NCBI RefSeq assembly: GCF_004145405.1
Contig: NZ_SELQ01000004.1
Coordinates: forward strand, 186,001 to 250,000
Origin: Salipiger sp. IMCC34102
GTDB lineage: Bacteria > Pseudomonadota > Alphaproteobacteria > Rhodobacterales > Rhodobacteraceae
Reading direction: 5' to 3'
DNA: 64,000 nt
The position numbers and the translations under genes were made by a program. The notes under the pieces are model-generated. The model saw nothing but the letters and a program-made list of their open reading frames with translations, was not told the DNA's origin and did not search any database. Below are positions 1 through 64,000 of this stretch, piece after piece (positions within the stretch are counted from its first letter, which is position 1; each line of letters begins with the position of its first letter).

Positions 1-45
1 GCTCTGCCTCCAGACCTCCGGGATATTTCTAGCCAGAAGAAGGCA
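1..45. repeat. Dispersed intergenic repeat, partial copy
   Basis: The first bases carry the motif CTCTGCCTCCAGACCTCCGG followed by GATATTT and an AGAAGAAGGC stretch. Closely similar strings occur at about 14797-14826 and, inverted, at 58425-58490. The copy runs off the left edge of the window, so its full length is unknown. It lies downstream of the minus-strand gene ending at 70. Confidence 0.6.
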
Positions 46-69
46 GGATCGCCAGCGGGGCGGGGCGGT

Positions 70-372
70 TTACCGGCAAACGCGTTGCGCACGGTTGGAG
101 AATTCCTTGTAGCGCAGCCAGAACGCCTCGTTCCCGGGATTGTCCGACTGGCGGATGTCCTGAGCCTTCTGCGGATCCTCGAAGAAGGAGGCGGCGAGTT
201 TCTGGTCGCGGCGTGACAGGTTCTGGTTCGCGGTCTGCTGCACGCAGGAACACAAGGCCGGGTTCGCCGCCGACCGGCCGGAGGCCATGCAGGCCTTGCC
301 GACCTCGCCACGGACGCCGATGCCGCAGGAATTCAAAGCCAGAATCGTGAGCGCAAGGAATGCGTATTTCAT
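70..372 (-). CDS. Small Cys-containing probable lipoprotein, unknown function
   Basis: The product is a 100-residue protein with a short hydrophobic N-terminus ending in a lipobox-like LNSC (Cys at about residue 16), so it is probably exported and lipidated. The Asn at -2 makes the lipobox non-ideal. Further cysteines lie near residues 28, 41, 43 and 99, and the segment ending in FW-RY-EF resembles small conserved proteins of Rhodobacteraceae. No catalytic domain is recognisable. It is transcribed divergently from lepA across about 200 bases. Function is unknown. Confidence 0.75.
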   Translation of the reverse strand: MKYAFLALTILALNSCGIGVRGEVGKACMASGRSAANPALCSCVQQTANQNLSRRDQKLAASFFEDPQKAQDIRQSDNPGNEAFWLRYKEFSNRAQRVCR

Positions 373-569
373 GATGTCGCCTGTCGTTTACCCCGAACGC
401 GCCCGGATTTTCCCGGTGTCTACGTTCGACTGCCTGAGACCCACTATGGCGCGCGCCGGGGTGCGATGCAATCGTTCATTCGCGGGGCCCGGCCCCTTGC
501 ACCCTTGCAAAAGCGGCCCCCTCGCGGCATTGACGCACAACCCTTTCTCGCAGGCCGGAACCCGCCCCG

Positions 570-2369
570 ATGACCGATCTTTCGCATATCCGCAACTTCT
601 CGATCGTCGCGCATATCGACCACGGGAAATCCACGCTGGCCGACCGGCTGATCCAGTCCACCGGCACCGTGGCCGACCGGGACATGAAGGCGCAGATGCT
701 CGATTCCATGGACATCGAGCGCGAGCGCGGCATCACCATCAAGGCCCAGACCGTGCGCATCGACTACACCGCGCGCAACGGCGAGACCTACGTGCTGAAC
801 CTGATCGACACCCCCGGCCACGTCGATTTCTCCTACGAGGTCAGCCGGTCGATGCGCGCCGTCGAAGGCTCCCTGCTGGTGGTCGACAGCACGCAAGGCG
901 TCGAGGCGCAGACGCTGGCCAACGTCTATCACGCCATCGACGCCGATCACGAGATCGTGCCGGTCCTGAACAAGATCGACCTGCCGGCGGCCGAATGCGA
1001 CCGCGTGGCCGAGCAGATCGAGGACGTGATCGGCATCGACGCGAGCGAGGCGATCCGCGTTTCCGCCAAGACCGGCATCGGCATCGAGGACACGCTGGAG
1101 GCGATCGTCCACCGGCTGCCCGCCCCCACCGGCGACCGCGACGCGCCGCTCAAGGCCATGCTGGTCGACAGCTGGTACGACGCCTACCTCGGCGTGGTCG
1201 TGCTGGTGCGGGTCATCGACGGGGTGATGAAGGTCAAGGACCGGGTGCGCTTCATGCAGAACGGCACCCTGCACCTGATCGACCGGCTGGGCGTCTTCAA
1301 GCCCGGCATGCTGCCCGTCGACAGCCTGGGCCCCGGCGAGCTGGGCTTCTTCACCGCACAGATCAAGGAGGTCCGCGACACCCGCGTCGGCGACACCATC
1401 ACGACCGAGAAGAAGGGCGCCGACAAACCGCTGCCGGGCTTCAAACCCTCGCAGCCCGTCGTCTTCTGCGGCCTCTTCCCCGTCGATTCCTCGGAATTCG
1501 AGGACCTGCGCGGCGCCATCGACAAGCTCGCCCTGAACGACGCCAGCTTCAGCTACGAGATGGAGACCTCCGCCGCGCTTGGCTTCGGCTTCCGCTGCGG
1601 CTTCCTTGGCCTGCTGCACCTCGAGGTCATCCGCGACCGGATCGAGCGCGAGTACAACATCGAGCTGATCACCACGGCGCCTTCCGTCGTCTACCACGTC
1701 TACATGAAGGACGGAGAGATGACCGAGCTGCACAACCCCGCCGACATGCCCGACCTGACGCTCGTCGACCATATCGAGGAGCCGCGGATCAAGGCTACGA
1801 TCCTCGTTCCCGACGAATACCTGGGCGACGTGCTGAAACTCTGCCAGGACCGCCGCGGCAACCAGATGGAGCTGACCTACGCCGGCTCCCGCGCCATGAC
1901 GGTCTACGACCTGCCGCTGAACGAGGTGGTCTTCGACTTCTACGACCGGCTGAAATCGGTGACCAAGGGCTACGCGTCCTTCGACTACCAGCTGACGGGA
2001 TATCAGGAGGACAACCTTGTGAAGATGTCGGTGCTGGTGAACGACGAGCCGGTCGACGCGCTGTCGATGATGGTCCACCGCGACCGGGCCGAGATGCGGG
2101 GCCGCGCCATGGTCGAGAAGCTCAAGGACCTGATCCCCCGCCACATGTTCAAGATCCCGATCCAGGCGGCCATCGGCGGCAAGGTCATCGCGCGGGAAAC
2201 CCTGTCCGCGCTGCGCAAGGACGTCACCGCCAAGTGCTACGGCGGCGACGCGTCGCGCAAGCGCAAGCTCTTGGACAAGCAGAAGGCGGGGAAAAAGAAG
2301 ATGCGCCAGTTCGGTAAGGTGGATATCCCGCAGGAGGCGTTTATCTCGGCGCTGAAGATGGATGGGTGA
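570..2369 (+). CDS. lepA: Elongation factor 4 (LepA), ribosome-associated GTPase
   Basis: This is a 599-residue translational GTPase, the usual LepA length. LepA acts on the ribosome, influencing initiation and tolerance of stalled or mistranslocated states. The G domain is at the N-terminus: the P-loop is AHIDHGKST near residues 15-23, the G3 motif is DTPGHVDF near 77-84, and NKID follows near 131. Domains II, III, V and the LepA-specific C-terminal domain fill the remainder. The ATG start gives the canonical start of the family ([20 protein letters not shown]). Its TGA stop overlaps the GTG of the next, AT-rich gene, an arrangement that does not look ancestral. Confidence 0.97.
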
Positions 2370-3376
2370 ATAAGTCAGAGGCACCTTTTTTGGCTGCCGG
2401 AGTATTGGAAATGGAGAAGTCTCGGAAAATCAGGCGCAAGTGGCTTTTGTTTAGGCAAAATTTGGCTTTGACCTATATCCAATCAATGAGATGGATTTCT
2501 CTCCCTCTCTTCTGGCTAAGTGAATCTTTTAAGTGGACGACGATTCGCTCTATCTGCGGTTCACGAGTAGCCCAAGCCACTACTCTACTTCCAATTTTAG
2601 GCTTTCTTGTCTTGTACAACCAGAACCTCGAGCCGATTCTCCAACTCCAGAAAGGTGGATCGACTGGCTTTGAGAGTTTAGACCACTTCATGAATAGCAG
2701 GCTAGATATTCTGTATTTAGGAGTCATCACGTTCGGGCTATGTATCATACTATTCAATGTTACCTGTCCGGTCATTGTAAAAAAACATCGGTCAGCGCAA
2801 GAATTTGCTTCCGTTCGACTTGAGAACAGCAACAGTTTTGATATTATTCAAAGCCTCCATTATTTAGAGAAGGTTCTAGATCGAAATTTAAAGGTCTATC
2901 TGTTCTACCTGAATTTCATGGGCGGAGGGAAAAAGCGAATAAGGGCGCGAAGGGAAATAAGAGAAACTAATTTTATTTACTTTCCTACCGGTCTTTGTCA
3001 TCGAATGATGTCTTGGGTTGGAATGATATCTTCGGAATTTAAAGGTGACGCTCAACCTGAAATTTCGAAACTTGGTTTTGATCTTGCGGCGACGCTAAAC
3101 CCTCCTGGCCGAGGGTGGCTGAATAGAACTCAAGAGGAGTCAGTGCGAATTGCATTAGATAAATTCGACGAATTGGGAAACGCGTTAATCGTGCAGCGAG
3201 TAAGCAACTTGGGGTATGATGTCTATTCAATACACTTTGCATGTAAGAATAGATCTAAATTTTTACTTCGATACGTAGTGATGATTCTCATGGCAATCGG
3301 TATAGTTCTAATGTTCGCCCCTACGTTTTTAACTATACTTTACGCGATAAATAAGTTGAAAATTGCGGTGTTTTGA
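2366..3376 (+). CDS. AT-rich orphan gene for a three-helix membrane protein
   Basis: The product (up to 336 residues) matches no family I recognise. It has a basic N-terminus, hydrophobic segments near residues 71-87, 113-138 and 300-330, and a soluble region of about 160 residues between the second and third. The reading frame opens with a GTG whose last two bases are part of the lepA TGA (GTGA overlap). An ATG at 2411, preceded by GGAG at a good distance, is an equally good start and would remove 15 residues. Base composition is strikingly AT-rich, with codons such as AGA, ATA and TTA that the flanking genes avoid, which points to recent acquisition. A defence or toxin role is conceivable but only by analogy with other solitary AT-rich inserts. 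Confidence 0.75.
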
Positions 3377-3433
3377 CCTCAGTGTGATGATGCTGCAAGT
3401 AAATTTGATCTAAATAGAAAGGAGAGACCGCCC

Positions 3434-4294
3434 ATGAACCTCACCTTCCTCGGCCTCGGCGTCATGGGCTACCCCATGGCCGGCCATCTCGCCAAGCACC
3501 ACGACGTCACCGTCTACAACCGCACCGCCTCCAAGGCGGAAGGATGGGCGAAGGAGCACGGCGGCGCCCACGCGCCCACCCCGCGCGAGGCCGCGGAGGG
3601 GGCTGACATCGTGCTCGCCTGTGTGGGCAACGACGACGACCTGCGTGCCGTGACGACCGGCCCGGACGGGGCCTTCGCGGGCATGACAGACGGCGCGCTC
3701 TTCGTTGACCACACCACCGTCAGCGCGGGGGTGACGCGAGAGCTTTATGACGCCGCCAAGGCCAAGGGGCTGAACTTCGTCGACGCGCCGATCAGCGGCG
3801 GGCAGGCGGGGGCCGAGAACGGGCAGCTCTCGATCATGTGCGGCGGCGACCAGGACGCCTACGACCGGGCAGAGCCGGTCATGCAGATCTACGCCAAGCT
3901 CTGCCGCCGCATCGGCGAGAGCGGCGCGGGCCAGACCACCAAGATGTGCAACCAGATCGCCATCGCAGGGCTCGTCCAGGGCCTGTCCGAGGCGCTGCAC
4001 TTCGCCCAGAAGGCCGGCCTCGACGGCGCGGCGGTGGTCGAGGTGATCTCGCAAGGCGCCGCCGGGTCGTGGCAGATGAGCAACCGCACCAAAACCATGC
4101 TGGACGACCACTACGACCACGGGTTTGCGGTCGACTGGATGCGCAAGGACCTGAGTATCTGCCTCGCCACCGCGAACGACATCGGCGCCAGCCTGCCCGT
4201 CACGGCGCTGGTCGACCAGTTCTACAAGGACGTGCAGAAGATGGGCGGCGGGCGCTGGGACACCTCCAGCCTGCTCAAGCGCCTGCGGGACTGA
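3434..4294 (+). CDS. NAD(P)-dependent beta-hydroxyacid dehydrogenase (3-hydroxyisobutyrate dehydrogenase family)
   Basis: The 286-residue protein begins with a Rossmann nucleotide-binding motif GLGVMG at residues 7-12 and carries the family substrate-binding signature SGGQAGAENG and a catalytic-lysine region (GQTTKMCNQ) in the middle. The C-terminal half is the all-helical dimerisation domain. Family members oxidise 3-hydroxyisobutyrate, reduce tartronate semialdehyde or reduce glyoxylate/succinic semialdehyde; sequence alone does not decide the substrate here, and the neighbours give no pathway clue. An AGGAGAG ribosome-binding site precedes the ATG. The AT-rich tract of the preceding gene ends just upstream, so the promoter of this gene may be partly foreign DNA. 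Confidence 0.9.
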   Translation: MNLTFLGLGVMGYPMAGHLAKHHDVTVYNRTASKAEGWAKEHGGAHAPTPREAAEGADIVLACVGNDDDLRAVTTGPDGAFAGMTDGALFVDHTTVSAGVTRELYDAAKAKGLNFVDAPISGGQAGAENGQLSIMCGGDQDAYDRAEPVMQIYAKLCRRIGESGAGQTTKMCNQIAIAGLVQGLSEALHFAQKAGLDGAAVVEVISQGAAGSWQMSNRTKTMLDDHYDHGFAVDWMRKDLSICLATANDIGASLPVTALVDQFYKDVQKMGGGRWDTSSLLKRLRD

Positions 4295-4353
4295 CCGCGC
4301 CCCCCCCCGCCCGGTGCGACGGCGGCCCCTGCGGGACGCCTCGCCGGCGGGGC

Positions 4354-4410
4354 AAGTATTTCAAATCCAAAGAAGCCCCGCGCCCCGGCTTCTTTGGATC
4401 GGAAATACTT
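4354..4410. terminator. Long inverted repeat between convergent genes
   Basis: Two arms of about 26 bases (AAGTATTTC..ATCCAAAGAAGC and its near-perfect complement GCTTCTTTGGAT..GAAATACTT) flank a short GC loop. It lies between the convergent 3-hydroxyisobutyrate-dehydrogenase-like gene and mprF and could terminate both. The right arm continues into a GGGGGCAGAGCCCCC palindrome (to about 4452) shared with other intergenic regions, so this is also a member of the dispersed repeat family. Confidence 0.65.
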
Positions 4411-4449
4411 CGGGGGAGGGCCGCGTCAGCGGACCGGGGGCAGAGCCCC

Positions 4450-7038
4450 CTACCGCCGTCGCAACCCGCGCAATCCGCCCGAGATCAGCAGCGACACCTC
4501 GTAAAGCACCCGCGCCGCACTCAACTGTCCCGGCGAGGCAAGGTAGTTCGGCGACCACACCGGGTCGAACTTCTGCTTGAAGGCCCGCAGCCCCTCGAAC
4601 TGGTAAAACCGCGCGCCGTGGGTGTAGATGAAGCCGCCCACGCGGTTCCAGGCCGGGGCGAGCCGCCGGCTTTCCAGGCCGGCCAGCGGTGCGGCCCCGA
4701 GGTTGAACCAGGCATGGCCCTCGTCGCGGGCCAGCAGCATCATCTCGGCAAAGAGCCCGTCCATCGCCGCGGGCGTGGTCGCGGGATCGTAGCGCATCAG
4801 GTCGATCCCCATTTCCGAACGATCGGCGGTCCGCAGCAGGTTGGCGAAGGACGCGATCCGCCCCGTCTGCGCATGGCGCAGCACCGCGATGTCGAAATGC
4901 GACAGGAAGTCCGCGTCGAAGGCCCCCATCGCAAAGCTCTTCTCCGACCCCGATTTCAGCGCAAGCCAGGCGTCCGAGACCTGCCGCAGCGTCGCCATAT
5001 GGGGGCCCGCCGCGCCCGCGGGGATGACCTCGAAGACGTAGCCGTCGCGCGCGGCCCGGCTCTTCGCGTGCCGCCAGTCCTTGCGCTTGGCCCCGTCGAG
5101 CGAGAAGCCTTCAAGCGGCACGCGCGCGATCTCGCCGATCTTGACCACGTGCAGGCCCAGATCGAGGTAAGCGGGCAGGTAGTCGGTCTGCACCGCGTAG
5201 AAGGCGCAGGTCCGCCCCATCCGGTCCGCCTGGTCGCGCAGGTCCCAGATCAGCGCCTTGCCGGCGGCGCGGCAGCCGATCGGGTCGCCCTTGGCGATCA
5301 GGCTGCGGCCCGTGTCGGCGTAGGCAAGGACCGCGCTTTCGTCGGGGGCCAGCAGGAACCGCTTGTCGCCGGTCAGCGCCATGCCCGCGTCGGCGCTGGT
5401 GCTCTCGGCCACCAGTCGCCGGACGGCCTGCGGGATCTCCTGCGGGGGCAGGCGGGTCGCGGCGCGGCTGATCAGCGAATTCAGCGACACCGCCGCCAGC
5501 ACCACCGCCACCACCAGCGTCGCCCGCAGGAATCGCGGCGCGTCGGCGGACCAGGCGAATTGCCACCACAGGTCCTGGCTGTAGGCCACGTTGCGATAGG
5601 CGAAGAAGCCGATCCAGGTGACCCCGGCGAAGAGCAACACCACGGTCGCCATCCAGCGCGGGTTGAGCCGCAGGGCAGAGCCGAGCCCCACGCGGTGAAA
5701 CGCGTCGCGGAAGGATCCCAGCACCAGCAGGGCCAGACCCAGGACGATCATGGCCTCGTACTCGATCCCGCGCAGCAGCGATCCCAGCAGGCCCGCAAGA
5801 AGCAGACCCACGGCGATCAGCCAGGCCCGCCGCATCCGGCGGTAGAGACCGCGTGCCACGATCAGCAGAAGCACCCCGGCCACCGAGGACATCAGGTGCG
5901 ACGTCTCGACCAGCGCCAGCGGCAGCACGTCGCGCAAGGTGTCCATCCGCACGGCGGTCGTCGGCAGATCGCCCGACAGCAGCAGGGCGGACCCCGAAAG
6001 CAGCGCCACCACGGCCGCGAGCACCGGCACGATGGGCCGCATCGCCCGGCGCACCGCCTGGGCCGCGGCCCCCGCCGTCGCGCGGTTGGCCAGCGCCCAG
6101 GCGATGCCGAGACCCAAGGCCGCCACGGTGAACGGCAAGAGCGTGTAGATCACCCGGTAGGCCAGCAGAGCCGCCAGCAAATCCGGACGACCCGTTCCGC
6201 CCACCGCCGCGACGATTGCGGCCTCGAAGACGCCCAGGCCCCCGGGGGCGTTGCTGACGAACCCCAGTCCCAGCGCGCCGATGAAGATCACGAAGAAATA
6301 GACGAAGTTCCCGGCAAGGTCGGCGGGCATCAGCACGTAGAGCGTCAGTGCCGTCGCCACCAGGTCCAGCAGGGCGATCCCCATCAGCGTCAGCCCGCGG
6401 GTCGCCTTGGGCAGCGGGGTCGAGAGGCGGCCCAGCCGCAGCTCGCGTCCACCGGGCCAGGTCCAGACGTAGACGCCCGCAACGCCCGAGAGGATCAGCA
6501 GGCCCAGGGCTGTCTCCACCGGCGGCGGCAAGGCCACGAACTCCGACAGACCGCCGGGATAGAAGGCGAAGAGCGCGCCGATCAGCGTCAGCAGCCCCAG
6601 TGCGAAGGCGATCCAGGAGGTGGCGATCAGCCGGGCCACGGCGGCGATGTCGACGCCGAAGGCGGCATAGATCCGGTAGCGGATCGCGCCGCCCGTCAGC
6701 CAGGAGAATCCCAGCATGTTCGAGACCGCCATAGAGGACACGCCCGTCAGCACCGGCACCCAACGCGGCATCTGCGGGGTGGCCATGCCCTTGAGGATGA
6801 CCGGATCGTAAAGCGCGAGGGCGAGATAGCTGAACAGCATCGCCCCCGCCGACAAGGCGAGCGCGCCCGGGGAATAGCGATTGATGGCAGCCGACAGCTC
6901 CGCGGGATCGATTTCCGCGCTCAGGTTGCGCAGCACGCCCAGGGCGATGGTCATGATGGCCAGCGGCACGATGAACCGCCAGGCGGGATGCGACACGATC
7001 GAGGCGAACCCGCTGCGCTCTGCCGTGGCCTTCGTCAT
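4450..7038 (-). CDS. mprF: MprF-type bifunctional aminoacyl-phosphatidylglycerol synthase/flippase
   Basis: The 862-residue protein has the MprF layout. An N-terminal half has about 14 hydrophobic segments (roughly residues 20-510; lysylphosphatidylglycerol flippase, PF03706-like), and a soluble C-terminal GNAT-fold synthase domain (DUF2156, about residues 530-860) contains GDPIG, DYLPAYLDLGL and a late FKQKFDP segment. MprF uses aminoacyl-tRNA to aminoacylate phosphatidylglycerol in the inner membrane and flips the product, lowering surface negative charge and sensitivity to cationic peptides. Whether lysine or another amino acid is transferred cannot be read from sequence. GGAGAG precedes the ATG. 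It is downstream of a small membrane protein gene, separated by a strong hairpin. Confidence 0.9.
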   Translation of the reverse strand: MTKATAERSGFASIVSHPAWRFIVPLAIMTIALGVLRNLSAEIDPAELSAAINRYSPGALALSAGAMLFSYLALALYDPVILKGMATPQMPRWVPVLTGVSSMAVSNMLGFSWLTGGAIRYRIYAAFGVDIAAVARLIATSWIAFALGLLTLIGALFAFYPGGLSEFVALPPPVETALGLLILSGVAGVYVWTWPGGRELRLGRLSTPLPKATRGLTLMGIALLDLVATALTLYVLMPADLAGNFVYFFVIFIGALGLGFVSNAPGGLGVFEAAIVAAVGGTGRPDLLAALLAYRVIYTLLPFTVAALGLGIAWALANRATAGAAAQAVRRAMRPIVPVLAAVVALLSGSALLLSGDLPTTAVRMDTLRDVLPLALVETSHLMSSVAGVLLLIVARGLYRRMRRAWLIAVGLLLAGLLGSLLRGIEYEAMIVLGLALLVLGSFRDAFHRVGLGSALRLNPRWMATVVLLFAGVTWIGFFAYRNVAYSQDLWWQFAWSADAPRFLRATLVVAVVLAAVSLNSLISRAATRLPPQEIPQAVRRLVAESTSADAGMALTGDKRFLLAPDESAVLAYADTGRSLIAKGDPIGCRAAGKALIWDLRDQADRMGRTCAFYAVQTDYLPAYLDLGLHVVKIGEIARVPLEGFSLDGAKRKDWRHAKSRAARDGYVFEVIPAGAAGPHMATLRQVSDAWLALKSGSEKSFAMGAFDADFLSHFDIAVLRHAQTGRIASFANLLRTADRSEMGIDLMRYDPATTPAAMDGLFAEMMLLARDEGHAWFNLGAAPLAGLESRRLAPAWNRVGGFIYTHGARFYQFEGLRAFKQKFDPVWSPNYLASPGQLSAARVLYEVSLLISGGLRGLRRR

Positions 7039-7063
7039 CTGCTCTCCAACCTCTCACGCGACC

Positions 7064-7091
7064 GGACCCGCGCGAGCGATCGCGCGGGTCC
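7064..7091. terminator. Perfect 11-bp stem hairpin between two minus-strand genes
   Basis: GGACCCGCGCG at 7064-7074 and its exact complement at 7081-7091 flank a 6-base loop. It lies between the end of the small membrane protein gene (7116) and the mprF start (7038). There is no following T-run on the minus strand, so it may be an attenuator-like or mRNA-stabilising hairpin rather than a classical terminator. Confidence 0.5.
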
Positions 7092-7115
7092 GTCCGGAAG
7101 AGGTCTTAACGAAGG

Positions 7116-7463
7116 TTAACGCTTTTTACGATAGCAGGCGGCGTAAATGATCGTGGCGACCAGCGCGTAGATGAAGTTCACCCAGAGCACGAAGCCCCAG
7201 GGGGCCTCTGCCCCGAAGACGAACTTGGCCAGCAGCGACGGCAGCAGCGTCAGCACCGCCACGCCCAGCACGAAGGGGACGACGCCCGGCCTGCGCCCGA
7301 AGATCGGGATCAGCAGCAGGGCGATCAGGATCGCGACCGCGTTGCGCCCGAAGGACAGGATCAGCGGCATCACCTCGGCCCCGGCCATGATGTTGATCGC
7401 GATCGAATTGGCGATCGTTCCGACGATCCCGGCGAGGATGGCGACGACAAAACAGCGAATCAT
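7116..7463 (-). CDS. Small four-helix inner-membrane protein, unknown function
   Basis: The 115-residue protein is almost entirely hydrophobic, with about four membrane segments (near residues 3-25, 42-58, 63-82 and 90-110), and ends in a basic tail (CYRKKR). No family function is recognised. It is followed by mprF on the same strand, with a hairpin between, and preceded by an entericidin-like lipoprotein gene 25 bases upstream, so these small envelope genes may be cotranscribed. Confidence 0.75.
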   Translation of the reverse strand: MIRCFVVAILAGIVGTIANSIAINIMAGAEVMPLILSFGRNAVAILIALLLIPIFGRRPGVVPFVLGVAVLTLLPSLLAKFVFGAEAPWGFVLWVNFIYALVATIIYAACYRKKR

Positions 7464-7488
7464 AAGACGTCCTCTGGCGGGAAAGCGG

Positions 7489-7626
7489 TTACAGGTCGGA
7501 CTGCACTTCGCGGGTTTCCTGCGTGATCGTCTGGCCTGCGCTGCTCAGGTCCTGGCCTGCGCCAGCGACGGTGTTGCAGCCCGCCAGGGCCAGCAGGGAG
7601 AGGGCGATGATGGAGATACGGCGCAT
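7489..7626 (-). CDS. Entericidin A/B-like small lipoprotein
   Basis: This is a 45-residue protein starting MRRISIIALSLLALAGCNTV. It has a short signal peptide, a good lipobox (LAGC, Cys 17) and then a mature peptide of fewer than 30 residues containing GAGQD and ending in VQSDL. This architecture matches the entericidin EcnA/EcnB family of tiny outer-membrane-directed lipoproteins. A ribosome-binding-like AAGGA precedes the ATG at 7626. Entericidins are associated with stationary-phase lysis in enterobacteria; the role in alphaproteobacteria is unclear. Confidence 0.8.
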   Translation of the reverse strand: MRRISIIALSLLALAGCNTVAGAGQDLSSAGQTITQETREVQSDL

Positions 7627-7762
7627 CGGAATATCCTTCTGTATGCAAGTGATCATTCAGCGACACTAGCCCGCGCGGGCGCCGCTTCAATCTGCCGCGG
7701 TCAGAGATTTGCGCATTTCGCGATCCGACGATCCCTGCCACGCCGCCCTTTCGCGGATGCTT

Positions 7763-8509
7763 TCAGTCCAGGAAGGCGCGCACGGCCGCTTCGACCGCGC
7801 GGGGCTGCTCGGCGTGGACCCAGTGACCGGCCCCGGCCACGGTCTCGACCCGCGCGTCGGGAAAATAGCCCTCGATGACGGGCAGGGCGCTGTCGGGCAC
7901 GTAGTCGGAGGTTTCGCCGCGCAGAACCAGGGTCGGTCCATCGAAGCGTCCCTCGATCTGCGGCCAGCCCATGATGTAATCCATGTCCGCCGAAAGGGTG
8001 TCGAGGTTCAAGAGCCAGCGCCGCGCCTTCAGGTCCAGGCTTTGCAGCAGGAAGGGGATGAGTGCCGGGTCGGCGTCCATCTGGGCACCGGCGTCCTTGC
8101 GGCTCTCGACTAAGGCAAGGTCGACGCCGCGCATCGCCTCCAGTGGGCCGTGCTGGTCGCGGTCATAGGCGATGGGCGCCATGTCGGCGACGATCAGCCG
8201 GCGGACAGCCTCCGGGTGGGTCAACGCCAGGGCCATCGCCGCCTTGCCGCCCATCGAGTGGCCAAGCACGTCCATCTGTCCGCCATAGGCCGCGATCACC
8301 TCGGCCAGGTCGTCGGCCATCTCGGGGTAGCGGTGGGTGTCGGTATGCGGGCTGTCGCCGTGGTTGCGCATGTCCACCGCGATCACCTGGCGCGTGTCGG
8401 CCAGCCGCTTGGCGATGACGCCCCAGTTGCGGGCCGACCCGTAAAGCCCGTGAGCGACCAGAAGGGGCGGCGCATCGGTGGCCGTGCCGTGGACGATCGT
8501 ATTGAGCAT
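7763..8509 (-). CDS. Alpha/beta-fold hydrolase (YbfF-like esterase)
   Basis: The protein of about 248 residues has the alpha/beta-hydrolase features: an HGLYGS oxyanion region near the N-terminus, the nucleophile elbow GHSMGG in the middle and a late GAGHWVH carrying the catalytic histidine. The start at 8509 is chosen because AGGAGG lies five to six bases upstream of that ATG; a longer frame to 8560 has no such site and adds an uncharged, non-conserved leader. The substrate is unknown; related proteins hydrolyse short acyl esters or thioesters. Confidence 0.88.
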   Translation of the reverse strand: MLNTIVHGTATDAPPLLVAHGLYGSARNWGVIAKRLADTRQVIAVDMRNHGDSPHTDTHRYPEMADDLAEVIAAYGGQMDVLGHSMGGKAAMALALTHPEAVRRLIVADMAPIAYDRDQHGPLEAMRGVDLALVESRKDAGAQMDADPALIPFLLQSLDLKARRWLLNLDTLSADMDYIMGWPQIEGRFDGPTLVLRGETSDYVPDSALPVIEGYFPDARVETVAGAGHWVHAEQPRAVEAAVRAFLD

Positions 8510-8571
8510 GAAGCCTCCTGTCCGGGGTGCGCGGCCCTTGAGCCCGGTTTGCCGCCCCACTATCAGGGCTT

Positions 8572-8949
8572 ATGCCCCAGCGCACGCCGACACGCCACAT
8601 CCAAGAGGTTTCGCGCCTCGTCGAAAGCCAGCTGGGCCTGAAGGGCCGGACGCTGGATGCGCAACTGTCGAAGCTTGGCCCGCGCCGGTCCCTGCCGGGG
8701 CATCTGCGCCGCGACCTCGAGGCGCTGCGCACGGCGGAACTGCACCTGACCCATCCCAAGCTGTCGCGTCAGGTGGACGCGGCGGCGCTGGCCCGGCACG
8801 CCCGGCTGGCCTGCGCGACGCTCAAGACGATCGATCCCGGGGCCGAGCGGATCACCCGCCTGTTGCGGACCCTCGCGAAGTGGTCCGCGCTGGGGATCGC
8901 GCTCTTCATCGCTCTGGTCTGGTGGATGTGGGCGACGGGGCGCACCTGA
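8572..8949 (+). CDS. Small tail-anchored hypothetical protein
   Basis: The 125-residue protein has a basic, helical soluble part (residues 1-95, rich in Arg and Leu) and a single C-terminal hydrophobic helix (about 103-121, ending WWMWATGRT), so it is probably tail-anchored in the inner membrane. It is transcribed divergently from the hydrolase gene. No domain is recognised. Confidence 0.7.
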
Positions 8950-9058
8950 GGGAGGCGCCGGTCGCGCGAAGTTCGGCGGCCAGGCTAGAGGGCAGGGCGC
9001 ACCTGACGACCGGTTCGATTACGAAAAGACCATCGACCGGGCGACAGGGCGGGGCGGA

Positions 9059-9081
9059 CGCGGGCCATGTCGGCCCGCGCG
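9059..9081. terminator. Hairpin downstream of glyA
   Basis: GCGGGCC and its complement GGCCCGC flank a five-base loop just beyond the glyA stop on the minus strand. It has no clear T-run. It sits in a 136-base space between convergent genes in which no other feature is seen. Confidence 0.4.
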
Positions 9082-9085
9082 CGTC

Positions 9086-10381
9086 TTACAGGTTGGGGTA
9101 GATCGGGAAGCGGTCGCAAAGGTCTTCGACCTCCTTCGCGACCCGGGCCTCGACCTCGCCGTTGCCGTCGGCGCCGTTGGCGGCCAGCCCGTCGACGACC
9201 TGCACGATCCACTGGGCGATCTGGCGGAACTCCGGCTCGGCGAAGCCGCGCGTGGTGCCCGCGGGGGTGCCCAGGCGCACGCCGGAGGTGATCGTGGGCT
9301 TTTCCGGATCGAAGGGAATGCCGTTCTTGTTGCAGGTGATATGCGCGCGGCCCAGCGCCTCTTCGGTGGCGTTGCCCTTCACGCCCTTGGGACGCAGGTC
9401 GACCAGCATCAGGTGCGTGTCGGTGCCCCCCGTGACGATGTCGAGGCCGCCCTTCATCAACTCGTCCGCCAGCGCCTGCGCGTTGGCGACGGTCTGCTTC
9501 TGGTAGTCCTTGAACCCGGGGCGCAGCGCCTCGCCGAAGGCCACGGCCTTGCCTGCGATCACGTGCATCAGCGGCCCGCCCTGGATGCCGGGGAAGATGG
9601 CGGAGTTCACCTTCTTCGCGATCTCGGCGTCGTCGGTCAGGATCATGCCGCCGCGCGGACCGCGCAGGGTCTTGTGCGTCGTCGTGGTCGCCGCATGCGC
9701 ATGGGGGAAGGGCGAAGGGTAGATCCCCGCCGCGATGAGCCCCGCGAAATGCGCCACGTCCGCCAGCAGGTAGGCGCCCACGCTGTCGGCGATGTCGCGC
9801 ATCCGCTTAAAGTCGATGATCCGCGGAATGGCGGAGCCGCCGGCGATGATCATCCGCGGCTCGTGCTCGGCGGCGAGTTCGGCGACCTGGTCGTAGTCCA
9901 GTTCCAGGTCCTGCTGGCGCACGCCGTACTGGACGGCGTTGAACCACTTGCCGGACTGGTTGGGCCGTGCGCCGTGGGTCAGGTGACCGCCCGCGTCGAG
10001 GCTCATGCCGAGGATCGTGTCGCCCGGCTGCAGCAGGGCGGTGAAGACCCCCTGGTTCGCCTGGCTGCCGGAATTCGGCTGCACGTTGGCGTAGCCGCAG
10101 TTGAAGAGCTTCTTGGCGCGTTCGCGGGCCAGGTTCTCGGCCACGTCGACATGCTCGCAGCCGCCGTAGTAGCGTTTGCCGGGGTAGCCTTCGGCATACT
10201 TGTTCGTCATCACGCTGCCCTGCGCTTCCATGACGGCGGCGCTGACGATGTTCTCGGAGGCGATCAGCTCGATCTCCTTGCGCTGGCGGCCGAGTTCGGC
10301 GCGCATCGCGGCGTGCAAGTCGGGGTCGCGGGTTTCCAGCGTTTCGGTGAAAAAGCCGTCGTCGCGGTGGGATGCGTTCAT
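9086..10381 (-). CDS. glyA: Serine hydroxymethyltransferase
   Basis: The 431-residue PLP enzyme interconverts serine plus tetrahydrofolate with glycine plus 5,10-methylene-THF in the cytosol and is the main one-carbon entry point. The PLP-lysine motif [14 protein letters not shown] is present, together with [10 protein letters not shown] near the N-terminus and the [16 protein letters not shown] signature. The ATG at 10381 is preferred because an AAGGAT site precedes it and the family begins close to this point; the frame extends upstream to 10429 without conservation. Methylene-THF from this enzyme supplies ThyA, encoded at 56454. Confidence 0.97.
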
Positions 10382-10555
10382 CGGTCTATCCTTCGGGCGG
10401 GGGCGCAAGGGCGCGTTCCCCGCCCTCATACGCCATTCGGGGGGGGCTCAAAAGGCGCAAAATCGACGCTTTCGGGCAGCTGTGCGCCTTGCCAAGCCCC
10501 GGCGCGGATGCCCATGATCGCGCGAACCCGTCTTGCCCCGTGTCCCAGGTCCGCC

Positions 10556-11320
10556 ATGCCCGATCGTCCCATCGCCTTCTTCGCCTCTCGCGCGCCCAGC
10601 GCACAGGAGGCGGAAAGGATCCTCTCGGCCCGCTACAACGCGGTTCCGGTCGAGGAGGCGGAGGTCATCGTGGCGCTGGGCGGCGACGGGTTCATGCTGC
10701 AGACCCTGCACCAGACCCAGGCGATCGCGGCCCCGGTCTACGGGATGAACCGCGGCACCGTGGGCTTCTTGATGAACGAATATGCCGAGGACGATCTGAT
10801 CGCGCGCCTCGATGCGGCGGTGGAGGAAGTCATCCATCCGCTGGAGATGACGGCGCTTGCGGCCGACGGCTCCATGCACCGGGAACTCGCGATCAACGAG
10901 GTGAGCCTTTTGCGCGCGGGGGCGCAGGCGGCCAAGCTGAAGATCAGCATCGACGGACGCGTGCGGATGGCGGAACTGGTCTGCGACGGGGCACTGGTGG
11001 CGACACCGGCGGGGTCGACCGCCTACAATTACTCGGCCCACGGCCCGATCCTGCCCATCGGGTCGGGCGTGTTGGCGCTGACGGCGATGGCGGCCTTCCG
11101 CCCCCGGCGCTGGCGCGGTGCCCTGCTGCCGGAAAAGGCCGTGGTGCGCATCGACGTGCTGGACGCGCAGAAACGCCCCGTCATGGCCGACGCCGACGGC
11201 CATTCGGTGCGCAACGTCCGCTCGGTCGAGATCCGTTCGGAGCCCAGCATCCGGCACCGTATCCTCTTCGATCCCGGTCACGGGTTGGAGGAACGCCTGC
11301 TGCAGGAGCAATTCGTCTAG
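10556..11320 (+). CDS. nadK: NAD kinase
   Basis: The 254-residue protein phosphorylates NAD to NADP in the cytosol. The diagnostic GGDG motif is at residues 42-45, and the second conserved block reads [18 protein letters not shown] with the active-site NE(V) upstream. The length is on the short side but normal for alphaproteobacteria. The ATG at 10556 is chosen for its fit to the family N-terminus ([17 protein letters not shown]); an upstream in-frame ATG would add a basic leader. The gene is divergent from glyA. Confidence 0.95.
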
Positions 11321-11343
11321 GGTCAGGGCTAAGCTGCCGCGCC

Positions 11344-11595
11344 TCAGCCCTCCGGCAGGTCAGGCGGCGCGACGCCCTTCTTGCGGCACTTTCTGGCATA
11401 GACTTCTGGCCAGGCGGGGAATTTCCCCATCACCGCCTGTTGCGCCATGACCAGTTGCACGAAGCCCGCGCGCTGTTCGGCGACCTTGATCTGCTTGAAG
11501 GCCTTCTTCTGGGGCTTGGTCATCGAACAGGCGATGCAGTGGCCCGCGCGCTTGTACTTGCACACGTCGATGCAGGGAGAGGGCAGTTTTCCCAT
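11344..11595 (-). CDS. DUF1289 domain protein
   Basis: The 83-residue protein carries the DUF1289 cysteine signature at its N-terminus (PCIDVCKYKR..HCIACSM, Cys near residues 8, 12, 20 and 23), a probable metal or Fe-S binding knuckle. The rest is basic and helical and ends in a KCRKKG segment. It follows the CIA30-like gene by three bases on the same strand and is surely cotranscribed with it. Function is unknown. Confidence 0.88.
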   Translation of the reverse strand: MGKLPSPCIDVCKYKRAGHCIACSMTKPQKKAFKQIKVAEQRAGFVQLVMAQQAVMGKFPAWPEVYARKCRKKGVAPPDLPEG

Positions 11596-11598
11596 GGT

Positions 11599-12072
11599 TC
11601 AGTCCACCGTCTCTATCTGGGCCATGTCGAGCCTTGCGGTATAGTCCCGCCCGTAGGCCACAAGGCCGATACCGCGCAGGTCCTGCGGGCGCAGCTCGGC
11701 CGTCAGCCCGCGCCCGTTGCTTTCGAAATCGGACAGGGGCAGCGTGACCGTCTCCCAGTGCGCGGGCGCCGTGAACCGGGCGGTGTAATAATGCCAGGGC
11801 CGGTCGGAGTTCACGGTGCGCAGGTGCACCTCGTACATCTCGCCGTTGCCGCGGACGTCGAAGGCGAGGGCGCGCGTCTCCTTTGGCAGGCCCTCGACCT
11901 CGCGGCGCACCTGCAGGAAGCCGCCGCCGTTGTCGGTGCTGACCTCGCCCCGCAGGGCAGCAAAGCTGCGTCCGTCCTCGTGGCGCAGCTCCGCGGCGCC
12001 TTCGGACGCGCCGCCCATCACCTGATCCGAGATGAAGCGCCAGGTCGTGGTGTCGTCGAAGGTCAGATGCAT
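11599..12072 (-). CDS. CIA30 family protein
   Basis: The 157-residue protein matches the CIA30 family (complex I intermediate-associated protein 30), a galactose-binding-like beta-sandwich. The diagnostic N-terminal run is W-FISDQVMGGAS, followed by the G-VSTDNGGGF strand. Mitochondrial CIA30 assists complex I assembly; bacterial homologues are of unknown function. It forms a two-gene operon with DUF1289. Confidence 0.88.
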   Translation of the reverse strand: MHLTFDDTTTWRFISDQVMGGASEGAAELRHEDGRSFAALRGEVSTDNGGGFLQVRREVEGLPKETRALAFDVRGNGEMYEVHLRTVNSDRPWHYYTARFTAPAHWETVTLPLSDFESNGRGLTAELRPQDLRGIGLVAYGRDYTARLDMAQIETVD

Positions 12073-12198
12073 CGCGGGCTCCTGTCTGCTGCCCCGGGCG
12101 ATCTAGGCCACGTACAGGGCGCGACCAGAGCTTCGCTTTCCGACCTTGCAACGGGCGCTAGGTCAAAACGCAACGCCAAACCCCAAGAGGAGTCCGCA

Positions 12199-12726
12199 AT
12201 GCTCAGACTTTCCGCCTCTCTTGCCGCAGTCGTGATCGCCGGGCCCGCCCTCGCGCAGGACGACAGCCAGTTCGTCGCGTTCGAGGACGTTCTCGCCGCG
12301 AATGCGGACAGGCCCTTCGAGTGCAACGATCACCTTGAGATCAACGACAGCTGCACCGCCATCGGGACCTATGCGCTCAGCGGTGATCGCCTGATCTCGA
12401 AAGGCTTCTTCTCGCTCGCGCCGGAATCGCCTGCCGTGGTCGAGGTCACTTACGAGAGCACCATGGTCGACGGCGCGATCTGCGGCTTCGAGAACCTGAC
12501 GGCCTCGTCCGGCATCGACCCCGCGACCGACGAGGCGATTGCGGAGGCCATGCGAAGCGTCTTCGACAGCTTCGGGCCGCTGTGCACCTATTACTACGAC
12601 ATGGGCGACGGGTCCTACGTGTCGCTGACCCGGCAGGAGGACGGTACCGTGATCGAGGATGGGCGCGCCGAAGTGACCTTCCACGCGGAGATGCCCGACC
12701 TGCGCCCGCAGGACGTCGAGATGTAG
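12199..12726 (+). CDS. Periplasmic hypothetical protein with signal peptide
   Basis: The 175-residue protein has a clear signal peptide (residues 1-20, cleavage after PALA) and an acidic mature part with four cysteines that could form two disulfides. An AAGAGGAG site lies just upstream of the ATG at 12199. No domain is recognised. It is transcribed convergently with prpE, and a hairpin lies at the junction. Confidence 0.8.
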   Translation: MLRLSASLAAVVIAGPALAQDDSQFVAFEDVLAANADRPFECNDHLEINDSCTAIGTYALSGDRLISKGFFSLAPESPAVVEVTYESTMVDGAICGFENLTASSGIDPATDEAIAEAMRSVFDSFGPLCTYYYDMGDGSYVSLTRQEDGTVIEDGRAEVTFHAEMPDLRPQDVEM

Positions 12727-12736
12727 AAGGCCGGGG

Positions 12737-12755
12737 CCCCGGATCAGGTCCGGGG
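12737..12755. terminator. Hairpin at a convergent junction
   Basis: CCCCGGA (12737-12743) and TCCGGGG (12749-12755) pair across a five-base loop that overlaps the prpE stop codon. It sits between the convergent periplasmic-protein gene and prpE and may act in both directions. Confidence 0.45.
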
Positions 12756-14666
12756 CGGGGCGGGCTCTTCCAAGGCCGTTCCACCGTAGCCCAGGGGTCG
12801 GATGCGGTCGCGGATCTCGTCCAGGATCGCGGGATCGTCGATGGTGGCGGGCATCCTGAAGTCCGATCCGTCGGCGATTGCGACCATGGTGCGGCGCAGG
12901 ATCTTGCCCGACCGCGTCTTGGGCAATCGGTTCACCACCGCGACCAGCTTGAAGGCGGCCACCGGGCCGATGCTGTCGCGGACCATCCTCACGCAATCGG
13001 CGGCGATCTCCGCCTCCGGGCGGGTGGTGCCCTTGTTGGTGCAGACGAAGCCCATGGGCAGCTGGCCCTTCAGCGGGTCGGTCACGCCGATCACGGCACA
13101 TTCGGCGACGTCGGGGTGGTTGGCCAGCACTTCCTCCATCGCGCCGGTGGAGAGCCTGTGGCCCGCCACGTTGATGACGTCGTCGGTGCGCGCCATGATG
13201 TAGAGATAGCCGTCCTCGTCGATCAGGCCCGCGTCACCGGTCTCGTAGTAGCCGGGGAAGGTGGACAGGTAGCTCTTGCGGAACCGCTCCTCGGCTTGCC
13301 AGAGCGTCGGCAGGGTGCCGGGGGGCAAAGGAAGCTTGACCGCGATGGCCCCGAGGGTGCCGGCTGGCAATTCCGTTCCATCCTCGCCCAGCACGCGAAT
13401 GTCGTAGCCGGGCATGGGCTTGGTGGGGCTGCCGACCTTGACGGGCAGCGCCTCGATCCCCGCGGGATTGGCCACCATGGGCCAGCCGCTTTCGGTCTGC
13501 CACCAGTGGTCATAGACCGGCACGCCCATGGTGCGCTGCGCCCAGTGGACGGTGTCGGGGTCGGCCCGCTCTCCGGCAAGGTAGAGGGCGCGCAGGGAAC
13601 TGATGTCGTAGTCCTTGATGAGCGCGCCGGTGGGATCCTCGCGCTTGATCGCGCGGAAGGCGGTGGGTGCCGTGAAGAAGCTGCGCACCTCGTGGTCCTG
13701 GATCACGCGCCAGAAGGTGCCGGCGTCGGGCGTGCCCACGGGCTTGCCTTCGAAGACCACCGTGGTGTTGCCCGCGATCAGGGGCGCGTAGCAGATGTAG
13801 CTGTGCCCCACGACCCAGCCCACGTCGGAGGCCGCCCAGAAGACTTCCCCCGGTGCGACGTTGTAGACGTTCCGCATGGTCCAGTGCAGCGCCACGAGGT
13901 GCCCCGCGGTATCGCGCACGACGCCCTTCGGCGCGCCGGTCGTGCCCGAGGTATAGAGGATGTAGGCAGGGTGATCGCCGGGCACCGGCACGCAAGGTGC
14001 GGGTTCAAGGCCCTCCTGCACGGCGTTCCAGTCCAAGTCGCGGCCCGGGGTCAACGCGCAGGGGTGCTGCGGGCGCTGAAGGATGATGGTGAAGTCGACC
14101 GCGTGGGCCGCCTGTTCGAGCGCGCCGTCGATCAGCGGCTTGTACGCCACGACGCGCCCCGGCTCCAACCCGCAGGACGCGGCGAGGATCGCACGGGGCT
14201 TGGCGTCGTCGATCCGCACGGCGAGTTCATGCGCGGCGAAACCGCCGAAGACGACCGAGTGGATCGCGCCGATCCGCGTGCAAGCCAGCATGGCGACAAG
14301 CGCCTCGGGCACCATGGGCATGTAGATGATGACCCGGTCGCCCGTCTCGACGCCCTTCGCGGTCAGGGCGGCGGCCAGAAGGGCGGTGCGGTTCTGCAAC
14401 TCGGCGTAGGTCATCTTCGAGACCGAGCCGGTCATCGGGCTGTCGTGGATGATCGCCACGCGGTCGCCATGACCGGCGGCGACATGCCGGTCGACGGCGT
14501 TGTAGCAGGTGTTGACGCGCGCGTCGGTGAACCAGCGGTGGAAGGGGGCCGCGCCGTCATCCAGCGCGCGGCTGGGGGGCGTGTCCCAGTCGATGGCCCC
14601 TGCCGCCTCCATCCAGAACGCCTCCGGGTCGTCCTTCCAGCTTTGGTAAACCTCTGCGTAGCTCAT
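12744..14666 (-). CDS. prpE: Propionate--CoA ligase (propionyl-CoA synthetase)
   Basis: The 640-residue AMP-forming acyl-CoA synthetase activates propionate, and possibly acetate or acrylate, with ATP and CoA. The ATP-binding signature YTSGTTGAPKGVVRDTAGH is the PrpE form (RD after KGVV). The adenylation motif YETGDAG and the C-terminal catalytic lysine in KTRSGKIL are present. The ATG at 14666, preceded by a purine-rich GGACAGG, matches the family start MSYAEVYQSW; a longer frame to 14810 crosses the repeat region and is not credible. The next gene downstream is on the other strand, so prpE is monocistronic. Confidence 0.93.
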   Translation of the reverse strand: MSYAEVYQSWKDDPEAFWMEAAGAIDWDTPPSRALDDGAAPFHRWFTDARVNTCYNAVDRHVAAGHGDRVAIIHDSPMTGSVSKMTYAELQNRTALLAAALTAKGVETGDRVIIYMPMVPEALVAMLACTRIGAIHSVVFGGFAAHELAVRIDDAKPRAILAASCGLEPGRVVAYKPLIDGALEQAAHAVDFTIILQRPQHPCALTPGRDLDWNAVQEGLEPAPCVPVPGDHPAYILYTSGTTGAPKGVVRDTAGHLVALHWTMRNVYNVAPGEVFWAASDVGWVVGHSYICYAPLIAGNTTVVFEGKPVGTPDAGTFWRVIQDHEVRSFFTAPTAFRAIKREDPTGALIKDYDISSLRALYLAGERADPDTVHWAQRTMGVPVYDHWWQTESGWPMVANPAGIEALPVKVGSPTKPMPGYDIRVLGEDGTELPAGTLGAIAVKLPLPPGTLPTLWQAEERFRKSYLSTFPGYYETGDAGLIDEDGYLYIMARTDDVINVAGHRLSTGAMEEVLANHPDVAECAVIGVTDPLKGQLPMGFVCTNKGTTRPEAEIAADCVRMVRDSIGPVAAFKLVAVVNRLPKTRSGKILRRTMVAIADGSDFRMPATIDDPAILDEIRDRIRPLGYGGTALEEPAPPRT

Positions 14667-14739
14667 GTCCTGTCCTCCCTCGGGGCAAAGGGATAGGCGG
14701 GGGACGCGAAGCGGGCAAGCGTGGCCAAGGGTCAGGGGG

Positions 14740-14931
14740 AGGGGGCTGTAAATTTCTTTGCTGACGGCAAGGGGTCCGCCCTGCAGGCGGCTTGGAGGCT
14801 CTGCCTCCAAACCTCCGGGATATTTGGGGAACAGAGAATGGGGGCGCCGTTCCCGACCGGGCGCGGCTTTCTCCCGGAGGACGTATCGCGCAAAGACGCG
14901 CGCCGGCGCGGCGGGGGCTGAGCCCCGTTCC
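14740..14931. repeat. Intergenic repeat region with palindromes
   Basis: This 265-base space between maeB and prpE holds GGAGGCTCTGCCTCCAAACCTCCGGGATATTT-like sequence at about 14793-14826 (shared with 1-30) and a GGGGGCTGAGCCCCG palindrome near 14914-14928. No gene is seen in it. The palindromes may terminate maeB-flanking transcripts. Confidence 0.6.
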
Positions 14932-17211
14932 TTACCCGTAATGCGCGACCGGCGTGCCGGCGATGGCGGACATGTTCAGAAGGCCCCGCGCGGTGATCGA
15001 GGGCGTCACGATATGCGCCCGGTTGCCCATGCCCATCAGGATCGGGCCGACTTCGAGGCCGCCGGCGCGGGTCTTGAGGATGTTGCGCACCGCGCTGGCC
15101 GCGTCGGCGTTGGCGAAGACGAGGCAGTTCGCGGCCCCCGGCAGGCGGCCTCCGGGGAAGATCCGTTCGCGGGTCTCGAGGTCCAGCGCGCTGTCGATGT
15201 GCATCTCCCCGTCGTAGGCGAAGTCGCGCGGGGCGGAATCCAGGATCTCCATCGCCGCGCGCATCCGGCGGCCCGAGTCGCTGTCGAGGTTGCCGAACTG
15301 GCTGTGGGAGCACAGTGCGATCTGCGGCTCGATCCCGAAACGCCGGATGTGGCGCGCGGCGGAGGTCACCGTCTCGGCGATCTGCGCCGGTGTCGGCTCC
15401 TCGTGGACCTGGGTGTCGGCGATGAAGAGGCTGTCGTTTTCCAGGATCATCAGGCTGAGCGCCGCCACGGGGTGCAGGCCGCCGCTTCCCAGCACCTGCT
15501 CGATGTAGTTCTTGTGCCACAGGAACTGGCCGAAGGTGCCGCAGATCATGCTGTCCGCCTCGTTGCGCTGGACCATGACGGCGGCGATGGCGGTGGTGTT
15601 GGTCCGCATGATCGCCTTGGCCAGGTCCGGCGTCACGCCGCGCCGGGCCATGAGCTGATGATAGGTGCCCCAGTAGTCGCGGTAGCGGGGATCGTTCTCG
15701 GGGTTGACCAGCATGAAGTCGCGTTCGGGCCGGATGTCGAGACCGGCGCGTTCGCAGCGGGCCGCGATCACGTCGGGGCGGCCGATCAGGATCGGGACTT
15801 CGGTGGTTTCCTCCATGATTGCCTGGGCCGCGCGCAGGACCCGCTCGTCCTCTCCTTCCGCGAATACGATCCGGCGTGTGGCGGTCTGCGCGGCTTCGAA
15901 TACCGGGCGCATGATGAAGGCGGACTTGAAGACGCTGGCGTCGAGCCCCGCCTTGTAGGCGGCGAGATCCGCGATCGGGCGCCGGGCGACGCCGGTCTCG
16001 CCGGCGGCACGGGCGACGGCGGTGGCGACGACCCCCATGAGGCGCGGATCGAAGGGCTTGGGGATCAGGTAGTCGCGCCCGAAGGTCAGCTGCTCGCCCT
16101 GGTAGGCGGCGGCGGCCTCGGCGCTGGTGGTGGCGCGCGCCATGGCGGCGATGCCTTCGATGCAGGCGATCTTCATCTCGTCGTTGATCGTGGTCGCACC
16201 CGCATCCAGCGCACCGCGGAAGATGAAGGGAAAGCACAACACGTTGTTGACCTGGTTCGGAAAATCCGAGCGGCCGGTGGCGATGATCGCGTCGGGGGCC
16301 GCGGCGCGGGCGGCGTCGGGCTCGATCTCGGGGTGAGGATTGGCCAGCGCGAAGATGATCGGCGCGGAGGACATGCGGGATACCATCTGAGGCGTGAGGA
16401 CGCCGGGGCCCGACAGGCCGAGGAACACGTCCGCGCCGTCGATCACCTCGTCCAGGGTGCGGGCATCCGTGTTCTGCGCGTAAGCCGCCTTCTGCGGCGT
16501 CATGTCCGTCTCGCGCCCCTCGTGGACCAGGCCCTGCAGGTCGCAAAGCCAGACGTTCTCGCGCTTCAGTCCCAGCTTCAGCAGCATGTTCAGGCAGGCG
16601 ATTCCGGCGGCACCCCCGCCGGTCGAGACGACCTTGATGTCGGCAAAGCTCTTGCCCGCGATCCGCAGCGCGTTGCTGATCCCGGCGGCCACGACGATGG
16701 CGGTGCCGTGCTGGTCGTCGTGGAAGACGGGGATGTTCATCCGTTCGCGGCAGATCTCCTCGACGATGAAGCAGTCGGGGGCCTTGATGTCCTCGAGGTT
16801 GATCGCGCCGAAGGTCGGCTCCAGCGCGCAGACAAGTTCCGCCAGCTTGTACGGGTCGGATTCGTCCAGCTCGATGTCGAAGCAGTCGATGCCCGCGAAC
16901 TTCTTGAACAGGACCGCCTTGCCTTCCATCACCGGCTTGGAGGCCAGCGCCCCGATGTTGCCCAGGCCCAGCACCGCCGTCCCGTTGGTGACCACGCCCA
17001 CGAGGTTGGCACGGGTGGTATAGTCGCGGGCGGTGTCGGGGTCGGCCTTGATGTCCAGGCAGGCCTCCGCCACGCCCGGGGAATAGGCGCGGGCCAGGTC
17101 GCGCCCGTTGGCCAGCGGCTTGGTGGCGCGCACCTCCAATTTTCCGGGACGCGGAAAGCGGTGGTAGTCCAGCGCCGCGCGCCGGGCGGTGTCATTGGGT
17201 TCGGTGGTCAT
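14932..17211 (-). CDS. maeB: NADP-dependent malic enzyme with phosphotransacetylase-like domain
   Basis: The 759-residue protein is the long MaeB type. The malic-enzyme domain (about residues 1-430) contains YSPGVAEAC, the NGTAVLGLGNIG nucleotide region and the VVSTGGGAAGIACL Rossmann motif, and a phosphate acetyl/butyryltransferase-like domain (about 440-759) follows. It decarboxylates malate to pyruvate with NADPH formation; the C-terminal domain is generally regulatory (acetyl-CoA sensing) rather than catalytic. It contributes NADPH, whose precursor NADP is supplied by NadK at 10556. The ATG at 17211 gives the usual N-terminus. Confidence 0.95.
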   Translation of the reverse strand: MTTEPNDTARRAALDYHRFPRPGKLEVRATKPLANGRDLARAYSPGVAEACLDIKADPDTARDYTTRANLVGVVTNGTAVLGLGNIGALASKPVMEGKAVLFKKFAGIDCFDIELDESDPYKLAELVCALEPTFGAINLEDIKAPDCFIVEEICRERMNIPVFHDDQHGTAIVVAAGISNALRIAGKSFADIKVVSTGGGAAGIACLNMLLKLGLKRENVWLCDLQGLVHEGRETDMTPQKAAYAQNTDARTLDEVIDGADVFLGLSGPGVLTPQMVSRMSSAPIIFALANPHPEIEPDAARAAAPDAIIATGRSDFPNQVNNVLCFPFIFRGALDAGATTINDEMKIACIEGIAAMARATTSAEAAAAYQGEQLTFGRDYLIPKPFDPRLMGVVATAVARAAGETGVARRPIADLAAYKAGLDASVFKSAFIMRPVFEAAQTATRRIVFAEGEDERVLRAAQAIMEETTEVPILIGRPDVIAARCERAGLDIRPERDFMLVNPENDPRYRDYWGTYHQLMARRGVTPDLAKAIMRTNTTAIAAVMVQRNEADSMICGTFGQFLWHKNYIEQVLGSGGLHPVAALSLMILENDSLFIADTQVHEEPTPAQIAETVTSAARHIRRFGIEPQIALCSHSQFGNLDSDSGRRMRAAMEILDSAPRDFAYDGEMHIDSALDLETRERIFPGGRLPGAANCLVFANADAASAVRNILKTRAGGLEVGPILMGMGNRAHIVTPSITARGLLNMSAIAGTPVAHYG

Positions 17212-17284
17212 GGGGGTGCGGCCTTCTTCTTCGATTGCCGCACCCTAACGCGGTCGTGACGCCGGGGAAAGCGCCCGCCGGGGC

Positions 17285-17506
17285 CTATTGGCCGCGCCCG
17301 GTCTTGTCCTGCAAGGCGTCGATACGCTTGCTGGCCTCGGCCTTGGAGAGGCTTTCGTCGAACTCCACGCCCGCTTCCTCGCTCAGGGTCTTGAGGTAGC
17401 TGGCCTGCGCACCGGTCATCGTCTCGTCGCCGGTGACCCAATCGTCCACGGGCTTGTCGGCGTTGCCGGGGGCGTCGGTCTTGGGTTGGCTCGTGTCTTC
17501 GGTCAT
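17285..17506 (-). CDS. DUF3072 protein, copy 1 of a tandem set
   Basis: The protein (about 73 residues from the ATG at 17506, which has GGAG eight bases upstream) ends in a DUF3072 domain: TMTGAQASYLKTL, then EEAGVEFDESLSKAEASKRI. The N-terminus is hydrophilic and low in complexity. Two further paralogues lie immediately upstream on the same strand. Function is unknown; the compact helical domain with a conserved F-D-LS-A-A-RI pattern suggests a SAP-like or SHOCT-like small fold, which is a guess. Confidence 0.85.
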   Translation of the reverse strand: MTEDTSQPKTDAPGNADKPVDDWVTGDETMTGAQASYLKTLSEEAGVEFDESLSKAEASKRIDALQDKTGRGQ

Positions 17507-17591
17507 CTGATGCTCCTGCAACGGGTTGATGTTCCGTTAATGTTCCAGAACCCGATTCTGTTCCGCCCGCAGCATCGCTTTGCCGAAAGGC

Positions 17592-17771
17592 TCAGCGTTC
17601 GCCCGGCAGTTCGGTGCCTTCGACCTTGGTCGAGAGTTCCTCGATCAGCTCGTCGGCCTTGTTCGCGGACATCTGGTCGTCGAACGGATGCCCGGTCTTC
17701 TCGCACAGGTCCTGCAGGATCGCGGCCTGTTCGCCGCTCATCTTGTGGTTGTCGGCATACATGGTGGCCAT
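17592..17771 (-). CDS. DUF3072 protein, copy 2
   Basis: The 59-residue protein starts MATMYADNHKMSGEQAAIL and continues with a CEKTGHPFDDQMSANKADEL segment, the same pattern as the flanking paralogues. The start at 17771 has a GAAGGAG site upstream. It is the shortest copy and is essentially the domain alone. Confidence 0.85.
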   Translation of the reverse strand: MATMYADNHKMSGEQAAILQDLCEKTGHPFDDQMSANKADELIEELSTKVEGTELPGER

Positions 17772-17783
17772 GGTTGGGCTCCT

Positions 17784-17996
17784 TCAGAGGTTCTGTTCGT
17801 CGTTGGTCCGGTCGCGCAGGACCTCGATCCGCTCCATCGCCTGGGCCTGCGTCAGGCTGGCGTCGAAGGGTTCGCCCGCTTCCTCGCACAGCACGCGCAA
17901 CATGTCGGCCTGCTGGGAGGTCATCGGATCATCGGGATTCTGCGCGGTCTGCGCCTCTGTTTCGGCGACGACGGGTTTGGCGGTGGGGGGTATCAT
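17784..17996 (-). CDS. DUF3072 protein, copy 3
   Basis: The 70-residue protein carries MTSQQADMLRVLCEEAGEPF followed by DASLTQAQAMERI, aligned with copies 1 and 2. It lies 12 bases upstream of copy 2 and is the first gene of the presumed three-gene unit. It is divergent from cdd across about 100 bases, which must hold both promoters. Confidence 0.85.
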   Translation of the reverse strand: MIPPTAKPVVAETEAQTAQNPDDPMTSQQADMLRVLCEEAGEPFDASLTQAQAMERIEVLRDRTNDEQNL

Positions 17997-18100
17997 GGCG
18001 GTCTCCTATGCTGGGGGATGAACGCGCGGGCAGGGGCGGGGTTCCGCCTTGCATCCGCGGCCCCCCGGCGGCAGACTTCCCGCCAAAACGAGGATCCCCC

Positions 18101-18505
18101 ATGCCGGATACAGACGATCTGATCGAGGCGGCGCGCGCCGTGCGCCTGCGCGCCTACGTTCCCTATTCCCGCTTTCACGTGGGCGCGGCCATACGGTCGG
18201 CCTCGGGCGCGGTCTACGCAGGCTGCAACGTCGAGAACGTGGCCTACCCCGAAGGCACCTGCGCCGAGGCGGGGGCCATCGCTGCGATGATCGCGGGCGG
18301 CGATACGCAGATCGCCCAGATCGCGGTGATCGCCGACAGCCCCGATCCGGTCAGCCCCTGCGGTGGCTGCCGGCAGAAGATCGCCGAGTTCGCCAAGGGC
18401 GACACGCCCGTCACGCTGACCACCACCGACGGCGCGCGGCTGGACACCACCGTCAGCGCGCTTCTGCCGGGGGCCTTCGACCAAGACCAGATGAGCCGGG
18501 TCTGA
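18101..18505 (+). CDS. cdd: Cytidine deaminase
   Basis: The 134-residue homotetrameric-type enzyme deaminates cytidine and deoxycytidine to uridine and deoxyuridine. The zinc and catalytic motif CAEAGA has Cys 54 and Glu 56, and PCGGC supplies Cys 87 and Cys 90. It opens a five-gene salvage operon; the next start codon lies two bases after its stop. Confidence 0.95.
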   Translation: MPDTDDLIEAARAVRLRAYVPYSRFHVGAAIRSASGAVYAGCNVENVAYPEGTCAEAGAIAAMIAGGDTQIAQIAVIADSPDPVSPCGGCRQKIAEFAKGDTPVTLTTTDGARLDTTVSALLPGAFDQDQMSRV

Positions 18506-18507
18506 CC

Positions 18508-19803
18508 TTGGATGTCCGCAGCCTGATCGCCCGCATCCGCGACGGCGAGGTGCCGCAGGCCGCCGATCTGCAAGGCTTCGCCGCGGGGCTGGCGGACGGA
18601 TCGGTCAGCGATGCGCAGGCCGGCGCCTTTGCCATGGCGGTCTGCCTCAAGGGCCTGTCGGACGAAGGCCGCGTGGCGCTGACCACGGGCATGCGCGACA
18701 GCGGCGACACGCTGGAGTGGGATTTGCCGGGCCCGGTCGTGGACAAGCATTCGACGGGCGGGGTGGGGGATTGCGTCTCGCTGATCCTGGCCCCCCTGCT
18801 TGCCGCCTGCGATGTCTACGTGCCGATGATCTCTGGCCGGGGGCTGGGGCACACGGGCGGCACGCTCGACAAGCTGGAGGCGATCCCGGGCGTGAACGTG
18901 ACACCCGATGCCGCCGCGTTCCGCCGCATCGTGGGCGACGTGGGCTGCGCGATCGTGGGCGCGGGGGGCAACATCGCCCCCGCCGATGCACGGCTTTACG
19001 CGGTGCGCGACGTGACGGCCACGGTTGCGAGCGTCGATCTGATCACCGCCTCGATCCTGTCCAAGAAGCTTTCGGCGGGATTGGGGGCGATGGTGCTCGA
19101 CGTGAAGGTGGGCTCCGGCGCCTTCATGAAGACACAAGACGAGGCGCGGGTTCTGGCGCGCGCGCTGGTGGACACGGCGAACGGGGCCGGGTGCCCGACC
19201 GCGGCCCTTCTGTCGGACATGAACCAGCCGCTCGCCCCCAGCCTGGGCAACGCGACGGAGGTCGCGCTTTGCATGGAGGTGCTGGCCGGCGCCCCCGCCG
19301 CCCCGCGCCTGACCGAGCTTTCGCTGGCGCTGGGCGAACGGCTTCTGACCCTCGCGGGCCAGTCCGATCCGCGCCCCCGGCTGGAGGCGGCGCTGTCCTC
19401 GGGTGCAGCGCTGGAGCGCTTCGCGCGGATGATCCACGCCCTGGGCGGGCCGCCCGACATGGCCGAGGATTGGCGCACCCATTTGCCGAAGGCGCCGGTC
19501 TGCCGGCCGGTCCCGGCCCCGGCAGACGGCCGTGTCGCGGCCATCGACGGTGAGGCGCTGGGCCTCGCCGTCGTTGGCCTGGGCGGTGGACGGGCGCGCG
19601 AAAGCGACCGGATCGACCCCGCCGTCGGCTTGACGGCGGTGGCGGGCCTGGGGCATTGCGTCGCGACCGGCGATCCGCTGGCCTGGGTGCACGCCCGCGA
19701 CGCCGCCACCGCAGAGCGCGCGGCGGCACAGGTGTCCGCCGCGATCACCCTGGGCACGGCCGCCGATACGACGCCCTTGATACTGGACAGGATAGACCCA
19801 TGA
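18508..19803 (+). CDS. deoA: Thymidine phosphorylase
   Basis: The 431-residue enzyme splits thymidine and deoxyuridine with phosphate to the base and deoxyribose-1-phosphate. Family motifs are KHSTGGVGD, the SGRGLGHTGGTLDKLE signature and KVGSGAFM. No ATG lies near the expected N-terminus. A TTG at 18508, two bases after the cdd stop, gives the right length and is the best start. The 3' end overlaps deoB by ATGA. Confidence 0.93.
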   Translation: MDVRSLIARIRDGEVPQAADLQGFAAGLADGSVSDAQAGAFAMAVCLKGLSDEGRVALTTGMRDSGDTLEWDLPGPVVDKHSTGGVGDCVSLILAPLLAACDVYVPMISGRGLGHTGGTLDKLEAIPGVNVTPDAAAFRRIVGDVGCAIVGAGGNIAPADARLYAVRDVTATVASVDLITASILSKKLSAGLGAMVLDVKVGSGAFMKTQDEARVLARALVDTANGAGCPTAALLSDMNQPLAPSLGNATEVALCMEVLAGAPAAPRLTELSLALGERLLTLAGQSDPRPRLEAALSSGAALERFARMIHALGGPPDMAEDWRTHLPKAPVCRPVPAPADGRVAAIDGEALGLAVVGLGGGRARESDRIDPAVGLTAVAGLGHCVATGDPLAWVHARDAATAERAAAQVSAAITLGTAADTTPLILDRIDP

Positions 19804-20996
19804 GCCGAGCCTTCGTGATCGTCATCGACTCCGTCGGGATCGGCGGTGCGCCGGATGCGGACAGGTTTTTCAACGGCGCGACCCCGGACACCGGTGCAAA
19901 CACTGTGGGTCATATCGCGGAAGTCTGCGCGCGTTTGCCGCGCGGCCCCCTGCGGGTGCCGACGCTGGACGCGCTGGGCCTGGGGCGGGCGGTGAAACTG
20001 GCCAGCGGGCTGGACGCGCCGGGCCTCGATGCCGTGCCCACCGGCGCCTGGGGCGCCGCGACGGAAGTCAGCCCCGGCAAGGACACGCCTTCGGGTCACT
20101 GGGAACTCGCGGGCGTGCCGGTGCCCTGGGACTGGACCTACTTCCCCGACACCGATCCCGCGCTTCCCGATGATCTGACCGCCGCGATCTGCGACGCGGC
20201 GGGCACCGACGGCATCCTCGGCAACCGCCACGCCTCGGGCACGCAGGTGATCGAAGACGAAGGCCCCCGCCATATCGAGACGGGCTGGCCCATCGTCTAT
20301 ACCTCCGCCGACAGCGTGCTGCAGATCGCGGCGCACGAGGACCACTTCGGCCTCGATCGGCTTCTGAAGCTTTGCGAGGATCTGGCCCCCCGGGTGCACG
20401 CCATGAAGGTCGGCCGGGTCATCGCGCGGCCCTTCCTGGGCACGGCGGAGGAAGGCTTCAAGCGCACGCCGAACCGCCGCGACTTCGCCATCGCGCCGCC
20501 CAGCCCCACGATCTGCGACGACGTCCACGCCGCGGGCCACGCGGTGCACGCGGTGGGCAAGATCGGCGACATCTTCTCGATGCGCGGGATCACGGACGTC
20601 CGCAAGGGCGCGGATGCCAGGCTGATGGACCACGTCCATGACCTGGCCACCGAGGCGGAGGAGGGCAGCTTCGTCTTCGCCAACCTCGTCGAATTCGACA
20701 GCGAATACGGCCACCGCCGCGACCCGGAGGGCTATGCCGCGCACCTCGAATGGTTCGACGCGGAGCTGGCCAGGTTGCTGCCGGTCCTGCGGGCGGACGA
20801 TCTGCTGATCGTAACCGCCGATCACGGCAACGACCCCACCTGGGTCGGCACCGATCATACCCGCGAACGGGTGCCGGTGCTGATCCACGGCCGCGGCGCG
20901 CGCGCGCTGGGCCAGATCGCGTTCCAGGACGTCGCCGCCACCATCGCGGCCCACCTCGATATCCCCCACAGCGGAAAAGGCACGCCCGTCACATGA
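19800..20996 (+). CDS. deoB: Phosphopentomutase
   Basis: The 398-residue metalloenzyme interconverts (deoxy)ribose-1-phosphate and 5-phosphate, channelling the sugar released by DeoA into central metabolism. The alkaline-phosphatase-superfamily motifs are visible: [13 protein letters not shown] at the N-terminus, DTPSGHWE in the middle and TADHGNDPT with H-T-RE near the C-terminus. Its start overlaps the deoA stop and its stop overlaps the add start, each by ATGA. Confidence 0.95.
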
Positions 20997-21982
20997 GCTA
21001 TCGCACCCAGCCCAAAGTCGAACTGCACACGCACCTCGAAGGCATGGCACCGCCCGATTTCATCCGCACCCTCGCGGGCGAGAAGCGCCGGGACCTGTCG
21101 CCGATCTTCAATACCGACGGCGGCTACAAGTTCAAGGACTTCGGACATTTCCTGACCGTCTACGACGAGGCCTGCACCGTGTTGACCGGGCCGGAAGAGT
21201 TCTACCGCCTGACCCGCGCGGTGCTGGCCGAAAGCGCCTTTCACGGCGTCATCTACACCGAGACGTTCCTGTCGCCCGACTTCTGCGGCGGCGGCGATGT
21301 CGCGGCCTGGAAGGACTACCTTGCCGCCATCGCGCAGGCGGCGGCGGATGCGCAGAAGGAGGACGGCATCGTCCTGAAGGGCATCGCGACCGCCGTGCGC
21401 CACCACGGGCAGGACGCCTGCCGCAAGACCGCCCATTGCGCGGCCGAGACCGCCGGCGACTTCCTGACCGGCTTCGGTCTTGCCGGGGCCGAGCTGGAAG
21501 GCCGCCCCGCCGATTTCAGCTACAGCTTCGACATGGCGCGCGAGGCGGGGCTGCGCCTCACTGCCCACGCGGGCGAATGGGGCGATCCCGGCCGCATCCG
21601 CGAGACGCTGGACGCGCTCAAGGTCGAACGCCTGGGCCACGGCATCCGCGCGATCGAGGATGCGGCCCTGACGCAGCGCCTCGCCGACGAGAACATCACG
21701 CTGGAGGTCTGCCCCGGCTCCAACGTGGTGCTGCGCGCCGTCGAAAGCTGGGAGTCGCATCCCATCGTCCGCCTGCGCGACGCGGGCGTGCCGGTCACGA
21801 TCTCGACCGACGATCCGCCGTTCTTCCACACCACGATGACGGCGGAATACGAGGGCCTCGACCGGACCTTCGGCTGGACCGAGGACGATTTTCGCGCGAC
21901 CAACGTCACCGCCGCCCGCGCCGCCTTCTGCGACGAGGCCACGCGGGAGGCGATCCTCAAGCAACTGGAGCCCGCCGCATGA
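20993..21982 (+). CDS. add: Adenosine deaminase
   Basis: The 329-residue zinc amidohydrolase deaminates adenosine and deoxyadenosine to inosine forms. Metal and catalytic motifs are ELHTHLEG near residues 11-18, TAHAGEW in the middle and STDDPPFF near 280. Some members of this family act on adenine instead; the HAGE motif and operon context favour adenosine. It overlaps deoB and upp by four bases each. Confidence 0.93.
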
Positions 21983-22629
21983 TCGACCATACCACCGCCG
22001 ACGGGCACCTGACCCACGTCACGCACCCGCTGGTGCAGCACAAGCTGACGCTGATGCGCCGCACCGATACCTCGACGGCCGTCTTTCGCCAGCTTCTGCG
22101 CGAAATCAGCCAGCTTCTGGCCTACGAGGTCACCCGCGGCCTGCCCATGACCACGGCCCGGATCGACACGCCGCTGCAGCCGATGGACGCCCCCGTGCTC
22201 GACGGAAAGAAGCTGGCGCTGGTCTCGATCCTTCGGGCGGGCAACGGGTTGCTCGACGGTATCCTCGAACTGGTACCGTCCGCCCGCGTGGGCTTCGTCG
22301 GGCTCTACCGCGACGAGGAGACGCTGCAGCCGGTGCAATACTACTTCAAGGTGCCGCAGGCGCTCGACGATCGCATGGTGATCGCCGTCGATCCGATGCT
22401 GGCGACGGGCAATTCCTCGGCGGCGGCGATCGACCTGCTGAAACAGGCCGGGGCCACGAACCTGCGGTTCCTGTGCCTTCTGGCCGCCCCGGAAGGGATC
22501 GCCCGTATGAAGGAGGCGCATCCGGATGTGCCCATCGTGACGGCGGCCGTGGACGACCGTTTGAACGATCAGGGGTATATCGTACCCGGACTAGGGGATG
22601 CGGGCGACCGCATGTTCGGCACCAAATAA
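21979..22629 (+). CDS. upp: Uracil phosphoribosyltransferase
   Basis: The 216-residue enzyme converts uracil plus PRPP to UMP, closing the salvage route that starts with cytidine deamination. The PRPP motif [13 protein letters not shown] is exact and the C-terminal [13 protein letters not shown] is the typical UPRTase ending. It is the last gene of the operon. No strong terminator is seen in the 83 bases before the next start. Confidence 0.96.
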
Positions 22630-22712
22630 GCCCCCAAATGCCGCATCCTCGCTTTACTTGACGGGCTTTGTTTGCGATTCTCGGACCCAGTTGCGGGTAC
22701 GAGGGTGTCATC

Positions 22713-24083
22713 ATGCGGTATTTCGACAAAACGGCGGGTCTTGCGTTGACGTTCGGGCTTCTCGGCGCGCTGCCGGTTGCGGCGCAGGACATTCCGGCCG
22801 AATTTCCGCCCAGCAGCTACGAAGGCCAGCAATACGTTGACAGCGAAGGCTGCGCCTTCATCCGTGCCGGAATGGACGGGCGGGTGAACTGGGTGCCGCG
22901 CGTCGATCGCGCCCGCCGGCAGTTGTGCAACTTCCAGCCGAGCCTTCCCCGGATCGCCGAGGCGGAGCCTGAACCCACAGCCCCGGTGGCCACCCCCCCG
23001 GTCGTCACGGCCACCGCGACGCCCGCACCCACCCCCGCGCCGCCTGCGGCCCCGGTGATCCGCGAACCGCGCCCGGCTGCGACCGTCGCAGCTGCGGCAC
23101 CGCCGCGCGCCTCGACCCCCCGCGTGATCGCGGCGGCCCCGGCCACGGCACCCGCACCGCGCCGGATCTCCCGGGCGGAGGCCTGCAGCGGACGGTTCGG
23201 AGTGCAGCCCGGGTTCGTGAGCGAGAGCACCGGCCGGCCGATCGATTGCGGCCCGGCCCCGGTCCGCACCGCGCGTGCCGCACCGGTGGTGAGCGCGCCG
23301 CAGGTGACAAATCAGGGCACCCAGCCCCTGCGCCTGACGCTGGAGCAAGCCTGCGCGCGGATCGCGGGCGGCGCGAACCTTGTGACGACGACGGGCGCGC
23401 CCATCGCCTGCCCGAGCCAGGCGCCCGTGCAGATCGCTCAGGCCCCGATCATGCAGGCCCCGCTCATGGTGCCGCGCGACATCCCGGCGTCGAACGCCAA
23501 TGCCTGCGGGGTCTCGCGCCTGGCATCGGTTCCGGGCGTGCGCTGTGGACCGCAGGCATTGTCCCCGTCGGGATTGACCACCCGCAGTGTCGCGGGCCCT
23601 GCTGTGGCCAGCATCTCGACGCGCAGCGTGACCCCTACCGCAAGAGCGCAGGTGCCTACATCAAGGGCGGTGCCCGCCTCGAACGCGGTGGCCGCAGTGG
23701 CGCGCCCGCAGGTCCTGGCAGGCTATGACCGCGTCTGGGAGGATGGCCGGATCAACAGCCAGCGCGGGCTGCCTGCCGCGACGGCGCATGCGGTCGCCCC
23801 GCAGCCGCGGATCTCCAGCCGGTCGGTGGCGCCCGCCGCGACCCCGGTGCCGCGCGCCACGGCCAGCGGCCATCGCTACGTGCAGGTCGGCAGCTTCGGC
23901 GTCCCCGAGAATGCAGCGCGCCTGATCGCGCGGTTGCAGGCGGCGGGCCTTCCGGTCGCCTCCGGCCGGTCCGGCGGGCTCAAGGTCGTGGCGGCGGGGC
24001 CGTTCGCCAGTGCGGCGGACCTGAACCGCGCGCTGGGGATCGTCCGGTCGATGGGCTTTGCGGACGCCTACACTCGCGGCTGA
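22713..24083 (+). CDS. SPOR-domain cell-envelope protein, Ala/Pro-rich
   Basis: The 456-residue protein has a signal peptide (cleavage near VAAQD), a Cys-containing N-terminal module, a long Ala/Pro/Thr-rich region and a C-terminal SPOR domain (about the last 75 residues, beginning YVQVGSFG and ending MGFADAYTRG). SPOR domains bind denuded septal peptidoglycan, so a role at the division site is likely. Four segments share a pattern of paired cysteines about 20-25 residues apart, several with a G-PI-C ending. The start at 22713 (GAGGGT upstream) avoids an unconserved 15-residue leader. Confidence 0.88.
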   Translation: MRYFDKTAGLALTFGLLGALPVAAQDIPAEFPPSSYEGQQYVDSEGCAFIRAGMDGRVNWVPRVDRARRQLCNFQPSLPRIAEAEPEPTAPVATPPVVTATATPAPTPAPPAAPVIREPRPAATVAAAAPPRASTPRVIAAAPATAPAPRRISRAEACSGRFGVQPGFVSESTGRPIDCGPAPVRTARAAPVVSAPQVTNQGTQPLRLTLEQACARIAGGANLVTTTGAPIACPSQAPVQIAQAPIMQAPLMVPRDIPASNANACGVSRLASVPGVRCGPQALSPSGLTTRSVAGPAVASISTRSVTPTARAQVPTSRAVPASNAVAAVARPQVLAGYDRVWEDGRINSQRGLPAATAHAVAPQPRISSRSVAPAATPVPRATASGHRYVQVGSFGVPENAARLIARLQAAGLPVASGRSGGLKVVAAGPFASAADLNRALGIVRSMGFADAYTRG

Positions 24084-24084
24084 C

Positions 24085-25086
24085 CTAGAGGTCGCAGATC
24101 CCCTGCAGCCGGATCCAATCCTCGTCGCTCAAGACCACGGCGCCGCCTTCGGGCGGCGTCTGCGTGAGCAGCAGGGCCGCATCCTGACCTCGTTCGGTCC
24201 GCACCGGCGCATAGGCGGCGGGCGAGATGCGGGCGCGGGCGAAGCGCTCCAGCAGGCGTGCCTCCGACGGCACCGGCACCGGCCCGTCGAGCAACCTGTC
24301 CGCGTAGTCGCGCAGGCTTTCCGCAGGCAGATCCCCGGTCGTCATAAGCGTCACCGTGGCCCGAAGCCCGGCCTGCCTGAGAAGCGGATCGAGCGGATCC
24401 TCCACCGAGGCACGCGCCGACAGAAGTTCCCCGGCGGCCACGGCGGGATCGTCGTAGCGCGCGAGCGTGGCCTGTCCGATCACCGCGATGCCGCCCGGCA
24501 GGACCACGGGACCGGGCAGGGCGGCGGGCAGCACCACGGCCTGCCCCGTGGTCCCCAGCCGAGACCGCAGCCGCGCCAGCGCCGCCGTGCCGCGCGCCTC
24601 GCGGCACGCGGGTCCCGTTCGCGCCTGCATATGGCCCAGGATGCGCGCGCCCAACTCCGCCCGCTGTGCGGCGGGCGTGGCCCCGCGCGCCTGCGAGCGC
24701 AGCGCGTCAGGCCCGAGCGACGCCGCGGCGATCCCCGCCGCCGCCAGCAGGGCGAGCGTCAGGAGGGTCCGCAGCCGACCGGGGCGGGGCTGCGCGCGTC
24801 CCAAGGCGCCGCGCACCGCCTCGATGGCCTCGATCATCTCGGCATCGTCGATCTCCAGCCGTTCGACGCTGTCCGGCCCAGGCGAGAAGATCGCGGGCGT
24901 CGTGCCGGGATTGAGGCGCATCACCGCGGGAAGCGACCAATGGGTCAGGGGCCGCTCCGCCGTGTCCGAGACCACCAGCGTGGCCGACCCGAAAGAGACC
25001 AGCACTTCGCGGCGCTGCGCGTCCGCCGTCTCGCGCCAGAGCCCGAGGCTTTCCAGCCGGTCGTAGCGGTCCAGCGCCGTCTTCAT
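24085..25086 (-). CDS. Single-pass membrane protein with degenerate M48-peptidase-like domain
   Basis: The 333-residue protein has a soluble N-terminal part (1-100), one membrane helix (about 106-124) and a C-terminal domain. The C-terminal segment LPGGIAVIGQATLARYDD (196-213) resembles the strand-helix block that precedes HExxH in M48 metallopeptidases. At the HExxH position there is ELLSARA, so the zinc site is missing. I infer an inactive relative or a remote fold similarity; no function can be assigned. The ATG at 25086 overlaps the stop of a small upstream reading frame by ATGA. Confidence 0.72.
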   Translation of the reverse strand: MKTALDRYDRLESLGLWRETADAQRREVLVSFGSATLVVSDTAERPLTHWSLPAVMRLNPGTTPAIFSPGPDSVERLEIDDAEMIEAIEAVRGALGRAQPRPGRLRTLLTLALLAAAGIAAASLGPDALRSQARGATPAAQRAELGARILGHMQARTGPACREARGTAALARLRSRLGTTGQAVVLPAALPGPVVLPGGIAVIGQATLARYDDPAVAAGELLSARASVEDPLDPLLRQAGLRATVTLMTTGDLPAESLRDYADRLLDGPVPVPSEARLLERFARARISPAAYAPVRTERGQDAALLLTQTPPEGGAVVLSDEDWIRLQGICDL

Positions 25087-25256
25087 TCGGTGTCCGTGCG
25101 CAGGAACGGGGTAGAGGTACCGCGACGCCGGTTCGTCGTCGCCCTGTGCGCCGCGTCGAAGCGCCACGTCAGGCCAGCGGATAGGTCAGGCCGGGCCCGC
25201 GCGGCGCAGGTCGGACGCGCGCCGTCCATATCCGTTTCGTCCACCGTGCAGGGCAT
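25083..25256 (-). CDS. Possible 57-residue small protein
   Basis: A short frame starts at an ATG (25256) with AAGAGGA six bases upstream and ends in a TGA overlapping the next ATG by four bases, which is the pattern of a translationally coupled pair. The peptide is hydrophilic and Arg/Thr-rich with no recognised motif. Codon bias alone cannot decide it, so it may be only an upstream leader frame. Confidence 0.4.
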   Translation of the reverse strand: MPCTVDETDMDGARPTCAARARPDLSAGLTWRFDAAHRATTNRRRGTSTPFLRTDTE

Positions 25257-25350
25257 GAAATCCTCTTCGATCGCCTGGCCGCAACTTCGCACCCCGCGCG
25301 GGGCAATACAATCCTTGCGCGTGCGCCGCAGGGCCCTGCAAACTGCCGCC

Positions 25351-26013
25351 ATGATCTATTCGCCCGGACGCCGGTTCCTGTTCATCCATATCCCCAAGAC
25401 CGGCGGCACGTCCTTCGCGCGGGCCTACGAGGCGCGCGCGCGGGCCGATGACATCCTGGTGGGCGACACGCCCAAGGCGCAGCAACGTCAGCGCCGGCAG
25501 AGGGACCTTTCGGTGGCGGGGCGGCTTTGGAAACACAGCACCTTGGCGGACCTTCACGGGCTGGTGCCGGCGGATGACCTGTGCCGGATGGTCCTGGTCC
25601 GCAATCCCTGGGACCGCATGGTCAGCTATTACCACTGGCTTGGGGTTCAACGCTTCGATCACCCGGCCGTCCGCCTGGCGCAGAGGCTTGAATTCACGGA
25701 CTTTCTCAACCATCCGCAAACCGTCGCGGGGCTGCGACGCCAGCCCTATGCCGCCTATGTGCGCGACCGCCTGGGGGAGGTGGCGCCCACCCACTTCGTA
25801 CGGATCGAGGCCTTCGAGGAGGACTTCGCACCGGTCGCGAGGCACCTCGACTTCTCGCTGGAGCTTCCGCGCGAAAACACCTCGAAGCGTGCGCGCGATT
25901 GGCGGGGCTATTATTCGGATACAGATGCCGCCCTGGTGGGCGAGCTTTGCGCGGCCGACATCGCGCGGTCGGGATATAGTTTCGCGCCTTCGTTTCCGGT
26001 CAGCGAGACCTGA
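25351..26013 (+). CDS. Sulfotransferase family protein
   Basis: The 220-residue protein has the two PAPS-binding elements of sulfotransferases: IPKTGGTS at residues 14-21 (5'-phosphosulfate loop) and RNPWDRMVSYY at 84-94 (3'-phosphate binding). It would transfer sulfate from PAPS to a hydroxyl or amino group of an unknown acceptor, such as a surface glycan or small molecule. No glycan-synthesis genes are nearby. The ATG at 25351 fits the family N-terminus. Confidence 0.88.
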   Translation: MIYSPGRRFLFIHIPKTGGTSFARAYEARARADDILVGDTPKAQQRQRRQRDLSVAGRLWKHSTLADLHGLVPADDLCRMVLVRNPWDRMVSYYHWLGVQRFDHPAVRLAQRLEFTDFLNHPQTVAGLRRQPYAAYVRDRLGEVAPTHFVRIEAFEEDFAPVARHLDFSLELPRENTSKRARDWRGYYSDTDAALVGELCAADIARSGYSFAPSFPVSET

Positions 26014-26106
26014 CATTTCGCCAGCGCAGGTGCCGGCAGCGCGCCCGACGCCTGCACTGCAGGCGGCTCGACCGACCGCTGCCTTCCGGGCAAAGGTCGT
26101 ACATGC

Positions 26107-26133
26107 AAAAAGGGGGGCCGAGGCCCCCCTTTC
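26107..26133 (-). terminator. Rho-independent terminator of the fad cluster
   Basis: Read on the minus strand, GGGGGGCC pairs with GGCCCCCC across a short loop and is followed by TTTTT. It lies about 40 bases beyond the stop of the fadJ-like gene and is a convincing intrinsic terminator. Confidence 0.8.
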
Positions 26134-26171
26134 GCATAGCGTGATCCGTCGCGCCGCGCGGGGCGTTTCCG

Positions 26172-28373
26172 TCAGGCGGCAGCCTTGCTGTCCTCGCCGG
26201 TGCCGAAGCGGCCGTAGAAGGTCCCGTTCGACGAGGCCAGTTCGCGCAGCAGATCGGGGCAGGCGAAGCGGTCCCCGAAGCGTTCCGTCAAGGTGTCGCA
26301 TTGTTCGGCCGCGTAGGGCGCGCCGATGATGTCGAGCCAGCTGAACGGACCGCCCGACCACGGGGCGAAGCCCCAGCCCAGGATGGCGCCCACGTCGCCT
26401 TCGCGAATGTCCGTCAGCACGCCGTCTTCCAGGGCGCGCACCGCTTCCAGCACCTGCGCGAAGAGCAGGCGGTGCTGCACGGTGGTCAGATCCGGCTGCT
26501 CGTCCGAGACGGGATATTCCGTCGCGAGCTCCTCCCACAGGCCGGTCCGCTTGCCCTTCTCGTCGTAGGCGTAGAACCCGGCCTTCGACTTGCGGCCCAG
26601 GCGGCCCTTGTCGGCCATGGAGAAGAGGATCTCGTCCACCTCCTCGTCGGGGTAATCCTCGCCCATGGCGGCCTTGGTCGCCTTGGCGATCTTGACGCCG
26701 AGGTCGATCGAGGTCTCGTCCACCAGTTGCAGCGGTCCGAGAGGCATGCCCACCAGCTTGGCCGCGTTCTCGATCAGCGCGGGCTCCACTCCTTCCTTCA
26801 CCATGCGGATCCCCTCGTTGATGTAGGGAATGATGCAGCGGTTGGCGTAGAAGAAACGCGCGTCGTTGACGACGATCGGCGTCTTGCGGATCTGGCGCAC
26901 GAAGTCGAGCGCCTTGGCCACGGCGACGTCACCGGTCTGCTTGCCCTTGATGATCTCGACGAGGTTCATCTTGTCGACCGGGCTGAAGAAGTGGATGCCG
27001 ATGAACTTTTCGGCGTCCTGTGCCGCCTCGGCCAGTTCGGTGATCGGCAGGGTGGAGGTGTTGGTGGCGAAGATGCAATCGGGGCCCACGACCTCCTGCA
27101 CCTTGCGGGTGACGTCGGCCTTCACGCCCATGTCCTCGAAGACCGCCTCGACGATCAGGTCGCAGCCTTCGAGGGCGGCGTAATCCGTCGTCGCGTCGAT
27201 CAGGCCCAGCACCTGGTCCTTCTTCTCGGGCGTGGCCTTCTTGCGGCTGATGCCCTTGTCCATGTAGTCGGCGGTGTAGCTCTTGCCCTTGTCGGCCGCC
27301 GATTGCTCGGAATCGATGAGGACGACCTTGATCCCCGCCAGGGCCGAGACCAGCGCGATCCCCGCGCCCATCATGCCCGCGCCGATCACGCCGACCTTGG
27401 CGACCTTCTGGTCGGCCACGTCGGGGCGGTTGGCGCCTTTCTCGAGCTTTTCCTTGTTGATGAAGAGAGAGCGGATCATGGCGGAGGACGAAGGGTTCAG
27501 CAGGACGTGGGTGAACCACCGCGCCTCGATCTTCAGCGCCGTGTCGAAGGGCACCAACGCGCCTTCGTAGACCGCCGACAAAAGCGCCTTGGCCGCCGGG
27601 TAGACGCCTTGCGTGTTGCCGTTGACCATGGCGGAGGCGCCCACGAAGGTCATGAAACCCGCCGGGTGATAGGGTGCGCCCCCGGGCATCTTCCAGCCCT
27701 TTTCGTCCCAGGGCTTCACGATGGCGGGGCCGGACAGCACCCATTCCTTCGCCTTGGCGACCAGCTCGTCGGCGGGGACGACCTCGTCGATGATCCCGGC
27801 CTTCATCGCGGCCTTGGGGTCCTGCAGCTTGCCCTGCAGCAGGATCGGAGAGGCCGCCATGGCCCCCAGCTTGCGGCTGATGCGCGTCGTGCCGCCGGCG
27901 CCGGGGAAGATGCCGACCATGATCTCCGGCAGGCCGATCTTGGCCTTGGGATTGTCGGCGGCAAAGATCCGGTGGCAGGACAGCGGCAGTTCCAGCCCGA
28001 TGCCCAGCGCCGTGCCGGGCAGGGCGGCGGCGATCGGCTTGCCGCCCTTGTTCTTGTCGTCCATGCCCGCGCGCTCGATCTTGCGCAGGATGCGGTGGAT
28101 CTCCTGGATGCCTTCGAAGATGCCGGCGGCGGGATCCTCGCTTTCGTCACGCATCTGCGCGATGATGTTCAGATCCATCCCGCCCGCGAAGGAGCCGTCC
28201 TTGCCGGATGTGATGACGATCCCCTTCACGGCGTCGTCGGCCAGGGCCTCGTCGATCAGCCGGTCGAGGTCCGCGAACCCCTGCTGGTTCATCACGTTCA
28301 TGGATTTACCCTGGGTGTCCCAGGTCAGCAATGCGACGCCGTCGGCGTCCGTGGTCATCGTGAAATCGCTCAT
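26172..28373 (-). CDS. fadJ: Multifunctional fatty-acid oxidation protein (enoyl-CoA hydratase/3-hydroxyacyl-CoA dehydrogenase)
   Basis: The 733-residue protein is the alpha subunit of the beta-oxidation complex. The N-terminal crotonase domain (about 1-190) contains IVITSGKDGSFAGGMDL and IGLPEIMVGIFPGAGG. It is followed by the NAD-binding 3-hydroxyacyl-CoA dehydrogenase domain with GAGMMGAGIA (near 335-345), the ATNTSTLPITELA block, and two C-terminal helical domains. It hydrates trans-enoyl-CoA and oxidises the hydroxyacyl-CoA. FadB and FadJ cannot be cleanly separated by eye; the symbol is approximate. It is the last gene of the fadA cluster. Confidence 0.92.
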   Translation of the reverse strand: MSDFTMTTDADGVALLTWDTQGKSMNVMNQQGFADLDRLIDEALADDAVKGIVITSGKDGSFAGGMDLNIIAQMRDESEDPAAGIFEGIQEIHRILRKIERAGMDDKNKGGKPIAAALPGTALGIGLELPLSCHRIFAADNPKAKIGLPEIMVGIFPGAGGTTRISRKLGAMAASPILLQGKLQDPKAAMKAGIIDEVVPADELVAKAKEWVLSGPAIVKPWDEKGWKMPGGAPYHPAGFMTFVGASAMVNGNTQGVYPAAKALLSAVYEGALVPFDTALKIEARWFTHVLLNPSSSAMIRSLFINKEKLEKGANRPDVADQKVAKVGVIGAGMMGAGIALVSALAGIKVVLIDSEQSAADKGKSYTADYMDKGISRKKATPEKKDQVLGLIDATTDYAALEGCDLIVEAVFEDMGVKADVTRKVQEVVGPDCIFATNTSTLPITELAEAAQDAEKFIGIHFFSPVDKMNLVEIIKGKQTGDVAVAKALDFVRQIRKTPIVVNDARFFYANRCIIPYINEGIRMVKEGVEPALIENAAKLVGMPLGPLQLVDETSIDLGVKIAKATKAAMGEDYPDEEVDEILFSMADKGRLGRKSKAGFYAYDEKGKRTGLWEELATEYPVSDEQPDLTTVQHRLLFAQVLEAVRALEDGVLTDIREGDVGAILGWGFAPWSGGPFSWLDIIGAPYAAEQCDTLTERFGDRFACPDLLRELASSNGTFYGRFGTGEDSKAAA

Positions 28374-28407
28374 GTCGTTGTCCTTTCCAAGACCGGGATC
28401 GCGCGGA

Positions 28408-28845
28408 TCACTCCGCCGCGTACATGCCCCGGGTCTGCCTGTCGTGTACAAGATAGCTGTCCGCCGCGCCGAGACCGGTCACCAGTTCGGTGCAGCGCCA
28501 TTGGTTCCCCTGGAGTTCCAGCACCAGGACCGAGTCGAAGCGCGGCCTGGTCCGCTTGCCGTCCGAGAGCATGTCGGTGTCGTAGAGGGCCACGATCCGG
28601 TCGTCCCCGGCCTGGATGACGCGGCGCACGGTGCGGACCAATTGGGTCACCCCGCTGGCGGCGAACATCCGTTTCCAGGTCTCGAACTTGTCGGTGAGCC
28701 CCTGGACCGTCTCGATCCGGGAGGCCTGGAATTCCGACAAGATCGCAAGCGGCAGGGAAAAGTGATCCAGCCAGGTGTCGAGGTCATCGGCGAACACGCA
28801 ATCCGCCACCCGATCCAGCCAGTTCTGGCAAAGTCCTACTTCCAC
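28408..28845 (-). CDS. Conserved hypothetical protein between fadA and fadJ, possibly NTF2-like
   Basis: The 145-residue protein starts with GTG (28845), preceded by AAGGAGG. Its alternation of helices and strands (W-D-V-A-F-L-P, then D-D-RIVALYDTDML and RFDSVLVLELQGNQW) is suggestive of the NTF2/SnoaL cone fold, without catalytic residues I can point to. It lies 16 bases after fadA and 34 bases before the fadJ-like gene, so it is part of the beta-oxidation operon. Function is unknown. Confidence 0.7.
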   Translation of the reverse strand: MEVGLCQNWLDRVADCVFADDLDTWLDHFSLPLAILSEFQASRIETVQGLTDKFETWKRMFAASGVTQLVRTVRRVIQAGDDRIVALYDTDMLSDGKRTRPRFDSVLVLELQGNQWRCTELVTGLGAADSYLVHDRQTRGMYAAE

Positions 28846-28861
28846 TGCCGCCTCCTTCGGG

Positions 28862-30073
28862 TCAGACTCGTTCGATGATCGTCGCGGCCCCCATTCCCGA
28901 TGCGATGCACAGGGTCGCGAGCCCCGTTCCCTTGCCGGTCCGCTCCAGCTCGTCGAGCAGCGTGCCGATGATCATGGCGCCGGTCGCCCCGAGGGGGTGG
29001 CCCATGGCGATCGCTCCGCCGTTGACGTTCACGCGGTCGTGGTCGACGTCGAAACGTTGCATGAACCGTAGGACCACAGAAGCAAATGCTTCGTTAACTT
29101 CGAAGAGGTCGAGGTCCGAGATCGCCATGCCGGTGTCCGCGAGGATCTTCTCGGTCACGGGCACGGGGCCGGTCAGCATGATCGTGGGATCGGTGCCGAT
29201 CTTCGCGGTCGCCTTGATGCGCGCGCGCGGCTTGAGGCCCATCGCCTCGCCCCATTCCTTCGACCCGATCAGCACGCCGGCGGAGCCGTCGACGATGCCC
29301 GAGGAATTGCCCGCGTGATGGATGTGGTTGATCCGCTCGAGGTGCGGGTACTTCATCAGCGCGACCTTGTCGAAGCCGGGCATCGCCTCGCCCATCTCCT
29401 TGAAGGAGGCCTTCAGCGCGCCGAGGCTCTGCATGTCGGTGCCGGGGCGCATGTATTCGTCGCGCTCCAGGATCGGCAGGCCGTTGACGTCGCGCACCGG
29501 CACGACCGACTTGTCGAACCGCCCGTCCTCCCAGGCGGCGGCGGCGCGCTTCTGGCTTTCGACGGCCATCGCGTCGGCGTCGTCCCGGCTGAACCCGTAC
29601 TCGGTCGCGATGATGTCGGCGCTGATGCCCTGCGGCACGAAATAGGTTTCCATCGCGATGGAGGGATCCACCGCGATCGCGGCCCCGTCGGAGCCCATGG
29701 CGACGCGGCCCATCATCTCGACCCCGCCTGCAATATAGGCCTGACCGGCCCCGCCCTGGATCTGGTTCGCAGCCAGGTTCACCGCCTCCATGCCGGAGGC
29801 GCAGAAGCGGTTGATCGAAAGCCCCGGGATCGACTGGTCGAGGTCCGAGGCCAGGACGGCCGTCCGCGCAAGGCAGCCGCCCTGCTCGCCCACTTGCGTG
29901 ACGTTGCCCCAGATCACGTCCTCGACGGCGTGACCTTCGAGATTGTTGCGCTCCTTCAGCGCGTTCAGCACGCCGGCCGAAAGGCGCGCGCTGGTCACCT
30001 CGTGCAGGGCGCCGTCCTTGCGGCCCTTGCCGCGGGGCGTGCGGATCGCGTCGTAGATATATGCATCTGTCAT
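28862..30073 (-). CDS. fadA: Acetyl-CoA C-acyltransferase (3-ketoacyl-CoA thiolase)
   Basis: The 403-residue thiolase cleaves 3-ketoacyl-CoA with CoA to acetyl-CoA. The nucleophilic cysteine is in NRFCASGMEAV, the second conserved block is NGGAIAMGHPLGATGA and the C-terminal cysteine is in TLCIASGMGAA. Its place beside the hydratase/dehydrogenase gene supports a role in beta-oxidation rather than PHB synthesis. Confidence 0.94.
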   Translation of the reverse strand: MTDAYIYDAIRTPRGKGRKDGALHEVTSARLSAGVLNALKERNNLEGHAVEDVIWGNVTQVGEQGGCLARTAVLASDLDQSIPGLSINRFCASGMEAVNLAANQIQGGAGQAYIAGGVEMMGRVAMGSDGAAIAVDPSIAMETYFVPQGISADIIATEYGFSRDDADAMAVESQKRAAAAWEDGRFDKSVVPVRDVNGLPILERDEYMRPGTDMQSLGALKASFKEMGEAMPGFDKVALMKYPHLERINHIHHAGNSSGIVDGSAGVLIGSKEWGEAMGLKPRARIKATAKIGTDPTIMLTGPVPVTEKILADTGMAISDLDLFEVNEAFASVVLRFMQRFDVDHDRVNVNGGAIAMGHPLGATGAMIIGTLLDELERTGKGTGLATLCIASGMGAATIIERV

Positions 30074-30084
30074 CGTGGTCTCCT

Positions 30085-30717
30085 TCAGGCCGCGGGCAAG
30101 GCGCGCGGCATCAGATCGTAAGGGTGTTTCCAGCCGTCGGTGGACGCCAGCCTGGTCAGCCAGGCGTCCACCTTCGGAAAGTCGGTTCGGTCGAACCCGT
30201 AGGGCTCTTCGTAGTAGAGGTATCCCGCGCAGGCGATATCCGCGACGGTCAGGTGATCGGTCGCCAGCCAGTCGCGACCGTCGAGGTGGTCGTCCATGAC
30301 CTTCAGCGCGGATTTCAGGCGCATCAGCAGGAACGCGTTCACATCGGCACTGCGCTTCTCCTCGGGCAGGAAGTTGACGTTGAACCGCAAGGGGCCGGCC
30401 AGCCCACTGACCTTGTGGTTGTCGAAGAACATCCAGCGCAGCACCTCGCGCCGCTCGTCGGCGGAGCGCCCGCCCAGCTTGCTGGTCTTCGAGGTGATGT
30501 AATCCTGGATCACGGCGGACTGGGTCAGTACCATGTCGCCGTCGACCATGACGGGAACTTCGCCCATGACGTTGAGCGCGCGGAACTCCGGCGTCCGCGT
30601 GGCCCCGTTGAAGAAATCGACGAAGACAGGCGCCCAGTCGACCTCCGCGAGCGTCATCGTCAGAGCTGCCTTGTAGGCGTTCCCGCTTTCCCCGAAGCAG
30701 TGCAGCTGGATCGTCAT
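30085..30717 (-). CDS. Glutathione S-transferase family protein
   Basis: The 210-residue protein has an N-terminal thioredoxin-like domain (starting MTIQLHCFGESGNAYK, with the Ser likely to activate GSH, and the VPVMVDGD cis-Pro loop) and a C-terminal helical domain with the LTVADIACAGYL signature. It lies 11 bases upstream of fadA on the same strand. A detoxification or acyl-CoA-linked role is possible; the substrate is unknown. Confidence 0.9.
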   Translation of the reverse strand: MTIQLHCFGESGNAYKAALTMTLAEVDWAPVFVDFFNGATRTPEFRALNVMGEVPVMVDGDMVLTQSAVIQDYITSKTSKLGGRSADERREVLRWMFFDNHKVSGLAGPLRFNVNFLPEEKRSADVNAFLLMRLKSALKVMDDHLDGRDWLATDHLTVADIACAGYLYYEEPYGFDRTDFPKVDAWLTRLASTDGWKHPYDLMPRALPAA

Positions 30718-30762
30718 GTCTCGCCTCCCCTTGGTGGTGCGCCCGTGTCAGGCGTCGTGTCT

Positions 30763-30959
30763 GAGTTTATTTGGCCAGATGAAACTGGATCGTGGCGCTT
30801 TACGGACTGTTAACCTCTTTGGTGTCGGCTGATGACACTTGGCAGGCTGGAGAGCTGAGCCAAGCGCCAGGTGAAGCCCCGTCCCGCCGCACCGGACAGC
30901 CAAGCCGGAAGGGGGGCGGGGTGGATCTCGATCCGCCTTCATCTGGCAAGATAAACTCC
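30763..30959. repeat. Inverted repeat arms in an intergenic region
   Basis: GAGTTTATTTGGCCAGATG at about 30763-30781 recurs as a near-exact reverse complement (CATCTGGCAAGATAAACTC) at about 30941-30959. The surrounding 278-base gap holds no convincing gene. The arms resemble members of the dispersed repeat family seen elsewhere in the window. Confidence 0.5.
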
Positions 30960-30995
30960 CGCCGGAGGCTCCGACGGTGCTCGCCCGCGTGCCCG

Positions 30996-31208
30996 TCACC
31001 TCTTGCGCGCCTCCAGTTCCGAATTGAACAGCCGCAGCCGGTGCCCGAAGGTGTCGTCGTCGATCACGCTGTCGAAGTTCTCGAAGAGGAACGACAGCGC
31101 CTCGCCTTCGTCCAGACCGGCCTCGCGCGCGAACTTCTTCAGGCGGCGGTAGCCGTCCTCGGTCATCGCGACGGGAAAGCGGCGGGTCAGGCGCAGGCGT
31201 TTGGGCAT
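30996..31208 (-). CDS. Small RHH-like hypothetical protein
   Basis: The 70-residue basic protein starts MPKRLRLTRRFPVAMTEDGY and continues with a helix containing REAGLDEGEALSFLFENF. A short N-terminal strand followed by two helices fits a ribbon-helix-helix DNA-binding fold, but the assignment is by pattern only. It lies 52 bases beyond the acyl-CoA dehydrogenase gene on the same strand. No toxin partner is adjacent. Confidence 0.65.
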   Translation of the reverse strand: MPKRLRLTRRFPVAMTEDGYRRLKKFAREAGLDEGEALSFLFENFDSVIDDDTFGHRLRLFNSELEARKR

Positions 31209-31260
31209 CGAGCGGCTCCTTTGGGCGAAGGGTAGGGCGGGATTGCTCCCGCCGCCACCT

Positions 31261-33036
31261 TCAGAAGTTCGCGGCCTCCAGCGCCATCACGGGCTCCGCG
31301 CCCGAATTGATGCGCGCAAGGTGCATGCCCGTCGCCGGAAGCTGGCGCGCCATGTAGTAGCGCCCCGTGGCGATCTTGGTCTCGTAGAAGGCGGTGTCGC
31401 TTGCGCCGCCCTCCAGCGCCTCCATCGCGGCCTTGGCCATCTGCGCCCACATGTACCCCAGGCAGACGTGACCCATCAGGTGCATGAAGTCGTAGGATCC
31501 CGCCAGCGCGTTGTTGGGATTCTTCATGGCACCCATGAAGTACATCGCCGCCGCCTGCATATCCTTGCTCGCCGCCTTCAGCGGATCGAGGAAGTCGGCC
31601 TTCAGCGCCTCGTTGCCTTCGTTGTCCTTGATGAAGGCCTTGATCTGGTCGAAGAAGCCCATCAGGTGCTTGCCGCCGTCGACCGCGAGCTTGCGGCCCA
31701 CGAGGTCCAGCGCCTGCACGCCGTTGGCCCCTTCGTAGATCATGGCGATCCGGGCGTCGCGGGCAAACTGGGACATCCCCCATTCCTCGATGTAGCCGTG
31801 CCCGCCGTAGACCTGCTGCGCCGCGGTAGCATACTCGAAGCCCTTGTCGGTCAGGAAGCCCTTGATGACCGGCGTCAGCAGGGACACAAGCCCTTCGGCC
31901 TTGTCGTCGCCCGCCCGGTGGGACCGGTCGATCAGCATCGCACCCCAGTAGGTGAAGGCACGCGCCCCTTCGACGAAGCTTTTTTGATCCATCAGATTGC
32001 GACGGATGTCGGGGTGCACGATCAGCGGATCGGCGGGCCCGTCGGGGTTCTGCGCCCCGGTCACGTCGCGCCCCTGCAGGCGGTCGTTGGCGTAGAGCAC
32101 CGCGTTCTGGTAGGCGACCTCGGCCTGGGCGTAGCCCTGCAGGCCCACGCCAAGCCGCGCCTCGTTCATCATGACGAACATGGCGCGCATGCCCTTGTGC
32201 TCGGTCCCCAGCAAATAGCCCGTCGCCTCGTCGTAGTTCATGACGCAGGTGGAGTTGCCGTGGATCCCCATCTTCTCTTCGATCTTGCCGACGGAGACGC
32301 CGTTGCGCTCGCCCAGGCTGCCGTCGTCCTTCACGATGAACTTCGGCACGATGAAGAGCGACACGCCCTTGATGCCCTCGGGGCCGCCGGGGATCTTCGC
32401 CAGCACGAGGTGGATGATGTTGTCGGCCATGTCGTGATCGCCCGACGAGATGAAGATCTTCTGACCGCTGATCTTGTAGCTGCCGTCGTCCTGCGGGACC
32501 GCCTTGGTGCGCATCAGGCCCAGATCGGTGCCGCAATGCGGCTCGGTCAGGTTCATGGTGCCGGTCCACTCGCACGACGCGAGCTTGGGCGCGAAGGTGT
32601 CCTTCTGCGCCTCCGACCCGTGGGCCAGGATCGCCGAAAGAGCACCGTGCGTCAGGCCCTGGTACATGTTGAAGGCCATGTTGGCGCTGACCATCGGTTC
32701 GTTCACGGCCGTGTTCAGCACGTAAGGCAGGCCCTGGCCGCCGTATTGCTCGGGCACGTCGAGCGCCGTCCAGCCGCCTTCACGCACCTGGTCGAAGGCC
32801 TCCTTGAAGCCCTCCGGCGTGCGCACGACGCCGTTCTCCAGCGTGCAGCCCATCGTGTCCCCCACCATGTTGAGCGGGTGCAGCACGTCCGTAGACAGCT
32901 TGCCGGCTTCCTCCAGCACGGCGGCGGTGAAATCGCGGTCGAGGTCGGCAAAGCCCTCCATCTCCTGCTCGGAGATCTTGAGCAGGTCGTGCAGGACGAA
33001 TTGCAGGTCCTTGTGCGGGGCGGTGTAGCTTGTCAT
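31261..33036 (-). CDS. Acyl-CoA dehydrogenase of the long DmdC-like type
   Basis: The 591-residue flavoprotein has the acyl-CoA dehydrogenase core: [16 protein letters not shown]/substrate block, [12 protein letters not shown], and later [11 protein letters not shown]. The extra C-terminal domain is characteristic of the about 590-residue group that includes 3-methylmercaptopropionyl-CoA dehydrogenase (DmdC) of the DMSP demethylation pathway. That group also contains dehydrogenases for other chains, so DMSP is only a possibility; no dmdA, dmdB or dmdD is in the window. It lies 31 bases after a MerR regulator and is probably coregulated by the upstream palindrome. Confidence 0.9.
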
Positions 33037-33067
33037 GGGGATCCTCCGGTCAATCTGTACCGCCCGT

Positions 33068-33466
33068 TCAGGCGGCGTCGGTCTCGTTGCGAGCCATGTC
33101 GGCCAGCGTGGTCTCGGCCCAGCTCATCTGCTCCTTGAGCTCGGCGATCGCCTCGTCCAGCTCGGCGCGCTGGGCCTGCATTTCGGCCAGGTGCCCGCGG
33201 GCGACCTCGAGCGTGCAACTCAGCTGGGTCTGCTGTCCGTCGTTCATCTGGTAGAGTTCCAGGAGCTTGCGCACCTCCTCCAGCGAGAAGCCGAAACGCT
33301 TGCCGCGCAGGATCAGTTTCAGCCGCGCCTGGTCCGAGCGGGTGAAAAGCCGCTTCTGGCCTTCGCGCTGCGGGAACAGCAATTCCTTGGATTCGTAGAA
33401 CCTCAGGGTCCGTGGCGTCACTCCGAAGGTGTCGCACATCTGGCGGATCGTCAGGGTCTGGGACAT
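33068..33466 (-). CDS. MerR-family regulator, LiuR-like
   Basis: The 132-residue protein has the MerR winged-helix at its N-terminus ([20 protein letters not shown], residues 6-25), the [20 protein letters not shown] wing and a C-terminal coiled coil. It lacks the cysteine effector site of metal-sensing MerR proteins. Proteins of this shape (LiuR-like) control branched-chain and fatty-acid degradation genes in proteobacteria. Position directly upstream of an acyl-CoA dehydrogenase supports that. Confidence 0.88.
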
Positions 33467-33526
33467 GGGAACCTCTTGCGTGGTACCCTTCCTATATCGG
33501 GACGCGGCGGCCGATTTCCACCGGGG

Positions 33527-33542
33527 TTTACGTATACGTAAA
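33527..33542. promoter_or_regulatory. Perfect 16-bp palindrome, probable MerR operator
   Basis: TTTACGTATACGTAAA is a perfect inverted repeat. It lies 61 bases upstream of the MerR gene starting at 33466 and downstream of the second MerR gene, so it is well placed to control the MerR/acyl-CoA dehydrogenase transcript. It resembles, from memory, the TTTACGT-type sites reported for LiuR-like regulators. Confidence 0.7.
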
Positions 33543-33595
33543 GGTAACGTCGCGTCAGATCCCCAGGGGCGGATCGCCCGGCACGGCGCGCCGCG

Positions 33596-33964
33596 TCATT
33601 CCAGCGAAGTGGCCACCTCGTCGCGCAGGCGCTGGAGTTCCTGCATCGTCTCCTCGAGGTGCCGACGCTGGTCGCGCAACTCCTCCATCTGGCGGTCGGC
33701 CAGGTCCAGCCAGGTGCGCATCTGTGCCTCCGTGCCGTCGTGTTCGTAGATCTGCAGCCATTGGCGGATGTCCTCGAGGCTGAAGCCGAACCGGCGGCCG
33801 CGCATGATCAGCGTCATCCGGGCCTGTTCGCGCCCGGTGTAGAACCGCGACCGGCCCTCCCGGTCGGGGGAGAGCAGTTCGATGTATTCGTAGTAGCGCA
33901 GCGTGCGCGGGGTCACGTCGAACTTCGCGCACATCTCCTTGAAGGATAAACGGTCGTCGGTCAT
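33596..33964 (-). CDS. Second MerR-family regulator
   Basis: The 122-residue protein is clearly paralogous to the downstream MerR: FKEMCAKFDVTPRTLRYYEY at residues 8-27, FYTGREQARMTLIMRGRRFG in the wing, and a coiled-coil C-terminus with WLDLADRQMEELRDQR. No cysteine cluster is present. The two MerR genes lie in the same direction with 129 bases between, which hold the palindrome. Confidence 0.87.
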   Translation of the reverse strand: MTDDRLSFKEMCAKFDVTPRTLRYYEYIELLSPDREGRSRFYTGREQARMTLIMRGRRFGFSLEDIRQWLQIYEHDGTEAQMRTWLDLADRQMEELRDQRRHLEETMQELQRLRDEVATSLE

Positions 33965-34019
33965 TGCGGTCTCCTCGCGCGAAAATCTAGCATGGCGCGG
34001 CCCGACCGCAACCCGGGGC

Positions 34020-35159
34020 CTAGTTCATGAAGCCCGGTGCAAGAAGGTGAAAGCCGTAGGCCAGCACGAGCGCCGGCACGCTGGAATAGACCGTGGCCCA
34101 GATCGCCGCCTTCGGGTCGAGCGCGATGGCGGGAAACAGCGCGTCGCCGTCGTTGCTGATCGCGTTGCCCATGAGGGCGGCGAAGGGGATAAGCCCGTTG
34201 ACGTAAAGCGTCGTGACCAGCACCTGCGGACCGCAGCCCGGCACGAGCCCCACCAGCACGCCCATCAACGGCAGCAGCGGAGCGACCGAACTGAAGAGCG
34301 CCTCGAGGTCGAACCCGCCGAAGGCCACGAGGTAGTCGTAGGCCAGATACGCCCCGATCACCCAGACGGAGATGAACGAGGTCTCCTCGGCCATGCGCGT
34401 GAGCGGCGTGTCGTCCACGTTGGTCATCGCCTTCAGGCGCGACGTGGCCCAGATGAACAGGCCCACGAAGGTGCCGCCCACACCCACGATGGGCAGGACC
34501 GGCCCGAAGATCGCCTCGACGTCCGCGACTGAAAGCTGGGTGATGCCGATGATCAGGCCGGGCAGGGCGAAGGCGGCGAACAGCCAGTCCTTGAAGCGGG
34601 TGTGGCCGATGAAAGGCACCATGTCGTGGGCATTGGTGGCGTTCGGGGTGATCCGGATCGCCGGCAGCCGGTCCACGATCCAGCCCGACAGGATGCCCAC
34701 CACGAAGGACAGGGGCAGCACCACGAGGGCCGCGTCGGGACGGGTGGCGATCAGCAGGAAGGCCGCGTCGCCCATCGTCGCGGTGAGCGTCGCCACCACC
34801 GCACCGAACCCGACGTTCCCCGAGGAGAAGGCGGCCACGACCACCACGGCCCCGCCGCATCCGGGGGTGGTCCCGAGAAGTGCGGCCATCGGCACCTGCC
34901 ACCGCTTCGCGCCCTTCAGCGCCTGCCCGATGTTGAAGTCGAACAGCCGCTCGGCCCCGTAGAACAGCAACAGGGTCGCGGCGACGAAGCCGCTGACCTG
35001 GACGAAGGCGTCGGTCATCAGGCTGCGGGTCAGCGCGCCCAGTTCGCCCGGCGCGACCGCGAGGCCGAGGAACACCAGCGCCACCAGCAGGCGCCTGGGC
35101 CGGAACAGGCCGCCCAGCCGCGTCGGTTCGTCTTGGACGGAAATTTCCGCGGTGCTCAT
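34020..35159 (-). CDS. ArsP_2-type putative manganese/heavy-metal transporter
   Basis: The 379-residue integral membrane protein has about ten hydrophobic segments arranged as two related halves, each with a PGCG motif (TTPGCGGA near residue 97 and LVPGCGPQ near 310). This matches the ArsP_2 family of putative manganese transporters (PF11449). A Fur/Mur-like box lies between this gene and the divergent thioesterase gene. The direction of transport is unknown. The cytoplasmic loop carries IRITPNATNAHD. Confidence 0.85.
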   Translation of the reverse strand: MSTAEISVQDEPTRLGGLFRPRRLLVALVFLGLAVAPGELGALTRSLMTDAFVQVSGFVAATLLLFYGAERLFDFNIGQALKGAKRWQVPMAALLGTTPGCGGAVVVVAAFSSGNVGFGAVVATLTATMGDAAFLLIATRPDAALVVLPLSFVVGILSGWIVDRLPAIRITPNATNAHDMVPFIGHTRFKDWLFAAFALPGLIIGITQLSVADVEAIFGPVLPIVGVGGTFVGLFIWATSRLKAMTNVDDTPLTRMAEETSFISVWVIGAYLAYDYLVAFGGFDLEALFSSVAPLLPLMGVLVGLVPGCGPQVLVTTLYVNGLIPFAALMGNAISNDGDALFPAIALDPKAAIWATVYSSVPALVLAYGFHLLAPGFMN

Positions 35160-35172
35160 GAAGGACCCTTAG

Positions 35173-35189
35173 TTGCGAATTATTCTCAA
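35173..35189. promoter_or_regulatory. Fur/Mur-like operator upstream of the metal transporter
   Basis: TTGCGAAT-T-ATTCTCAA is an inverted repeat with one mismatch, of the kind bound by Fur-family regulators (Fur, Mur). It lies 14 bases upstream of the transporter start, overlapping the likely promoter. It suggests metal-responsive control; which metal is not known from sequence. Confidence 0.6.
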
Positions 35190-35258
35190 TAAAGGACATA
35201 GGGGGTTGCGCATTGGCGATCAAGTGACAAGTTTGCCGCCAAAGCCGAAGGCCGTTCC

Positions 35259-35735
35259 ATGATCGACGCAGACCCCGACCCGACCACCCCGGACGACAGC
35301 ACCGCAGAGCGCCGGCAGAAAATCGCGGCGCAGTTCATCGCCATGATCCCGCACGCGCGCGCGTTGGGCATGACGGTGACCGAGGTCGGCGCCGGCACGG
35401 CGACCGTCAGCATGCCCTACGACGACCGGCTGATCGGCGATCCGAAAACGGGGGTCATCGCGGGCGGGGCGGTCTCGGCCCTGATGGACACCTGCTGCGG
35501 GGCGGCGGTGATCGCCCATCCCACGCAGGCGCTGGGGACCGCGACGATCGATTTGCGGATCGACTACATGCGCCCCGCGACGCCGGGGCAGGGGATCACC
35601 GCGCGGGCGACCTGCTATCACGTCACCCGGTCGGTGGCCTTCGTGCGGGCCACGGCCCACGACGACGACGCGGGCAACCCGGTGGCCTGCGCCACCGGCG
35701 CCTTCACCCTCGAACGTCCGAGGCCCAAGTCATGA
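35259..35735 (+). CDS. PaaI-family hotdog thioesterase
   Basis: The 158-residue protein has the hotdog-fold thioesterase pattern: a hot-dog helix (GGAVSALMDTCCGAAV), the AT-IDLRIDYMRPA strand pair and a C-terminal ATGAFTL strand. It would hydrolyse an aryl- or acyl-CoA ester. It overlaps the next, paralogous thioesterase by ATGA. Confidence 0.87.
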   Translation: MIDADPDPTTPDDSTAERRQKIAAQFIAMIPHARALGMTVTEVGAGTATVSMPYDDRLIGDPKTGVIAGGAVSALMDTCCGAAVIAHPTQALGTATIDLRIDYMRPATPGQGITARATCYHVTRSVAFVRATAHDDDAGNPVACATGAFTLERPRPKS

Positions 35736-36214
35736 GCCGCCGTCCCGATCCCGTCCAGGTCGTCAAGCAGCGCCGCGACGAGGCCCTGCGCGCGTTGGTC
35801 GACGGCGTGCCCTACATCCGGTTTCTCGGCATCCATTTCGACCGTCGCGGGGACGAGTTGACCGGCATCCTGCCCTACGATGACATGCTGATCGGCAACC
35901 CGACGCTGCCCGCCCTGCACGGCGGCGTCACGGCGGCGTTCCTCGAGGTGACTTCGGTCATCACCCTGCGCTGGGCGACCCAGTGGGACGCGGTGGAGGC
36001 GGGCGAGGACGTGGCCACCGACCGGATGCCCAAGACCATCGACTTTACGGTCGACTATCTGCGCTCGGGCTTGCCGCGGGACGCCTACGCGCGGGCGCGC
36101 ATCACCCGGTCGGGGCGGCGCTACGCCAGCGTTCATGTCGAGGGCTGGCAGGACAACCGCCAGCGCCCCTTCGCGCAGGCCACCGGGCATTTCGTGATGC
36201 CGCAGCATGGCTGA
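35732..36214 (+). CDS. Second PaaI-family hotdog thioesterase
   Basis: The 160-residue paralogue contains LHGGVTAAFLEVTSVITLRW (hot-dog helix), the TIDFTVDYLRSGLPRDAYARAR strand pair and ATGHFVM at the end. The usual catalytic Asp/Glu of PaaI is replaced by Glu in FLEV. It overlaps both the first thioesterase (four bases) and the MATE gene (eight bases). Confidence 0.86.
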   Translation: MSRRPDPVQVVKQRRDEALRALVDGVPYIRFLGIHFDRRGDELTGILPYDDMLIGNPTLPALHGGVTAAFLEVTSVITLRWATQWDAVEAGEDVATDRMPKTIDFTVDYLRSGLPRDAYARARITRSGRRYASVHVEGWQDNRQRPFAQATGHFVMPQHG

Positions 36215-37517
36215 CCCACTGACCCACCGGCGCGTGCTGCATATCGCGCTGCCGGTGGTCCTGTCGAACGCTACGGTGCCGATCCTGGGCGTCGTCGACA
36301 CCGGCGTCGTGGGCCAACTGGGCGAGGCCGCCCCGATCGGCGCTGTCGGCATCGGCGCGATCATCCTCACGGCGATCTACTGGGTCTTCGGCTTCCTGCG
36401 CATGGGCACCTCTGGCCTGACCGCGCAGGCCATCGGGGCCGAGGACACGCCAGAGGTCGCGGCCCTCCTGTCGCGCGCGCTGATGATCGGCCTCATGGCC
36501 GGGGTCGCGATCATCTTACTGCAACCGCTCCTCTTCGCCGGTGCCTTCCGGATCTCCCCCGCCAGCCAGGAGGTCGAGACCCTCGCCCGCCAGTACATGG
36601 GCATCCGCGTCTGGTCCGCCCCCGCGGCCATCGCGCTTTACGGCATCACCGGCTGGCTGATCGCGCAGGAACGCACCGGGGCGGTCCTCGGCCTGCAGGT
36701 CCTGATGAACGGGGCGAACATCCTCCTCGACCTCGTCTTCGTCCTGGGTCTCGACTGGGGTGTGCCCGGGGTCGCCTGGGCCACCTTCATCGCGGAATGG
36801 TCCGGTCTCCTGTTCGGCCTCTGGCTCTGCCGGGCGGCCTTCGCGGTCCCGGCCTGGAGAGACTGGCCCCGCGTCTTCGACCGCGCCCGGCTGATCAACA
36901 TGGGGGTCGTCAATTCCGACATCATGATCCGCTCGGTCCTGTTGCAGGCGGTCTTCGTCAGCTTCCTGTTCTGGGGCGCCGATTTCGGCGACGTCCAGCT
37001 CGCCGCCAACCAGATCCTGCTGCAGTTCCTCGAGGTCACCGCCTTCGCGCTCGACGGGTTCGCCATCGCGGCCGAGACGCTGGTGGGCCAGGCTATGGGC
37101 CGTCGCGACCCCGCGCACCTGCGCCGTGCCGCGGTGCTGACGAGCGGCTGGGGGGCGGCCATCTGCGCGGGCCTGGCCTCCAGCTTCTTCGCGGCGGGGC
37201 CCTTGGTCATCGACGTGATGACCACCGCGGAGCCGGTCCGTGCCGCGGCCCGGGTCTTCCTGCCCTACATGGTGGCGGCCCCGCTGCTGGGCGTCGCGGC
37301 CTGGATGCTCGACGGGATCTTCATCGGCGCGACCCGCACCCGGGACATGCGCAACATGATGATCATCACGACGCTCGTCTACTTCGCCGCCGTGATCCCG
37401 CTCACCGCCGCCTTCGGCAACCACGGGCTGTGGATGGCGCTCCTGCTTAGCTTCGTCGCCCGGGGCGTCACCCTGGGCCTGCGCTACCCGGCGCTCGAAC
37501 GCGCCGCGGCCCGCTGA
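36207..37517 (+). CDS. MATE-family efflux transporter (DinF-like)
   Basis: The 436-residue protein has twelve hydrophobic segments in two six-helix halves, beginning LHIALPVVLSNATVPILGVVD and containing the D-T-V-G-LG-A pattern of MATE exporters. MATE proteins export organic cations or drugs using Na+ or H+. It is the third gene of an overlapping operon with two thioesterases; whether its substrate is related to theirs is unknown. A second MATE gene lies at 46730. Confidence 0.9.
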   Translation: MADPLTHRRVLHIALPVVLSNATVPILGVVDTGVVGQLGEAAPIGAVGIGAIILTAIYWVFGFLRMGTSGLTAQAIGAEDTPEVAALLSRALMIGLMAGVAIILLQPLLFAGAFRISPASQEVETLARQYMGIRVWSAPAAIALYGITGWLIAQERTGAVLGLQVLMNGANILLDLVFVLGLDWGVPGVAWATFIAEWSGLLFGLWLCRAAFAVPAWRDWPRVFDRARLINMGVVNSDIMIRSVLLQAVFVSFLFWGADFGDVQLAANQILLQFLEVTAFALDGFAIAAETLVGQAMGRRDPAHLRRAAVLTSGWGAAICAGLASSFFAAGPLVIDVMTTAEPVRAAARVFLPYMVAAPLLGVAAWMLDGIFIGATRTRDMRNMMIITTLVYFAAVIPLTAAFGNHGLWMALLLSFVARGVTLGLRYPALERAAAR

Positions 37518-37539
37518 CCCGCACCGCCTTACCCCTCGC

Positions 37540-37606
37540 TTTTTCACAAATACTCCGGGCGCGCGCCGCCAGGCGCGGGGGCAGGGCCCCCTCCCACGCC
37601 ACCACC
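37540..37606. repeat. Dispersed intergenic repeat
   Basis: AATACTCCGGGCGCGCGCC, a GGCGCG palindrome and GGGGGCAGGGCCCCCTCCCACG form a unit like the one at 58425-58490. It lies between MATE and the lolC/E start; no gene is seen here. Confidence 0.55.
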
Positions 37607-37692
37607 CGCAACCCGAAGCTCACCACCCGGTGCATTGACCTTTGCGCCGAAACCCGATCAAGGTCCGCCCGACCCGAACGACCGGAGCCGTC

Positions 37693-38968
37693 ATGGCCAG
37701 CACAGCCCCCTTCGCCCGTTTCGAATGGATGATCGCCTGGCGCTACATCCGCGCCAAGCGCGCCGAGGGCGGGGTCAGCGTCATGACCTGGATCAGCCTC
37801 GTCGGCATCACCCTGGCGGTCTTCGCGCTGATCGCCACGCTGGCGATCCGCTCGGGCTTCCGGGCGGAGTTCGTGGACACCATCCTGGGCGCCAACGCGC
37901 ATCTGACGGTCTACCAGCAGACGCCGATCGCGGGCACCGACCAGGTCACGCGGATCATCTCGGACTACGACACGCTGGCGGCCGACCTGGCCGCGGTGCC
38001 AGGCGTGTTGCGCGCAGCACCCATCGTGCGCCAGCAGGTCATGGCCAACCGCGGTGCCGCCAACGCGGGCGTGGAGGTCTACGGCATCAGCCAGGAGAAC
38101 CTGCGCACCGTCCCGCGCATCGTGAACCCCGAGGAGAGCCTGGGCTCCCTCGACGATTTCGGCCCCGGCCTTGCCATCGGCTCTGGCGTCGCGCGCGAGC
38201 TGGGGGTGGGGATCGGCGACCAGCTCAAGATCATTTCCCCCAACGGGGTGCGCACGCCCATGGGCACCAGCCCCCGCGTCGGCGTCTATCCCGTCTCCTA
38301 CATCTTCACCGCGGGGCGCTACGACATCGACCGGACGCGGGTCTACATGCCGCTCGAAGAGGCGCAGACCTTCTTCAACCGCGACGGCGTCGTGGACGAG
38401 ATCGAGGTTATGACAGCCGACCCCGACAACATCGAGGCACTGCTGCCGTCGGTCTACGTCGCCGCCGGAGAGAACGCGCTGCTCTGGACCTGGCGCGACA
38501 GCGCGGGCGCCTTCCTGCGCGCGCTCACGGTCGAGGACAACGTGATGTTCGTCCTGTTGTCGATCCTCGTGCTGATCTCCTCGATGAACATCATCTCGGG
38601 CCTCATCATGCTGGTGAAGAACAAGGGCCGCGACATCGGCATCCTGCGCACGATGGGCCTGACCGAAGGCTCCATCCTGCGGGTCTTCTTCATCTGCGGG
38701 GCGGGGATCGGCACGGTGGGCACGATACTGGGCGTCATCCTCGGCTGCGCCTTCGCGCTCTGGATCGACCCGATCTTCGCCTTCGTGAACTACGTCGCCG
38801 GCGGCGGCGTCTGGGACCCCGAGATCCGGGGGATCTACGCGCTGCCGGCCCAGCTGCATTTGGGCGACGTCCTGTCCGCCGTCGTCCTGTCCCTGGGGCT
38901 GTCTTGGATCGTCACCATCTTCCCGGCCCGCCGCGCGGCCCGGATGAACCCGGTCGAGGCGCTGCGCT

Positions 38969-38976
<8 letters not shown>
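37693..38976 (+). CDS. lolC: Lipoprotein-releasing ABC transporter permease (LolC/LolE)
   Basis: The 427-residue protein has the LolCDE permease topology: one N-terminal membrane helix, a large periplasmic domain (about 50-280) and three C-terminal helices, with [16 protein letters not shown] as the coupling segment. It extracts outer-membrane lipoproteins from the inner membrane for LolA. Alphaproteobacteria usually encode one permease (a LolF-like form), so the symbol is approximate. The ATG at 37693 is chosen for the family start [20 protein letters not shown]. Confidence 0.9.
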
Positions 38977-39652
<676 letters not shown>

Positions 39653-39796
39653 CGCCGCCGCCGCAGCCCCACCCCCGCAGCGCGGCGATTGCGTCACATC
39701 CGCGCCCCGTCTCGCCCCCGACCACTTGCGGGGGCCGCCGCCCCGGCGCACCCTGCAGGCGAGCCGCCCCTTGGCTCGGCTACCGGAGTGACCCCC

Positions 39797-40186
39797 ATGA
39801 CCCGCCTTGCCCTTCTCTCGCTCATCGGCCTCGCCGCCTGCGCGCCAGAGACGCCGACCTACGACGGCGCCCAAGCCTTCCAGGCGCAGTGCGCAAGCTG
39901 TCACGGGGCGCTGGGGCGCGGCAACGGACCGCTGGCCGAGGGGCTGTCGCCCGCGCCGTCGGACCTGACCACGCTGACCCGGCGCTTCGGCGGGACCTAC
40001 CCGGCGGACCACGTCATGACGGCCATCGACGGCTACAACCGGGGCGCGCATTTCAGCGCCGCCATGCCGCGCTTCGGGGACGGCGACCTCGGCCCCATGA
40101 TCATGACCGAGGAGGACGGCAACCCGATGCCGATCCCCGCCGAGCTGCTGGCCCTGTCGAACTACATCGAGACCTTGCAGCGCTAG
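39797..40186 (+). CDS. Lipoprotein c-type cytochrome
   Basis: The 129-residue protein has a lipoprotein signal peptide (LAAC, Cys 15) and one haem-binding CASCH at residues 32-36, with a possible Met axial ligand in DAMPRFGDGDLG or GNPMPIP. It is a small membrane-anchored electron carrier of unknown partner. Its stop overlaps the convergent DUF1194 gene by four bases. Confidence 0.9.
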   Translation: MTRLALLSLIGLAACAPETPTYDGAQAFQAQCASCHGALGRGNGPLAEGLSPAPSDLTTLTRRFGGTYPADHVMTAIDGYNRGAHFSAAMPRFGDGDLGPMIMTEEDGNPMPIPAELLALSNYIETLQR

Positions 40187-40881
40187 CGGCTGGCGACATC
40201 CACGGGCATCTGCCCCGCGATTTCCAGGAACAGTTTGCGCTGCACGGCCTGCGCGAAACTCTCGCGCCCCTCCGCCGTCACCATGAAGGCGCCGGGGCCG
40301 CCGATGATGTTCTCGGCGTAGAGCCGTTCCAGATCGTAGCCCGCCCGTCGCGGGCTGTCGGGGCGCAGGATCGGCAGGGCGTTGATGGTCGTCCCCGTCG
40401 CCAGCACCGCGTCGCGCGAGGGCACGATCGGCGGGCCAGAGGAATTGCCCATGCTGTCGCCCGAGAAGTCGATCACGTGGCGGAACCCGTCGATGTCGTT
40501 GTCCTCGATCAGCCGCTGGCCTTCCAGCAGGGCCGCGCCGATCGCGTTGCGCCCGTAGGCCGCGCGGGGCGCCACGGTCAGCGCGTCGGCGAAGGCGCGC
40601 GCGGCCTCCGGTCCGTCGATCAGCATCCAGTCCACGACCTGCACCTGGTTGGTGGCCCATTCCACGTAGGTGACAGCGATGGACCCGTGCAACGTCGCCT
40701 CGATCGCGTTCTGCACCGCGTCGGACATCAGTGCGTCCGCATAGCCCTGCCGCTGGAACGCCAGTTCGTCCGTGTCGATCGAGCCGGAGGCATCGGCCAG
40801 CAGCACCAACTCCAGCGAGGTTTCGACCTGCGCCTGGGCGGCAGGGGCCAAGAGGGTGAGGCAAAGGGCAAGGACACGCAT
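40183..40881 (-). CDS. DUF1194 secreted VWA-type protein, copy 1
   Basis: The 232-residue protein has a signal peptide (cleavage after AQA) and a von Willebrand A-type fold with the MIDAS motif DASGS at residues 30-34. A GPGAF segment near the C-terminus is typical of DUF1194. It probably acts in the periplasm, binding a metal-dependent partner. A paralogue lies at 52652. The ATG at 40881 is chosen over a GTG six bases upstream. Confidence 0.9.
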   Translation of the reverse strand: MRVLALCLTLLAPAAQAQVETSLELVLLADASGSIDTDELAFQRQGYADALMSDAVQNAIEATLHGSIAVTYVEWATNQVQVVDWMLIDGPEAARAFADALTVAPRAAYGRNAIGAALLEGQRLIEDNDIDGFRHVIDFSGDSMGNSSGPPIVPSRDAVLATGTTINALPILRPDSPRRAGYDLERLYAENIIGGPGAFMVTAEGRESFAQAVQRKLFLEIAGQMPVDVASR

Positions 40882-40998
40882 GACCACAACTTAGCCCCCG
40901 GATGCCGCAGCACGCCATGACAAACCCGTGAGGCGCGCAGAGCAGGGGTGACCCACCGTCAGCCTGCGCTAACCTCCTCCCAACCCGGAGGAGTATCC

Positions 40999-41652
40999 AT
41001 GTTTCGTACCTTGACCATTGCCGCCACCCTGTCCGCCACCACCGCCGCGACCACGGCGGGGGCCGAACAGATCGGCTTCACCGACTGGACCGAGCAGCGC
41101 ATCAAGCTTCTGTCGTCCAACGATTACACCCAAGGCGAGGATACGCTGACCTTCGTCTCGGACAACACGATCAGCCTTCTGTGGACCCGCCTGCCGGAAA
41201 GCCTGTCGGACGCCACCACCGCCTCTTGGGACTGGGCCGTGCGCCAGAGCGTGCCGCCCACGGACCTCAGCGTGAAGGGCGGCGACGACCGCAACATCGC
41301 GGTCTATTTCCTCTGGGTGCCCGAGGACGTGGTGCCCGAACTCGAAGAAGCCGAGATCCGCAGCCTGATCGGCCGCGACGACGTGCGGATCCTGCAATAC
41401 GTCTGGGGCGGCAACAACCCGGTGGGAGAGCCGATCCCCTCGCCCTACGGCAACCCCGAAACCGGCGTGACGATCCCCCTGCGGCAGGCCGATACGGGGT
41501 CCGAGAGCGTCACGGTCGACCTGATCGCCGACTTCGCCCGCGCCTTCGGGGACCGCGAGCCGGGATCGCTCATCGGCATGGCCGTGAGCGGCGACAGCGA
41601 CGGCACCGAGAGCCTGATCGAAGCGGAAGTGAGCGCGGTGGTGGTGGAGTAG
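40999..41652 (+). CDS. DUF3047 periplasmic protein
   Basis: The 217-residue protein has a signal peptide (cleavage near TAGA) and the DUF3047 pattern: SWDWAVRQSVPPTDLSVKGG followed by DDRNIAVYFLWV. GGAGGAG precedes the ATG at 40999. It is the last gene before the palindrome cluster. Function is unknown. Confidence 0.87.
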   Translation: MFRTLTIAATLSATTAATTAGAEQIGFTDWTEQRIKLLSSNDYTQGEDTLTFVSDNTISLLWTRLPESLSDATTASWDWAVRQSVPPTDLSVKGGDDRNIAVYFLWVPEDVVPELEEAEIRSLIGRDDVRILQYVWGGNNPVGEPIPSPYGNPETGVTIPLRQADTGSESVTVDLIADFARAFGDREPGSLIGMAVSGDSDGTESLIEAEVSAVVVE

Positions 41653-41658
41653 GGAAGG

Positions 41659-41868
41659 CCCCCCCCCGGGGCGTAACCCGGGACCTATTTTTGCGAGCGC
41701 TGCATTTGGTTTCGGCGAGGCCCCGGGTCAGGCCGGGGGCGGGGTTGGCTGAGTGCCGACCGTCGCGCCCCTCCCGCCGTTGCCTCCGGCAACGGCAGCG
41801 CCCGACCCTCCCCCTGGGAGGGCGCTTCACGCCCACCCAGGGTCGGGCGCTGGGGGAGCAGAATTTTT
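41659..41868. repeat. Cluster of palindromes ending in a T-run; 378-base intergenic region
   Basis: Three nested palindromes occur here: a GC-rich CCCCGGG-type element at 41662-41740, CCGTTGCC-TCC-GGCAACGG at 41777-41795, and CAGCGCCCGACCCT at 41796-41809 pairing with AGGGTCGGGCGCTG at 41839-41852. The last is followed by TTTTTT at 41863-41868. The cluster could terminate the upstream DUF3047 transcript and is REP-like. The rest of the gap (to 42031) is AT-richer and holds no convincing gene. Confidence 0.6.
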
Positions 41869-42030
41869 TCCGACTAGACTTTCTGGCCACCGAAGACCGG
41901 ATACCATGCAAATCCATATGAATGTTCATGCCCGGCGACACCGACGGCACCGGGAGGCTCATCGACGGGGAGGTGTCGAGATATGGACGAACCAATCAAT
42001 TGCAAATCCAAGTGTATTGCCCGAAATAGA

Positions 42031-42672
42031 CTATTTTGGGTGGTAAGGAAATTCTGAAATGAATTTCTCTACTTCTGAGTAGCGTTTTTCACGATCGGGC
42101 AGCAGATCTAATCCTAAAAGGGGGAAGAGGATGTGGTGAAGCGCACGAACGCTGCTTGTTAGGGCTCCTACAGCTTGAATGATCTCGCTCTGGGTTGGTT
42201 CAATCCAGCCGTCTTTTGAGCGCTTCTCTCGATCAGATGATAAAAGATAGGCGGAATGGCCGGTGATCTCATTTCGGAGCAGAAAAAGGCGCTGGTAAAT
42301 ATCTTCGTTATAGAGCTTATCTAATTTGGATAATAGTTCATCGAATTTGATACGTCGCTCATCCTCAAATCGAAGGTAAAAAACAGAATTTCCGAAAAGA
42401 GTTATTTTTTCCGCTCTTTTTGCGCGAAAGTCTTTCATCAGTTGTCGCAAACCGTTCGGGGAGTGTTTTGTTTCCAATTGTCGGAAGCAGAATGAGACTA
42501 GCTCGGCTTGAAGTGACCCACTGAGAGAGTTCAATATCCAACCGAGCCTGTTTCCCGATATTTGCTTGTCGATCAACTGGTGACGAGAGAATCCGTCTAA
42601 AATTACACAGTCTAGATTTGCTTGAGTTGCTTCGGAAATTAGCTGTCTGTATCTCGACGTAAACTCACTCAA
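42031..42672 (-). CDS. AT-rich accessory gene for a HEPN-like all-helical protein
   Basis: The 213-residue protein is read from a TTG start (42672) that overlaps the parE stop as TTGA, with GGAGGAG upstream inside parE. It is almost wholly helical and contains RNEITGH at residues 133-139, an RX5H motif with Asn after Arg, which is the classic HEPN ribonuclease signature. HEPN proteins are found in anti-phage abortive-infection and toxin-antitoxin systems. No antitoxin or nucleotidyltransferase partner is adjacent. Composition is strongly AT-rich beside GC-rich parE, indicating recent acquisition. I assign HEPN from motif and helicity alone. Confidence 0.7.
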   Translation of the reverse strand: MSEFTSRYRQLISEATQANLDCVILDGFSRHQLIDKQISGNRLGWILNSLSGSLQAELVSFCFRQLETKHSPNGLRQLMKDFRAKRAEKITLFGNSVFYLRFEDERRIKFDELLSKLDKLYNEDIYQRLFLLRNEITGHSAYLLSSDREKRSKDGWIEPTQSEIIQAVGALTSSVRALHHILFPLLGLDLLPDREKRYSEVEKFISEFPYHPK

Positions 42673-44627
42673 ACATCCAACTCCTCCACGAACCGCGCGT
42701 TCTCCTGGATATACTGGAACCGCAACTCCGGCTTCTTGCCCATCAGGCGCTCGACCAGGTCGCCGGTTTCTCCGGGCAGGTCGTCGGCCACTTCCACGCG
42801 GATCAGCTTGCGGGTGGCGGGGTCCATGGTGGTCTCTTTCAGGTCCTTGGCGTCCATCTCGCCCAGACCCTTGAAGCGCTGCACGTCGATCTTGCCCTTG
42901 CCGCCCAGGCCTTTCTCCAGCGCGCGCTCCTTCTCGGCGTCGGAGGCGACGTAGAGCCGCTTTGCCCCCTGCGTCAGGCGGTAGAGCGGCGGGCAGGCGA
43001 GGTAGAGGTGCCCGTTGTCGATCAGGGGCCGCATCTGGGTGAAGAAGAAGGTCATCAGAAGCGAGGCGATATGCGCGCCGTCCACGTCGGCGTCGGTCAT
43101 GATGATGACCTTGTCGTAGCGCAGGTCGTCCAGCTTGAACTTCGAACCCATGCCCACGCCCAGCGCCTCGCACAGGTCGTTGATCTCGGCATTGGTCGTC
43201 AGCTTGCCGGAGGCCGCGCCCAGCACGTTCAGGATCTTGCCCTTGAGCGGCAGCAGCGCCTGCGTCTCGCGTGACCGCGCGCCCTTGCCGGAGCCGCCGG
43301 CCGAATCGCCCTCGACGATGAACAGCTCCGTCCCCTCTCGGGTCTTGCTGGTGCAGTCGGTCAGCTTGCCGGGCAGGCGCAGCTTCTTGGTGGCGGACTT
43401 GCGCGAGGTCTCCTTCTCCTGCTTGCGGCGCAGGCGTTCCTCGGCCCGCAGGATCAGGAAATCCAGGATCGCCCCCGCCGATTTGGTATCCGCCGCCAGC
43501 CAGTTGTCGAAGTGGTCGGACACGGCGGCGTTCACCATCCGCTGCGCGTCCACGGTGGCCAGCCGGTCCTTGGTCTGGCCCACGAATTCCGGCTCGCGGA
43601 TGAAGCAGCTGACCAGCGCGCAGCCGCCCGCGATCAGGTCCTCGCGGGTGATCGTCGCGGCCTTGCGGTTGGAGGTCAGCTCTCCATACGCCTTCACGCC
43701 CTTGAGGATCGCGGCCCAGAAGCCTGCCTCGTGCGTTCCGCCCTCGGGGGTGGGGACGGTGTTGCAGTAGGACTGGATGAAGCCGTCGCGCGCGGGCGTC
43801 CAGTTGATCGCCCATTCGACCTTGCCCGGCACGCCGAACTTCTCGGTGAAATCGACGGTGCCCGCGAAGGGGCGCTCGGCGTAGGTGGTGGCACCCGACA
43901 GCGTTTCGGCCAGGTAATCGGCCAGGCCGCCAGGGAACTTGAAGGTGGCGGATTTCGGCGTGTCGCCGTCGTCGATCTCCGTCTTCCAGCGAATCTCGAC
44001 GCCCGAGAACAGGTAGGCCTTGGAGCGCGCCATCTTGAACAGGCGCGAGGGCTTGAGCTTGAGGGTGCCGAAGATCTCCTCGTCGGGGTGGAAGGTCACG
44101 GCGGTCCCGCGGCGGTTGGGGGCGGCGCCGATCTTCTGAAGCTGGCCCTGCGGCACGCCGCGGGCGAACTCCATCGCAAAGAGCTCCTTGTTGCGCGCGA
44201 CCTCCACCCGCAGGTGGTCGGACAGCGCGTTCACGACGGACGACCCCACGCCGTGCAGGCCACCGCTGGTCTGGTAGCTGTCGCCCGAGAACTTGCCGCC
44301 CGCGTTCAGCGTGCAGAAGATGATCTCCAAAGCGCTTTTCGACGGATCCTTGGGGTGCGGGTCGGTGGGGATGCCGCGCCCGTTGTCGCGCACGCTGACG
44401 TGGCCGTTGGCGTGCAGCTCGATCTCGATCCAGGTGGCGTGGCCCGCGACCGCCTCGTCCATGGAGTTGTCGACGATCTCCGCCACCATATGGTGCAGCG
44501 CGCGCTCGTCCTTGCCGCCGATATACATGCCGGGGCGCAGGCGGACGTGCTCCATGTCCTCGAGCACCTGGATCGAGGAGGCGTCGTAGGCAGGTGCACC
44601 GGCGGCGTCGGACAGAAGGTCGGTCAT
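42669..44627 (-). CDS. parE: DNA topoisomerase IV subunit B
   Basis: The 652-residue type IIA ATPase subunit decatenates daughter chromosomes with ParC. It has the GHKL ATPase motifs (EIVDNSMDEA, DNGRGIP, SGGLHGVGSSVVNALS) and the TOPRIM region (EGDSAGGSGKGAR, then TDADVDGAHIASLL). The length (about 650, not about 800) and lack of the GyrB insert favour ParE over GyrB. Its TGA overlaps the TTG of the AT-rich gene. Confidence 0.95.
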   Translation of the reverse strand: MTDLLSDAAGAPAYDASSIQVLEDMEHVRLRPGMYIGGKDERALHHMVAEIVDNSMDEAVAGHATWIEIELHANGHVSVRDNGRGIPTDPHPKDPSKSALEIIFCTLNAGGKFSGDSYQTSGGLHGVGSSVVNALSDHLRVEVARNKELFAMEFARGVPQGQLQKIGAAPNRRGTAVTFHPDEEIFGTLKLKPSRLFKMARSKAYLFSGVEIRWKTEIDDGDTPKSATFKFPGGLADYLAETLSGATTYAERPFAGTVDFTEKFGVPGKVEWAINWTPARDGFIQSYCNTVPTPEGGTHEAGFWAAILKGVKAYGELTSNRKAATITREDLIAGGCALVSCFIREPEFVGQTKDRLATVDAQRMVNAAVSDHFDNWLAADTKSAGAILDFLILRAEERLRRKQEKETSRKSATKKLRLPGKLTDCTSKTREGTELFIVEGDSAGGSGKGARSRETQALLPLKGKILNVLGAASGKLTTNAEINDLCEALGVGMGSKFKLDDLRYDKVIIMTDADVDGAHIASLLMTFFFTQMRPLIDNGHLYLACPPLYRLTQGAKRLYVASDAEKERALEKGLGGKGKIDVQRFKGLGEMDAKDLKETTMDPATRKLIRVEVADDLPGETGDLVERLMGKKPELRFQYIQENARFVEELDV

Positions 44628-44762
44628 GGAAAGGCTGCTCGCTGTTGGTTTTGGCCATCCTACAGCGGGGCGGGGGCCGGGGGCAACAAGCCGGGGCAGG
44701 CCGGCGGCTTGGCGCGAAGGCCGCGCGGGCTAGATCACGCCCGAACCAGCAAAGGACACGTC

Positions 44763-45647
44763 ATGCGCATCTTCTTCACCGGCGGCAGCGGCAAGGCCGG
44801 CAAATACGCGGTCCAGCACCTGCGCGACGCGGGCCACCAGGTCACCAACATCGACAGCACGGCCGATCCCGAAAGCCGGGCGCTCAAGGTCGATCTGACC
44901 GACGCGGGCCAGGTGATCGACGCGATGCACAACTACGCCGATTTCGACGAACTCGACCCCGGCACCGGCGTGCCTGCCTATGACGCGGTGGTCCATTTCG
45001 CCGCCGTCCCGCGCATCATGATCGTCCCCGACGGCGTGACCTACCACAACAACGTCATGGCCACCTACAACGTGCTGAACGCCGCGGCCAAGCTGGGTAT
45101 CCCCAAGGTCATCTATGCCTCCTCCGAGACGACCTACGGCATCTGCTTCTGGGACGGCGAGAAGAAGCCCGAGTACATCCCCGTGGACGAGGAACACCCC
45201 ACGATCCCGCAGGACAGCTACGCCATGTCCAAGGTCGTGAACGAGGCCACCGCGCGGTCCTTCCAGGCCCGCACCGGGGCCGACATCTACGGCCTGCGGA
45301 TCAACAACGTGATCGAGCCCCACGAATACGAAGAGCTGTTCCCCGCCTTCATGGAGGACCCCGCCCTGCGGCGGCGCAATATCTTCGCCTATATCGACGT
45401 GCGCGACCTCGCCCACATGGTCGAATGCTGCCTGAAGACCGACGGGCTCGGCCACGAGGTCTTCAACGTCTCCAACGACGACATGAGCGTGAACATCACC
45501 ACCGACGAGGTGATCGACCGCTTCTACCAGGGCGTGCCCAAGCGCCGCGAGATGGGCCGGGACGAGACGTTCTATGACAACGGCAAGGCCAAGCGCATGG
45601 TCGGCTTCGATCCGAAGCACAGCTGGCGTAACCATCTGGAAACCTGA
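44763..45647 (+). CDS. NAD(P)-dependent epimerase/dehydratase-family oxidoreductase
   Basis: The 294-residue extended short-chain dehydrogenase has the Rossmann motif GGSGKAGKY at residues 7-15 and the active-site YAMSK (about 159-163) with a Ser in IYASSETT. It probably acts on a nucleotide sugar or similar substrate; the neighbours do not identify it. GGACACG-type spacing precedes the ATG at 44763. Confidence 0.88.
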   Translation: MRIFFTGGSGKAGKYAVQHLRDAGHQVTNIDSTADPESRALKVDLTDAGQVIDAMHNYADFDELDPGTGVPAYDAVVHFAAVPRIMIVPDGVTYHNNVMATYNVLNAAAKLGIPKVIYASSETTYGICFWDGEKKPEYIPVDEEHPTIPQDSYAMSKVVNEATARSFQARTGADIYGLRINNVIEPHEYEELFPAFMEDPALRRRNIFAYIDVRDLAHMVECCLKTDGLGHEVFNVSNDDMSVNITTDEVIDRFYQGVPKRREMGRDETFYDNGKAKRMVGFDPKHSWRNHLET

Positions 45648-45712
45648 ACCGAACGAAATCTCAACATCTTGGCGTCATTCCCCACGCGACAGCAGTTGGG
45701 GAAGAGGACGCC

Positions 45713-46507
45713 ATGATCCTGAAACATGCAGCCGCCGCCTGTCTGGCGGCCATCGCCACGCTCGCGACCTTCTGGCCCGACGCGCCGGTGGCCGAAACCC
45801 GGCCGTTCCTGGCCAAGCGCGGCGCGCTCGTCGTTTCGCGCACGCCCGCGCAGCGCCCGCAGGCGGCCATGTCTCATGCGAGCCTTTTCGCGGGCCAGGC
45901 GGGGGGCAGCCTGTTCGCGCCCGTCGCGCCGCGCACCGATGCCGCCCCCGCCACCCGCCGTGCAAGCGCGGGCGGGCTCGTGTCCCCTTCGCAGCGGATC
46001 ATGCTGGCGGGCCCCACCGGCGGGGCGGACGTCCACCGCATCCGGCAGATCATCTCATACGCGGAATCGCGCAAGGACGGCTACGACGCGGTGGTCTGGG
46101 GGGCCCGCGTACCGCCGCCCGACCTGCCGACCCGCCTGACCATCGGCGAGATCTTCCGCTGGATCGACGAGACGCCCGGCCAGAACCACGCCATCGGGCG
46201 CTACCAGTTCATCCCGAGCACGCTGAGGCGGCTGGTGCAGCAGGCGGGGCTGAGCACCGATCACATCTTCTCGCCGGCGGTGCAGGATCAATTGGCCGAT
46301 ATCCTGCTAGCCGATGCCGGGCTGCACGATATCCGCGCGGGCCAGATCGGGCGGCACCGCTTCATGAACAACCTCGCGCGGATCTGGGCCGGTCTGCCGA
46401 CCTCCAGCGGCAAGTCCTACTACGATGGCCACGCGGGCAACCGCTCGACCATCACCTGGGCCCAGTTCGACGCCGAAATGCGGCAGATCTTTCCCGACCG
46501 GGGCTGA
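45713..46507 (+). CDS. Exported lysozyme-like protein
   Basis: The 264-residue protein has a signal peptide (cleavage near PVAE), a low-complexity linker to about residue 100 and a C-terminal lysozyme-like fold: IISYAESRKDGYDAV with a plausible catalytic Glu, GEIFRWIDETPGQNHAIGRY and YQFIPSTLRRLV. This segment is typical of phage endolysin-related muramidases retained in Rhodobacteraceae chromosomes. No holin or other phage gene is nearby. Confidence 0.8.
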   Translation: MILKHAAAACLAAIATLATFWPDAPVAETRPFLAKRGALVVSRTPAQRPQAAMSHASLFAGQAGGSLFAPVAPRTDAAPATRRASAGGLVSPSQRIMLAGPTGGADVHRIRQIISYAESRKDGYDAVVWGARVPPPDLPTRLTIGEIFRWIDETPGQNHAIGRYQFIPSTLRRLVQQAGLSTDHIFSPAVQDQLADILLADAGLHDIRAGQIGRHRFMNNLARIWAGLPTSSGKSYYDGHAGNRSTITWAQFDAEMRQIFPDRG

Positions 46508-46729
46508 AGGCCCGGACCAGGCCCGTGGTTGGCGCGACACGGGGCCGGGCGTAGCACGGCTGGCGGTCGCCAAGGCGCGCGGTCGGACAAGGGCCGCCGC
46601 ACCGCCTGCGCCTGCCTTCCCGCAGCCGCGAGCAAGTGTGCCGTCCCCGATCCCGCACCCGGGCGCATGCCGCGCGCGCCCTGGTTCGTCACGCTGGACG
46701 ATGGAGGGCAGGGGGCATAAGGCAGATAC

Positions 46730-48127
46730 ATGAGACGCCACGCCGAATCCTACCTGACCCACCTGCGCAAGCTCTCGGTGCTGGGCGCGCCGCTGGTGGC
46801 GAGCAACCTCGCGCAGTTCGCGATCCACATCAGCGACACCGTGATGCTGGGGTGGTACGACGTGACGGCGCTGGCCGCGGCCACGGTCGCCACCTCGATC
46901 TTCATCGTCATCTTCCTGATGGGGGCGGGCTTCTCTCAGGCGGTCACGCCGCTCGTCGCCGCAGCCTCCGAGGCCGGCGACACCCGCACCATCCGCCGCG
47001 TCACCCGCATGGGCGTCTGGCTCTCGATCCTCTTCGGTGTTCTCGTGGCGCTTCCCTTCTTCGCGGCAGAGCGGATCCTGCTGGCCATCGGCCAGACCGA
47101 CACGGTCGCCGCATTGGGGGCGGATTACCTGCGCATCGCTGTCCTGGGCATGGCGCCCGCGCTGATCGTGATGACGCTCAAGGCGTTCCTGGTCGCGCTC
47201 GAACTGACCGCCTTCATCCTGTGGTCCACGATCATCGCGGCGGTGCTGAACATCGGCCTGAACTACGTGCTGATCTTCGGCAATTTCGGTGCGCCGGAAC
47301 TGGGCATCAGGGGGGCCGCCATCGCCTCCGTCACGATGCAGAGCGCCACCGTGCTGGTGCTGATCGTCTACATCCTGCGCCGCCTGCCGGAACATCAGCT
47401 GCTGCGCAATCCGCTGCGCCCCGATCCGCAGATCATGGCGCGCGTGTTCCGGCTTGGCCTGCCGATCGGGCTGACCTCCCTGGCCGAAGGCGGGCTCTTC
47501 GCCGTCAGTTCCATCATGATGGGCTGGATTTCCGAGATCGCCCTGGCCTCCCACGGGATCGCCATGCAGATCACCTCGCTGGCGTTCATGGTCCACATCG
47601 CCGTCAGCCAGGCCGCCACCGTCCGGGCCGGGCGGGCGCTGGGCCGCCGGGACGAGATCGGCCTGCGGCGCGGGGCCATCGCCGCCTTCGCCCTGTCGGG
47701 CGCCTTCGTCGGCGTCACCATCCTGGCCTTCCTGCTGATCCCGCAGACGCTGGTAGGGCTGTTCGTCGAGCCGGGCGATCCGGCCCTTCCGCAGATCCTG
47801 ACGCTCGGGGCGTCGTTGCTGGCGCTGGCGGCCCTGTTCCAGGTCGTCGATGCGGCGCAGGTCGTGGCGCTGGGCCTGCTGCGCGGCGTTCAGGACACGA
47901 CCGTGCCGATGGTCATCGCCGTTCTCAGCTACTGGGCGCTCGCGATCCCGTTGAGCTACGTCATGGCCTTCCCGCTGGGGCTGGGCCCGCAGGGGCTGTG
48001 GCTTGGCCTCACCCTGGGGCTGGCCGTCGCTGCGATCTGCATGACCGGGCGTTTCGTCCTGATGCGCGCCCGGACGGCGCTTCCGCTGGAACCGAATGAA
48101 ACCGCGCCCGTTGGCCCCCATGTTTGA
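46730..48127 (+). CDS. MATE-family efflux transporter (NorM-like)
   Basis: The 465-residue protein has twelve hydrophobic segments and the NorM-type start LSVLGAPLVASNLAQFAIH with ISDTVMLGWYDVTALAA in helix 2. It exports cationic compounds with Na+ or H+. It belongs to a different subgroup than the MATE at 36207. Its end overlaps the DedA start by eight bases. The 222 bases before it hold no gene. Confidence 0.9.
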   Translation: MRRHAESYLTHLRKLSVLGAPLVASNLAQFAIHISDTVMLGWYDVTALAAATVATSIFIVIFLMGAGFSQAVTPLVAAASEAGDTRTIRRVTRMGVWLSILFGVLVALPFFAAERILLAIGQTDTVAALGADYLRIAVLGMAPALIVMTLKAFLVALELTAFILWSTIIAAVLNIGLNYVLIFGNFGAPELGIRGAAIASVTMQSATVLVLIVYILRRLPEHQLLRNPLRPDPQIMARVFRLGLPIGLTSLAEGGLFAVSSIMMGWISEIALASHGIAMQITSLAFMVHIAVSQAATVRAGRALGRRDEIGLRRGAIAAFALSGAFVGVTILAFLLIPQTLVGLFVEPGDPALPQILTLGASLLALAALFQVVDAAQVVALGLLRGVQDTTVPMVIAVLSYWALAIPLSYVMAFPLGLGPQGLWLGLTLGLAVAAICMTGRFVLMRARTALPLEPNETAPVGPHV

Positions 48128-48731
48128 TCTCATCACCCAGTTGATCGACCGCTTCGGCGCCTTTGGCGTCGGCCTCGTGATGCTGCTCGAGAACGTCTTT
48201 CCGCCGATCCCCTCGGAACTGGTGATGCCGCTCGCAGGCTTCCAGGCCGCGCGCGGAGAGATGTCGCTGATCGCCATCTTCGTCATGGGCACCATCGGCG
48301 CGGTCTTGGGCGCCTACCTGTGGTACCTGGTCGGCCGCACGCTGGGGCGCCGCAGGCTCGAGGCGTTCATCGACCGCCACGGCGTCTGGCTGACCCTGAC
48401 CCGCGACGACATCACCAATGCCATCGAATGGTTCGACCGCCACGACAAGGCGGCGGTCTTCTTCGGGCGCTTCGTGCCGGGGGTGCGGACGCTGATCTCG
48501 GTCCCTGCGGGGCTGAGCGGGATGGGGCAGGGGGTGTTCTTCCTCTACACGGCGCTCGGCAGCGCGATCTGGAACGCCGCGCTGATCGGCGCGGGCTACA
48601 TCCTGTCGGCCAACTACGAACTGGTCGCGGCCTTCCTCAATCCCGTCACCAACATCCTGCTGGCGGCCCTCGTCGGCTGGTACCTGTTCCGCGTCGCCCG
48701 CCAGCTTCTGCGGGGCCGCCGCGACCCCTGA
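48120..48731 (+). CDS. DedA-family membrane protein
   Basis: The 203-residue protein has the DedA (SNARE-associated, PF09335) signature: ENVFPPIPSELVMPLAGF near the N-terminus, GAYLWYLVGRTLG and FFGRFVPGVRTLISVPAG. DedA proteins are undecaprenyl-phosphate or phospholipid-handling transporters linked to envelope integrity and membrane potential. Coupled to the MATE gene by overlap. Confidence 0.92.
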   Translation: MFDLITQLIDRFGAFGVGLVMLLENVFPPIPSELVMPLAGFQAARGEMSLIAIFVMGTIGAVLGAYLWYLVGRTLGRRRLEAFIDRHGVWLTLTRDDITNAIEWFDRHDKAAVFFGRFVPGVRTLISVPAGLSGMGQGVFFLYTALGSAIWNAALIGAGYILSANYELVAAFLNPVTNILLAALVGWYLFRVARQLLRGRRDP

Positions 48732-48776
48732 TCCTTGTCGACGGTCCCGCGACGCGCTGTTCCGGGGCGCGCCGCG

Positions 48777-49040
48777 TCACTTTCGGCGTAAGGAGCGGAA
48801 AAGTCGCCAGATCAGGACGAACAATGACGTCGGCGCGATCACGACGCCGGCGAGGATCACCACCACGAAGGCGGATTCGACGCCCTCGGAACAATACGGA
48901 CTGACGGAGATGAAGGTCGCCCCACAATAGGACAACACGCCCCACGATCCGGCGAGCACCGCCGATATGCCTGCCAGACACAGTCCCACGGGCCAGAGGT
49001 AGGTGCCGTAGTCCGTCTTCGTCGACCGTCTATCGTTCAT
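48777..49040 (-). CDS. Small membrane protein, unknown
   Basis: The 87-residue protein has two hydrophobic segments (about residues 14-35 and 55-77) separated by a short Cys-containing loop (YCGATFISVSPYCSEG) and a basic C-terminus (RSLRRK). No strong ribosome-binding site is seen at 49040; a longer frame to 49067 is possible. The next 207 bases to 49248 contain nothing recognisable. Confidence 0.6.
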   Translation of the reverse strand: MNDRRSTKTDYGTYLWPVGLCLAGISAVLAGSWGVLSYCGATFISVSPYCSEGVESAFVVVILAGVVIAPTSLFVLIWRLFRSLRRK

Positions 49041-49247
49041 CCTGCACCGCCAGTCTTCGGCTATCACTCGATCCTCGAATGTCGGCAGGCCCTGTCTTGG
49101 TTCCGCCCGACCAACCTCGCACGTACGTGGCGCGGAGGATCATCGCGCAAGATTTTGCCGGACGTATGGGATCTGCGTCATCGACCTGCCAGGGCCATTG
49201 TTTCGCCTCATGCGCGATCCCGGCTCCTGCGCCGGTAGCGCGAGAAG

Positions 49248-49667
49248 TCACTCCTCGCCCGCGCCCCGGGCCTTCATCATCCGGTCGGCCTTCTTGCGCA
49301 CCAGGGTGGAGCGCAGGTCGTGCATCGCCAGCAGCAGCGTGTCGGTGACCTCCTCGAGCTGCGCATCGCTGGCCTTGGACTGCGCCCATTGGGTGGTCAG
49401 GTTCAGATGATCCACCGCGCGGTGGATGTCGTCGATGTCGCGCCGGGCCAGAAGCGCCACGCGTTCGTCCAGCCAGCCCTGGATCGCTGCGATGTCGTCG
49501 TCCGACAGCTGGCGGTCGCCCTGGGGTTTCACCTCTCCGTTGCGGACGTTGACGGTCGCCAGCTGGTCCATCTCGATCCGGCGCTGGCGGTTGTCGGTAT
49601 CGACGCGGAACACGAGCGCGCCGTTCTCCCGGATGCGAAAGTAATAGTCTGGAAGATCCGTACTCAT
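49248..49667 (-). CDS. Conserved hypothetical soluble protein
   Basis: The 139-residue protein begins with a beta-hairpin (YYFRIRENGALVFRVDTDN) and continues with a four-helix segment rich in Asp, Leu and Arg, ending RMMKARGAGEE. The pattern is conserved in Rhodobacteraceae but has no domain name that I recognise. It lies 49 bases beyond the aminotransferase stop on the same strand... the aminotransferase is downstream-oriented, so the two are separate minus-strand units. Confidence 0.7.
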   Translation of the reverse strand: MSTDLPDYYFRIRENGALVFRVDTDNRQRRIEMDQLATVNVRNGEVKPQGDRQLSDDDIAAIQGWLDERVALLARRDIDDIHRAVDHLNLTTQWAQSKASDAQLEEVTDTLLLAMHDLRSTLVRKKADRMMKARGAGEE

Positions 49668-49716
49668 GGCACCCGTAACCTCTTGCCGGGTCAGTCTAAC
49701 CGCCGGGACGCCGCGA

Positions 49717-50946
<1,230 letters not shown>

Positions 50947-51009
50947 TCAGGGGTGTTCATGACATAGGATGACCCCGCGAGGCACTGCAAGCACCAAGGA
51001 GACAGGCTG

Positions 51010-51399
51010 ATGGACGACGACCAGTGGTACAGCGACGAAGCGGCGACCTTCGGTGATCGCCTGACCGCCGCGCGCGAGGGCGCCGAGCTGAGCCAGGACG
51101 ACCTCGCCCGCAGGCTCGGCGTGAAGACCGCCACCCTGCGCAGCTGGGAAGAGGACCTCAAGGAGCCGCGGGCCAACCGCCTGGCCACCATGTCGGGCAT
51201 GCTGGGCGTGTCCCTGCGGTGGCTTCTGACCGGCGAAGGTGTTGGCGTCGCCGCCCCCACCGACAGCACCGGCGTGCCCCCCGAAGCCGCCGACCTGGTG
51301 CGAGAGCTGCGCGACCTGCGCCTGTCGATGGCCCGCGATACCGAAACGCTCGAACGGATCGAACGGCGTCTGCGCTCTGTGCTGGGACAATCCGAGTGA
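51010..51399 (+). CDS. XRE-family helix-turn-helix regulator
   Basis: The 129-residue protein has a Cro/CI-type HTH at residues about 13-67 (FGDRLTAAREGAELSQDDLA, GVKTATLRSWEED) and a Ser/Leu-rich C-terminal helix with ERIERRL. It overlaps sdhE by GTGA. The cupin-like effector domain common in longer relatives is absent. Its targets are unknown. Confidence 0.88.
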   Translation: MDDDQWYSDEAATFGDRLTAAREGAELSQDDLARRLGVKTATLRSWEEDLKEPRANRLATMSGMLGVSLRWLLTGEGVGVAAPTDSTGVPPEAADLVRELRDLRLSMARDTETLERIERRLRSVLGQSE

Positions 51400-51683
51400 G
51401 CGATCCCGCCGATCCCGTGGAGGTGGCCCGCCGCCGCTTGCGCATGCGCTCCATGCGGCGCGGCATCAAGGAGATGGACCTGATCCTCTCCGCCTTCGCC
51501 GAGGCGCAGCTGCCCCGGATGACGGCCGCCGAACTGGCCACCTACGAGGCGATGCTCGACCAAAGCGATCTGGACATCTACCGGTGGGTGTCGGGCCAGG
51601 ACGTCCCGCCCGCCGAATTCGCGCCGCTCGTCGGGCAGATTTCCAAGCTGGCGGTGGGGCTTACGTCACCGCGCGGGGTTTAA
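51396..51683 (+). CDS. sdhE: SdhE FAD assembly factor of succinate dehydrogenase
   Basis: The 95-residue protein carries the diagnostic RRGIKEMD segment (RGxxE, residues about 19-23) and a Y-W-G pattern (IYRWVSGQDVP). SdhE promotes covalent FAD attachment to SdhA. The GTG start lies inside the stop of the XRE gene. No sdh operon is in the window. Confidence 0.93.
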   Translation: MSDPADPVEVARRRLRMRSMRRGIKEMDLILSAFAEAQLPRMTAAELATYEAMLDQSDLDIYRWVSGQDVPPAEFAPLVGQISKLAVGLTSPRGV

Positions 51684-51691
51684 CGGAAATT

Positions 51692-51709
51692 TTGACAATT
51701 GCGCGCAAT
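51692..51709 (+). promoter_or_regulatory. Promoter -35 with adjacent 12-bp palindrome
   Basis: TTGACA at 51692-51697 is directly followed by the perfect palindrome ATTGCGCGCAAT (51698-51709), within 32-49 bases of the MarR-gene start at 51741. This is the typical geometry of a MarR autoregulatory operator sitting in its own promoter. Confidence 0.6.
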
Positions 51710-51740
51710 GTGCACCCGTTCGCATGGATGGAGCACCGCA

Positions 51741-52262
51741 ATGACCCTGCACCGCAAGATCGGCGCGCCCACGCCCGCGCCGTTGAAGGCGCCGGCCTCG
51801 GCGGCCTTCATGGACAGTTTCCTCGACAGCCTGACCCTGGTGGAACGTCTGCACCGGCTTCTGGCCGACGTCATCAAGGATGAATTCGAACGGATCGGCA
51901 TCCTCGAGATCAACGCCGTCCAGGCGCTCCTTCTGTTCAACGTGGGCGACAACGAAGTGACCGCCGGCGAGTTGAAGTCCCGCGGCTACTACCAGGGGTC
52001 GAACGTCAGCTACAATCTCAAGAAGCTGGTCGAAAGCGGCTACATGCACCACCAGCGATCCGAGATCGACAGGCGGTCGGTCCGGGTCCGCCTGACCGCG
52101 AAAGGGCGCAACATCCACGACATCGTGGCGGAACTCTTCTCCACCCATTCCGATCGTCTGCTGACGCGCGGCGTGATGGACCAATCCGGGATCGAGGACA
52201 TCAATGCGTCCCTGCGCCGGATGGAACGCTACTGGACGGAACAAATCCGTTACATCTACTGA
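51741..52262 (+). CDS. MarR-family regulator (LdtR-type)
   Basis: The 173-residue winged-helix protein contains the very conserved block EINAVQALLLFNVGDNEVTA, then GELKSRGYYQGSNVSYNLKK and the SEIDRRSVRVRLT wing. This sequence is characteristic of the LdtR-type MarR subgroup of Rhizobiales and Rhodobacterales, which regulates envelope or cell-wall remodelling genes in the species studied. The start at 51741 matches the family start more closely than an upstream ATG at 51699. Confidence 0.88.
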   Translation: MTLHRKIGAPTPAPLKAPASAAFMDSFLDSLTLVERLHRLLADVIKDEFERIGILEINAVQALLLFNVGDNEVTAGELKSRGYYQGSNVSYNLKKLVESGYMHHQRSEIDRRSVRVRLTAKGRNIHDIVAELFSTHSDRLLTRGVMDQSGIEDINASLRRMERYWTEQIRYIY

Positions 52263-52391
52263 ATCGGCGGTCTTGCTTCGACGCCATTTACCCTTCGTTT
52301 ACCAGCGCGCCGCATTGTCAAATCAACCGCATCGCGGGGACCTGACCCCCAAACGAATGCGGCGGATCGAGCAGGTAACGGAGCAACGACC

Positions 52392-52622
52392 ATGAAACTC
52401 AAGGATGAATTAAGCTACGTGGAAGCCGCGGCGATACAGGCCCGCGCGCTGAATTTCCCCGGCCTGGCGGAAGCCTTCGAGCTTGTCGCGAAGACGCTTC
52501 GCGATGAATTGGGCGAGCGGTCGACGACCGAACCCCGCGACCGGGCAGAGACTCCTTCGGGTGTCGCGGACGGGGGGGAGGGTCCGCGCGGCCCGCGCAT
52601 CGGTCAGACCGTCGCCGCGTAA
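52392..52622 (+). CDS. Small hypothetical protein
   Basis: The 76-residue protein has an N-terminal helical part (KDELSYVEAAAIQARALNFP, then GLAEAFELVAKTL) and a low-complexity Gly/Arg/Pro-rich tail. A GGAGCAACGACC leader precedes the ATG. It lies 130 bases after the MarR gene. Function is unknown. Confidence 0.6.
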   Translation: MKLKDELSYVEAAAIQARALNFPGLAEAFELVAKTLRDELGERSTTEPRDRAETPSGVADGGEGPRGPRIGQTVAA

Positions 52623-52651
52623 ATCCGGCACCCCGGGCGATGGATGGACGC

Positions 52652-53347
52652 TCAGCCCGCGTTCCCACGCGTCCCTCCGCCCAGCATCTGCGTGCCCAGC
52701 TCGCGGATCAGCTTGCGCCGCATCGCCGCCTCGTAATCCTCGAAGCTGTTCGCAACCTCGATGAACGCCCCGGGACCGCGGATCACTTCCTCGCGGAAGA
52801 AGGGGATCAGGTCGACCTCTCCTTCGAAATCGGCGGCGTTGACCACGAGGCCGTTGACCGTCACGCCCTCGAAGGGAAAGGCGGCATAGGCTTCCGCCGG
52901 GCCGAAGCCTTCGTTGCTGACCCCGTCGCCCGCCACGTCGATGGTCGAGAACAGGCAGGAAGGTCCGCTTTGCAACAGGCCCGCCGCGTGACCCAGCGCA
53001 TAGCCCAGGGCGGTCGGCAAGTCGTCGCGGCTGCGCAGGCTGCCTGCCACGCGGGCAGACAGATCCGCCAGATCGTCAGGCCCTTCGATGACGGTCCAGG
53101 GCGCCAGGCTCACCTGGTTCCAGCGCCCGGACCATTCGAAGATCGTCACGGCGACGGGGTCGGGGCTGGCGAAGAAGGCCGCGGCCACGTCCTCTGCCAC
53201 CAGCGCCGCCGCAAGGCCCTGCCGCTGCAGCGCGTCCTCCTGCGCATCCACCGAAGAGGACACGTCCAAGGCCAGGACCAGCGCCAGGCGACAGGCCTCC
53301 GCCGGGGTGGCCAGGGGGGCCAGCCCTGCAAGCCAGCCCCAGCGCAT
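52652..53347 (-). CDS. DUF1194 secreted VWA-type protein, copy 2
   Basis: The 231-residue paralogue of the protein at 40183 has a signal peptide (cleavage near AEA), the MIDAS motif DVSSS at residues 28-32 and the DUF1194 ending GPGAFIEVANSFEDYEAAM. The start at 53347 overlaps the gloA stop by one base (TGATG), so it is translationally coupled to gloA. Confidence 0.9.
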   Translation of the reverse strand: MRWGWLAGLAPLATPAEACRLALVLALDVSSSVDAQEDALQRQGLAAALVAEDVAAAFFASPDPVAVTIFEWSGRWNQVSLAPWTVIEGPDDLADLSARVAGSLRSRDDLPTALGYALGHAAGLLQSGPSCLFSTIDVAGDGVSNEGFGPAEAYAAFPFEGVTVNGLVVNAADFEGEVDLIPFFREEVIRGPGAFIEVANSFEDYEAAMRRKLIRELGTQMLGGGTRGNAG

Positions 53348-53775
53348 CACCAGCTTCCGGTGTTTTCCATGCTGGCCCAGGGTTCCTGAGCGGGCAGCGC
53401 GTCGCCTTCCTGCAAGAGCTCGACCGAGATGTTGTCCGGCGACCGCACGAAGGCCATCCGACCGTCGCGGGGCGGGCGGTTGATCGTCACGCCGTTGTCC
53501 TGCAGGTGCTGGCACATCTCGTAGATGTTGGGCACGCTGTAGGCCAGGTGGCCGAAGTGGCGGCTGTCGTCGGGCAGGGCGTCGTCGCCATCCCAGTTGT
53601 GCGTCAGCTCGACGGGGCAATCCTCGTCGCCTTCGGCGGCCATGAAGATCAGCGAGAACCGCCCTTCCTCGACGTCGTTGCGGCGAATCTCGCGCAGGCC
53701 GAGCAGTTCGTAGAAGGCCATGGATTTCTCCAGATCCTTCACGCGGACCATCGTGTGCAGATACTTGGTGGGCAT
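53347..53775 (-). CDS. gloA: Lactoylglutathione lyase (glyoxalase I)
   Basis: The 142-residue metalloenzyme isomerises the methylglyoxal-glutathione hemithioacetal to S-lactoylglutathione. The two beta-alpha-beta-beta-beta modules are visible (TMVRVKDLEKSMAFYELLGL and HLAYSVPNIYEMCQHL); metal ligands His, Glu and His fall in HTMVR, VELTHNW and HLAYS/VELLQ positions. Length is normal for the family. Confidence 0.9.
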   Translation of the reverse strand: MPTKYLHTMVRVKDLEKSMAFYELLGLREIRRNDVEEGRFSLIFMAAEGDEDCPVELTHNWDGDDALPDDSRHFGHLAYSVPNIYEMCQHLQDNGVTINRPPRDGRMAFVRSPDNISVELLQEGDALPAQEPWASMENTGSW

Positions 53776-53835
53776 GCGCCGTTCCTCCTTGATATGTCCG
53801 CCCTCGACCTAGCGTGGGACGGGCGGGGGCCAAGG

Positions 53836-55266
53836 TCAGAACGCGGAGCGCAGATCGAAGCCCAGGCTGATATAGTCGCGATCGAAGAGCGCGATGTCCG
53901 ACCGGGTGCGGCTTGCTTCCAGTTGGGCCACGGGACGGAACCCGTAGTATTCGACCTGCCCGATCTCGGCCTCCGCCGTCAGGGTCAGCGTGTCGTCGGT
54001 CCGGGGACCTCCCGTCAGCGACGAGAACGTGAAGTCGCGCCGCTCGACCGATGCGCCGAAGGCCAGACCCAGACCCAAGACCGGCGCGTCCAGCAGGTAG
54101 TCGACCCCGGCCGTGACGGAGTCGTACTCCCGCTCGGGGCTGTCCGACCGGCTGACCCGTCCGCTCAACCCCAAAGAGAGCAGATTGCCCCCCTGCAGGA
54201 CCCGGTCGACTGATCCGCCAAGGCGGAAACTGAACGCGTCGTCGAAATCATCCTCCGCAAAGGTCTTCTGCGCACCCGCGAACACGCGCAACAGCGACCG
54301 GTCGTCGACCTGCACCGACTGTCCGACGCTGGTATCAAGAAACTGCGTGTAGGGACTGCCGCCGTACCAAGTCTGCCCGATCCGGGCGTTGAAACTGGTC
54401 GGCGCAAGCCCCTCCCGCAGGATCCGGCGGTGGCGCAGGCCGAAGGACAGTTGCACGAAGGCGTAATCCGACCCGTCAATATCGCGCAAACCGGCGGCGG
54501 AGTCGAAATCGCCTCTCGCCTCCTGCGCGCGTGCGGCCTCCTCCAGGTCGTCGCGGGCGCCCGACGACAGGGTATAGGTCGTGGTATCCAGCGAGACATC
54601 CGCGAAGGTGGTCGCGACCTCGCTTTGCGACAGGCGGTAGCGGGCGGTGCCGCCCAATTCGAACGCGAGGCCCGAGAGCGCCTGCGCATCGCGCGACAAC
54701 GTCAGCTCGAACGGCAGGCCCAGCAGGAAGGAGGTCTCCGATTGCGATCCGTTGTTGATGTTGGACGAGGGCCGCACCCCGAACCGCAGATCCAGCGAAA
54801 GCGGGTTCAACTGCCGCACCACGCGGAAATCCTCGGCGACAGCCTCGGCCTCGACATCGTCCGGGGCCAGTTGGCGCGCGCGGCGCAGCCAGACCTGTGA
54901 CCGGGTGTAGCGGCCCAGCTCGAAGGTGGCACGCGCCGCGGTCCGGGCCGCGACGAAGCGGATTTCGGGATCCTCGGCCGCGGCAAAGGCCCGCCCGGCC
55001 AGTTCCGCCGTCTGGGGCAGGTCGCCCTCGGCCAAGGTGATCCGCGCGGCGAGGATCAACGCCACCGGGTCCTCGGGGTCGCGGATCAGCAGCGCCTCCA
55101 CGATCCGCCGGGCGTCTTCCAGCGCGCCCGCGGCGATTAGCTCGGCGCCCAGCGCGCGGGTCTCCTCCAGCGTGAGGTCCTGCGCCTGCGCAGGTCCCGT
55201 GGAAAAGGTCCCAAGCGCGGTCACGACGGCGATAGCGCGCGTCAGTCGACGTAACGCGGTGCTCAT
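53836..55266 (-). CDS. Slam-like outer-membrane surface lipoprotein translocon
   Basis: The 476-residue protein has a signal peptide (1-28), an N-terminal TPR-like helical domain (about 30-155: ALEDARRIVEALLIRDPEDP, AAEDPEIRFVAARTAARATF) and a C-terminal beta-barrel of about 315 residues ending in Phe (SAF). The barrel begins LRFGVRPSSNINNGSQSETS, the pattern of Slam (surface lipoprotein assembly modifier, DUF560, T11SS) proteins. Slam proteins move surface lipoproteins across the outer membrane. It follows its probable substrate by an ATGA overlap. The match to Slam is from architecture and motif; no alignment was done. Confidence 0.85.
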   Translation of the reverse strand: MSTALRRLTRAIAVVTALGTFSTGPAQAQDLTLEETRALGAELIAAGALEDARRIVEALLIRDPEDPVALILAARITLAEGDLPQTAELAGRAFAAAEDPEIRFVAARTAARATFELGRYTRSQVWLRRARQLAPDDVEAEAVAEDFRVVRQLNPLSLDLRFGVRPSSNINNGSQSETSFLLGLPFELTLSRDAQALSGLAFELGGTARYRLSQSEVATTFADVSLDTTTYTLSSGARDDLEEAARAQEARGDFDSAAGLRDIDGSDYAFVQLSFGLRHRRILREGLAPTSFNARIGQTWYGGSPYTQFLDTSVGQSVQVDDRSLLRVFAGAQKTFAEDDFDDAFSFRLGGSVDRVLQGGNLLSLGLSGRVSRSDSPEREYDSVTAGVDYLLDAPVLGLGLAFGASVERRDFTFSSLTGGPRTDDTLTLTAEAEIGQVEYYGFRPVAQLEASRTRSDIALFDRDYISLGFDLRSAF

Positions 55267-56264
55267 CGGGTCAGGATCACGCCGCCGGTTTCCTTCATGG
55301 TGGACCCTTCCTCGCGCGGGTCTTCCGCCGTCACCGTGACCACGCCGACGACGCGGCCGCCGGGCCGCTGGGTCGTGTCGCCCGCGATGATGCCCGTGAA
55401 GGTGCCTTCCTCGAAGACCTCGCGTTCCCCCTCCCGGAAGATGTAGTTGACGACCGGCACGTTGATCTCTCCGTCGGCATTGAGCGATGGAATGCCTTCC
55501 TGGATGGTGATGGTCAGGTCGGGTGGTCCGTTCTCGAAGACCCGAACCCGGTCGCCGTTCTTGTCGAAGTAACGACGGTCCGTGACACGGCCCTTCACCG
55601 CGTCGTTCGCGTTGAAATCCTCGAAGTCGATGTCGAGGGTCATGTTGCCCCTGACGTATTCCAGCCCCGCCCGGCCCGGACTGAAAATGCGCAAACCGGC
55701 GTAAGGACCGGAGAACGTCGCCTGTCCGCTATCGGGCAGGACGACACCGCCGTTGCGTTCGTAGACATAGCCGCCGGCGCCGAAATTCGAAAACCCGCCG
55801 GAGCGCACGATGGCAAAGCTGACCTGCGGTTCGCCGTCGACCAGGCCCCCGCCTTCGCGATAGAGCGCGATGTAGGGGGTCAGCTGTTCGACCGGATCGC
55901 CCGTCAGGAAATCGGGGGTACGTGCCTGGGCCTGGTAGACCCGTGCCCCGCCCAGGGTGGCCAGGTCGCCATCCTTGCGGCGATAGACGTTGGGCCCGTC
56001 GAAGCCCAGGTTGTCGACGCGGAAGGTGTCGTTGTCCGCGTTGTAGGACACGTCGGTGACCAGCCCGCCGCCTTCATCGTCACGGGGCTCGAACCGGAAG
56101 ATGTCCGAATTCGCGCTGACCTCGTCGGCCTCGCTGCCCGGCGGCAGGTCCAGGTCCGCGTCCGGGCCCTGTGCCTCGGGATCGTCGATGATGGGCTGGC
56201 CGTCGCCGCAGGCGGTCAGGCTCGCCAATAGCGCGGCGGTGGTCAATATGCGGATCATCGTCAT
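55263..56264 (-). CDS. Surface lipoprotein with TbpB-like C-terminal barrel; probable Slam substrate
   Basis: The 333-residue lipoprotein has a lipobox (SLTAC, Cys 19), an acidic linker (to about residue 50) and a C-terminal beta-rich domain resembling the TbpB/Hpu-type barrel. Within it are GGYVYERNGGVVLPDSGQAT, TFSGPYAGLRIFSPGRAG, and the ending GTFTGIIAGDT and KETGGVIL. This barrel is the part recognised by Slam. The gene precedes and overlaps the Slam-like gene. The ligand is unknown; there is no TonB receptor nearby. Confidence 0.82.
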   Translation of the reverse strand: MTMIRILTTAALLASLTACGDGQPIIDDPEAQGPDADLDLPPGSEADEVSANSDIFRFEPRDDEGGGLVTDVSYNADNDTFRVDNLGFDGPNVYRRKDGDLATLGGARVYQAQARTPDFLTGDPVEQLTPYIALYREGGGLVDGEPQVSFAIVRSGGFSNFGAGGYVYERNGGVVLPDSGQATFSGPYAGLRIFSPGRAGLEYVRGNMTLDIDFEDFNANDAVKGRVTDRRYFDKNGDRVRVFENGPPDLTITIQEGIPSLNADGEINVPVVNYIFREGEREVFEEGTFTGIIAGDTTQRPGGRVVGVVTVTAEDPREEGSTMKETGGVILTR

Positions 56265-56453
56265 GGGCCTGCCCGGTTCTTGTTGCCCCGCAGTATCCGC
56301 AACCGCCCGGGCCCAAGTCAATTCTCCCGCGCGCCGGGCGGCAAAGATCCCGTGCCGGGCGTGCCTATTTACAACGACGGTTGACTTCGCGCGCCCGCGG
56401 AGGCGTCTTGGGCGCGAACGCCGCGCCCCGCGCGCCCGACCCGGAGGTCCCCC

Positions 56454-57272
56454 GTGCGCCAATATCTCGATGCCCTGCGCCTGGTGCGCGACACCGGTCT
56501 GCGGTCGACCGACCGGACCGGTACCGGCACCATCAGCCACTTCGGTCTGCAAAGCCGCTACCCCCTGACCGACGGCTTCCCGCTCGTCACGACGAAGAAG
56601 CTGCACCTCAAGTCGATCGTGCACGAGCTTTTGTGGTTCCTCTCGGGCGACACCAACGTGCGCTACCTGCAGGACAACGGCGTCTCGATCTGGAACGAAT
56701 GGGCGGACGAGAACGGCGACCTCGGCCCCGTCTACGGCCACCAGTGGCGTCACTTCCCCGATCCGCGGCGGGCCGACGACGGGACCGTCCTCCTGGGCGA
56801 GGTCGACCAGATCGCCCGGCTGGTCGAGGCGATCCGGACCACCCCGGACAGCCGGCGCCTCATCGTCTCGGCCTGGAACCCGGCGGAGGTCGACGCCATG
56901 GCCCTGCCGCCCTGCCACACGCTCTGGCAGGTGCGCATCGCGGGCGGCAAACTGCATCTGCAACTCTACCAGCGGTCCGCCGACATGTTTTTGGGCGTGC
57001 CGTTCAACATCGCCTCCTACGCGCTGCTGGCACATATGCTGGCGCATGTGACGGGCTACGCGCCGGGCGATTTCATCCACACGATGGGGGATGCGCATAT
57101 CTACCTGAACCATCTCGAGCAGGTCGACACCCAGCTTGCCCGCGACCCCCGGCCGTTGCCGCGCCTGCGGATCACGCGGGATGTCTCCTCGATCTTCGAC
57201 TTCCGCTACGAGGATTTCGCCTTCGACGGCTACGATCCCGCGCCGGGCATCCGCGCGCCGGTGGCGGTCTGA
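56454..57272 (+). CDS. thyA: Thymidylate synthase
   Basis: The 272-residue enzyme methylates dUMP to dTMP with methylene-THF. The catalytic cysteine is Cys 154 in LPPCHTLWQ, and the [20 protein letters not shown] and HIYLNHLEQ motifs are present. The start is GTG with AGGT upstream. Its stop overlaps the folA start by one base, since DHF formed here is recycled by FolA. Confidence 0.97.
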
Positions 57273-57763
57273 TGCTGACGCTGATCGTCGCCCGCGCGGC
57301 GGATGGCGCCATCGGGCGGGACGGGGATATCCCCTGGCACGCGCCAGAGGATCTGGCCATGTTCCAGCGCGAAACCACCGGCGGCGCGCTCGTCATGGGA
57401 CGCCACACCTGGGAGAGCCTGCCGGTCAAGCCGCTGAAGAACCGGCTGAACATCGTCGTCTCGCGCGACACGTCGCTTGCGGAGCACGTCCATCCCGATC
57501 CCGTCGCGGCCATCGCGGCGGCCACGGCGGCCGGCTACACCCGGATCTACGGCATCGGCGGTGCCGGTATCTACCGCGCGCTCGTGCCGTTGGCCCACCG
57601 CCTGCTCATCACCCAGGTGGTCCTGCAGGTGCCGGACGCCGACACGTTCTTCCCAGCCCTGGACGACCGCGACTGGGTCGAGGTCTCGCGCCGACCGATC
57701 CGGTCGGCGGCGCCGGCCTGCACCTTGTGCGAATACCTCTCCGCCCGGCCTCAGGGCTTGTAG
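57272..57763 (+). CDS. folA: Dihydrofolate reductase
   Basis: The 163-residue enzyme reduces DHF to THF with NADPH. Motifs are ARAADGAIGRDGDIPWHAPE, MGRHTWESLP and YGIGGAGIYRALVP. It forms the usual thyA-folA pair. Its last 13 bases overlap the convergent cold-shock gene. Confidence 0.95.
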   Translation: MLTLIVARAADGAIGRDGDIPWHAPEDLAMFQRETTGGALVMGRHTWESLPVKPLKNRLNIVVSRDTSLAEHVHPDPVAAIAAATAAGYTRIYGIGGAGIYRALVPLAHRLLITQVVLQVPDADTFFPALDDRDWVEVSRRPIRSAAPACTLCEYLSARPQGL

Positions 57764-57957
57764 AGATCGCCCGCCATCTTGCGCCCGTCACGGCCTTCGA
57801 TCAGCTCGTAGCCGATGGGCTGCTCGTCGGCGAGACCCGTCATCCCGGCCCGTTCCACCGCCGAGATGTGCACGAAGACGTCGGAGCCGCCCTCGTCGGG
57901 GGCGATGAAACCGAACCCCTTGGTCGTGTTGAACCATTTCACTTTGCCAGTTGGCAT
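57751..57957 (-). CDS. Cold-shock family protein
   Basis: The 68-residue OB-fold protein has RNP1 (KGFGFI, 13-18) and RNP2 (VFVHI, 27-31) and binds single-stranded nucleic acids, acting as an RNA chaperone. GGAGACG precedes the ATG. The 134-base space to the next gene must contain both promoters; none is obvious by eye. Confidence 0.95.
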   Translation of the reverse strand: MPTGKVKWFNTTKGFGFIAPDEGGSDVFVHISAVERAGMTGLADEQPIGYELIEGRDGRKMAGDLYKP

Positions 57958-58090
57958 ATCGTCGTCTCCAAAGCATCTTGACCCAAAGAGGGCGCTGCCC
58001 GATGAAGCCTAGCGTCCCCACCCGCTTTGCAAGCGACCTTTCGCCGCAAATGCGCACAATCCTAAGCTAGATCAATTTCATGGAGTCGCC

Positions 58091-58417
58091 ATGCGCGTTT
58101 ATGCCCTGAAAAATTGCGACACCTGCCGCAAGGCGCTGAAAGCGCTGCGCGCAGCCGGACACGACCCCGAGGTCCGCGATATCCGCCAGGAGGGCATTGC
58201 CCCGGACGATCTTGAAGCACTTTCGTCCCAACTGGGGGAGGCCGCCCTCAACCGCGCCTCGACCACCTGGCGCCAACTGCCCGAGACCGCCCGCACGGGC
58301 CGCACGACCGATCTCATCGCGGCCCATCCGACCTTGCTCAAGCGCCCCGCCATCAAGCGTGACGGCACCTGGACCGTCGGCTGGTCGACAGCGACCCAGT
58401 CCGAATACCTCGACTGA
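58091..58417 (+). CDS. ArsC/Spx-family (YffB-like) protein
   Basis: The 108-residue thioredoxin-fold protein has the ArsC/Spx start MRVYALKNCDTCRKAL with the CxxC at residues 9-12 and the KRPAIKRDG segment. This is the YffB-like branch; the arsenate-reductase active site is not certain. Its function in this group is unclear. Confidence 0.85.
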   Translation: MRVYALKNCDTCRKALKALRAAGHDPEVRDIRQEGIAPDDLEALSSQLGEAALNRASTTWRQLPETARTGRTTDLIAAHPTLLKRPAIKRDGTWTVGWSTATQSEYLD

Positions 58418-58424
58418 TCCAGCC

Positions 58425-58490
58425 TTCTTCTGGCCGGAAATATCCCGGGGGGAGGCCGCAGGCCGGGGGGCAGAGCCCCCCTCCCACGTC
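58425..58490. repeat. Dispersed intergenic repeat
   Basis: CCTTCTTCTGGCCGGAAATA, then CCGGGGGGAGGCCGCAGGCC and GGGGGGCAGAGCCCCCCTCC. The palindrome GGGGGCAGAGCCCCC is the most constant part of the family (also 4436-4452). Lies between convergent genes and may serve as a terminator. Confidence 0.6.
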
Positions 58491-60476
58491 TCAGCCCTTG
58501 CGCAGGTCCGGCGGCACGGCGTCCGCGCGCAGGCTCTCGACGATCTCGTCGAAGCCCATCACGTCCGTCTGCTTCTCGCCCAGCCGCCGCACGGTCGCGG
58601 TCCGCTCCTCGACCTCGCGCGCGCCCAGCGCCAGGATCACCGGCACCTTGCCGACCGAGTGCTCGCGGACCTTGTAGTTGATCTTCTCGTTGCGCACGTC
58701 CGCTTCCGCCCGCACGCCCGCCGCGCGCAGGGCCGCGACCAGCTCGTGGGCGTAATCGTCCGCGTCCGAAACGATGGTCGAGACGACCACCTGTCGCGGG
58801 GCCAGCCAGAACGGCAGCTTGCCCGCGTGATCCTCGATCAGGATGCCGATGAACCGCTCGAAGCTGCCCAGCGTCGCGCGGTGCAGCATGTAGGGCCGGT
58901 GCTTCTCGCCGTCCTGGCCGATGTAGCTGGCGTCCAGCCGCTCGGGCAGGTTGGGGTCCACCTGGAAGGTGCCGCATTGCCAGACCCGGCCCAGCGCATC
59001 GGTCAGGTAGAAGTCCAGCTTCGGCCCGTAGAAGGCACCGTCGCCCGGCTCCAGCGTGTAGGTGCGCCCGGTCTTGCGGATCGCCTCTTCGAGGGCGTTT
59101 TCCACGTAGTCCCAGCTTTCCTCGGTCCCGACGCGCTTCTCGGGACGCGTGGCGAACTTGATCTCGAAGGTCGGAAAGCCGAGGTCGGTGTAGACATCCG
59201 CCAGGAACTCGATGAAGCGCGCGCATTCCTCCTCGATCTGCGCTTCGGTGCAGAAGATATGCGCGTCGTCCTGCGTGAAGCCGCGCACCCGCATGATCCC
59301 GTGCAGCGCGCCCGAGGGCTCGAACCGCGCGCAGGACCCGAACTCCGCCAGTCGCAAGGGCAGGTCGCGGTAGGACTTTAGCCCCTGGTTGTAGACCTGC
59401 ACGTGGCAGGGGCAGTTCATGGGTTTGAGCGCATTGATCCGAGTCTGTTCCTTGTTGCGCACGCCCGCGCCGTCATCCTCGCCGTCGCGGCTTTCGTCCA
59501 CCTCGACGATGAACATGTGGTGCTGGTACTTGTCCCAGTGGCCGGAGGCCTCCCACAGCTTGCGGTCCACCACCTGCGGCGTGTTGATCTCGCGGTAGCC
59601 GCCCGCGCGCTGCTTGCGGCGCATGTAGTCCTGCAACTCGGTGTAGATCGTCCAGCCGTTGGGATGCCAGAAGACCTGGCCCGGCGCTTCCTCCTGCATG
59701 TGAAACAGGTCCATCTCGCGGCCCAGCTTGCGGTGGTCGCGCTTGGCGGCCTCTTCGAGCATGTTGAGATGCGCGCGCAGGTCCTCCTTGTTGGTGAAGG
59801 CCACGCCGTAGATGCGCTGCAACTGCGCGCGCTTGCTGTCGCCCCGCCAGTAGGCGCCTGCGATGGACATCAGCCGCCAGGAATCCCCCGGCACCTGGCC
59901 GGTGTGCTGCAGATGCGGCCCCCGGCAGAGGTCCTGCCAATCGCCGTGCCAGTACATTCGCAAGGGCTCGTCGCCCGGAATGCTTTCGATCAACTCGACC
60001 TTGTAGGGCTCGCCGCGGTCCTTGTAGTGCTGGATCGCGCGGTCGCGGTCCCAGACCTCGGTGCGGACCGGCTCGCGGGCGTTGATGATCTGCTTCATCT
60101 TCGCCTCGATGGTGGCAAGATCGTCCGGCGTGAAGGGCTCCGCCCGGTCGAAGTCGTAGTACCAGCCGTCCTTGATCACCGGCCCGATGGTGACCTGCGT
60201 CTCGGGCCAGATTTCCTGCACGGCGCGGGCCATGATATGGGCCAGGTCGTGGCGCACCAGTTCCAGCGCCTGCTCGGGGTCCTTCATCGTGTGGATCGCG
60301 ATGTCGGTATCCGCCTCGATCGGCCAGGCCAGGTCATAGTGCCGCCCGTCCACCGTCGCGCTGATCGCCTTCTTGGCGAGCGAGGTCGAGATGTCCTGCG
60401 CGACCTCCAGGCCGGTGACACCGGCCTCGAAATTGCGCTGATTGCCGTCGGGAAGGGTAAGGGTGATCTGGGCCAT
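58491..60476 (-). CDS. thrS: Threonine--tRNA ligase
   Basis: The 661-residue class II synthetase has the N-terminal TGS domain (starting [20 protein letters not shown]), the editing domain with [11 protein letters not shown], the catalytic core with [12 protein letters not shown], and the anticodon-binding domain at the C-terminus. The ATG at 60476 has GAGGAG upstream. Flanked by unrelated genes. Confidence 0.97.
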
Positions 60477-60624
60477 GATGCGGCTCCTCGTCTGTTTGGC
60501 GCCCACGAGTGCGCCCGGTTGCGGGATAATGTCGCGCCTGAATGGCCGGGGCGGGCAGGGGTGTCAAGGCGGCCTTGCAGGTCCCGGGCGGGCGTGGTGT
60601 CGTGTCCCTTAAACGGAGCCTTCC

Positions 60625-61374
60625 ATGACCCACCAGACCATGACCACCGACCAGGGCCGGACCCTGGCCTATCACCTGAACGAAGGCACCGGCCCGACGA
60701 TCGTCTTCCTGGGCGGGTTCAAGTCCGACATGGCGGGCACCAAGGCGGTCCACCTCGAAGGTTGGGCCCGCGCGCAGGGCCGCGCCTTCCTGCGGTTCGA
60801 CTATTCGGGCCACGGCGAAAGCTCCGGCGATTTCGAGGAGGGCGCCATCGGTGACTGGGCCGAGGATGCGGCGTCGATCCTGTCGCTGGTGCCTGGACCG
60901 GTGGTCCTCGTCGGCTCCTCGATGGGGGGCTGGATCTCGCTTTTGCTGACCCGCGCCGACCCTGCCCGCGTCGCGGGCCTCGTGACCATCGCGGCCGCCC
61001 CCGATTTCACCGAGGACAGCATGTGGGCCAACGCCACCGCCGACCAGCGCCATGCGCTCGAGACGGTGGGCCATATCGCGCTGCCATCGGACTACGGCGC
61101 GCCTTACGTCATCACCCGTCGCCTGATCGAGAACGGACGCGAGAACCTCGTCCTGCGCGCCCCGCTCGATCTGCCGATGCCGACCCGGTTCCTGCAGGGC
61201 ACCGCCGATCGCGACGTCGATATGTCGGTCGCCCTGCGCCTGCTTGACCACGCAAGCGGCCCCGACATCCGCCTGACGCTGGTGAAGGGCGCGGACCACC
61301 GGTTCTCCGATCCGACCTGCCTCGCGACGATCGAGACCGCGATCGCGCAGGTCCTCGAGGCCGGGCAGGGCTAG
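60625..61374 (+). CDS. Alpha/beta-fold hydrolase
   Basis: The 249-residue protein has the nucleophile elbow VGSSMGGWISLL, an FDYSGHGESSG segment and a late DHRFSDP with the catalytic His. Resembles YqiA/2-acyl-type esterases; substrate unknown. GGAGCC precedes the ATG. Confidence 0.88.
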   Translation: MTHQTMTTDQGRTLAYHLNEGTGPTIVFLGGFKSDMAGTKAVHLEGWARAQGRAFLRFDYSGHGESSGDFEEGAIGDWAEDAASILSLVPGPVVLVGSSMGGWISLLLTRADPARVAGLVTIAAAPDFTEDSMWANATADQRHALETVGHIALPSDYGAPYVITRRLIENGRENLVLRAPLDLPMPTRFLQGTADRDVDMSVALRLLDHASGPDIRLTLVKGADHRFSDPTCLATIETAIAQVLEAGQG

Positions 61375-61418
61375 GCGGGCCGCGCCTGTCGGTCTAGCCT
61401 CGGGGCAGGGGGGCGCAC

Positions 61419-62768
61419 ATGGCATTGAGCTTCGGACAGAAGGCGGGCTGGGGGCTGGCCGACGCGGGCGTGAACGTCTTCGTCGTGGTCAAGCAACTGC
61501 TGGTCTTCACCTACCTCACGACCTACCTCGGCGTGCCGCCCGGGGCCGCGGGCTGGGTCACCTTCGCGGTGCTGGGCTTCGACGTGGTGACCGATCCGAT
61601 CGTGGGATACCTGTCGGATCGCAGCACCTCCCGCTGGGGCAGGCGCGCGCCCTGGATCGCCTGCGGCGCGGTCGTCCTCGCGGCAGGGATCGCGCTGATG
61701 TTCGCCGTCCCGCAAGGCTGGGGCTGGCGGGCCAACGCGGCCTGGGTCACCGTCTTCTTCGCGCTGGCTTCCCTCGGCTTCACCTGTGTTACGATTCCCT
61801 ACGGCGCCATGGCCGGAGAGATGACGCAGGATCCGCGCGAGCGCTCGACCATGACGGCCTTTCGCATGGCCTTCGCCTCCGCAGGGTTGCTGACGGCGGG
61901 GGCGCTGGTCCCGGCGATCGCCGGCAGCACGCGCGAAGGCTACGCCCGTGCGGCGCTGCTGGTGGCGCCGGTGGTGATCCTTTCGATCTGGGGGATGCTC
62001 GTGGCCACCCGCCGCGCGCCGATCATCGCCCGTCCCGCCACCGAAAGCTTCCGCGCGGTGCTTCGGCTGGTCCTGTCCAACCGCGCCTTCGCCGTGCTGA
62101 CGGTGCTCTACGGGCTGCTGACCTTCGGCGTCGCCCTGATCGCGGCGGGGCTGCAACTGGCCGCCCTCTACCTCGTGGCCGACGATGGCGGCAGCCCGGT
62201 GTCGGGGCTGGCGGGGGCGCTGGGCGTCTTCTCGACGCTCTTCGCGCTCTTCGTGGTGGGGTCGATCGTCTCGCAACCGCTCTGGGTCTGGCTGTCGGCG
62301 CGGATCGGCAAGACCAGCGCGCTCGTGGTGGGCATGGGCCTCTACATCGCCTTGCTGCTGGGCATTCGCATGGTGCTGCCCGCGCCGACGCTGGGGCCGC
62401 TCGCCGGGCTGTTCCTGCTGGCGGGCATGACCAACGGCGCCTACCAGCAGATCCCCTGGGCGATGTATCCCGACCTCATGGACCTGACCCGGCACCGGAC
62501 CGGTGCCGCGATCGAGGGCGCCTTCTCCGCCGTCTGGCTCTTCGGGCAGAAGGTCGGCAACGCGCTGGCGCCGCTGGCGCTCGGCCTGATCCTCGGCGCC
62601 GCGGGGTGGCGCGCGTCAAGCAGCGGTGTCATCCCGCAAACGGAACTGGCCCTGTCCACCCTGCGCACCGCGCTGACGCTGGTGCCCGCCGCGATCTTCG
62701 CCGCCGGCATCGCTGCGGTCTGGGTAATCTACCGCCCGCGGGTACGGGCGCTTCCCGCGCACCGCTGA
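61419..62768 (+). CDS. GPH-family MFS sugar/cation symporter
   Basis: The 449-residue protein has twelve hydrophobic segments and the GPH (MelB-type) signature: FDVVTDPIVGYLSDRSTSRWGRR in loop 2-3 with the DP, and PYGAMAGEMTQDPRERSTM. It probably imports a glycoside, hexuronide or related substrate with H+ or Na+. No catabolic genes for such substrate are nearby. Confidence 0.88.
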   Translation: MALSFGQKAGWGLADAGVNVFVVVKQLLVFTYLTTYLGVPPGAAGWVTFAVLGFDVVTDPIVGYLSDRSTSRWGRRAPWIACGAVVLAAGIALMFAVPQGWGWRANAAWVTVFFALASLGFTCVTIPYGAMAGEMTQDPRERSTMTAFRMAFASAGLLTAGALVPAIAGSTREGYARAALLVAPVVILSIWGMLVATRRAPIIARPATESFRAVLRLVLSNRAFAVLTVLYGLLTFGVALIAAGLQLAALYLVADDGGSPVSGLAGALGVFSTLFALFVVGSIVSQPLWVWLSARIGKTSALVVGMGLYIALLLGIRMVLPAPTLGPLAGLFLLAGMTNGAYQQIPWAMYPDLMDLTRHRTGAAIEGAFSAVWLFGQKVGNALAPLALGLILGAAGWRASSSGVIPQTELALSTLRTALTLVPAAIFAAGIAAVWVIYRPRVRALPAHR

Positions 62769-62782
62769 GGCCGCCCCGCCCC

Positions 62783-64000
62783 TCAGACGGGAAGGGGGCC
62801 CTTCTCCACGGGCGCGTCGTCGTTCGCGGCCTGCTTCGCGCCCGCCTTCGCGGCCCCCGCCCGTTTCTTGTCGGGCGCGTCAGAGTTCGCGTCGATGAAG
62901 TCCAGCACCAGGGGCCGGATGTTCTTGCGCCACTTGCCGCCCGCGAAGATCCCGTAGTGACCCGCGCCCGGTTCGAGGTGGGCCGCCTTCTTGTCCTCCG
63001 GCAGGCCGGTCATCAGATCGAGCGCCGCGATGCACTGGCCGGGCGCCGAGATGTCGTCCTTCTCCCCCTCGACGATCTTCACCGCCACGGTCGTGATCTT
63101 GCCGATGTCGACCTTGCGGCCCGCGACGTGGAAATCGTTGCGCGCGATGTCGCGGTTCTTGAAGATCCGCTCCACCGTCGAAAGGTAGAATTCCGCCGGC
63201 ATGTCCATGACGGCCAGGTATTCGTCGTAGAACTCGTTGTGCTTGTCGTGATCCGACGCCTCGCCCTTGGCCACGGCGATGATCTGGTCGCGGAAGGCAT
63301 TGGCATGGGTCTGCCCGTTCATCGAGATGAAGGACGCCAGCTGCAAAAGCCCCGGATAGACCCGGCGTCCGACGCCCGCGTACTTGAAGCCGACCCGCTG
63401 GATCATCGTCTGTTCGAGCTGGCCCATGGTGACCGAATGGCCGAAATCCGTGACCTCGGTCGGGTTGGCGTCGGGATCGATCGGCCCGCCGATCAGCGTC
63501 ATGGACCGCGGCTGCGCGCTGGGGTCCTCCTCGGCCAGGTAGGCCACGGCGGCCAGCGTCAGCGGCGCGGGCTGGCAGACCGCGATCACGTGCAGATCGG
63601 CCCCCAGCTCCTTCATGAAATCGACGAGGTAGAGCGTCGAATCCTCGATATCGAACTTGCCGGCGCTGACCGGGATATCGCGCGCGTTGTGCCAGTCGGT
63701 CACGTAGACCTCGCAGTCGGGCAGCAGGCTGACCACGGTCTTGCGCACCAGCGTCGCGTAATGGCCCGACATCGGCGCGATCAGCAGCACGCGGCGCGGC
63801 TTGGGTTCGCGGTTGCCCACGTTGAAATGGATGAGGTCGGCAAAGGGCCGTTCGAGCACTTTCTCGACGCTGACGATCAGGTCGGTGCCGTCCTCCGCGG
63901 TCTGCACGGGGATATCCCAGTCGGGCTTGGCGACCATCCGCTCGAAGGTGCGTTCGGTGACCTCGCCCCAGGCGCGCAGCCAGTCCATCGCCGGGTTCGC
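62783..64000 (-). CDS. phaZ: Intracellular polyhydroxyalkanoate depolymerase, N-terminus beyond the window
   Basis: The protein is read through to the window edge; residues before MDWLRAWGEVTERTF (…ANPA) are still in frame, so the start lies outside. The about 401 visible residues carry the VCQPAP active-site Cys of Cys-type intracellular PHB depolymerases, the LIGGPIDPDANPT segment and a terminal GAGHYGIFAGGKWR with the catalytic His. It mobilises stored PHB granules. The C-terminus is an Ala/Lys-rich tail. Confidence 0.93.
   Translation of the reverse strand, partial: ANPAMDWLRAWGEVTERTFERMVAKPDWDIPVQTAEDGTDLIVSVEKVLERPFADLIHFNVGNREPKPRRVLLIAPMSGHYATLVRKTVVSLLPDCEVYVTDWHNARDIPVSAGKFDIEDSTLYLVDFMKELGADLHVIAVCQPAPLTLAAVAYLAEEDPSAQPRSMTLIGGPIDPDANPTEVTDFGHSVTMGQLEQTMIQRVGFKYAGVGRRVYPGLLQLASFISMNGQTHANAFRDQIIAVAKGEASDHDKHNEFYDEYLAVMDMPAEFYLSTVERIFKNRDIARNDFHVAGRKVDIGKITTVAVKIVEGEKDDISAPGQCIAALDLMTGLPEDKKAAHLEPGAGHYGIFAGGKWRKNIRPLVLDFIDANSDAPDKKRAGAAKAGAKQAANDDAPVEKGPLPV

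Follow-up and report, generated by a model that had tools for sequence, protein, structure and literature searches.

A pair of overlapping genes in Salipiger sp. IMCC34102 very probably (we would put it at roughly 90%) constitutes a type 11 secretion (Slam) module of one translocon and one cargo, of the type found in marine Rhodobacteraceae and Roseobacteraceae. The pair lies in the window analysed here, a stretch of 64,000 nucleotides (positions 186001-250000 of contig C41, from a genome of 3.58 Mb in 46 contigs). A preliminary description of this DNA had read the two genes as a Slam-like translocon beside a TbpB-type lipoprotein, and family profiles, a 14-strand model of the translocon, structural matches of the lipoprotein, adjacency and co-occurrence all bear this reading out. 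By analogy with the Slam systems that have been studied, the lipoprotein would be displayed on the cell surface. Passages of Grossman 2025 (PMC12282271) already describe such a gene pair from marine alphaproteobacteria, to which the locus adds a further copy; new here are the counts on pairing, co-occurrence and TonB-dependent receptors.

The locus and its neighbours

The minus-strand genes follow each other in the order of transcription as lipoprotein, TPR-barrel protein, glyoxalase and DUF1194 protein. The lipoprotein (55263..56264; 333 amino acids) is a predicted surface protein and T11SS cargo, as judged from its reading frame, relatives and fold. The TPR-barrel protein (53836..55266, minus strand; 476 amino acids) is assigned as a Slam-like outer-membrane translocon of the PF04575 (SlipAM) family from the profiles of its relatives, an alignment and a model. 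Both reading frames lie where the preliminary description had placed them, and the four-base ATGA overlap of stop and start that it claimed (55263..55266) is seen in the sequence. Sixty bases downstream of the translocon comes a glyoxalase-family gene (53347..53775, minus; lactoylglutathione lyase-like, PF00903), whose end is overlapped by the start of a gene for a DUF1194 protein of 231 amino acids (52652..53347, minus; PF06707, 222 bits). On the opposite side, 189 bases from the lipoprotein start, the profile-identified thymidylate synthase gene thyA (56454..57272) runs divergently on the plus strand, followed by a dihydrofolate reductase-like gene (57272..57763, plus) named by reading its sequence alone. 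The glyoxalase neighbour is kept in 55 of 60 loci and a DUF1194 relative in 37 of them.

This layout closely resembles the cluster 3 locus that passages of PMC12282271 describe from 11 marine strains of the Rhodobacteraceae and Roseobacteraceae, with thymidylate synthase, cargo lipoprotein, T11SS protein, glyoxalase and DUF1194; 10 of the 11 strains compared have a cargo lipoprotein whose C-terminal part is an eight-stranded barrel. Gene set and bacterial families are the same, and the cluster 3 neighbours thymidylate synthase, glyoxalase and DUF1194 are all present around the window pair. The thymidylate synthase is ThyA in the window, whereas it is flavin-dependent in the 11 published loci; the wider co-occurrence list of that paper includes thymidylate synthase, together with aspartate aminotransferase, CptB, threonyl-tRNA synthase and dihydrofolate reductase. 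According to the same passages, the verified T11SS proteins all belong to cluster 1, and among the papers listed by a search of the open-licence literature none was devoted to experiments on a cluster 3 pair.

Family membership and predicted folds

The translocon opens with a signal peptide, continues with TPR helices and ends in a predicted barrel whose last residue is phenylalanine. Its AlphaFold2 model, made from an alignment of 67 members (71 loci minus L040, L082, L117 and L118, which are incomplete, broken or barrel-only), reaches a pLDDT of 94.0. The model contains a TPR-like helical domain, presumably periplasmic (residues 33-153; 54808..55170), on which TPR_19 (23.1 bits against a curated cut-off of 25) and TPR_14 score just below their cut-offs, and a predicted barrel (residues 156-476; 53839..54801) with 14 strands of at least 11 residues past residue 155. 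The strand number had been named beforehand as a check on the Slam assignment, and 14 is what the model gives. A PSSNINNG motif (residues 166-173; 54748..54771) sits at the end of, or just past, the first barrel strand (156-167). Across the 67 aligned sequences N169 and N171 never vary and P166 and G173 hardly do, so the motif is not a chance occurrence; the C-terminus reads LRSAF, with F476 nearly invariant in the same set. The earlier observation of SNINNG at the barrel start and a terminal Phe is thus confirmed by model and conservation alike.

Membership of the PF04575 family is revealed only by relatives, because the profile finds neither the window translocon itself (E<=10) nor any protein of its genome (E<=0.001, as in 14 control genomes, where it likewise finds none). 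It does match 61 of the 67 aligned members at E<=0.1, the window member being among the non-matching, and orthologues at the same locus in G037 (37.1 bits), G019 (36.8), G053 (34.4), G081 (33.3) and G077 (33.0) exceed the curated cut-off of 22 bits. The PF04575 search that had been proposed as a check accordingly came out negative for the protein and its genome and positive for the family. As a query, the window translocon has matches in 66 of 120 family genomes; its own genome contains one full-length match, and 12 further ones at E<=1 cover only part of it, in nearly every case the TPR part. Searches of Pfam, NCBIfam and PDB sequences with the window translocon alone returned TPR or unrelated weak matches only, and the family profile found TPR proteins in the 60 PDB matches listed. 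When the model was compared with the PDB by Foldseek, BcsC was the best match (9b8a, E 2.1e-11; 6tzk), followed by general porins; the polysaccharide secretin 4y25, presumably PgaA, stood at rank 11, and no Slam appeared among the best 50 matches.

The lipoprotein begins with MTMIRILTTAALLASLTAC, a signal peptide and lipobox (56208..56264, minus) read directly from the sequence, with LTAC at residues 16-19. C19 is invariant in 60 aligned sequences, all of which had been preselected for a lipobox (66 minus L119 and the five lacking one, L034, L079, L082, L089 and L106). The C-terminal barrel region (approximately residues 164-332; 55269..55775, minus) comprises eight main strands read off DSSP, its boundary being approximate. 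The GGYVYERNGG and ETGGVIL stretches pointed out earlier are conserved in the relatives, G165 being invariant and E325 and G327 nearly so. There is one strong lipoprotein match in the window's own genome. Three Loktanella genomes encode its closest named relatives, at 61% identity, which points to a bacterium of the marine Rhodobacteraceae/Roseobacteraceae type.

Sequence searches with the window lipoprotein alone (Pfam, NCBIfam and PDB) returned nothing: it matches no Pfam family, and neither FHBP_C nor TbpB_B_D. When 60 relatives were scanned at E<=1, FHBP_C was found in 23 and TbpB_B_D in 14; the proposed search against the lipoprotein barrel family thus came out negative for the window member and weakly positive among its relatives. 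Thirty of the 60 were also scanned singly, in three batches, and 12 of these matched FHBP_C or TbpB_B_D at E<=0.1 and 18 did not; in these single scans only L086 exceeded a curated cut-off (FHBP_C, PF08794; 29.9 against 28.1 bits, residues 178-297). A lipoprotein profile compared with PDB sequences gave nothing under E 0.7, with the lipoprotein entry 1ys5, which we take to be factor H binding protein, at 1.4. A distant Slam of the same family, L119, scores 115.9 bits with PF04575, and two lipoproteins encoded upstream of it pass the TbpB_B_D cut-off. The iterated lipoprotein profile took in these two, but the profile of the 60-sequence alignment, made without them, finds nothing in the L119 genome at E<=1e-5, and the bridge to TbpB_B_D through L119 is therefore weak.

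In a Foldseek search of the PDB with the lipoprotein model (pLDDT 89.1), all ten matches at E<=0.001 are factor H binding protein (2.2e-4) or TbpB (C-lobe, 7.7e-4), followed by hemophilin (1.6e-3), NHBA (4.8e-3) and HpuA (1.5e-2), with the unrelated barrels BFA1 (5.1e-3) and PsbO (1.6e-2) among or after them. The label TbpB-like chosen in the preliminary description suits the barrel, although factor H binding protein ranks first among the structural matches. The ten leading matches have modest TM-scores (0.31-0.35 by query length, rmsd 6.8-10.4), as expected from a common barrel combined with a differing N-terminal domain. Several results speak against a Slam reading: these TM-scores and the unrelated barrels lower in the same list, the failure of PF04575, FHBP_C and TbpB_B_D to match either protein of the window, the 18 of 30 lipoprotein relatives without a match in the single scans, the lead of BcsC and porins among the translocon's structural matches, and the restriction of verified T11SS proteins to cluster 1.

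Passages of Hooda 2017 (PMC5449769) and PMC9090332 provide the closest studied comparison, the neisserial Slam1 and Slam2 (TbpB, fHbp, HpuA), which likewise combine a TPR domain with a predicted 14-strand barrel and whose cargo is a lipoprotein with a TbpB/fHbp-type barrel, frequently encoded next to the translocon. Unlike the neisserial systems, the window pair lies below Pfam detection, has another N-terminal domain and has no linked TonB-dependent receptor.

Pairing, co-occurrence and rival explanations

Recurrence of the pair was assessed at 60 loci fetched via the translocon alone, a count that leaves out the window and ten loci found via the lipoprotein itself (L031-L040). At 55 of the 60 the lipoprotein is encoded alongside, always on the same strand, so the pairing noted earlier indeed recurs. 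The 60 derive from 71 translocon match rows, comprising the window's own, the 60 fetched regions, one second piece inside a fetched region and nine left out (two in G114, and one each in G087:C126, G032, G015, G115, G021, G101 and G037:C95), of which G032 and G115 were added later. In 53 of 58 aligned translocon-lipoprotein pairs the spacing between the genes is -20 to +60 bases. The loci without the lipoprotein are L071, L073, L110, L118 and L120. Of these, L110 encodes a lipoprotein of 225 amino acids at the expected place, with a weak profile match (E 3.3e-4); L120 represents a second and distant Slam in G086; and the genomes of L073 and L071 (G060 and G061) encode weaker lipoprotein relatives elsewhere.

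Across 120 family genomes, the lipoprotein is found in 60 (E<=1e-5) and the translocon in 73 (E<=1e-10); all 60 fall inside the 73, and none of the 47 genomes without a translocon match has the lipoprotein (Fisher p 1.8e-21, with kinship ignored). If 13 genomes whose translocon match is distant or partial are set apart, the lipoprotein is present in 59 of the remaining 60, the exception being G079, the genome of L110; this count depends on a choice of the 13 made by hand, which includes G067, whose barrel-only translocon lies at the usual locus, and becomes 59 of 61 if G067 is counted. Translocon and lipoprotein distances are also correlated (Mantel r 0.68, 0 of 2000 permutations, 58 pairs), which we do not take as evidence because there is no control for species relatedness.

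These counts bear on a question raised by PMC12282271, passages of which report TbpBBD in 8 of 145 loci, genes with the barrel domain being rare by sequence, and offer three explanations: cargo is seldom adjacent, cargo falls below the similarity threshold, or cargo has been lost. The presence of a homologous lipoprotein at 55 of 60 loci here, as against TbpBBD in 8 of 145 and cargo in 10 of 11 strains in that paper, favours the second explanation, namely cargo too divergent to detect. The loci also provide a ready set of translocon-cargo pairs with which to probe the separate contributions of the cargo barrel and of the TPR domain.

Sequence, fold, pairing and co-occurrence were computed here, and surface location, transport and domain roles would be as in the Slam systems studied, for which passages of PMC9090332 give a mechanism of unfolded cargo and Skp, with neither ATP nor proton motive force. 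By that analogy, lipidation, periplasmic holding, passage through the barrel and surface exposure would succeed one another. The lipoprotein would be exported by Sec and lipidated at Cys19. In the periplasm, Skp would probably keep it from folding (an OmpH/Skp homologue is encoded in the genome) until the TPR domain of the translocon takes it over. It would then go through the 14-strand barrel, its C-terminal eight-strand barrel folding outside, and the N-terminal binding domain may end up displayed on the surface with a lipid anchor.

Periplasmic TPR helices followed by an outer-membrane barrel are also the architecture of BcsC and PgaA, and BcsC leads the Foldseek list with a polysaccharide secretin further down, so the translocon could in principle be an exopolysaccharide exporter of that type with the lipoprotein as an accessory subunit. 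We consider this barely credible: the predicted barrel has 14 strands, compared with the 16 that passages of Grossman 2021 (PMC8406197) give as predicted for the PgaA-type cluster, the partner lipoprotein has the fold of a Slam cargo, and the profiled neighbours are ThyA, glyoxalase, DUF1194, MarR-type, HTH and aminotransferase genes. The PF04575 matches of the relatives point the same way, though some PgaA homologues carry this domain too, according to the same passages. It is also very unlikely that the translocon exports something else, for instance the adjacent DUF1194 protein, which passages of PMC12282271 propose as a possible cluster 3 cargo and which has a relative at 37 of the 60 loci, with the lipoprotein as a periplasm-facing partner. 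Against this, the lipoprotein shares the barrel fold of proven Slam cargo, adjoins the translocon in 55 of the 60 loci and is never found without it in the 120 genomes, and the DUF1194 gene is retained in two species that lack both the lipoprotein and the TPR domain.

A further alternative concerns what the displayed protein does. TbpB and HpuA serve a TonB-dependent receptor by capturing a carrier of metal or haem, and the structural matches to TbpB, hemophilin and HpuA would fit such a role, as would the three TonB-dependent receptors of the same genome. These receptors (three PF07715 and three PF00593 matches) lie on contigs C10 and C40; on C41 none was found (PF07715 E<=1e-5, PF00593 E<=1e-3), in line with the earlier remark that no TonB receptor stands beside the pair. 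At the same thresholds, which a very divergent receptor could escape, 27 of the 60 lipoprotein-bearing genomes have no detected receptor, including G006 of the window's own genus, and the presence of the lipoprotein is unrelated to that of PF07715 across the 120 genomes (odds ratio 0.93, p = 1). Many bacteria carrying such pairs thus show no TonB-dependent receptor; a role in feeding one seems unlikely for the window lipoprotein, and a TbpB/TbpA-like arrangement is unlikely as a general rule. For a Slam cargo of this kind, it is most likely that the displayed domain binds its ligand or a surface directly, with no TonB-dependent partner receptor.

Barrel-only relatives

Passages of Hooda 2017 (PMC5449769) report obtaining no sequence that had only the barrel domain. 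Locus L118 (genome G067) encodes a translocon of 348 amino acids that lacks the TPR domain. The glyoxalase and DUF1194 genes follow directly downstream of it, and there is no lipoprotein gene alongside or in the whole genome (E<=1e-5). Among five genomes of that genus searched, G120 has the same arrangement at the level of the locus (L142), while G121, G122 and G123 have a full-length translocon with an upstream lipoprotein, its frame being only 217 amino acids long in G122. A tblastn search with the G123 lipoprotein found no trace of the gene in L118 or L142, nor did the G123 translocon's TPR half have a significant match in either. In 394 genomes, with up to five candidates scored per genome, no further intact barrel-only translocon was found among the places listed; the short contig fragments G087:C126 and G249:C1016 were left out of this follow-up. 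Three other candidates were rejected, G273 on account of a frame break that splits its translocon (the lipoprotein is present), and G249 and G137 as cut at contig ends.

In L118 and L142, then, the TPR domain and the cargo gene next door appear to have been lost together, a joint absence that is compatible with the TPR domain taking part in the handling of cargo. Both barrel-only translocons keep a signal peptide and an open frame, and the two genes share 60% identity with dN 0.295 and dS 0.783, a ratio of 0.38, which argues against plain decay. This ratio exceeds those of the neighbours between the same loci (dN/dS 0.040/0.469 for glyoxalase and 0.131/0.729 for DUF1194), so constraint on the barrel-only genes may be relaxed. 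Survival of the barrel suggests either another use or slow loss. It is perhaps conceivable, and we offer it tentatively as the less probable outcome, that in the marine translocons the barrel serves some purpose besides cargo export and that the cargo, where there is one, represents a class of Slam cargo needing no TonB-dependent receptor. In their present form, L118 and L142 resemble natural deletions that tie the cargo to the TPR domain.

Variants of the lipoprotein and of the translocon

A subtype of the lipoprotein, the predicted cargo of the Slam-like translocon, accounts for 15 of the 60 sequences in an alignment whose members were chosen for having a lipobox. In this subtype (for example L104:7600-8508 and L114:7943-8869), the ETGGFILYR ending is replaced by two cysteines, placed a few residues apart past the last barrel strand. 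In genome G079, the cargo position is occupied by a 225-aa lipoprotein (L110:7866-8543) that matches the family profile weakly.

The translocon varies as well. Two Slam-family proteins (L118:6284-7330 and L142:6913-7923), from two species of one genus, lack the TPR domain; their reading frames are open, and neither gene is adjoined by a lipoprotein gene. In genomes G038 (L082:6318-7718) and G273 (L151:5996-7420), the translocon gene is broken into two frames, and in both a lipoprotein gene adjoins it.

Lipoprotein and translocon apart

The two genes can also be found separately. In G115 (L133:5641-6765, L134:5286-6398), the glyoxalase gene directly follows the lipoprotein gene with no translocon at that spot, and a distant translocon sits on a different contig from this lipoprotein-glyoxalase locus. 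In G060 and G061 (L130:5607-6689, L131:6060-6842, L132:2839-3711), the usual locus has the translocon without the lipoprotein, weaker relatives of which occur at other genome sites.

Neighbouring genes

Grossman 2025 (PMC12282271) places a flavin-dependent thymidylate synthase at the corresponding position of the marine locus, whereas the window instead carries ThyA and a dihydrofolate reductase-like gene (56454-57763). A relative of this ThyA was seen in 8 of the 60 loci fetched through the translocon. The DUF1194 protein (window 52652-53347) has a DVSSS stretch close to its start, which has the DxSxS form of metal-ion-dependent adhesion site described in that paper.
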